Shown here piece by piece: positions 1 to 26,755 of a DNA stretch of 26,755 nucleotides. Under the pieces are notes generated by a model, which was not told where the DNA came from, did no database searches, and worked only from the letters and a program-made list of their open reading frames with translations. Positions within the stretch are counted from its first letter, which is position 1, and each line of letters starts with the position of its first letter. Source of the stretch: a virus. The stretch is from IMG/VR virus record IMGVR_UViG_3300001097_000050, positions 1 to 26,755 of that record; one strand, 5' to 3'. Both the position numbers and the translations under genes were made by a program.

Positions 1-44
1 GTAGTCTCTTTTGTAGTGTCAACCACCTCAATATATCTTTGCAT
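1..44 (-). CDS. Possible small ORF, 3' part outside the window
   Basis: An ATG at 44 (minus strand) opens a frame that runs off the left edge; its first 14 codons begin MQRYIEVVDTTKETT. It is in the same frame as the preceding small gene and repeats that gene's last ten residues, YIEVVDTTKE. No strong SD sequence precedes the ATG. It may be a separate gene or the second half of an older gene interrupted by a tandem duplication that included a stop codon. Too little is visible to say what it does. Confidence 0.3.
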   Translation of the reverse strand, partial: MQRYIEVVDTTKET

Positions 45-92
45 TATCTGAAGTAGGTTTTACTCTTTTGTAGTGTCAACCACCTCAATATA
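6..92. repeat. 30-bp perfect direct repeat
   Basis: Positions 6-35 and 63-92 are identical over 30 bp and are offset by 57 bp (19 codons). On the minus strand both copies read YIEVVDTTKE in the same frame, once as the C-terminus of the 53-aa gene and once near the N-terminus of the next frame. The flanking bases differ, and a stop codon lies between the copies. Confidence 0.9.
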
Positions 93-221
93 CAATCCAA
101 ACGGAGGATTTAAGTCACCATGACACCCCATATTGAATGCAACGCCCGATGCTGCAAGCTTCCACAGCCCCTCGATGTGCTTTATTTTTAACTTTTTACC
201 CTTTAGTTTAAATTTTTTCAT
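60..221 (-). CDS. Small hypothetical protein, 53 aa
   Basis: The ATG lies one base after the stop of the AlpA-like gene, so the two are probably translated as a coupled pair. The product is strongly basic at the N-terminus (MKKFKLKGKKLKIK) and ends YIEVVDTTKE. The final 30 bp of coding sequence are repeated exactly at 6-35, in frame, 57 bp further on. I do not recognise a family. The tight spacing and sensible composition support a real gene; the position beside a regulator suggests an accessory early gene, which is inference only. Confidence 0.55.
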   Translation of the reverse strand: MKKFKLKGKKLKIKHIEGLWKLAASGVAFNMGCHGDLNPPFGLYIEVVDTTKE

Positions 222-222
222 G

Positions 223-423
223 TTATCTACCGTTTTTTAACAAGACATACGCCATCCAGTCCTCGACATCGCTTGCTAACCACGCGACAGACCTACCGTC
301 TATTTTTACAGGCCTTGGAAAAACTCCAGATTTGATTCCTTTGTATACACCGCTGCGGCTTAACCCTGTTTTGCTCATAACTTCTGTAAGTTTCAAAAAC
401 CTAAATTTACTATCGTCGCTCAT
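223..423 (-). CDS. AlpA-like MerR-type helix-turn-helix regulator / excisionase-like protein
   Basis: A 66-aa protein with the AlpA / prophage-excisionase layout. An N-terminal winged-helix DNA-binding motif spans about residues 10-50 (FLKLTEVMSKTGLSRSGVYK), followed by a basic turn (FPRPVKIDGRSVAWLASDV) and a short helix. Family members bind DNA as small dimers and either activate integrase genes or act as recombination directionality factors. No integrase gene is visible in this window, so excision is not established and a purely transcriptional role is equally possible. The gene sits in the minus-strand early operon, immediately upstream of the 53-aa ORF. Confidence 0.85.
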   Translation of the reverse strand: MSDDSKFRFLKLTEVMSKTGLSRSGVYKGIKSGVFPRPVKIDGRSVAWLASDVEDWMAYVLLKNGR

Positions 424-435
424 ATGCCGCCTCTG

Positions 436-648
436 TTATGGTTTCAAGTTAAGATCATCCATAATCAATTGCAGGCGCTTCATGCGACCAGATGTAAACT
501 CGCTTATATAATGCTCTAAAGTTTTCAAGTCTTCTGTTGTCAGTGGAATCCCAACCTCTCGGCCAAAGCCCTCGCCCTCATTATCCCAAAGACATAGGCG
601 AATAATAGGATCGTCTTTGCTTTCAAAAATTACTATGTTTATGTTAAT
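436..648 (-). CDS. Hypothetical protein without a normal start codon, about 70 aa
   Basis: An open frame ending at 436 reads as a convincing soluble protein (it contains PIIRLCLWDNEGEGFGREVG and later LEHYISEFTSGRMKRLQ), but has no ATG, GTG or TTG in its N-terminal part. The first possible initiators are ATT at 648 and ATA at 642 or 636, all overlapping the 3' end of the upstream gene. The frame is -1 relative to that gene, and the overlap contains an A-rich tract (minus strand TCTAAAAAGAAATTAAC), so a frameshifted fusion is an alternative to non-standard initiation. Function unknown. The start is uncertain. Confidence 0.5.
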   Translation of the reverse strand: MNINIVIFESKDDPIIRLCLWDNEGEGFGREVGIPLTTEDLKTLEHYISEFTSGRMKRLQLIMDDLNLKP

Positions 649-824
649 TTCTTTTTAGAGCGCGCGGCAAACTCCTCATTAACAAGCCATCGAATCTGCT
701 CAAGCTCATCTGCCGTAAACGCCTCGAGGCTTTTAATTGTCTTTAAGTTTGAGCCTTTGCCTTTGTTTTTAACAAGCTCATACCATGATGCATATATATT
801 TTGGGTGACCTCTTCTTTAAACAT
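639..824 (-). CDS. Small hypothetical protein, 61 aa
   Basis: The most likely start is the ATG at 824, which overlaps the stop of the upstream gene by 8 bp and has a GGGG tract at SD distance. A TTG at 839 would add five residues. The product (MFKEEVTQNIYASWYELVKN...) is helical and charged, with a basic tail RSKKKLT. It contains FTADELEQIRWLVNEEFAAR, which looks like an amphipathic helix. No family recognised. Its 3' end overlaps the odd-start ORF in the -1 frame. Confidence 0.65.
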   Translation of the reverse strand: MFKEEVTQNIYASWYELVKNKGKGSNLKTIKSLEAFTADELEQIRWLVNEEFAARSKKKLT

Positions 825-1065
825 TTGCACTAACCCCAACTTGTCGCTCTACATAATTTGAATCGATCACCACCTGCCCCTCAACTTTTGTTTTGCGAGC
901 TAAGCAGTTATCCTCAATCACGATATACTCGTCTTTTACAGTAAAATTTATTTCCCAGCAATATCGCCCATCTTGTTTTAAATTGGTGTTGAGCTTTGAA
1001 AGCTGCAGCCTTATGCAATCACTAAGCAGCGATGCAATATCTTCATTTGTTAACTGTCGCGTCAT
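817..1065 (-). CDS. Hypothetical protein, 82 aa
   Basis: Starts at an ATG preceded by a strong SD (AAGGAGA, five bases before ATG) inside the end of the nuclease gene, with a 23-bp overlap. The N-terminus MTRQLTNEDIASLLSDCIRL is helical and is followed by a beta-rich stretch with alternating hydrophobic residues (EYIVIEDN, VEGQVVIDS). No enzyme motif is visible and I do not recognise it. The overlap shows it is co-transcribed with the VRR-NUC gene, which makes a DNA-metabolism accessory role possible but unproven. Confidence 0.7.
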   Translation of the reverse strand: MTRQLTNEDIASLLSDCIRLQLSKLNTNLKQDGRYCWEINFTVKDEYIVIEDNCLARKTKVEGQVVIDSNYVERQVGVSANV

Positions 1066-1435
1066 TACTATCTCCTTGTAAATACCAATCTATAACTTTG
1101 CGCGCTTCTTCATAACCCCAGCACACAATTGCATAATATCCGGCCATGTTTAGCTGATTAATAATGCTTTTTTGAATCATGTTAACCTTACCCTTTACGT
1201 GATCTACCCCAGCGGGCGCCTTCATTTCTATAAATAAGCCGTGGTAATGATGCCCGGCACATAATATCTGTAAATCTGGCATGCCAGCCAAAACGCCCTC
1301 ACGCTTCATGTTGGCAGCCTCGCGCACATTACGCGTGCCACCATTAGCACTTGCCGCAATTATTACGTTCGGATATTTTAACTTGAACCACTGAACAGTC
1401 CACTCCTGTTCGCGTCTTTCCCACTGTATTGCCAT
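1043..1435 (-). CDS. VRR-NUC domain nuclease
   Basis: A 130-aa single-domain protein with the PD-(D/E)xK-like core of VRR-NUC proteins. G51-M-P-D54-L is followed by the beta strand GLFIEMKAP with E70 and K72, then Q88 and a helix ending near MAGYYAIVCWGYEEA. Phage VRR-NUC proteins are stand-alone metal-dependent endonucleases; some resolve Holliday junctions or process replication intermediates. A role in resolving recombination intermediates made by the ERF/exonuclease pair is inference. A weak SD (AAGGAT) lies somewhat far from the ATG. The full domain seems present and no active-site residue is missing. Confidence 0.88.
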   Translation of the reverse strand: MAIQWERREQEWTVQWFKLKYPNVIIAASANGGTRNVREAANMKREGVLAGMPDLQILCAGHHYHGLFIEMKAPAGVDHVKGKVNMIQKSIINQLNMAGYYAIVCWGYEEARKVIDWYLQGDSNDATVNK

Positions 1436-1462
1436 GAGCTCACATCCTTGTGCGCGTAAAAA

Positions 1463-1672
1463 CTATTTTGCGACTTTAGATTTATGATAAGTAGATTGCA
1501 CTGGATGCAAATCTAAATCTAAGTCATTTAAAACTATCCACCTAATATATGTGGCTGGTGACATGCGAGCCTTGGCAGCCTTTGCCTTCAAAGCTTTATG
1601 TATGGTTTTTGTAATCCTGACGCCTAAATGCACGTCAAATTTTTCACTGCTTGACGGTGTTTTGTCCATCAT
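1463..1672 (-). CDS. Probable ribbon-helix-helix (Arc/CopG-like) DNA-binding protein
   Basis: The core HLGVRITKTIHKALKAKAAK followed by ARMSPATYIRWIVLNDL has the beta-strand / two-helix pattern of Arc/MetJ/CopG repressors: a short strand VRIT, then two amphipathic helices joined at SPATY. Such proteins bind operators as dimers. The start is chosen at the ATG at 1672 because the minus-strand tract AAGGA lies 8 bases upstream. The ATG at 1681 overlaps that tract too closely to use it. The C-terminal tail is basic. It is preceded by a gene-free stretch with repeated AT-rich motifs and a plausible promoter, so autoregulation is possible. Confidence 0.7.
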   Translation of the reverse strand: MMDKTPSSSEKFDVHLGVRITKTIHKALKAKAAKARMSPATYIRWIVLNDLDLDLHPVQSTYHKSKVAK

Positions 1673-1681
1673 TTGCGTCAT

Positions 1682-1770
1682 CCTTTTTTTCTAATAATTT
1701 TACCATGCGCCATAAATAATTCGCCTCTTTGCATTTATATTTATATGCTTTGCATTTAAGCAAATGCGCC
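1682..1770 (-). promoter_or_regulatory. Candidate promoter/operator region upstream of the RHH gene
   Basis: The gap between the metallophosphoesterase and RHH genes holds two copies of CTTTGCATTTA (1727-1737 and 1748-1758). The second belongs to an inverted repeat with arms GCATTT and AAATGC (1752-1767). On the minus strand a TTGCTT/TATAAA pair with an 18-bp spacer overlaps these repeats. A repeat pair over a promoter next to an RHH gene is the usual layout of an autoregulated operator, but this assignment is inference. Confidence 0.4.
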
Positions 1771-1813
1771 ACAAACAATGGCACCCAACCAAGAAACAAC
1801 AACCAAAATTATA

Positions 1814-2314
1814 TCATTTAAAAAGCTCCGATGCGTTAATTGGCGTTAGATTGTTTTGCTCGCAACTAACATTTATATACCTTGGGTCTACCTGTAAATG
1901 ACTTTGCTTGCTTATTTGCCTGCTATGCAAATGCCCATGGACATTATAACGCGACCTGCTCTCTAGTTGCGACGGGTGTACCGGCACATGCGTTAAAATA
2001 CAATCACCCCAAAACACAACGCCATGCACTGATCTAAAATATTTTAAATAATCGGGCGCTGCGTATGTGTCGTGGTTGCCGAGGATTAAACGCTTTTGTC
2101 CGCGCAACCTTGCGGCAAGCTCTAAACCTTCGCGACTAAAAGCAAAATCACCAAGCACAAATACTTTGTCATATTTTTGTACAACCGCATTCCATCTAGC
2201 AATAATAGCCTCGTGCATTTCTTCCAATGCTTCAAACGGACGCGCAACAGGCTCAAACCTTAATATATTGGAGTGCCCAAGATGTAAGTCTGAAATAAAC
2301 CATGTGTCAGACAT
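1814..2314 (-). CDS. Calcineurin-like metallophosphoesterase
   Basis: About 166 aa with the complete two-metal phosphoesterase signature: D9-L-H11 (ISDLHLGH), G55-D56 (LGDFAF), G79-N80-H81-D82 (LGNHD), H109 (THVPVH) and G127-H128-L129-H130. These residues bind the Mn/Fe pair and phosphate. Phage relatives are variously annotated as phosphodiesterases or phosphatases, and the substrate (nucleotide, cyclic nucleotide, DNA end or RNA 2',3'-phosphate) cannot be told from sequence. The ATG at 2314 overlaps the upstream stop as TGATG, typical of coupled translation; a GTG at 2317 is the alternative. The family's full core is present. Confidence 0.88.
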   Translation of the reverse strand: MSDTWFISDLHLGHSNILRFEPVARPFEALEEMHEAIIARWNAVVQKYDKVFVLGDFAFSREGLELAARLRGQKRLILGNHDTYAAPDYLKYFRSVHGVVFWGDCILTHVPVHPSQLESRSRYNVHGHLHSRQISKQSHLQVDPRYINVSCEQNNLTPINASELFK

Positions 2315-2496
2315 CACTCGGAGTTTCTTCGTGGCGCCCCGCGTGGCCTAGATTCAACAAAGGGAAAAGGCGTGCCCGGGCGCTCTGGCAACACAGGCAT
2401 GCTTGCAGCGAGATCCCGCATATATAGCACCCACTGTTCTCTCTGCTTTATACTTAATTCAATCAGGCCTTTGCCGTCCTTTGCGCCTTTAAACAT
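2314..2496 (-). CDS. Small hypothetical protein, 60 aa
   Basis: ATG with a GGAG SD sequence (minus strand TTGGAGACCTA before ATG). Residues 1-35 are helical and charged (IELSIKQREQWVLYMRDLAA), followed by a Pro-rich, basic C-terminus (VLPERPGTPFPFVESRPRG). The stop overlaps the metallophosphoesterase start as TGATG, so the two are translationally coupled. No family recognised. Confidence 0.6.
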   Translation of the reverse strand: MFKGAKDGKGLIELSIKQREQWVLYMRDLAASMPVLPERPGTPFPFVESRPRGAPRRNSE

Positions 2497-2535
2497 TAGG
2501 TCTCCAATTTAATTTTTAATTCTAATATCTGCATT

Positions 2536-2706
2536 TTAATCCTCATATTGAACCATTGGCTGTATAAATATCGGGGGCTTGTCTTTCGTGCCACAAAACG
2601 ACGGGCCATAAAGAAACCACCCACCCTGTAAATAAACATTTACAAGCTCTTGCAAAGAATCTGGATCAAAATTCCACGCTTGCTTATATTTAACAACCTT
2701 ACTCAT
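2536..2706 (-). CDS. Small DUF1737-like protein, 56 aa
   Basis: The preferred start is the ATG at 2706 (MSKVVKYKQAW), which has GAGG nine bases upstream and overlaps the end of a 35-aa ORF. In-frame ATGs at 2724 and 2718 are less likely. The pattern of an N-terminal strand, a helix LQELVNVYLQGGWFLYG and a C-terminal strand IFIQPMVQ resembles small DUF1737-type proteins (a helix ending in a GW.xxG turn, then a strand). Their function is unknown. Similarity was judged by eye only. Confidence 0.6.
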   Translation of the reverse strand: MSKVVKYKQAWNFDPDSLQELVNVYLQGGWFLYGPSFCGTKDKPPIFIQPMVQYED

Positions 2707-2806
2707 CAAAGCCATCCTCATCAAAATATTCTTCTAATGGCTCACCATCGCCAAAATATGCTTCGTGCTCTGCATCGGTATAACACACCATCGAATTTTC
2801 TATCAT
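2699..2806 (-). CDS. Very small acidic protein, 35 aa
   Basis: An ATG at 2806 opens a 35-codon frame whose second half is almost entirely acidic and aromatic (AYFGDGEPLEEYFDEDGFDE). The stop overlaps the start region of the DUF1737-like gene by 8 bp, and the ORF begins 3 bp after the stop of the previous 40-aa ORF. The close packing with neighbours and the non-random composition support it. Highly acidic tiny phage proteins are sometimes DNA mimics or host inhibitors; here that is speculation. Confidence 0.45.
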   Translation of the reverse strand: MIENSMVCYTDAEHEAYFGDGEPLEEYFDEDGFDE

Positions 2807-2809
2807 AAT

Positions 2810-2932
2810 TTACTCGCCATAATAACGTCTTTGCAGCGCAATCAACAATCTGCCCCCAATCGGTGACAGCCGCTCTCCGGCCTCTATCCGCGCGTCCAAT
2901 TGCAGCATTAACCTATAATGAAAATCTATCAT
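2810..2932 (-). CDS. Small basic hypothetical protein, 40 aa
   Basis: The ATG at 2932 overlaps the TGA of the preceding membrane peptide as ATGA. The 40-aa product reads MIDFHYRLMLQLDARIEAGE and continues through LSPIGGRLLIALQRRYYGE: two amphipathic helices separated by a Ser-Pro-Ile-Gly-Gly turn. No known family. The 4-bp overlap is the best evidence that it is translated. Confidence 0.5.
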   Translation of the reverse strand: MIDFHYRLMLQLDARIEAGERLSPIGGRLLIALQRRYYGE

Positions 2933-2997
2933 AACTCCGACCCACACATAAGATACAAAAAGAAAAACAAAGCCACCGAAAATAATCCAGCCATCAT
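2929..2997 (-). CDS. Tiny membrane peptide, 22 aa
   Basis: The frame starts at an ATG directly abutting the stop of the upstream gene (TAAATG) and ends in an ATGA overlap with the next. The product, MMAGLFSVALFFFLYLMCGS plus EL, is a single hydrophobic segment that could span a membrane. It is short for a gene, but the perfect coupling on both sides argues that it is translated. Function unknown. Confidence 0.4.
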   Translation of the reverse strand: MMAGLFSVALFFFLYLMCGSEL

Positions 2998-3180
2998 TTA
3001 TATTGCCCCCACAGGATCTGCAAAGGTAACGTTATACATTTGGTGTAATAAATTTTCTGCAGATTCATTTTCAGACTTCATTTGCACAAAGTAAATTGCC
3101 TTTTCAAGGCTGTCTATTTCTAAGTACCCCATAACTTTTTTTTCTGGCTCAGCCGTAGAAATTGTTATTTTTTTAATCAT
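2998..3180 (-). CDS. Small hypothetical protein, 60 aa
   Basis: MIKKITISTAEPEKKVMGYL starts a mixed strand/helix protein with no motif I recognise. The ATG is 16 bp after the stop of the first gene in this operon, and the TAA abuts the ATG of the tiny membrane peptide. It is the second gene downstream of the promoter at about 3430, so probably expressed early. Confidence 0.65.
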   Translation of the reverse strand: MIKKITISTAEPEKKVMGYLEIDSLEKAIYFVQMKSENESAENLLHQMYNVTFADPVGAI

Positions 3181-3196
3181 TTTAGCCTCGTTATTA

Positions 3197-3376
3197 TTAT
3201 TCGCCGCTATTGGCGTTCAGTAAAAAATCTTTAATCACTTGTGCGTTATAATTTGTAATGCCGCGCCAAATAGGATCATTACGGTAAATGTGATTAAGTA
3301 AAATCTCTAGGTTTTGCAAATGGCTCAAAGCCTCTTCTCTTACTAAATTGTCAGCCCTGTATTTAACCGCATCCAT
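3197..3376 (-). CDS. First gene of the left early operon, hypothetical, 59 aa
   Basis: The ATG at 3376 (MDAVKYRADN) is preferred because AAGGGG lies seven bases upstream and a good promoter sits just before it. The frame is open back to a TTG at 3442, but that TTG is the -35 hexamer itself, so the longer version would start upstream of the transcript. The product is helical with a Leu-rich middle (EEALSHLQNLEILLNHIYRN). No family recognised. As the promoter-proximal gene it is probably made early. Confidence 0.65.
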   Translation of the reverse strand: MDAVKYRADNLVREEALSHLQNLEILLNHIYRNDPIWRGITNYNAQVIKDFLLNANSGE

Positions 3377-3382
3377 TTTAAC

Positions 3383-3409
3383 GCCCCTTATTATTAATTT
3401 ATAAGGGGC
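3383..3409 (-). promoter_or_regulatory. Palindrome between -10 element and start codon, containing the SD
   Basis: Perfect 9-bp arms GCCCCTTAT and ATAAGGGGC with a 9-bp AT spacer lie between the -10 element and the ATG at 3376. The start-codon-proximal arm contains the AAGGGG ribosome-binding site. It may be an operator on DNA, or a hairpin that hides the SD if transcription starts early enough to include both arms. Confidence 0.7.
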
Positions 3410-3410
3410 C

Positions 3411-3447
3411 ATAATAACCCGCTGTTTTACATTTGTCAACAATTATT
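3411..3447 (-). promoter_or_regulatory. Sigma70-type promoter of the left early operon
   Basis: On the minus strand TTGACA (3434-3439) and TATTAT (3411-3416) are separated by exactly 17 bp, close to the sigma70 consensus. Positions 3423-3447, covering the -35 and half of the spacer, are identical to 9066-9090 in the exonuclease promoter. The -35 sits in the short imperfect dyad TTGTTGACAA, a possible repressor site. Confidence 0.8.
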
Positions 3448-3479
3448 TAAACCATATCGAGCACATCCTCGCAATGGCC

Positions 3480-3544
3480 GGCAAAATGGTGCCGGCGTCA
3501 GGAAAATGGTTTGCCAGCTATACTGTTAGTATAATAACTAGGAG
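3480..3544 (+). promoter_or_regulatory. Upstream control region of the ECF sigma gene
   Basis: The region holds a dyad GGCAAAATGGTGCC (3480-3493), AAAATGGT twice, 20 bp apart (3483-3490, 3503-3510), and two -10-like hexamers, TATACT (3519-3524) and TATAAT (3530-3535). The SD AGGAG (3540-3544) lies five bases before the ATG. No consensus -35 precedes either hexamer at the right spacing, so an activator or a non-sigma70 holoenzyme may be needed. CCAGCTATACT (3514-3524) also occurs in the capsid promoter. Confidence 0.55.
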
Positions 3545-3549
3545 CAATC

Positions 3550-4077
3550 ATGACTGAAACACAGCTTTTTGAGGCTAGGGTTAAGGAATGCAAGGGGGTG
3601 ATCAGGGGTCTTGTGGGACGCTTTATACGTGACGATGCCACCGCCCAGGATGTAATGCAGCAAATATTTATGCGCGCCTGGATCCAGCGCGACAAGTTTG
3701 CTGGGCGATCTAAGTATTCCACTTGGATATATAAGCTGGCCACGCGGTGTGTATATACCCACCTTTACGGCAGCAAGAGGCGGATACGCATCATTGACGA
3801 ACCCCCGGAAAGGTTTGAGCATATTCATAGCGTGGGCCATTACCTGTACTCATCGCCGGATATTCAGCTTGGCGACGAGGAAGACCTGCGCCGCCTCGAA
3901 GCAGCCGTCAAAACGCTACCAAAACCCCTACAAGAGGCCCTGGTGCTCCAGACGGTCTATGGGTGGCCCATTGAGCAGATCGCCACGGAATTACGCATCC
4001 CGGAGGGCACGGTTAAGTCCCGCCTGTTCAGGGCCAAGGCAGCACTTAAAGAAAAATTGCCAAAGCTTCCCGACTAA
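3550..4077 (+). CDS. ECF-type RNA polymerase sigma factor
   Basis: A 175-aa protein with the two-domain ECF layout. Sigma2 spans about residues 18-80: the region 2.1-2.2 helix contains DDATAQDVMQQIFMRAW and region 2.3/2.4 contains KYSTWIYKLATR. A short linker follows, then sigma4 at about residues 122-170 (LPKPLQEALVLQTVYGWPIE then IATELRIPEGTVKSRLFRAK, a clear helix-turn-helix). The length is normal for ECF factors and no anti-sigma gene is adjacent. It is the only plus-strand gene in the window and visibly richer in G+C than its neighbours (about 57% in one 60-bp sample against 37% in a neighbouring one), suggesting separate acquisition. A phage role in redirecting host RNA polymerase, perhaps to late promoters, is inferred. 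Confidence 0.9.
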   Translation: MTETQLFEARVKECKGVIRGLVGRFIRDDATAQDVMQQIFMRAWIQRDKFAGRSKYSTWIYKLATRCVYTHLYGSKRRIRIIDEPPERFEHIHSVGHYLYSSPDIQLGDEEDLRRLEAAVKTLPKPLQEALVLQTVYGWPIEQIATELRIPEGTVKSRLFRAKAALKEKLPKLPD

Positions 4078-4159
4078 AAGGTAAGCTTTATTTTGGTTAT
4101 TTAATAAAATTGGTCTTAAGTCATTTAACCTTACGACATAAAGATGACCCTTACATGGT

Positions 4160-4197
4160 GTGACCTGGCGTGTCACGCTTGTGACATTTGGCGTCAC
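4160..4197. promoter_or_regulatory. Two tandem 17-bp dyads GTGAC-N7-GTCAC
   Basis: Two copies of the same dyad, GTGAC followed by seven bases and GTCAC, lie at 4160-4176 and 4181-4197. They start 21 bp apart, so both sit on the same face of the helix. The surrounding gap (4078-4212) separates the convergent 3' ends of the sigma gene and the small membrane-protein gene. Another GTGAC lies at 4231. No T-tract follows, so this is not an ordinary terminator; a dimeric DNA-binding protein site is more likely. Confidence 0.6.
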
Positions 4198-4212
4198 AAA
4201 CCGCACGCGCAA

Positions 4213-4434
4213 CTAACCTCCGCTTGTCCTGTGACTTTTTTCATCTTTCCCCCACCTGTAAAATCCATAAAGCTGCAGGCAAATTGAGGGCAGCGTAAAT
4301 AGCGCCTGCGACCAGAGGTTGCGATGAGTGTCGATCACAACCCAGTAACAGCAACATCCGGCGTGGACCATAAAGCCCCAACGGTTTTTCTTAATGCCAA
4401 GCCATGTTCCCCATTTGCCTGATAGCTTGGCCAT
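4213..4434 (-). CDS. Small Trp/Cys-rich membrane protein (PnuC-tail-like)
   Basis: 73 aa with two hydrophobic segments, about 18-34 (RWGFMVHAGCCCYWVVIDTH) and 42-60 (ALFTLPSICLQLYGFYRWG). The pattern of a G-x-W-x-G-x-KK-N-R-W-G start and a Y-G-x-x-x-W-G ending resembles small phage proteins that look like the last part of PnuC-type nicotinamide riboside carriers. A real transport function is doubtful at this size. It is read from a promoter at about 4560 through the DnaA-box cluster. The SD is poor. It is convergent with the sigma gene. Confidence 0.65.
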   Translation of the reverse strand: MAKLSGKWGTWLGIKKNRWGFMVHAGCCCYWVVIDTHRNLWSQALFTLPSICLQLYGFYRWGKDEKSHRTSGG

Positions 4435-4516
4435 CGTGTCTAGTATTTCGCCAACTAGGTTAAATTCAAATGCGGCGCACCCCCAAATTAACCCTAAAAA
4501 ACGATTTTACGGTTGC

Positions 4517-4551
4517 TTATCCACAGATTCATCCACAGATTATGTGGATAA
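4517..4551. other. DnaA-box cluster, candidate replication origin
   Basis: TTATCCACA (4517-4525, consensus), TCATCCACA (4529-4537, one mismatch) and TGTGGATAA (4543-4551, consensus in the opposite orientation) lie within 35 bp of gene-free DNA (4435-4586), flanked by the AT-rich stretch 4576-4598. DnaA boxes of the TTATNCACA type bind host DnaA. The replication protein gene ends about 220 bp away. This may be an origin element or a DnaA-controlled regulatory site. Confidence 0.7.
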
Positions 4552-4576
4552 CAAAGACATATCGCCATACTGTCAA
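4548..4576 (-). promoter_or_regulatory. Promoter overlapping the third DnaA box
   Basis: On the minus strand TTGACA (4571-4576) and TGTTAT (4548-4553) are 17 bp apart. The -10 overlaps the DnaA box at 4543-4551, and the transcript would run through the other two boxes toward the gene starting at 4434. DnaA binding could repress it, and its transcription could help open an origin; both are inference. Confidence 0.55.
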
Positions 4577-4586
4577 TGGTATAATG

Positions 4587-4769
4587 TTATGATATAATCC
4601 CGGCCGTCATCTGAAAAATCACATGCTCTAGTTCAATGTCGTAACGGCGCACCTCGTCAAAGTCACACATGCCTCCTGTGCGCGGGTCTTTTGTGCCTTT
4701 GACTTCCAGCCTTTTGCGCGCCTCATACTCAAGGCGTTGCCTATTTTCCATTGCTCTTTGGTGTTCCAT
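4587..4769 (-). CDS. Small charged hypothetical protein, 60 aa
   Basis: The strong SD AAGGAGG, seven bases before the ATG, lies within the last codons of the replication gene, so expression is coupled to it. The N-terminal half is a highly charged helix (MEHQRAMENRQRLEYEARKR), possibly coiled-coil; the rest contains a Cys in GGMCDFDEVRRYDIELEHV. No family recognised. Position after the replication gene suggests an accessory to replication, without further support. Confidence 0.65.
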   Translation of the reverse strand: MEHQRAMENRQRLEYEARKRLEVKGTKDPRTGGMCDFDEVRRYDIELEHVIFQMTAGIIS

Positions 4770-4771
4770 AC

Positions 4772-5500
4772 CTAAGCCTCCTTTTTGTATAGTGATTTAA
4801 CTACATACGCTCCTGGGTTCCTGACGCCATCTCGCATGGCCGACTCAATCAAATTATTAATATCACCCACGCTGTGTCGCTCTACAATCGCCATAGCCAC
4901 GCCCGGAAAGATTCCCCTATATCCAAGCAGCTTGTGAAAGATGTAGTAGCCATCGGTGTTTAAATGCGTTTCACGCTGCTTCATGGTTGGCTTCTTGCGT
5001 GCCGCCGCTGTAGCTTTGTTCTCTTTTAAAAATTCATAACCCTCATGATCTTTATGATCTTCATAAAGATCTTTTTTATTATGATCTTTATGATCTAAGG
5101 GCGTTGATTTTCCACGCTCGGCTTTTCGCGGCCCGCGATTTTCAACGGTCGGCTTTTCAACGGTCGGCTTTTCAACGGTCGGCTTTTCAACGGTCGGCTT
5201 TTTTCGGGCGACAATGTCGGATTCTGGTATCTCAAACCATAGCTTGGTACCATTTTTTGTAATCTTTTCATGCAGTAAATTACAGGCTTTAAGCTGCCTA
5301 GAGACCTTACGCCATGTATGATCGCCAAATTTAAATCTATTTTTGATGTCCTCGGGCCTCACTTGCCACCCGGCAGGCTTGCCGTTAAGGTAAAGAGCAA
5401 CCGCCAATGCGTCCGCTGATACGTCTGGGTCATTAACTAGGTAGTTAGGCAGCCACGAAAAGGGCGGTAATTTGTTTCCAATGATGATCTGACCTGACAT
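4772..5500 (-). CDS. Phage replication initiator-like protein with an N-terminal winged helix
   Basis: 242 aa. Residues about 10-95 form a helix-turn-helix/winged-helix region of the type found in phage O-like and plasmid replication proteins (LVNDPDVSADALAVALYL, WRKVSRQLKACNLLHEK). Residues about 102-118 are four KPTVE repeats, followed by a charged linker with two DHKDH motifs. Residues about 175-242 form a C-terminal domain (FPGVAMAIVERHSVGDINNL) that may contact a helicase or loader. The coding DNA of the linker holds tandem iterons and an AT-rich segment, as in the lambda O gene with its internal origin. Start ATG has GGAGAG upstream. No Walker motif is present, so it is not the helicase itself. 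Confidence 0.75.
   Translation of the reverse strand: MSGQIIIGNKLPPFSWLPNYLVNDPDVSADALAVALYLNGKPAGWQVRPEDIKNRFKFGDHTWRKVSRQLKACNLLHEKITKNGTKLWFEIPESDIVARKKPTVEKPTVEKPTVEKPTVENRGPRKAERGKSTPLDHKDHNKKDLYEDHKDHEGYEFLKENKATAAARKKPTMKQRETHLNTDGYYIFHKLLGYRGIFPGVAMAIVERHSVGDINNLIESAMRDGVRNPGAYVVKSLYKKEA
5045..5096. other. AT-rich, GATC-rich segment beside the iterons (candidate unwinding element)
   Basis: Five GATC sites lie in 49 bp (5047, 5056, 5068, 5083, 5092). A 16-bp direct repeat starts at 5045 and 5081. GATCTTTTTTATT (5068-5080) differs by one base from the E. coli oriC 13-mer consensus GATCTNTTNTTTT. The 11-bp arms GATCTTTATGA (5047-5057) and TCATAAAGATC (5061-5071), followed by six T on the plus strand, also resemble a weak plus-strand terminator. 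It encodes the DHKDH repeats of the replication protein. Confidence 0.6.
5108..5198. repeat. Tandem 15-bp iterons inside the replication gene
   Basis: Four perfect head-to-tail copies of TTTTCAACGGTCGGC (plus strand) occupy 5139-5198. A copy with two mismatches lies at 5108-5122, and a shorter degenerate one at 5123-5138. On the coding strand each unit encodes KPTVE. Exact DNA identity across four units, including third codon positions, suggests recent duplication or selection on the DNA. Their place inside an initiator-like gene parallels lambda ori iterons within O. Confidence 0.85.
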
Positions 5501-5622
5501 TATTTCTCTCCGTGAAATGTTAAAAACAATAAGACACTGGAATCATTCCCGTGTGCAACTAACTTAAATATATTTGTGTGGTGTCTTGACTGGGGGTGCG
5601 GGCGTGTTAAACTCGTGGGCAT
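5500..5622 (-). CDS. Possible small ORF upstream of the replication gene, 40 aa
   Basis: ATG at 5622 with AGGA seven bases upstream; the stop overlaps the replication gene start as TAATG. The product begins MPTSLTRPHPQSRHHTNIFK and has a hydrophobic stretch VLLFLTF. The SD and the coupled ending favour translation, possibly as a leader controlling initiator synthesis, but the composition is not convincing and no family is recognised. The alternative is a non-coding leader. Confidence 0.4.
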   Translation of the reverse strand: MPTSLTRPHPQSRHHTNIFKLVAHGNDSSVLLFLTFHGEK

Positions 5623-5642
5623 AGTGCTTTCCTGTTTCAGTG

Positions 5643-5702
5643 TGTGCCCGGCAGAATCGCAAAATTATCCCGGGCACAGCGTTTAAATAATTAAACCAGT
5701 TT
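5643..5702. promoter_or_regulatory. Palindrome group in the gap before the replication gene
   Basis: A 9-bp stem TGTGCCCGG / CCGGGCACA (5643-5651 and 5670-5678, 18-nt loop) is followed by three alternating GTTTAA elements (5681-5686, its complement TTAAAC at 5691-5696, and 5699-5704) that form two overlapping short dyads. There is no T-tract after the stem on either strand. Possible roles are operators, an RNA structure between the S16 peptidase and replication genes, or a processing site. Confidence 0.5.
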
Positions 5703-5725
5703 AACTACTTGCCACAAAATATCAA

Positions 5726-6247
5726 CTACTTCTCTTTACCCATAATCCCTATAAGCAATGCCTGTTGCACATCAACCGCACCCCCTATAAACAAATCTTG
5801 ATATGGCTTAATGCTTGGCAGCTCGGCAAAATTATCAAATGGAATTACCACTGCATTGAATTTGGCCCTGTGTGCGGCATACAGCTTGTCTGACACCCCA
5901 CCCACCCCGTTTATAGCCCCCTTGTCCCCAATCTCGCCCATAAAGGCTATATGCTGGTTTATGGCTTGTTTGGTTATGGCTGAATACAACGACATGTAAA
6001 TCGCAAGCCCAGCGCTTGGGCCGTCTATCGGGCCCGGAATGGTTATGTAAATCTTTAGCTTTGACATGTTTATGTCTTCTAGCTCGTCAAAAACCTCAAT
6101 AACTTTGTTGATAGAGGCAACGCATTCGGCCCCCAGGTCGGTTTTTATAAAAATATTGCCCTTGCCGCGTGTCACCTTGGTATGAATTTGGATAATATTA
6201 GAGCCGTGTGGTGTCCACACCACCCCGTGTGCAATACCTGCTTTCAT
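5726..6247 (-). CDS. Stand-alone Lon-type (S16) serine peptidase domain
   Basis: The 173-aa protein corresponds only to the C-terminal proteolytic domain of Lon; the AAA+ ATPase and N-terminal domains are absent. The nucleophile motif is DGPSAGLAIYMSL (S78), and the catalytic lysine is K121 in NGVGGVSDKLYAAHRAKFNA. The Ser-Lys distance of 43 residues equals that of E. coli Lon (S679, K722). GEIGDKGAINGVGG matches the Lon segment between them. The start has AAGGA at suitable distance. Without an ATPase it cannot unfold substrates alone, so it may cleave flexible targets, act with a host or phage partner, or be regulatory. The early-gene position argues against a purely capsid-maturation role. 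Confidence 0.88.
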   Translation of the reverse strand: MKAGIAHGVVWTPHGSNIIQIHTKVTRGKGNIFIKTDLGAECVASINKVIEVFDELEDINMSKLKIYITIPGPIDGPSAGLAIYMSLYSAITKQAINQHIAFMGEIGDKGAINGVGGVSDKLYAAHRAKFNAVVIPFDNFAELPSIKPYQDLFIGGAVDVQQALLIGIMGKEK

Positions 6248-6300
6248 CGTTAAAATCCTTTATGTTGTTGGCGGGCTTAATCCTTGTTGATCTGGTCATG

Positions 6301-6504
6301 CTAACAATTGATGGCTGGATCATCCGTTGTGACCCTGTTTTCAAAGCTTATAAAAGCCCTGCCGTCTTCGTTTAAAGTTGGATCATCTAGTGTTGCCTGA
6401 ATTACATCTCGCAATCCATGAAGTTCAGCCACTTTAAACTCGATTAGAGCCTCTCGATATCGCCCATCTAAGACAGGAACCGGGTGTAATTTATGATATT
6501 TCAT
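6301..6504 (-). CDS. Small hypothetical protein, 67 aa
   Basis: Overlaps the upstream gene as ATGA. The sequence begins MKYHKLHPVPVLDGRYREAL and is followed by a helix IEFKVAELHGLRDVIQATLD and a short strand AFISFENRV. Small soluble protein, no recognised motif. Located just upstream of the S16 peptidase in the same operon, with about 50 bp between them. Confidence 0.65.
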   Translation of the reverse strand: MKYHKLHPVPVLDGRYREALIEFKVAELHGLRDVIQATLDDPTLNEDGRAFISFENRVTTDDPAINC

Positions 6505-6722
6505 ATGTTGCGATTAATCGTCCCAATAAGTCCATGGCGTTCCTGCTCGCGCCTTCTGGCTTCCTCTATATCAAGGCCAAGCTTTGAATATTCTTCAAAT
6601 CTGTCATGCAAAATCGCAAGCCTAAAGTTGATTGTTTTGGCATCATGCTCGCTTGCATTGGCTTGCAGGATAGATGCCACATGCTTAAATTTGATGTATT
6701 CCATCAATAAATCTTCTTTCAT
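6501..6722 (-). CDS. Small helical hypothetical protein, 73 aa
   Basis: Almost entirely helical and charged (FRLAILHDRFEEYSKLGLDI then EEARRREQERHGLIG). The second in-frame Met (MEYIKFKHV) is an alternative start. Its stop overlaps the next gene by 4 bp, and it begins close to the stop of the small secreted/membrane-protein gene. No recognised family. Confidence 0.65.
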   Translation of the reverse strand: MKEDLLMEYIKFKHVASILQANASEHDAKTINFRLAILHDRFEEYSKLGLDIEEARRREQERHGLIGTINRNI

Positions 6723-6724
6723 GG

Positions 6725-6919
6725 CTACTCCTCGTTTATTACAAAACCACGCTGCAGTGCGCGTGCTTTAACGCATCGATAATATTCATCGCTCTTTGCT
6801 GCGGGCCAAATTTTCTCGCAAGTAAAAGGGTAAAAAATTTCATGATAACAAGCTCGCAATGTCACGGTGGTTATTGCCAGCATAAAAACTATCATAAGTG
6901 TCACTGTTAATGTTTTCAT
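6725..6919 (-). CDS. Small exported or membrane-anchored protein, 64 aa
   Basis: The preferred start is the ATG at 6919, which has GGTGA upstream and overlaps the stop of the 27-aa peptide as ATGA. The frame is open further to 6958, inside that ORF. Residues 1-20 (MKTLTVTLMIVFMLAITTVT) form a signal-anchor or signal peptide ending near LRAC, which only loosely resembles a lipobox. The remaining 40 residues contain three Cys and are polar. It might be part of a lysis or envelope-modifying set with the two membrane ORFs before it, but no spanin or holin motif is definite. Confidence 0.55.
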   Translation of the reverse strand: MKTLTVTLMIVFMLAITTVTLRACYHEIFYPFTCEKIWPAAKSDEYYRCVKARALQRGFVINEE

Positions 6920-6999
6920 ATTGCTTTCACCAACAAGTAAATCCCCACACAAAAGCATATGAAAAACACAACGCCAAGCATAAATTCAGACAAACTCAT
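6916..6999 (-). CDS. Tiny single-pass membrane peptide, 27 aa
   Basis: The frame begins MSLSEFMLGVVFFICFCVGI and ends YLLVKAI: a single strongly hydrophobic segment with a charged end. It overlaps both neighbours by exactly 4 bp (ATGA at each side), which is strong evidence for translation in so short an ORF. Function unknown; it resembles the size and topology of small phage membrane regulators or anchor peptides. Confidence 0.5.
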   Translation of the reverse strand: MSLSEFMLGVVFFICFCVGIYLLVKAI

Positions 7000-7196
7000 T
7001 CCCAGTTACCCCACATGATTACAAATGACATTAAAAATCTTGATGTTAAAAATATTGCAGCGCCAAAAGTCGAACTTAAGTATAAAAGCTCGCTCCAGCC
7101 CATTTGCCTGTCGAGGCGCCATGAAGTGCGTGTGGCAATTATTAATAAACAAATGGCAAGCCCTGCCAAAAAGCAATCCATTGCATAGCTAAGCAT
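6996..7196 (-). CDS. Small two-helix membrane protein, 66 aa (holin-like topology)
   Basis: Two predicted membrane segments, about 5-22 (AMDCFLAGLAICLLIIATRT) and 38-62 (LYLSSTFGAAIFLTSRFLMS), joined by a basic loop SWRLDRQMGW. Size and topology would suit a class II holin, but the gene sits among replication/recombination genes and not next to the lysozyme-like gene, so this is only a possibility. The ATG overlaps the end of the frameshifted gene (TAATG), and the stop overlaps the 27-aa ORF. Confidence 0.55.
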   Translation of the reverse strand: MLSYAMDCFLAGLAICLLIIATRTSWRLDRQMGWSELLYLSSTFGAAIFLTSRFLMSFVIMWGNWE

Positions 7197-7410
7197 TATC
7201 TCTCCGTTGCTAATTGTTCCCTGACTTTGTTGCAGACTTCTTCGTGGCCAAGCTTGGCCATTTCAGCTAGCATGTAACGCTCTGTAAACTCATCCATCGC
7301 ATGGTCGTTTTTAAAGGCCATCGTTTCCCACAATACAGGAAAATTTTAGCCCACTCTAAAAGTGGCACGTTTTTTGGATTGCCACCTGCATCTAAAATAT
7401 AATGTTTCAT
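7196..7410 (-). pseudogene. Frameshifted, shortened copy of a common phage protein
   Basis: Frame 1 starts at 7410 (ATGA overlap with the ERF stop) and reads MKHYILDAGGNPKNVPLLEW followed by AK, the start of a small protein seen in many phages. It then loses meaning and stops at 7267. The -1 frame continues NFPVLWETMAFKNDHAMDEF and ends at 7196 with LGHEEVCNKVREQLATER, matching that family's C-terminal part (LLWETMxF, then a GH motif). The switch falls in the run AAAATTTT (7340-7347), so one inserted base would restore the frame. The region that usually lies between the two motifs also seems deleted. It is either a decaying gene or a sequencing error in a shortened one. Confidence 0.65.
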
Positions 7411-8111
7411 AAGTCACCCGCAACTATGTCAGCCTGGGTTACCTGGTCTTTTTTTTGGATTGTGACAATAAGCTGTTTAATTTGTATGTCGCTAAGTTGT
7501 GCCAAGTCGTTAACTTTGTAATATGCCAACCATTTAGGAACAGCGTCCTGTAATTGCTTGGCATCGATCCAATCCATAAGCTTTGCGTATGACTCTGCCG
7601 TGGCGGCTGCCTCAGCTTTAGGGGGGGTTACGGGCGCCTTTGGCGGCAATGGTGTGTTTGGCTTAACTTCATGTGTTGTAGCATCAGCATCGCTGTCCCC
7701 CTCGATTGGGATGCAAAATGTTTGTAAACAGGCGTATTTATAAGCGGCGCTTAATGCTTTGTTGGTCGCCTTGTCACCCGAATCCATTGCCTCGCCTATC
7801 GTTACAATTGAATGTGCGCTGCCATCTTCGGCGCACACAAGAATGTACTCCACCTCTAGCGTTACATAAAACATTACACCGCCGGATTTGGTGGTTCTTT
7901 CAACCACGCTGCGCGATAAAACCTTGGGCAGTATACATAAGCCATGCTCTGCCAACACTGGGGCTAATGCGTTATATACGTCATCAATGCCCCGAAATTT
8001 CCAGTTTTGTTGCGTGTTTTTCTGATCTTTAGCTATGCCATCTTTTGACAAAGCGGCCTGAACTTTGTTTATGCACTGGTATACCTTTGGTATAGGTTTT
8101 ACATCGCTCAT
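7407..8111 (-). CDS. ERF-family single-strand annealing protein
   Basis: 234 aa. The ERF domain fills about residues 1-140. Diagnostic segments are WKFRGIDDVYNALAPVLAEH (38-56) and GEAMDSGDKATNKALSAAYK with the following YACLQTFCIPIE (106-137). A Pro/Ala-rich linker (about 149-175) leads to a C-terminal helical region. ERF proteins form rings on ssDNA and anneal complementary strands, as in phage P22 recombination. The start overlaps the upstream exonuclease by 4 bp, the usual synaptase-exonuclease pair; the exonuclease would expose the ssDNA used by this protein. Complete, no missing conserved segment seen. Confidence 0.93.
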   Translation of the reverse strand: MSDVKPIPKVYQCINKVQAALSKDGIAKDQKNTQQNWKFRGIDDVYNALAPVLAEHGLCILPKVLSRSVVERTTKSGGVMFYVTLEVEYILVCAEDGSAHSIVTIGEAMDSGDKATNKALSAAYKYACLQTFCIPIEGDSDADATTHEVKPNTPLPPKAPVTPPKAEAAATAESYAKLMDWIDAKQLQDAVPKWLAYYKVNDLAQLSDIQIKQLIVTIQKKDQVTQADIVAGDL

Positions 8112-9031
8112 TCTTTTTCCCCCATTAACCTAAACCTGCGCTGTGGATCCCCCATCAACATAAACTTTTCATATATTTCAGGGTTTTCGCGCCTTAAAAT
8201 ATTTTTATCAAAACCTTGAATTGGTTTGGTATATTTCCAGCTAGCTAGTATTGTACCGGAATTATCAATCAAAGTGTCGGCATCGCGCATATACATCTGT
8301 ATTTTTTCTTTTATAATTTCTTTGGCTTCAACGTTTGATTTAATAGCTTCGCACACCGTGCGATAAGCTTGGGTTAGCTGTACAATTTCATTGTCTGCAA
8401 TTATGGGTGTCGCGTTTGTTTCTTTGTATAAAGCTAAAATGTCTTGCGCTGTTTGTGGTTTTGGGCACACATTTGCTAAAACATGATTTCCCCAAAAGTC
8501 TTTTTCGCGCGTTATAAGCTTGCCTTCAAGTGTTAAATTTCTATCGTATTGATACCAACGCATTTCACGCGTCATAGCAAATACAACAGCTATATAAGCT
8601 TTATCAAAATTACCCACCGCGCAATAATGCGCCACTTGCAAAAGGTAATGAGGTGGTATTGTATTGTCACCATTGGCACCCCAGCCGCCGTCTCTAAACG
8701 CGGTTTTGCATTCAAGTATTGCGTTCTCATCTTTGATTTTAAAATCTATATTGCCCGCCATCCAGCTAAAGCTTTTATGCACCAGCATATCTGCCGCAGG
8801 GGTTATAATTTTTTTCCCGGTTTCGGATTCGAACCAGTCTGCCACGCCACGCTCAAAAAAATTGCCAAACTTAATGTGGTTTAAGTGCCCAATGTCTTCG
8901 GCTACCACTTGGCCCGTTTTTTCCATCCAAAGTTGTAATTTAGTTTTATATGGGGACATGCCGCATATAACGCTGGCATCTGATCCGGTGACAAATTTAA
9001 GTCGCTGCTCTAATTGTTCCTGGGTAAGCAT
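8108..9031 (-). CDS. YqaJ/lambda-type exonuclease
   Basis: 307 aa with the PD-(D/E)xK core of YqaJ viral recombinases. VTGSDASVICGMSPYKT (14-30) is followed by GNFFE with E60, GNIDFKI with D96, ECK with E107 and K109, and HYLLQVAHY with Q132. Family enzymes digest one strand of dsDNA 5'-3' to give 3' tails for the partner annealing protein, here ERF directly downstream. The C-terminal third is helical with a KSNVEAKEIIKEKI segment. It is the first gene after the promoter at about 9060 and has a strong SD, AGGAG, at nine bases from the ATG, lying in a palindrome. Confidence 0.93.
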   Translation of the reverse strand: MLTQEQLEQRLKFVTGSDASVICGMSPYKTKLQLWMEKTGQVVAEDIGHLNHIKFGNFFERGVADWFESETGKKIITPAADMLVHKSFSWMAGNIDFKIKDENAILECKTAFRDGGWGANGDNTIPPHYLLQVAHYCAVGNFDKAYIAVVFAMTREMRWYQYDRNLTLEGKLITREKDFWGNHVLANVCPKPQTAQDILALYKETNATPIIADNEIVQLTQAYRTVCEAIKSNVEAKEIIKEKIQMYMRDADTLIDNSGTILASWKYTKPIQGFDKNILRRENPEIYEKFMLMGDPQRRFRLMGEKE

Positions 9032-9036
9032 AATAT

Positions 9037-9090
9037 CTCCTGTATAGGAGCTTATGTTACCCTAGTGTTTTACATTTGTCAACAATTATT
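9037..9090 (-). promoter_or_regulatory. Promoter and SD palindrome of the recombination operon
   Basis: Minus-strand TTGACA (9077-9082), 17-bp spacer, TAACAT (9054-9059). Positions 9066-9090 are identical to 3423-3447 in the left early promoter. Between -10 and the start codon lies the perfect dyad CTCCTGTATAGGAG (9037-9050), whose minus-strand AGGAG is the ribosome-binding site. This parallels the left promoter, although the palindrome sequences differ. Confidence 0.75.
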
Positions 9091-9277
9091 GTCTTGGCAG
9101 CCCAAGGCCTGGGCTAAAATCTACATCAATACCGGTTTGGTCGTATATGATTTCTTCGGCAAATTGCTCTATGGGGGAGTCGGCGTGTTTGGTAATTTGA
9201 TATGCCTCAAAACCAGTTAAAATTGCAATAGCTACAATTACGGCAGTTATTATTGTCATTTCCTTATCCTTAGCCAT
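9086..9277 (-). CDS. Small membrane-anchored phage protein, 63 aa
   Basis: Residues about 7-25 (MTIITAVIVAIAILTGFEAY) form one membrane segment. The C-terminal half, SPIEQFAEEIIYDQTGIDVD followed by FSP, has the pattern xPIEExxExxIxxxTGIxxDxSP seen in small proteins at the end of podovirus structural operons. Function in those phages is not known to me. It overlaps the lysozyme-like gene by 8 bp; an internal ATG (MTIITAV) with AAGGAA upstream is an alternative start. Its stop codon lies within the shared 25-bp promoter block, so it is probably the last gene of the late operon. Confidence 0.7.
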   Translation of the reverse strand: MAKDKEMTIITAVIVAIAILTGFEAYQITKHADSPIEQFAEEIIYDQTGIDVDFSPGLGLPRQ

Positions 9278-9758
9278 GGTATGCGTATGCCATTACAACC
9301 GATCTAAAAATGGCGCTTGCCACTTTTATATCTGTTGCCCCTTTGTAAGTGTTGTAAATTCGCTTGTAGTATAGCGCCATTGCCTCAAAATCATCTGCCG
9401 CTGGCAATGGGTCTCTATCAAAATAGTATTTCATGCGCGCAATCATAACCGCTGCATATAAGTTGCCAGCTAAGTAATCAGCTTTAAACGGTAACATATC
9501 CATCTTTAAAAATTGTAACATTTTGCTGACAATTTTAGGGTATTTTAAACAAGAGCGAGTTCGCAAATCATTGTATGTTGCAGGCTCTATTTGCCATAAG
9601 CTTAGCGCTGGCCCCGGGGTTTGTTTTATATACGTAAGCCTGGACTCGATAATTCCGGTCCCTATGATTAGGTTCTCAGCGGACAGCCCCCCGAGCCCCA
9701 TAAAGTCCAGGGGGGGTTTAACTATTAAGTTTCTGAGCTGTGCTTGATCAAGCCCCAT
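9270..9758 (-). CDS. Lysozyme/transglycosylase-like protein
   Basis: 162 aa. The segment IIGTGIIESRLTYIKQ places a probable catalytic Glu at E38, followed by GPALSLWQIEPATYNDL, a G-A-L-x-L-W-Q-I-E-P-x-T motif typical of phage lysozyme-like and transglycosylase-fold proteins. A long helical C-terminal part ends in VMAYAYHG. It could be the endolysin or a virion-associated murein hydrolase; the late-operon position after the fibres allows either. No signal peptide or cell-wall-binding domain is visible. A classic holin is not adjacent. Confidence 0.75.
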   Translation of the reverse strand: MGLDQAQLRNLIVKPPLDFMGLGGLSAENLIIGTGIIESRLTYIKQTPGPALSLWQIEPATYNDLRTRSCLKYPKIVSKMLQFLKMDMLPFKADYLAGNLYAAVMIARMKYYFDRDPLPAADDFEAMALYYKRIYNTYKGATDIKVASAIFRSVVMAYAYHG

Positions 9759-9766
9759 ATAGTTAC

Positions 9767-9859
9767 CTAATAGCCATAATCTTTATTGTTTGACTTGCGT
9801 TTTTTTTCAACACTTTTAGGTTTTTTGTCTTCCTTTTTAGGTCCCATACCCTTAACCAT
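9767..9859 (-). CDS. Small Lys-rich protein, 30 aa
   Basis: An ATG at 9859 is preceded by an excellent SD (AAGGAG, five bases before ATG), and the frame encodes MVKGMGPKKEDKKPKSVEKK plus RKSNNKDYGY. It contains about ten lysines and no hydrophobic segment. Small basic proteins of this kind occur between fibre and lysis genes in other podoviruses; function unknown. The SD strength and the otherwise empty gap make translation likely. Confidence 0.65.
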   Translation of the reverse strand: MVKGMGPKKEDKKPKSVEKKRKSNNKDYGY

Positions 9860-9875
9860 AACATCTCCTTAAATA

Positions 9876-11276
9876 TTAACTAAATTCCCACACGATAACT
9901 AAACCACTACCGCCTGAGCCGCCCACGCCACTTGTGTCAGAGTTGCTTGAAGCGCCGCCACCACCACCGCCAGAGTTTGATAACGCAGAACCTCCAGTTA
10001 CAGTGAGAGAACCTGCGGAAGTTCCACTAGTTCCACCAGTTCCACCAGATCCTAATACTGTAGAGCCACCATTGCCGCCCATAGATCCTACTAATACAAC
10101 AGCTATGCCAGATATGCCGGCCATGCCTGATTGGTTTATATCACCACCCGACGCTGTGCCACCCGCACCACTGTTGACTAAAAATCCATTTAGCCCTGCT
10201 ATGGCGCTATTCCCTAGCGTGCCTCCATTGGCGGTTAATGATCCAAATGTTGTGGCATTGCCGCTAACGGCAGGCGCGCCACCAGAGCCAATTGTATAAG
10301 TATATGTGGCGCCTGGAGAGAAGATTAGTTGCTGGAAATAACCGCCACCACCACCGCCACCACCAGCGCCAAGCGTAACAATGCTGCCCGTGGTAGCGCC
10401 ACCACCGCCACCGCCGCCAACGCCCTCAACTAAAATCATGTTGATGCCGCCTGGCCTGGTGTAAGTTGCCGCTGCTCCAGATGTTAGTATTTGTCTGGAA
10501 ACAAGGCGCCCACCAGTAATGGCCGCAGCGTTCCCTACTTGGGATTGCATTTGAAAGCTTGTACCATCATAAATAACACTAACTATCTGGCCCGCTAAAA
10601 TGTCGTTGGTGCTTAAGTTTGTAGCGCCATTTTTTAATATAGTTATGGCCCCTAAACCGTCGACATTTAAGCTTGCAGCTCCTGTGTTTGCGCTGTTAGC
10701 CTTGAAATTAATTAACTGGCCAACCCCTAGGCTTGTAACAGTTGGGGACATAGGGATGGCATATGCATCTGTAGCCCCACCATCAGCCCCATAGATTTGT
10801 GCCGTGTTTTGTAACACAACGTTTGCCGGAATGCCGCCGCCTGGAGGCAATGACTTTAAATCTGGGGTAATAATTGAATTATAAACGCTGCTAAAGCTAG
10901 CTGTTAGCGAGTTTGCATCAGGCGTAAAAGTTACCAATACACTGGCTGCTGACACGGAAACTGTAGTAATTGCACCGTATAAAGTAGATGTATCATTAAG
11001 CTTTAATCTGCCGCCCGCCTGAAACACATTTGCAATTGTTACGGTATTCCAAGACGCTGTAACTACAGAGAAGCTGTTGCCAGATACTCTGGTTACCGTA
11101 TAACCCCAATTAAACCATTGCGCATCATTCCATTGATTACGAATAGAGGCCATCATTTGCCTGGCGCAATTATTAACACTTGATGGTGGTTGACCCTCTG
11201 GCCAATATATGGGTACAGGCCCTAGTGTTCCATTAGCATTTGGTGTTGTTGACCAAATCGTTATTTCTGATGCCAT
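9876..11276 (-). CDS. Gly-rich tail fibre/appendage protein A
   Basis: About 466 aa. The ATG at 11276 is preferred (AAGGA at SD distance); a TTG at 11282 is the other option. The N-terminal part contains WPEGQPPSSVNNCARQMMAS followed by RNQWNDAQWFNWG, a conserved virion-attachment motif of podovirus tail fibres. Residues about 160-250 (YGADGGATDAYAIPMSP; LINFKANSANTGAASLNVDG; IVSVIYDGTSFQMQSQ) form a beta-rich stalk repeat. Residues about 260-466 are a glycine-rich domain with poly-Gly runs ending GGSGGSGLVIVWEFS. The last two regions are shared with the next upstream gene. Likely a receptor-binding or tail-decoration protein. Confidence 0.82.
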   Translation of the reverse strand: MASEITIWSTTPNANGTLGPVPIYWPEGQPPSSVNNCARQMMASIRNQWNDAQWFNWGYTVTRVSGNSFSVVTASWNTVTIANVFQAGGRLKLNDTSTLYGAITTVSVSAASVLVTFTPDANSLTASFSSVYNSIITPDLKSLPPGGGIPANVVLQNTAQIYGADGGATDAYAIPMSPTVTSLGVGQLINFKANSANTGAASLNVDGLGAITILKNGATNLSTNDILAGQIVSVIYDGTSFQMQSQVGNAAAITGGRLVSRQILTSGAAATYTRPGGINMILVEGVGGGGGGGATTGSIVTLGAGGGGGGGGYFQQLIFSPGATYTYTIGSGGAPAVSGNATTFGSLTANGGTLGNSAIAGLNGFLVNSGAGGTASGGDINQSGMAGISGIAVVLVGSMGGNGGSTVLGSGGTGGTSGTSAGSLTVTGGSALSNSGGGGGGASSNSDTSGVGGSGGSGLVIVWEFS

Positions 11277-11292
11277 AACCAATCCTTATTTT

Positions 11293-12669
11293 TTAGCTAA
11301 ATTCCCATACTACGATTAAACCGGAGCCGCCATTGCCACCATTGTGAGTGGTATCTCCGCTATTATTTACGGCACCTGAGCCACCGGCACCGGAGTTTGC
11401 AACAGCATTAACACCCGCGCCATTAGGAACCGAGCCACCTTTTGCGCCGCCACCGAAATAACTGCTACCGCCATTTCCGGCCGATGATCCAATACCTGCG
11501 GCCGAAAAACCATTTGCTCCTGGTTGGCCTGGCTCGTTAAAATCACCACCGCTTGCAGATCCAGCGGCCCCTGAGGCGCCAATTTGACCAGCAGCCCAGC
11601 CTGTGACAGATGCTGCGCTTGTGCCGCCATTTGCGGTCATGGTGTCAAAAGTTGTGTTTGCAGCCGCACCGCCCACGGTGTAAGTATATGAGCTAGCCGC
11701 CGAACTATAGAACTTTCTACAGTATCCTCCGGCCCCGCCTCCGCCACCGGCGGATAAAGTTACCGCAGTTGCTATTGCGGTGCCACCGTTACCACCACCA
11801 CCAATAGCCTCAACTAATATTTGAGTAACCCCTGCAGGCCTGGTGTAAGTGGCGGCTGTCCCACTAGTTAAAACTTGAAAGCTTTTGAGCTGGCCTGTGG
11901 TTATTACAGAATTTGCAGTCTGACTTTGCATTTGGAAATTAGTGCCGTCATATACAACCGAAACAACCTGTCCCGATGCGATATCGCCATCAGCTAAGGT
12001 TTGATTAAAACGCTTAACAATAGTTTTAGCGCCCAATGCATTAACATTTAGCGTTGCAGCTCCCGTGTTTGCAGTGCCTGCTGTAAAATTAATAACCATG
12101 CCAGCGGTATAAGCGCTTGGTGCTGGGGCTAAAGTAATTGCATAAGCATCTGTACCCACGGAGTCTGCGCCATAAATAGGGCTGCCGTTTTGGTCTACTT
12201 TCGTGGTTATATTAATCGAGGAAAAAGTAACAGAAGTTGTGCCAACTGTTACAACTGCCGCTGTTAGCGTCCAAACAGTGCTGGCATTAACTGTGCCGCC
12301 AATTGCTTCAACCAATGAGCCGGCGGTCATTTCTGACGCCTGATCAAGATCAGTGGCTCTGGTTAATACCCAGTTTGTAGCCCCTGTTCCAACTGTGGTC
12401 ACAGTATAAACACCGTTTTGTGCTGGAGCTGCTTGATTCTTGATTAATACGCGCTGACCAACTGTTGGGCTAATGCCATCTAATTGAATTGCAGCTTGTG
12501 CTCCAGCATTGGTTAATGTTGCCCCAACCCCAGATGAACCGTTAGCGTAAGTTACCGTCAGAGCTCCAACTGATGCCGCAACTACGGGAACCAAGATTAC
12601 GCCGGATACAGAGCCGCTACCGCCGCCCCCGCCACCTGCTCCAGATAATAAAGTTGTAAGTAATGTCAT
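11293..12669 (-). CDS. Gly-rich tail fibre/appendage protein B
   Basis: 458 aa. A short N-terminus with a poly-Gly run is followed by a domain common in phage tail appendages (YANGSSGVGATLTNAGAQAA; QRVLIKNQAAPAQNGVYTVT; WVLTRATDLDQ), then a stalk repeat (IYGADSVGTDAYAITLAP; VVSVVYDGTNFQMQSQ) and a Gly-rich C-terminal domain ending GGSGLIVVWEFS. The second half is clearly paralogous to fibre A, while the N-terminal domains differ. SD AAGGA precedes the ATG. The two proteins could form hetero-complexes or be alternative tips; this is inference. Confidence 0.82.
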   Translation of the reverse strand: MTLLTTLLSGAGGGGGGSGSVSGVILVPVVAASVGALTVTYANGSSGVGATLTNAGAQAAIQLDGISPTVGQRVLIKNQAAPAQNGVYTVTTVGTGATNWVLTRATDLDQASEMTAGSLVEAIGGTVNASTVWTLTAAVVTVGTTSVTFSSINITTKVDQNGSPIYGADSVGTDAYAITLAPAPSAYTAGMVINFTAGTANTGAATLNVNALGAKTIVKRFNQTLADGDIASGQVVSVVYDGTNFQMQSQTANSVITTGQLKSFQVLTSGTAATYTRPAGVTQILVEAIGGGGNGGTAIATAVTLSAGGGGGAGGYCRKFYSSAASSYTYTVGGAAANTTFDTMTANGGTSAASVTGWAAGQIGASGAAGSASGGDFNEPGQPGANGFSAAGIGSSAGNGGSSYFGGGAKGGSVPNGAGVNAVANSGAGGSGAVNNSGDTTHNGGNGGSGLIVVWEFS

Positions 12670-12689
12670 TTGTCATCCTTGACTAAAAA

Positions 12690-13040
12690 TTAATAAAAGG
12701 TCCTAGTGATAACCTGGATAGTTCTATCGGCGCCCTCAGCTGTTCCCATTACCAGCTTAATGTATTGCAGCCCAATTAAATCCCCTGGCGTAAATAAGAT
12801 GATGCGACTAGCGGCGCAAGTAACCGCTAATTGAGTGCCAGATGTATTATAAAGAGCCGTAAAAGTGCTATTATCTTGGCTGCCTGTATATGTAAGCGCG
12901 GTACTGGTCAAATCCGATGGCATGATAACCCCAACTATTCCTTGTCCATTACAATCAATAGCGTTACTTGTAGTTTGACCCGAAGCCACCGTCAGGGACG
13001 TTGTTTGAAACTGGGTGTTGCCGTTAAAAAATATCGTCAT
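12690..13040 (-). CDS. Probable virion protein, 116 aa
   Basis: Beta-rich, Thr/Ser-rich protein with low charge (FQTTSLTVASGQTTSNAIDC; DNSTFTALYNTSGTQLAV; LQYIKLVMGTAEGADRTIQV). Such short beta proteins just upstream of fibre genes are usually tail or baseplate accessory components. The start ATG overlaps the stop of the 713-aa gene by 4 bp, with GAGGA at SD distance. No specific family assigned. Confidence 0.65.
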   Translation of the reverse strand: MTIFFNGNTQFQTTSLTVASGQTTSNAIDCNGQGIVGVIMPSDLTSTALTYTGSQDNSTFTALYNTSGTQLAVTCAASRIILFTPGDLIGLQYIKLVMGTAEGADRTIQVITRTFY

Positions 13041-15178
13041 TCTTTTTCCTCGTCCTTGTATATTTTCTTTGCAGTTTTGGCGGCAGCTACCGTTCCAGAC
13101 ACTGCAGGGATAGTTAACTCTTTCTTTTTGGCCAAAACGCGACCAACTGGCGATGCTTTGGTTTTAACAAGCTCGCCTATGTTATTTACTAAGCCTTTCC
13201 ACTTTGGCGAATCAGCGGGTAGCTTTGCGGCAGATAACAAAAAATTCCTGCCTTTAACGCTTGTAAGCAACATATTTAAAGCTCCAAACGCAGCCGTGGT
13301 CCCCGCGGCACCGGTTGCCCCGGCCTTGCCCATGGCGGTTGCTAGCATATAAGCCACTGCTTGCACCCCGGTTTCTGGAGACTTCATTTGACCTGATCTA
13401 TCTATGTGGCGCATCAGGCTCGTAAGGCCGTCTATCTCTTTGCCAGCTTCGCCTTTAAAAAATATGTTGCGCGATGTTTTAAGTTTTTCTAAATATGTTG
13501 CATATTTAGCAGGGCTAAACACCCCCTTTTCATCTCCGGCACTATACAGCGCATTTTTAACAATCCCAAATCTAACCGCAGACTGGCCCTTGGCGTCTAG
13601 TGCCTTATAGAACTTTGCAGCTCGTGCTGTGCCAAAGTCATTTACATCGCCGCCTGATTTTATGAACATTGAGAAAATCTTGTCTGGGTCGGTTTCCGAT
13701 CTCAAAGCTTTTATAATTGCCGGGTCTTTAAATGGCACCACTTCATTTTTATAAAACGAGTCTGCAGATTTCCAAGCTTTTTTTAAATCATCACCGTTAT
13801 TTGTGGCAAATTTTTCAAGCTCGTCTTCAACGCTGTCGCGAACCCTCGTTAAATATTGCACACCTTTTTTACCAACCAGGGTATTTTTTCCAGCGTAAAA
13901 ATCAGATATTTTGTCATTTAATGTAGAGCGTATATCTCGCAACTCATCAAAACTTAATTGCTGTGGTGACTCTGTAGCAGCTTTGCCTGGTGTTGCAGGC
14001 TTGCCGTCAGCACCTAAAACATTGCTGGGCTTTATCTCTGGTGTTCTTTTAATTAAATCTTTTCTAATTGCAGATATTGATTTAATTGCGTCCTTGTTAG
14101 TCTCTGGAAACTTATTAAGCTGCTCTAAGAATCCATCTACTTGCTTTAAAACAGGCGCTACGTTTAAATCACCCTTGGCTTTGGCAATGCGTGATACTTC
14201 GCTATACATCTCATCTGCCACTAATTTATTTTGCAGAAGCTTTTTGTTGCCAGATGTTTTAATTAAATAATTCCAGTCATCACCGCCAGATTTTAAATCG
14301 TCTAAAATTTGTTGAGCTTGCTTTGCGCGTTTACCGTCGCCCTTTGCAACTCGCTCTATAACCTTAAGGCCGTCATCCTTTTCAAGCGCCATCCGGATCA
14401 TTTCATCGTCATACTTTGTTTCTAAGCGTTGCGCGGCTTCTTTGGCGGCACCTTGTTGTTTTAACCTTTTGCCTACAGTATTAAAAAATATGGGCTTTTC
14501 ACTTAAAACGCCCGCTTTTTCAATTATTGAGCCAGGCGCTGCAACGTCCTGGGCAAATAGAGGAATGTTTTCTTTTTCAGATGTTGCAATTAATTTTTTT
14601 GCCTTATCTGGTAATGCGGGCTCTTTAACAGAGCGACTTATTACACTGCCAGCACCACGAATGGCCTCTGGGAATAAAACACCACCGGCAGCACCTAACA
14701 CACCGCTCTGCAATCTATCCTCTATTGGGCCATATTCGGCCGCGCCACTTAAAAGACCAGCCGCTGCATTGTTTGCGGTCCGGGTCGCAAAGTTTTTGCT
14801 GCTACCTGGTAATATATAGTTAAGCGGTGCCGACACTAAAGCTTTACCGGTCATATCCCCTAAAAAAGACGCCACGGGATACTCTTGGGATAACCGGGAT
14901 TGCTCGGCCTCTCTGTTTCGTGCAAGCTGTCGACTTCCTTGCGCTAGCGAATCAGATCCAAAATTTTCCATTATAGGGCCGCTTAAGCCATGCATTATGG
15001 TATCGCCGCCATATGCGGTAGATTTTAAATAAGCATTTGACGCAGATCCCACGTCTTTAACATTTTGCGCGCCTTGAGAGATGGGCGGCGTATAGCTTTC
15101 AGACTCTGCCATAAACTCAGGCTCTGGGGCTGCTGGTTCGTCTTGGTATAAATATGCTCTGGCTTCTTCAGGGGTCAT
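13037..15178 (-). CDS. Large internal virion / DNA-ejection-type protein, 713 aa
   Basis: The N-terminus is acidic and flexible (residues 1-40). Residues about 110-180 contain two Ala/Gly-rich hydrophobic stretches (NNAAAGLLSGAAEYGPIED; SGVLGAAGGVLFPEAI). The middle is long and helical with many Lys/Glu, and a further Ala/Gly-rich segment lies near the C-terminus (AYMLATAMGKAGATGAAGTT). This mix of long helices with membrane-compatible Ala/Gly stretches, in a podovirus operon between adaptor/hub and fibres, is typical of ejection proteins that cross the host envelope during DNA entry. No enzyme motif seen. It overlaps the next upstream gene by 4 bp. Confidence 0.7.
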   Translation of the reverse strand: MTPEEARAYLYQDEPAAPEPEFMAESESYTPPISQGAQNVKDVGSASNAYLKSTAYGGDTIMHGLSGPIMENFGSDSLAQGSRQLARNREAEQSRLSQEYPVASFLGDMTGKALVSAPLNYILPGSSKNFATRTANNAAAGLLSGAAEYGPIEDRLQSGVLGAAGGVLFPEAIRGAGSVISRSVKEPALPDKAKKLIATSEKENIPLFAQDVAAPGSIIEKAGVLSEKPIFFNTVGKRLKQQGAAKEAAQRLETKYDDEMIRMALEKDDGLKVIERVAKGDGKRAKQAQQILDDLKSGGDDWNYLIKTSGNKKLLQNKLVADEMYSEVSRIAKAKGDLNVAPVLKQVDGFLEQLNKFPETNKDAIKSISAIRKDLIKRTPEIKPSNVLGADGKPATPGKAATESPQQLSFDELRDIRSTLNDKISDFYAGKNTLVGKKGVQYLTRVRDSVEDELEKFATNNGDDLKKAWKSADSFYKNEVVPFKDPAIIKALRSETDPDKIFSMFIKSGGDVNDFGTARAAKFYKALDAKGQSAVRFGIVKNALYSAGDEKGVFSPAKYATYLEKLKTSRNIFFKGEAGKEIDGLTSLMRHIDRSGQMKSPETGVQAVAYMLATAMGKAGATGAAGTTAAFGALNMLLTSVKGRNFLLSAAKLPADSPKWKGLVNNIGELVKTKASPVGRVLAKKKELTIPAVSGTVAAAKTAKKIYKDEEKE

Positions 15179-16794
15179 TGATTGTACCTCGCCATAAATT
15201 CAATTTCTGCACGAGTGGCCCGCTCTATAGGTTTCTCCGAAAGCCGGGCATATGTAAATTCAGGGTCAACCCATAATTTCCAACCTTCTGTAATCTCTTT
15301 ATCAGTTGCAGGAACTAGCAAGCCATCTTTGCCAGGCTTGGCAAATGGTTTAGTATCCAGCCATTTCTCGTAGGTTTCTGTGGCTCCAGATAACGAGCCA
15401 TTTTCCTTGTCATACTCTCTTAGGAAGCGAGCCTCATACTGCCCCTCTGATCCAAATGGTATTAATGCGTCCGACAAGGTCTCTATAGTATCTAGACTTA
15501 CGTTTTGACCAGGCACTGCTTTAGAGAATTGCTGCTCTATAAATTGGTTTGGTCTTCCGCCTAGGCTTTTAACTTGCTCTGACATCAAGTACACCGCATT
15601 TTTATTTAAACGTTCCACAAGGGCTACGTTTTCTTGAGATGCCTTGCTGCCAAGCGATGCTGCAATTTTATTTCTATCCAATTGATTGGTTAACCAGAAA
15701 CGAGATGGATCTAAATTACGTTTACGCATTTCTTGTGCAATTTGTTTGGTTTCTTTGGCACGGCGAACTAACTCGCGGCTTGGCTTTTCGCGTTCCTGAG
15801 CATCCCCTAACGTCTTAACGTCAAGCTCGGCTATTTTTTGCTGTTTAACCTTTTCGGTATTATCGCCGATATTAACTTGAGTCGATGGTTTTAACTTGGC
15901 GTCATACATAAACTTGCGAGCTTCGGGGCTGGTAATGTCGCCATAAATAGCGCGTGCCACTTTTACAATTTCAGGCTCAGTTAAGTCGCCGGTTAAAGCT
16001 TTAATGGCTTCCTCTGTCTTGCCTTCCATCATATACATTTGGGCGGCCTGGGCCTGAGCTGGCGTTACTTCCATGCCGTTATTTAAACGTATCAAGCCTT
16101 GATCTCGAGCTTGTCTGCGCTCTAACCCACCCTGTATACCTGCTCCCTCTGGAATTGGTCCCGGCGTTACAGGCGGAATACCAGATGGTACAGCCGCTGC
16201 ATTTGGCGCGCCTTGTGGTAATAAGCCACCTACAGATGGCGGTATAAATGGACTTATTGGCCCCTGTGGCGCTTGCTCTTGATTTAACATCCCAGGCATG
16301 TAAGGGGGCGCTTGTGGGCCACCTAAGTTGTCTGGGTTTAATAGGGTGGGGGAAGACATGGCAGCTCCCCCCATAGGAGAAAATTGCGGCATTTGTGGAG
16401 GTGGCGGGGCTTGCTGAGTTTGTGCAAAATCTATAGTTGGCCTCTGGCTTTGATTCCCATCAGGCATCATAGAGCTCATTAAATCTCTAAAGCGTTGTGT
16501 TTTTTCTTGAAATTCGCGTTCTGACAGGCCGAATTTTTTTTCATCAGCACCAATGCGCCGCTCATCTTGGCCTAGTTTTTTTCTATCAACATCCAGGCCA
16601 CCTTCTAAAACTTTAAGCTTGCCTTGCTCTATAGCTGTTTGGCGCTCAGTGTCGGTACGTCCCTGCATGGCCTGCAAGCCATTCCCAAAGGCGCCACTTA
16701 AGCTGCCTGCGGGCTGGTTCGACAGTAGCCCCTGGGCAAGCGCCATGGCCTCGGGTGTTTTTATAAAATCAAGCAATCCTTCCCATCCGCTCAT
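15175..16794 (-). CDS. Internal virion / ejection-type protein, 539 aa
   Basis: N-terminal helix (WEGLLDFIKTPEAMALAQGL), a charged heptad-like region at about 50-110 (DVDRKKLGQDERRIGADEKK), a Pro/Gln/Met-rich disordered region at about 110-220, and a helical C-terminal half (IAQEMRKRNLDPSRFWLTNQ; LNKNAVYLMSEQVKSLGGRP). The starts of similar phage proteins have the same pattern of a short helix, Gly/Asn-rich turn and charged coil. Probably packaged with the DNA or placed in the tail channel. The start directly follows the upstream stop (TAGATG). Function by position and composition only. Confidence 0.65.
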   Translation of the reverse strand: MSGWEGLLDFIKTPEAMALAQGLLSNQPAGSLSGAFGNGLQAMQGRTDTERQTAIEQGKLKVLEGGLDVDRKKLGQDERRIGADEKKFGLSEREFQEKTQRFRDLMSSMMPDGNQSQRPTIDFAQTQQAPPPPQMPQFSPMGGAAMSSPTLLNPDNLGGPQAPPYMPGMLNQEQAPQGPISPFIPPSVGGLLPQGAPNAAAVPSGIPPVTPGPIPEGAGIQGGLERRQARDQGLIRLNNGMEVTPAQAQAAQMYMMEGKTEEAIKALTGDLTEPEIVKVARAIYGDITSPEARKFMYDAKLKPSTQVNIGDNTEKVKQQKIAELDVKTLGDAQEREKPSRELVRRAKETKQIAQEMRKRNLDPSRFWLTNQLDRNKIAASLGSKASQENVALVERLNKNAVYLMSEQVKSLGGRPNQFIEQQFSKAVPGQNVSLDTIETLSDALIPFGSEGQYEARFLREYDKENGSLSGATETYEKWLDTKPFAKPGKDGLLVPATDKEITEGWKLWVDPEFTYARLSEKPIERATRAEIEFMARYNQ

Positions 16795-17280
16795 CTACAT
16801 ACCTCCGCCCATGCCGCCCATACGAGGTGGCATTCTAGGGATTTGGCCCATAGCCCCGCCTTGAATCGGCGATAAGCTTTGGCCTAGGGCGCCTGCCATC
16901 TGGGGCATAGTTTTCATCAACTGTTGTATGTACTGCTGCCTTAAGCCCATTGGCTGCACTTCTTCGGGCGCAAATTGCCCAAAGCCAAAACCACCAAAGC
17001 TTGATGGTAAATTTGGTAAGCCTGGCTGCGTGTCTGCAAATTCAGTTGGCGCTTGCATCATGCCGGGATTGCCCTGCATGCCACCCATATCCATACCAGG
17101 CATTTGCCCCATCATCTCAGGTCCGGGTGCCTGTGGGCCTTGTGGCATCTGCGGGGACGCCATATTGCCATCTCCGAGCAAGCCTTGCCCTGGCATTGGC
17201 CGTGAAAATGGATCTTGGCGCTGTGTTTGCATCATCTGCATAATTTGCTGCATCATTTGTGGGTCAAATTGGCCGCTCAT
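16795..17280 (-). CDS. Met/Gln/Gly/Pro-rich low-complexity virion protein, 161 aa
   Basis: About 26 of 161 residues are Met, mostly in the patterns QMM, PGM and GGM (MMQQIMQMMQTQRQDPF; GMDMGGMQGNPGMMQAP; ending MPPRMGGMGGGM). A short ordered helix LRQQYIQQLMKTMPQMAGAL lies at about 113-132. There is no Cys or His, so a classic metal-binding role is not obvious. Its location among ejection proteins suggests an internal or channel protein; the function is unknown. It is co-transcribed and tightly spaced with both neighbours. Confidence 0.6.
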   Translation of the reverse strand: MSGQFDPQMMQQIMQMMQTQRQDPFSRPMPGQGLLGDGNMASPQMPQGPQAPGPEMMGQMPGMDMGGMQGNPGMMQAPTEFADTQPGLPNLPSSFGGFGFGQFAPEEVQPMGLRQQYIQQLMKTMPQMAGALGQSLSPIQGGAMGQIPRMPPRMGGMGGGM

Positions 17281-17290
17281 CTAATCATCC

Positions 17291-17611
17291 TTAAAATAGA
17301 TTTGGCATCGACTGCCATAAGTATTGTCCACCAAGCCCCAACAGGCCACCTTTTAACGCGCCCTGGTATGGGTTTTGCGGGCTACCCAAGTATCCACTCA
17401 AGGCGCCTGCCATGCCTGCGCCACCTAATGAACCGTAAGGGCCTGCGATTGCCCCGCCCGCCATGCCGCCTAAAGTTGGCAGGCTCCACAGGGCAAAATC
17501 TTTAGCATGCGGGCCGAAAGTTTGCTCAAACTGCTGCATATATGTCTGTGGTGCAACCTGAGCCTGCGGTTCGTAATTTTGCATGCCGTCGCTATTTAAA
17601 AGCCCAATCAT
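17291..17611 (-). CDS. Gly/Ala-rich hydrophobic virion protein, 106 aa
   Basis: After a polar N-terminus (YEPQAQVAPQTYMQQFEQTF) the protein has a long glycine-zipper-like hydrophobic region at about 40-100 (LPTLGGMAGGAIAGPYGSLG; GALKGGLLGLGGQYLW). Such Gly-zipper segments can insert into membranes. The upstream 299-aa gene ends with a similar Gly-zipper. Possible member of the DNA-ejection set; no family recognised. Confidence 0.6.
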   Translation of the reverse strand: MIGLLNSDGMQNYEPQAQVAPQTYMQQFEQTFGPHAKDFALWSLPTLGGMAGGAIAGPYGSLGGAGMAGALSGYLGSPQNPYQGALKGGLLGLGGQYLWQSMPNLF

Positions 17612-17620
17612 TGCAAGCCC

Positions 17621-18520
17621 CTAAAATAGCCCGGCCAAGGCCCCTAAGCCGCCACCTATAGCCGTCCCCCATCCAGGAGATATTTTGGTACCAAGGGCCG
17701 CACCACCTAGTGCGCCGCCTAAAATGCCCGCACCTTTATTGCCTTTGGGGCCCATGGTGGTTTGTGTGGTTTGTGAGCCAACGCCACCCTGCACGAGTGA
17801 CATATAATTTTCTAAGCGACGCCACTCGTCTAGCTGATTAAAGTCATGTCTTGCAATGGCCTCATCTATGCCTGACTGCGTTTGGCCTTCGCGTTGTTGC
17901 CCAACCCCGGCTAAAGCTCTTAAGTCGTTGAAATCGGCTTGCGCTGCCTCTGGGGCAAATAGCATGGCGCGTAATTGGTTTTGGCGTTCATTGCCATACT
18001 GAGATGCAAAAGCATCTGCTAGCGCCTTGGTTTCTGCTTGTCGTGCCAAACCTGAACCAAAGCGCCCGCCAGCATTAAATCTTGATTCGACACCCGGAAT
18101 AATTTCATTGGCCGCTGCCTGATAAGCCGCATTAAAACCTTGTCCACCGTGCAGGTAATCACCGCTTAAAGTGTTCATTAACTGTTGATTTGACGCTCTT
18201 TGTACCGGGCTGCCAGCTAGTGCTCGCTGCTCTGTTAGATTAAGGGCGTTTTCGGTTTGCGGAGAGAAATTGGCATAAGTTTGACCGCCATAGTAAGTGA
18301 TAGGGGCCTGATAGGCTTTGCGCGCTAATTGCCATCCGTCGGTTAAATGCTGTTGTTGTGGCTCCCATGGGGCGGTATTGTTTACGACAGTTTGCTGCGT
18401 GCTGCCCTTACCCTTGGCTAAAGGAACAAACCCAGTATATTCCACTAGGTTTGCGGTAATAATTGAGCATCCTTGCCCTTTGCCCCTGTACTGGCAAACT
18501 ACGTCCCTTAATAGCTTCAT
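17621..18520 (-). CDS. Virion protein with C-terminal glycine zipper, 299 aa
   Basis: The start overlaps the GNAT-like gene stop by 4 bp. The conserved part begins near residue 40 with STQQTVVNNTAPWEPQQQHL, GWQLARKAYQAP and YYGGQTYANFSPQTENALNL, a layout seen in podovirus structural proteins located after the tail hub. A helical, Ala/Gln-rich middle (LADAFASQYGNERQNQLRAM) leads to a C-terminal glycine zipper (GAGILGGALGGAALGTKISP; GGGLGALAGLF). Likely an internal or ejection protein, by context. The first 35 residues are less typical, so an internal start cannot be excluded. Confidence 0.7.
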   Translation of the reverse strand: MKLLRDVVCQYRGKGQGCSIITANLVEYTGFVPLAKGKGSTQQTVVNNTAPWEPQQQHLTDGWQLARKAYQAPITYYGGQTYANFSPQTENALNLTEQRALAGSPVQRASNQQLMNTLSGDYLHGGQGFNAAYQAAANEIIPGVESRFNAGGRFGSGLARQAETKALADAFASQYGNERQNQLRAMLFAPEAAQADFNDLRALAGVGQQREGQTQSGIDEAIARHDFNQLDEWRRLENYMSLVQGGVGSQTTQTTMGPKGNKGAGILGGALGGAALGTKISPGWGTAIGGGLGALAGLF

Positions 18521-18930
18521 ATTTTCAATCTCATTACTGTATGTATTTTTTCAAAGTTTTGCGCTTTAAGTACCTTCTCCCAGCCAGGGCGCCCGTAGAA
18601 TTCAAGCCTTGCACAACCCCTACCCTTTCCATACTCCATAAGGTCTGGCAACAATGTAACAATTTTGTCAAAATTATCACCAGATACTAGAAATATCATC
18701 AAACACCGCGATTGCGGGTAGTCAAATATTTCTGTTAAAACGCATCCTTGCGCTTTCTTCTCTTCATCATTATAGACCACCCAAAGAATGAGGCCCTGGT
18801 CTAAAATCATTTGCTTAACGTCACTTAAAGTGTACTTGCCGTCGGCATATTCCAGGCCTCTTGTTATGTAACCCTCTACATCATTCCACGCCTTTTTAAG
18901 GTTGTCCGGGTGAATAGGAATCAGTCTCAT
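18517..18930 (-). CDS. GNAT-fold-like protein of the structural operon, 137 aa
   Basis: The pattern DNLKKAWNDVEGYITRGLEY, then LILWVVYNDEEKKAQGCVLT (strands 2-4 of a GNAT fold), CLMIFLVSG and GKGRGCARLEFYGRPGWEKV matches a small acetyltransferase-like protein that is conserved between tail and internal-protein genes in many podoviruses. The acetyl-CoA-binding Q/RxxGxG/A loop is poorly represented, so catalysis is doubtful; a virion-assembly role is equally possible. Coupled to the downstream gene by an ATGA overlap. Confidence 0.65.
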   Translation of the reverse strand: MRLIPIHPDNLKKAWNDVEGYITRGLEYADGKYTLSDVKQMILDQGLILWVVYNDEEKKAQGCVLTEIFDYPQSRCLMIFLVSGDNFDKIVTLLPDLMEYGKGRGCARLEFYGRPGWEKVLKAQNFEKIHTVMRLKI

Positions 18931-19284
18931 TTATCCCACCAATATAAAATTAAAAGTTCTATCGTTTTGATTATTAACTGCATTGGTAATGATAAATTTA
19001 TTTGTAAGTGGATCTTTAGTTGAGACCCACATGGTTGCAGTTGATATAGCCAGCGCCGCATTAGCGGTAGTTGGTTCAAATAAAATTATGGTATTGGGCC
19101 CTAGGCGCCCCTTAGCTAGCACAACGGTGGTGCTTGAGGTGCTGGTATTTAAAGTTACGATGCCCGTGTTGTTTGTTTTGCCATTTAAACAGCCGTTAAT
19201 GGTGAGCCTGGCATGGAAGATCCAATCGTTGACATCTTCGCCGTTAAAGGGCGGTACACCTGGGAAAGTTGTTTGCTGGCCCAC
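18931..19284 (-). CDS. Probable virion protein, 117 aa
   Basis: Beta-rich, Thr/Asn-rich (FPGVPPFNGEDVNDWIFHAR; NTSTSSTTVVLAKGRLGPNT; PLTNKFIITNAVNNQNDRTF). The first Met overlaps the stop of the tail-hub gene by one base (TAATG), so translation is coupled. Single-domain beta proteins next to the hub are commonly tail accessory or knob proteins; I have no exact match. Confidence 0.6.
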   Translation of the reverse strand: MGQQTTFPGVPPFNGEDVNDWIFHARLTINGCLNGKTNNTGIVTLNTSTSSTTVVLAKGRLGPNTIILFEPTTANAALAISTATMWVSTKDPLTNKFIITNAVNNQNDRTFNFILVG

Positions 19285-20783
19285 TACTGCCTCCCCACCG
19301 GGGTGGTAGTAATAATGTCAAAGCCCTGGGCGTCACGAAAGCTACCAGTTATATTAAATTGCGCTCGCATAAAGCGGCCATTAGCGCGCACCGGGATGAA
19401 TCCGGCGCTATTAAGACTGCAAATAGGGCCATAGCTTGCCGTCTCAGACTCTAGGTTTCGCGCTGCTATTTGAGCGGTTACGGTGCCAGAGCTTCTGTTT
19501 ATGTGTGGGCGTATTAATGATATTTGGGTGCGATTTGGCTCTTTAAACCATGCCTCGCCTGTTTCTATTGTTGCATCTAATGGTGCGCTATTAAGCGCCG
19601 ATAACCCAAGGGCTGTATCTATTATGCCCAAAACATTTAAGCTGCCTTGCCAATACTTGGAGTCAAGGGAAATATCGTTAGGGGGTGGCTCTGGCAACGC
19701 GTCTAAATTGGTAGATACCGCATCTAAACCATCTAATGTGTAAGCGGTTGAAATGGGGTTAAATAATATGTATTGGTCAATTTTTGCATAAGACCAGCGC
19801 TGCTTTGATCCAGGCGAGTAATTATATAATAAAATAGTGTCAGGAATAGCTCCGGTTGCATTAATGCTAGGGTAGGACCAGCAAATGATGTTTTCGCCAG
19901 GATATAAAGCAACAGACATTCGATCGAGATTTGATATATCAACATCACTAAAAAATGTTTCATCAACTTTGCCGTCCCCGATAGGGATTGATTGTTGGCC
20001 GTCAAAAACAAAAAAACCATCTTCTGCAAGATAGGCCACATTGTCGCCAACTTTTATCACCGAATTTGCAGCAAGCGCGCCTCTATTACTTTCTACTAAA
20101 TCAAATTGAAATACTAAAGGTGAGCCTATATATGACATTCTAGTGATGCCACGCTCTTGAAATATTAAGCCAAACTCGCCGCCAACTACTTTTTGGATGT
20201 AGCCAAAGTCATTTTTTAAATCTTGAAAGTCTGCTTGTGTTGTGGCATCCACTGTCCACGAGGTTGACGTGCCTATGCCTGCCCATCTAACGCGCTGTGG
20301 CTGAAATAAATCAACATCATCCCATGTGTTACCCACCACTAAAAAATTATCAACCGCGCCTATGTGGCGGGCTTTTGGGGGCGTTCCAGCTAAGTCTGCA
20401 AAGGGGCTGCCGCCAAGGGTAATAGTTTGTATTTTGTCATTAAAGTTAGTGGCGATTACGTCATAACCCCAGGATACAAACTCCCATGCTTCTTCGGAAC
20501 CGGTTGCGTAACCGCCAACCCTTGAGACATCAGTAAATGTAGATCCACCAAAAGAGTAAAGCTTATCTACGGTGCCTATAAAAGTATAAATAGTGCTGGT
20601 ATTATCCTGTCCGCGCGCCGAATACGCCCCTTGCGGGCGCGCATCTATAGTGTTTGATGATATTTGCGACGGGCTTGGAAATGGACGATAGCCGCTTGAG
20701 GCTGGCAAAATATTTTGGCAGTTAACCAGTCCCGGGTTTTCCAGGGGAGCTATATCAGGTAAATATTCGCCAAATTCTAACAT
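19284..20783 (-). CDS. Tail hub / DNA-stabilization-type tail accessory protein, 499 aa
   Basis: The N-terminus MLEFGEYLPDIAPLENPGLV and the beta-propeller-like repeats (TIYTFIGTVDKLYSFGGSTF; AVDNFLVVGNTWDDVDLFQP; YIQKVVGGEFGLIFQERGIT; GDNVAYLAEDGFFVFDGQQS) are typical of podovirus tail-tube/nozzle proteins comparable to P22 gp10. They attach below the adaptor and hold packaged DNA in place. Length is in the usual range. It follows the adaptor gene by three bases, as in related phages. Confidence 0.8.
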   Translation of the reverse strand: MLEFGEYLPDIAPLENPGLVNCQNILPASSGYRPFPSPSQISSNTIDARPQGAYSARGQDNTSTIYTFIGTVDKLYSFGGSTFTDVSRVGGYATGSEEAWEFVSWGYDVIATNFNDKIQTITLGGSPFADLAGTPPKARHIGAVDNFLVVGNTWDDVDLFQPQRVRWAGIGTSTSWTVDATTQADFQDLKNDFGYIQKVVGGEFGLIFQERGITRMSYIGSPLVFQFDLVESNRGALAANSVIKVGDNVAYLAEDGFFVFDGQQSIPIGDGKVDETFFSDVDISNLDRMSVALYPGENIICWSYPSINATGAIPDTILLYNYSPGSKQRWSYAKIDQYILFNPISTAYTLDGLDAVSTNLDALPEPPPNDISLDSKYWQGSLNVLGIIDTALGLSALNSAPLDATIETGEAWFKEPNRTQISLIRPHINRSSGTVTAQIAARNLESETASYGPICSLNSAGFIPVRANGRFMRAQFNITGSFRDAQGFDIITTTPVGRQ

Positions 20784-20786
20784 TTA

Positions 20787-21416
20787 TTACCAACTTGTCC
20801 CTTTAATATGGCCGCTTATGCCGGTCATGCCTTCATTGATTCGATTTAAAACTTCTTTTGCGTCAAAGGCTTCTTTTTCATATTCGGCGGCTTTTTCTGC
20901 ATCTAAAATCACGCGCTTGTACAGCCATCGTAATGCCTCGGCTTCAATTAAATCTTCGGCCTCTGGAATTGTTAAAAAGTCGTTGGTGTCAGACGGAAAA
21001 ACTAAGAGAGCAAAAACTTTTTGATACCAGATTTTTATTGCATAGGTGTCTTGGGGTACCGGATAGAACCAAACCTTTTGTGCATACCATGCCCAGTCAG
21101 TCATTTGCCCTTGATTATTATTGACGTTTGCATTAATGATAAATTGAATATCGCGCTGCAACACATCATAGTAAATGTTATTTACGTTGACTCTAAAAAA
21201 GTCTATTTGTCGTATATCATCTGGGAGTCCATCGGCCGTGCCATACTCCCAAAGACCCTGGGTTGTAACAAAGTCACCGGTTACCTCATCAAACCACCAG
21301 CGTTGATTTGAATACTTGGCTATTGCGCGATTGATGGCTAATTGCACATAGGAATTAATATCCGTTCGCAATAAATAGCCTTCAATGTTTGTCTGCATCT
21401 GTAAAAATGTACTCAT
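20787..21416 (-). CDS. Head-tail adaptor protein, 209 aa
   Basis: The mostly helical N-terminus (MSTFLQMQTNIEGYLLRTDI, SYVQLAINRAIAKYSNQRWW) with FDEV and a beta insertion (VWFYPVPQDTYAIKIWYQKV), then a helical C-terminus (EDLIEAEALRWLYKRVILDA), fit the adaptor proteins that bind the portal in podoviruses (T7 gp11 / P22 gp4 type). Position directly before the hub gene supports this. The portal itself is not in the window. Moderately confident by composition and synteny. Confidence 0.75.
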   Translation of the reverse strand: MSTFLQMQTNIEGYLLRTDINSYVQLAINRAIAKYSNQRWWFDEVTGDFVTTQGLWEYGTADGLPDDIRQIDFFRVNVNNIYYDVLQRDIQFIINANVNNNQGQMTDWAWYAQKVWFYPVPQDTYAIKIWYQKVFALLVFPSDTNDFLTIPEAEDLIEAEALRWLYKRVILDAEKAAEYEKEAFDAKEVLNRINEGMTGISGHIKGTSW

Positions 21417-21418
21417 AA

Positions 21419-21673
21419 TTAGTACTTATTCTTTTTTGCAGTTGGATCAGGTGCTCCTGCGCCCGGCTTTGAGCCGCGCTTGCGATATGGCGTGCCGTTA
21501 GGCTTTACGATATCTTTTGGATATGGGGCAAACATTTCGTATTTTTCTTTGTCGCCTGCTGGGGCGGTTTTAGAAATCATGTTTGAATTTGGTACTTTTA
21601 TGGCCATTTTCTTTTGCTCCTCCATGAGCTCGCGCTCGCGCGCTTCAAATATCTGTCTACGACGCATTTGCAT
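21419..21673 (-). CDS. Small basic hypothetical protein, 84 aa
   Basis: The N-terminal helix is very charged (MQMRRRQIFEARERELMEEQ) and the C-terminal half is Lys/Pro/Gly-rich and probably disordered (PYPKDIVKPNGTPYRKRGSK, ending AKKNKY). It overlaps the glycosyltransferase gene by 17 bp and precedes the adaptor gene by 2 bp. May be a minor virion or assembly factor; not recognised. Confidence 0.6.
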   Translation of the reverse strand: MQMRRRQIFEARERELMEEQKKMAIKVPNSNMISKTAPAGDKEKYEMFAPYPKDIVKPNGTPYRKRGSKPGAGAPDPTAKKNKY

Positions 21674-22367
21674 TCCTTTGCATCTCTGCGGCTACAAACT
21701 TAGGAACTTTTATAATTGTCCCATCTTGCGTTTTTACTTGCGCTGCATGTACTGAGTTACCCATTAATTCTTGCCAGTTGGTAACCAGGTTCATTTTTTG
21801 ATGCTCTGTAAACCACTTATCAGCGTGTTCGCTGGTTTGGGTTTCCTTAAAAGCTGGCACCCCTTGAGTATAGTGTACGAGCTTAGGGTTTTCCCGGGGC
21901 GCGTCATATCCAACCAAATGATTCCACTCTCTAGGCAAATCACCCACCAGGGAATCGTCTACCCAGGAGATGTCATGTAGTCTTGGGGCGGCTTCGATGA
22001 ACTCGGGCGTTAGCATGTGGCACTTATCGCAGTTAAACAGCATCAAAGATGCGCGCTCAAACTTCAAATCGTTTTTGGACACCATTACCGCATACTTGTC
22101 ATCTTTCATGGCAAATAGTTTGGCAATGTCGTCTAGTACCACCATGTCTAAATCTAAAAATAGCGCCCATCCTCTGTAGTCACAAAGATAGGGCACCAGA
22201 AACCGCGAGTAGGTAAATGGTGTAAGCCCTTCTCGCAGGATTGGTAGCTGCGGCAGCACCAACGGAGTAATCGCTACGGGCTGGGATGCCCGGGTATATA
22301 TAGAACTAGCTAGGACATTTAAGCTAATTGGTTGTCTATGATCATATCCTATGAACACTCTCAGCAT
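21657..22367 (-). CDS. GT-A type glycosyltransferase (GT8-like)
   Basis: 236 aa. The N-terminal strand MLRVFIGYDHRQPISLNVLA, then TYSRFLVPYLCDYRGWALFL and the metal/nucleotide-sugar motif D-L-D (LDLDMVVLDDI, about residues 72-82), follow the GT8/GT-A layout. ERASLMLFNCDKCHMLTP and VGYDAPRENPKLVHYTQGVP are also typical of hypothetical glycosyltransferases in phages and surface-polysaccharide loci. It transfers a sugar from an NDP-sugar to an unknown acceptor. Its location in the late structural operon suggests a virion or host-surface target. Overlaps both neighbours. Confidence 0.8.
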   Translation of the reverse strand: MLRVFIGYDHRQPISLNVLASSIYTRASQPVAITPLVLPQLPILREGLTPFTYSRFLVPYLCDYRGWALFLDLDMVVLDDIAKLFAMKDDKYAVMVSKNDLKFERASLMLFNCDKCHMLTPEFIEAAPRLHDISWVDDSLVGDLPREWNHLVGYDAPRENPKLVHYTQGVPAFKETQTSEHADKWFTEHQKMNLVTNWQELMGNSVHAAQVKTQDGTIIKVPKFVAAEMQRNANAS

Positions 22368-22641
22368 ATTCTTCCCTTAATATAACTAAATTCTCGCTTC
22401 GCACCCTTATGGGGCCTTGCCCAAAGCGCTCCTTAGCGCCATAGCCTGGGGCTAGTAGGACACAGAGACGATTTTTATAGTATTTATCAACCTCAAATAT
22501 TTTGGCCGATATCTCTTTGCAATATTCTTGCCGATCCCCCGTTGTAAAATATTTCCACCCTTTTACAAAGTCGCCGCCACCCCACACCCCTGGATTGCTT
22601 CTAATCCATACCACCGCGCGGGGCTTAATCCTAGCAAACAT
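22342..22641 (-). CDS. Hypothetical protein in the glycan-modification cassette, 99 aa
   Basis: Mixed alpha/beta protein beginning MFARIKPRAVVWIRSNPGVW and containing CVLLAPGYGAKERFGQGPIR. I see no motif for a known enzyme. It overlaps the glycosyltransferase gene by 26 bp and lies one base from the 66-aa gene, so it is part of the same translation-coupled cassette. Confidence 0.6.
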   Translation of the reverse strand: MFARIKPRAVVWIRSNPGVWGGGDFVKGWKYFTTGDRQEYCKEISAKIFEVDKYYKNRLCVLLAPGYGAKERFGQGPIRVRSENLVILREEYAESVHRI

Positions 22642-22642
22642 A

Positions 22643-22843
22643 CTATTTAGCGTCAGTTGATGCTGTTTTGCAGCCAGCGATATAGCCTGTACGTCCGGCA
22701 GGGCGTGACATGAAAGGGATAGATTTTTTAGCTTCCTTCATAACGCGGCCTGCGGCAGCATTAGTAAAGTCTTTGGCTTTGTATTGGCTTGAGTGTATTT
22801 CGGATGGTTTTGGGCCACCTAAACATGATTCGTATTTAGACAT
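22643..22843 (-). CDS. Small hypothetical protein, 66 aa
   Basis: Basic, Ser/Ala/Lys-rich protein (MSKYESCLGGPKPSEIHSSQ; AAAGRVMKEAKKSIPFMSRP; TGYIAGCKTAS) with two Cys. Its start overlaps the methyltransferase stop by 8 bp. No recognised family; composition resembles small disordered virion-associated proteins. Confidence 0.55.
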   Translation of the reverse strand: MSKYESCLGGPKPSEIHSSQYKAKDFTNAAAGRVMKEAKKSIPFMSRPAGRTGYIAGCKTASTDAK

Positions 22844-23399
22844 GAGATCCTTCTCCTGTAATATTAATTCGTGGGCTAACCACTAATAGATATTCTAGCA
22901 CATCTGAGCTTTCTGGATTAACTGCTATGCCACTGCTTGCAAACTGCAGGATATGAAACAAGGGCATTAACTTCCCAAGCCACCATCTCTCGTCCTGCTG
23001 TATTAAGTGCGCGTTACGGCCGTCCTCTAAAGTCTTTTTAGCTGGCCTATTAGCAACTACAAAATACCCTAATTGCTTGGTTAAGCGACAAAGGTCTGCT
23101 AACACAGCATCAATGCAATCAGGCTCTATATGCTCTAAAACGTCTGTGCAAACTACTATATCAGCGGGGCTGGGCAGCTCAGCATACTTTGGAACTGCAG
23201 GATCATATTGATTAATTGCAAATGGTAAATTCTGAGCAAGGGTAGACTTGCCGCAACCATAATCCAATAGGTCAGTGCTTCCCACCATCTTGCAGGTGAC
23301 CTGAATATGTGATGCCCACTTGTGCCCAGAGGTCCCGTAGTGTTTATTTGTCTCGTGCAGGCGCTCATTTAGTTTCCGATATTCTTCCGTGATTAGCAT
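22836..23399 (-). CDS. Class I SAM-dependent methyltransferase
   Basis: 187 aa. Motif I is LLDYGCGKSTLAQ (about residues 43-55); motif II-like INQYDPA follows; then DIVVCTDVLEHIEPDCIDAV carries the motif IV/V region. The C-terminal half (FVVANRPAKKTLEDGRNAHL, WWLGKLMPLFHI) matches small-molecule or sugar methyltransferases better than DNA methyltransferases: there is no DPPY/NPPY motif. With two glycosyltransferases beside it, O-methylation of a glycan or of a glycosylated virion protein is the likeliest role, by context. Overlaps the TPR-glycosyltransferase gene by 35 bp. Confidence 0.83.
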   Translation of the reverse strand: MLITEEYRKLNERLHETNKHYGTSGHKWASHIQVTCKMVGSTDLLDYGCGKSTLAQNLPFAINQYDPAVPKYAELPSPADIVVCTDVLEHIEPDCIDAVLADLCRLTKQLGYFVVANRPAKKTLEDGRNAHLIQQDERWWLGKLMPLFHILQFASSGIAVNPESSDVLEYLLVVSPRINITGEGSHV

Positions 23400-24885
23400 T
23401 TAATAAATTCCCTTTATGCTCTAACTCCATAGCCACATCAGCAACCACCGTGCTCCAGTTGCCGCCCTCTAATTGCCATCTATTGGTAACCGACTTATAC
23501 CAAGGCGCATCCTCGCCATATGGCCCCACTTGCCACAAGGCTTCCTTAGGGCACATCTGAATAGTGCGAACGCCAAGGGCGCCCGCCAAATGAATTACCG
23601 ACTGCGGCACCGAGATAACCAGATCTAGATTAAACAGCAGCCCTGCAGTTAAGTCGTAATCATCTACAATATCTTGCCAATGAGTTATAACGTCCCTGCC
23701 TTGTGACTCATTAAAAGCGTCAACCTCGGCACGGGCGTTGCAGTGGTACTGCAGGGATATAATATCATACTGATCTTGAAAAATCGGTAGCAGTTCGGTA
23801 AGAGGGATTGATCTAGTAGGTTTGTTGGTAGAGCCCACGCCACCTTTCCAGCTAATGCCTATTTTAGGCTTGCGGCCCTTAACGTCTAGCGTTACTAGCC
23901 TGTCTGCTGCTTTATCAATGTATTTTTGTGCCACGTTCAAATAGGGCGCGCCTGGAAATGCGTCTTTGCTTTTCCTGTAGAACTGCCCAAGTTGCGATAT
24001 AGGTATTTGAAAATCAATCTGCTTATGATTTTTAAGCCAGCTAATTTCTATGGCCTTGCGCGTCCCATAAAAAGTTATATTTTTAAAGCTGCCTCTAAAC
24101 ATCTCTAGTAAGCGTGGGTGAGTTTCCATGATGACGTTTGCATCTTGCGCTATTTCATTTAGCATCGAGGCAAACATAATCTCGTCGCCTATACCCTGCT
24201 CACCATAAACAACCACAGTAGGCTTGCTCAAGGCTACGCCGGCCACGGTATGTGGGCGTGGGCCACCCCATGCTGGCGTTGTTCCATGTGGAGCGTGATA
24301 GTTGCGAGTCTTGGCTTCTTTTTGCAATAGATTATAACTGTAACCTTCAAAGCCTTTGTCATAAACGCCAGACTCAAGGTAGGCGAGCCCTATATTCCAC
24401 ATAGCGTTTGGGGTGCCAGGCAAGATGTCTATGGACTTCTGGAGATGCTCTATAGCTTGCTTTGGGTTGCCGCGCCCTACATAGCATGAGCCTAGGTTGG
24501 CCCAGTATTCAGCTAGATTTTTGTCGGCGCGAGCTTTGTCGTTTTCACATTTAGCAAGGTATGCCGGAGAAGATGCAATCTCCACTGCCCGGGTAAAGCA
24601 GATAACACACGCTTCGATATCGCCTAGGATTCGATAAGCTGATGCCATATTGTTTAAGCATTCATCAAAATTTGGCTGCAACTCAAGAGCTTTTTCATAT
24701 GCCATAGTGGCAAAGGCATATTGTTTCTTGCCGTAATACAGGCACCCTAGGTAGTAATACAAAATATGTGCTTTAGGGTTTAAATCTAAAAGATAGGTAA
24801 GTTTTTTTTCGGCTTTGTGGAATTCTTTTTTTTCAATGTGGTAAAAGGCTTCGACTGCCATCTCTCGCAGGTTTTCGTATGCCAT
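23365..24885 (-). CDS. TPR domain fused to a GT9-like glycosyltransferase
   Basis: About 506 aa from the ATG at 24885 (MAYENLREMAVEAFYHIEKK); a longer frame from a TTG at 24960 lacks support. Residues about 10-190 form TPR repeats (YYYLGCLYYGKKQYAFATMA; WANLGSCYVGRGNPKQAIEH; WNIGLAYLESGVYDKGFEGY). The C-terminal part has GEQGIGDEIMFASMLNE, then IGISWKGGVGSTNKPTRSIP and LDLVISVPQSVIHLAGALGV, motifs of TPR-linked glycosyltransferases related to family 9. These add sugars to proteins or polysaccharides; the TPRs usually present the acceptor. It lies directly after two capsid-operon genes, so virion protein glycosylation is an attractive but unproven idea. Confidence 0.85.
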   Translation of the reverse strand: MAYENLREMAVEAFYHIEKKEFHKAEKKLTYLLDLNPKAHILYYYLGCLYYGKKQYAFATMAYEKALELQPNFDECLNNMASAYRILGDIEACVICFTRAVEIASSPAYLAKCENDKARADKNLAEYWANLGSCYVGRGNPKQAIEHLQKSIDILPGTPNAMWNIGLAYLESGVYDKGFEGYSYNLLQKEAKTRNYHAPHGTTPAWGGPRPHTVAGVALSKPTVVVYGEQGIGDEIMFASMLNEIAQDANVIMETHPRLLEMFRGSFKNITFYGTRKAIEISWLKNHKQIDFQIPISQLGQFYRKSKDAFPGAPYLNVAQKYIDKAADRLVTLDVKGRKPKIGISWKGGVGSTNKPTRSIPLTELLPIFQDQYDIISLQYHCNARAEVDAFNESQGRDVITHWQDIVDDYDLTAGLLFNLDLVISVPQSVIHLAGALGVRTIQMCPKEALWQVGPYGEDAPWYKSVTNRWQLEGGNWSTVVADVAMELEHKGNLLNANHGRISETK

Positions 24886-24947
24886 GTACAAAATCCATTT
24901 TAGTTGTCCATTGTTTAACATAATGGCAAACAAAATGCCCAAGCACA

Positions 24948-24971
24948 AGTACCCCGACAACCCAGGGTACT
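24948..24971 (-). other. Inverted repeat between capsid genes and the glycan cassette
   Basis: Arms AGTACCC (24948-24954) and GGGTACT (24965-24971), with a 10-nt loop, lie in the gap between the 146-aa virion gene and the TPR-glycosyltransferase gene. The following minus-strand sequence is T-rich but not a clean T-tract. It may weakly terminate or process the mRNA, lowering expression of the cassette relative to capsid protein. Confidence 0.4.
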
Positions 24972-25009
24972 CATACAGGACAACTTTATACCATTGACAT
25001 AGAACCTAT

Positions 25010-25450
25010 CTAGCTCGGATTCATGGTGTAAATTACGTTTAGGGCAAACTCAAAGCTTGATGTTGCGGTACCAAGGGTCAAGCCTGCAACCAAGTATGCA
25101 TACTGTGTTGCTTGCGTGTCTGTGATACTAACAATATAAGGAAGCTTTAAAGCTGACGCTACGTTATTTTGGCCTTGTGTAACCTGGCTCATAAAAGCAG
25201 ACAGTGTTAGCACTTGGTCTTTAATACCCATATCTACTGTGGCAGTAGCCGCACCGGTGGAATGCGCTTCAGACAAATAACAAATGGACGCGCCATTTGG
25301 TATCCGGCAGAATTGCACGCGCACGGCGTTGGCGCTTGCGGTGATGTCAGTAGTATTAGTGTTATTAAAACGTACTGAGCGGGCTATTGTGCCCGATGGC
25401 ATGTCTCTGGCAACGGTCGACATAGCTGTTGCAGTTCTAGTGGTAGTCAT
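25010..25450 (-). CDS. Probable capsid-associated (decoration-type) protein, 146 aa
   Basis: Thr/Ala/Ser-rich, beta-rich protein with few charges (MTTTRTATAMSTVARDMPSG; NNTNTTDITASANAVRVQFC; LTLGTATSSFEFALNVIYTM). It is encoded 9 bp after the major capsid gene, where decoration or head-completion proteins are usually found. No specific fold identified. Confidence 0.65.
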   Translation of the reverse strand: MTTTRTATAMSTVARDMPSGTIARSVRFNNTNTTDITASANAVRVQFCRIPNGASICYLSEAHSTGAATATVDMGIKDQVLTLSAFMSQVTQGQNNVASALKLPYIVSITDTQATQYAYLVAGLTLGTATSSFEFALNVIYTMNPS

Positions 25451-25459
25451 TTATATCTC

Positions 25460-26509
25460 CTAGGTTGTTCCAGCTTGGCCAGAGGTTATCAATGCAATCG
25501 TTCCGAAATCCTGGCTATTAAACACAGTTTTCTTCCCGCCCCAAATCATACCTGCAGCTACACCTAGCTGATTGCCGTAGTCGAACAATTCCTCTACCCA
25601 ACTTACTTTATTTCCAGCAGAGTCTTGACCAAACGCTAGTACTGCAGCTTGCGCGCCTGCAAATACGCCGCGATAAGCCCCAGCTACAACGCTCGGGACC
25701 CTTGTGGACTCATGGATAATAACGTTGTTGTACATTCCAAGGGCGCCCGTAAAAATGGGGTTCTTAGTGATTTCCCCACCAGTTAAGGCAGCTTTCTGGA
25801 TGTCAAACCATTGTCCAGCGTTAGCGTTAGTACGCAATGCTGTTACTTGGTAAGGGTGCAAGAAAAGCACATAGTAGTCTTCGCCCATCATGCGAATTGG
25901 TCTAATGCATGGAGAGTTCAATTTAGCTTTTTCTAATACGAAATCGATAAATTGGATCTTCATAACGTTAGATGCAGTTGCAGATGCAACCGCAGTTTCG
26001 TCCGCTACACCGTTAGCGTAGTAAACGTTATTGCTAGATGGTGCTGTTGGCGTGTTGTTACAAGCAACTCGTGTATCGGCGCCTGAAACCCCTGCTAACT
26101 GGTTGAAGAAACCAAGGTCAAATGCTTGTGCATACCAGTCAGATAATCCGATCTGAGCTTGTTCTCGTACAGAGAATGGCACGCGTTGTTCAGACATTTT
26201 ACCGCCTGAGCGAACAGCATTACGAAGTTGGTTGATATAAAGGTTATCGGTATATACCTGCAACGCTTCTTCATTACCTTCTAGTGTGGAGTCGCCTTGC
26301 ACACCAAGAGCAGTTAACTGCATGCGTAATGGCACTGTGATTCTATCGCCTGGACCTTTTTGGGTGTCGTCTAGCAATTGAATCATCGAGTTATCGTCAT
26401 TGCCGATGAATTTGTACATCCAAGTTTGTTTTAGAGCTTCTTGGAAAAGCTTACGCGACCAAAGTTTGACCGCGACTGGGCTGTTAACGCCCCATTCACT
26501 GACCGCCAT
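25460..26509 (-). CDS. Major capsid protein, N4-gp56 family
   Basis: 349 aa. The N-terminus (VAVKLWSRKLFQEALKQTWM then YKFIGNDDNSMIQ) and the segments KGPGDRITVPLRMQLTALGV, NQLRNAVRSGGKMSEQRVPF, SDWYAQAFDLGFFNQLAG and GEDYYVLFLHPYQVTALRTN match N4-gp56-type HK97-fold capsid proteins; the C-terminus (GVAAGMIWGGKKTVFNSQDF) is also typical. No N-terminal delta domain or protease motif is seen, so a separate scaffold may be needed. A strong SD (AAGGA) lies seven bases before the ATG inside a small perfect hairpin. A promoter is about 150 bp upstream. Confidence 0.92.
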   Translation of the reverse strand: MAVSEWGVNSPVAVKLWSRKLFQEALKQTWMYKFIGNDDNSMIQLLDDTQKGPGDRITVPLRMQLTALGVQGDSTLEGNEEALQVYTDNLYINQLRNAVRSGGKMSEQRVPFSVREQAQIGLSDWYAQAFDLGFFNQLAGVSGADTRVACNNTPTAPSSNNVYYANGVADETAVASATASNVMKIQFIDFVLEKAKLNSPCIRPIRMMGEDYYVLFLHPYQVTALRTNANAGQWFDIQKAALTGGEITKNPIFTGALGMYNNVIIHESTRVPSVVAGAYRGVFAGAQAAVLAFGQDSAGNKVSWVEELFDYGNQLGVAAGMIWGGKKTVFNSQDFGTIALITSGQAGTT

Positions 26510-26690
26510 AGTAAAATCCTTTTACTGTTGCGCTAATAAAAAAACTCAATCAAGCCTGCTGGCTTAACATCCCTAGTTTCTGTTTTTAGCGCCCAGTCGG
26601 CGGATTACTTACCATAGCTTGTAAGGCAGCAGTGCTTTTAGCGAGCACCCAACGGTATTTTTAGTATAGCTGGTGACTTAGGACTTGCAA
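26510..26690 (-). promoter_or_regulatory. Capsid promoter and structured 5' leader
   Basis: Minus-strand TTGCAA (26685-26690) and TATACT (26663-26668), 16 bp apart, form a plausible promoter; 26663-26673 equals CCAGCTATACT upstream of the sigma gene. The leader of about 145 nt holds GTGCT/AGCAC (26632-26648), a stem AAGCC/GGCTT (26552-26565) followed by seven T (26538-26544), GCGCTAA/TTAGCGC arms (26586-26592 with 26530-26536) that could pair across it, and AGTAAAA/TTTTACT (26510-26526) around the SD. No gene is seen in this stretch. Roles in attenuation are inferred. Confidence 0.6.
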
Positions 26691-26713
26691 GGATGCTATA
26701 TTTTACATGCGCA

Positions 26714-26755
26714 TCAACGGGGTCGTTCCTGTAGCGTCATTTGGCTGGCTGGCTG
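26714..26755 (-). CDS. Possible 3' end of the gene upstream of the capsid gene
   Basis: A minus-strand frame open from the window edge to a TGA at 26714-26716 would encode a C-terminus QPASQMTLQERPR. Genes for scaffold or other head proteins normally precede the capsid gene, so a coding end is plausible, but 13 codons cannot prove it. The frame also contains an ATG giving only MTLQERPR. Confidence 0.25.
   Translation of the reverse strand, partial: QPASQMTLQERPR

Follow-up and report, generated by a model that had tools for sequence, protein, structure and literature searches.

The discovery of an ECF sigma factor gene in a small phage raises the question whether the encoded protein replaces the usual late transcription switch, as the preliminary description of this locus proposed, or plays some other role. 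The window, that is, the whole stretch of DNA analyzed here (26,755 bases), comes from an uncultured virus record, and with the help of overlapping records, the phage genome closes into a circle of ~34.7 kb: L002/L104 represent the same phage in a second record, with one mismatch over 9.3 kb, and L105 is a third overlapping record. In the window and its ~8-kb extension, the minus strand holds every other convincing protein gene, including those for structural proteins, a RecE-like exonuclease, ERF, a replication protein, small early proteins, a ParB-like protein and the terminase. The sigma gene was thus correctly singled out as the only plus-strand gene, with the caveat that a piece similar to a tmRNA 3' end lies on the same strand. 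This piece (GGGTTCAATTCCCAGCACCTCCACCA; window 26719-26755, plus strand, continuing to L105:12088) scores 24.2 bits against the Rfam tmRNA model, below the gathering score, and could be an attachment-site remnant; a search of the phage for a lysogeny gene in the form of a tyrosine integrase found none.

The sigma gene has the following parts:
3550-4077, plus strand: ECF sigma factor of 175 aa, region 2 at approximately residues 12-76 and region 4 at approximately residues 114-168
within 3550-4077, plus strand: -35 recognition helix GTVKSRLFRAKAAL, and Arg66 in place of the Asn of region 2.3
3540-3544, plus strand: AGGAG ribosome-binding site of the sigma gene, recognized by sequence

The open reading frame contains zero internal stops and, together with the ribosome-binding site and the family matches, confirms that the phage carries an intact ECF sigma. 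The protein matches the Pfam domains Sigma70_r4_2 (1.8e-14) and Sigma70_r2 (1.5e-10), both above the gathering scores, the NCBIfam sigma70-ECF superfamily (80.6 bits against a cut-off of 42.9), the PHROG 1740 sigma factor family (7e-25) and, in the PDB, AlgU/SigH and E. coli sigma-E (1e-18 to 1e-22), all of which is far beyond chance. It also shows the layout of group IV (ECF) sigmas, in that it has regions 2 and 4 but neither region 1.1 nor region 3, and its length falls within the ~170-200 aa range. The same gene, at ~100% identity, is present in the second record of the phage. Searches of bacterial and viral contigs for close homologues returned, among the viral contigs, only the phage itself and the related phage G005, and pattern scans of genome contigs yielded no homologue above ~27% identity. 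As noted previously, the gene is richer in G+C than its surroundings (53.4%, compared with 45.1% over the circular genome), and its GC3 of 0.61 is the highest among the 28 genes checked, which suggests recent acquisition.

Judged by its motifs, this is a real ECF sigma that is probably active. The residues of the region 2.1/2.2 core-binding motif are retained (D34, Q37, F40, A43, W44, F50 and W59), and the core-binding stretch, DVMQQIFMRAW compared with DVVQESFVKAW in RpoE, is intact, so that recruitment of the host RNA polymerase is plausible. The -35 helix is nearly identical to that of RpoE (KSRLFR and RSRIFR, respectively), and in a fold search, the sigma4 domain of the model superposed on sigma-E region 4 bound to -35 DNA at 1.2-1.3 A over ~66 residues; the full-length model has low confidence because only three sequences could be aligned. 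The region 2.3 position occupied by Arg66 participates in -10 recognition in ECF structures. Given that Asn is found there in 16 of the 19 ECFs compared, including RpoE, the -10 specificity of the phage protein may be altered, a change that bears on specificity and leaves the membership in the ECF family untouched. A tree against the ECF groups, as had been suggested, was built, but gave no supported placement: the phage protein joins Streptomyces SigE at 87/84, in what was flagged as a long-branch join. A clade uniting it with the G005 ECF was not rejected (p-AU 0.22), and on this tree, the two may or may not have a common origin.

The region upstream of the sigma gene also contains the control elements of the left early operon, listed here together with the promoter of the exonuclease/ERF/replication operon located elsewhere:
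3411-3439, minus strand: host sigma-70-type promoter of the left operon, TTGACA-N17-TATTAT, 11/12 matches
3452-3477, strand not assigned: inverted repeat CCATATCGAG-N6-CTCGCAATGG, candidate operator between the divergent promoters, also found 5' of the G005 ECF gene
3477-3496, strand not assigned: another inverted repeat, GCCGGC-N8-GCCGGC, likewise between the divergent promoters
3519-3535, plus strand: candidate -10 elements of the sigma gene, TATACT (3519-3524) and TATAAT (3530-3535), by consensus match only
9054-9082, minus strand: sigma-70-type promoter of the exonuclease/ERF/replication operon, TTGACA-N17-TAACAT

The sigma gene is indeed divergent from the left early operon, which starts at a strong sigma-70-type promoter (3439->3411) that has a 25-bp identical block in common with the exonuclease operon promoter. 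For the candidate -10 elements of the sigma gene itself, a canonical -35 is absent. Pairwise comparison of the intergenic regions, following the approach used for phage 7-11, gave the sigma-70 repeat and the inverted repeat as the best common elements. The inverted repeat, in the form CCATATCGAG-N6-CTCGCNATGG, occurs in 24 viral contigs (window 3452-3477, L103:5895-5920 and L108-L131), mostly inside open reading frames of unrelated genes, where it encodes DHIENDLAMV or, inverted, NHCEDNLDMV, and is non-coding 5' of both ECF genes. With the 22 other viral-contig matches located mostly within unrelated open reading frames, it was rejected as a sigma-specific site. An 11-mer upstream of the sigma gene (CCAGCTATACT, 3514-3524) has its one further genomic copy at the capsid promoter; this sharing is near chance, and the 11-mer was dismissed as a meaningful element.

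Downstream, the sigma gene converges with a short open reading frame:
4213-4434, minus strand: fragment of a PnuC-like protein (NMN_transporter, 30.9 bits against a cut-off of 27.3), convergent with the sigma gene

The absence of an adjacent anti-sigma gene was borne out, with zero matches to anti-sigma families among the neighbors checked; the open reading frame at 4213-4434 was considered for this role and rejected, being the PnuC-like fragment. Just 3' of the sigma gene, near the replication gene, three DnaA-box-like sequences (TTATCCACA, TCATCCACA and TTATGTGGATAA) cluster at window positions 4517-4551, a possible origin of replication. The early operon also encodes a stand-alone Lon C-terminal proteolytic domain (5726-6247, minus strand; PF05362, 3.6e-25).

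The late genes and a regulator near the terminase bear on the proposed switch, and the features concerned are the following:
25460-26509, minus strand: major capsid protein (PHROG 334), encoded by the late gene used in the promoter analysis
26663-26690, minus strand: sigma-70-type capsid promoter, TTGCAA-N16-TATACT
26702-26729, minus strand: candidate sigma-E-type site, GGAACGA-N16-GTAAA, 5' of the capsid gene and the sole such site in the genome
L002:3721-4551 (circular map 32006-32836, beyond the left end of the window), minus strand: XRE-region 4 sigma-like protein, just upstream of the small and large terminase genes

The capsid protein, which we take to be of the N4-gp56 type, is preceded by a sigma-70-type promoter. 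In L011, whose capsid protein is 83% identical, TTGCAA-N16-TATAAT is found in the same place, with 11 of the 12 hexamer positions but only 5 of the 16 spacer positions conserved, and the G005 capsid gene has TTGCAT-N16-TATATT. A working sigma-70 promoter would show just this combination of conserved hexamers and a diverged spacer. This argument is drawn from close relatives, because across 51 more distant relatives, the sigma-70 scan showed no general enrichment over shuffles. Scans for sets of sigma-E-type promoters found none above shuffles; these scans use an RpoE-type consensus and, given Arg66, may miss the true sites of the phage protein. No repeated promoter motif was found upstream of the late genes. 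The GGAAC-N-GTAAA site at 26729-26702, on the correct strand 5' of the capsid gene, is a tentative candidate target: one site was found against 0.8 expected genome-wide, with three motif variants tried, and it was not seen in L011 or 5' of the G005 capsid gene.

The 276-aa protein encoded next to the terminase genes combines a Cro/CI-like N-terminus with an RpoD-type sigma region 4 (PF04545, 1.9e-14) and is a competing candidate for late control; the confidence of its AlphaFold model was too low for use.

The region 5' of the capsid gene has several other features. A hairpin with a CGTTA/CGCTAA-type loop recurs in the leaders that precede N4-gp56-type capsid genes (window ~26630-26660, minus strand; L011-L086), and its stem has 5 or more pairs at 15 of 51 loci compared with 1.1 (maximum 3) in shuffles; the stems vary between phages, and Rfam had no match in the six loci tested. 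A short palindrome, AACATCCAYAGATGTC, occurs twice upstream of the capsid gene (L105:12195-12237, minus strand; circular map ~26931-26973), a similar one, CCATCCACAGATGG, lies upstream of the G005 capsid gene, and these palindromes are possible operators. The slot itself holds the tmRNA piece in this phage (circular map 26510-27050), the ECF sigma gene in G005 (23261-25023) and, as read by eye, a MarR-like open reading frame in L011, and looks like a hotspot for accessory elements.

Among the 21 relatives with records of at least 30 kb, two (G005 and G061) encode an ECF above the threshold, a count that comes from two different profiles and from records that may be incomplete, most relatives' records being fragments. 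In G005 (capsid 65% and terminase 63% identical), the ECF is 35% identical to that in the window and is encoded between the capsid and scaffold genes, and in G061 (terminase 56% identical), it is 27% identical and encoded between the portal and terminase genes. The three ECF genes thus lie at three separate places in the genome and in each case run opposite to the genes next to them. Because so few relatives carry such a gene, and those that do have it elsewhere in the genome, the ECF gene in this lineage is sporadic and mobile in position.

The reading that we favor, although at about even probability, is that this is an accessory, recently acquired group IV ECF sigma that supplements the host sigma-70 rather than an obligatory late switch; the accessory character follows from the outlying GC3, the scarcity of ECF genes among the long relatives and their three different positions. 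The data show the protein family, the integrity of its domains and motifs, its composition, its sporadic presence among relatives and the sigma-70-like sequences of the early and capsid promoters, and from these, we infer that the protein binds the core enzyme, as well as its promoter specificity, its timing and its targets. Under this scheme, the sigma would be made from a promoter of its own that diverges from the early operon, would bind the host core RNA polymerase through the intact region 2 and would steer it to a few promoters with a sigma-E-like, GGAAC-type -35 element and perhaps an altered -10 element. The targets might be one or a few phage promoters, with the site 5' of the capsid gene as the best candidate, host sigma-E-type promoters, or both. 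The earlier proposal that the protein redirects the host polymerase to phage promoters stands as plausible with respect to the polymerase, but no set of sigma-E-type promoters rises above shuffles. The lone GGAAC-N-GTAAA site would fit a late role, against the accessory reading. An obligatory late sigma, one that moves the host polymerase away from early promoters of the sigma-70 type and onto phage promoters, has precedents in phage 7-11 (gp47, without a host shut-off factor) and phiEco32 (gp36) (PMC8948821), and the strong early promoters with their common block are also in its favor. Neither the position of the gene nor the missing anti-sigma is decisive against it, given that in several phages, an ECF or ECF-like sigma is the true late factor without an adjacent anti-sigma (PMC8948821). 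Nevertheless, we consider it unlikely, and the claim of a replaced late switch was not upheld: the capsid promoter is sigma-70-like and conserved in a relative, no repeated motif was found upstream of the late genes, sigma-E-type sites do not exceed shuffles, a second region 4 protein adjoins the terminase, only 2 of the 21 long relatives carry an ECF, and significant similarity to gp36 or gp47 is lacking. A two-step switch, in which an RpoE-type ECF with altered -10 specificity works alongside the XRE-region 4 fusion in a small phage with an N4-gp56 capsid, and acts at a second promoter dedicated to the capsid gene (26729-26702) and added 5' of the old sigma-70 promoter, appears quite improbable.

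The protein might instead act mainly on host sigma-E-type promoters, for example, those for envelope stress or outer-membrane proteins, as a host-directed moron comparable to some Bacillus phage sigmas that act on host sporulation genes. The RpoE-like -35 helix, the single-gene cassette of foreign composition opposite to its neighbors and the near absence of matching sites from the phage itself all point this way, and phage sigmas that act on host dormancy genes are known (PMC9429907); yet, with no integrase found, lysogen fitness is no obvious pay-off, and the -10 Asn is changed, so that this reading, too, is doubtful. A captured host gene decaying without function would account for the outlying G+C and the change of one near-invariant residue, but is hard to reconcile with the intact frame, ribosome site and both domains, with the matching gene in the second record and with the ECFs of the two relatives, and we regard it as very unlikely. 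Least probable of all is a decoy that titrates a host anti-sigma factor and frees the host sigma-E: a resemblance to RpoE/AlgU recommends it, but the identity to RpoE is just ~30%. The finding places a small (~35 kb) uncultured phage lineage among those with an ECF sigma and shows ECF genes gained and lost at varying positions atop a host-type promoter set. If active, the protein offers a compact test case for the addition of an accessory sigma where the late promoters of the phage already work.

Among cellular sigmas, gammaproteobacterial RpoE/AlgU (TIGR02939) is the best family match, with the same two-domain layout in addition to the similar -35 helix. However, the phage protein scores 93.6 bits against the equivalog cut-off of 236.15, lacks the region 2.3 Asn of RpoE, and has no rseA-like anti-sigma gene downstream, whereas in Klebsiella, rseA follows rpoE. 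The G005 ECF (L103:6300-6797) resembles it in the shared upstream inverted repeat and in lying opposite to neighboring late genes, but differs in its location between capsid and scaffold, its low G+C and its grouping with RpoE at 92/90 support. The phage-borne ECFs of PHROG 1740, crAss-like and Bacteroides phages are only 22-26% identical and belong to different phage groups. Phage sigmas that recruit the host RNA polymerase are known from experiment (PMC8948821), and ECF or ECF-like sigmas acting on phage promoters are already known. In particular, gp47 of Salmonella phage 7-11 was shown to act at a bipartite promoter to direct late transcription, with no shut-off of the host (PMC8948821), and gp36 of phiEco32 is annotated as an ECF sigma. 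These two phages share with ours a phage ECF or ECF-like sigma, sigma-70 early promoters and the lack of an annotated adjacent anti-sigma. Yet, gp36 and gp47 show no significant similarity to the protein described here (E 0.016 and 0.032, respectively), and they are universal in their group and tied to mapped late promoters, whereas the present ECF is sporadic and the capsid promoter of its phage is sigma-70-like.
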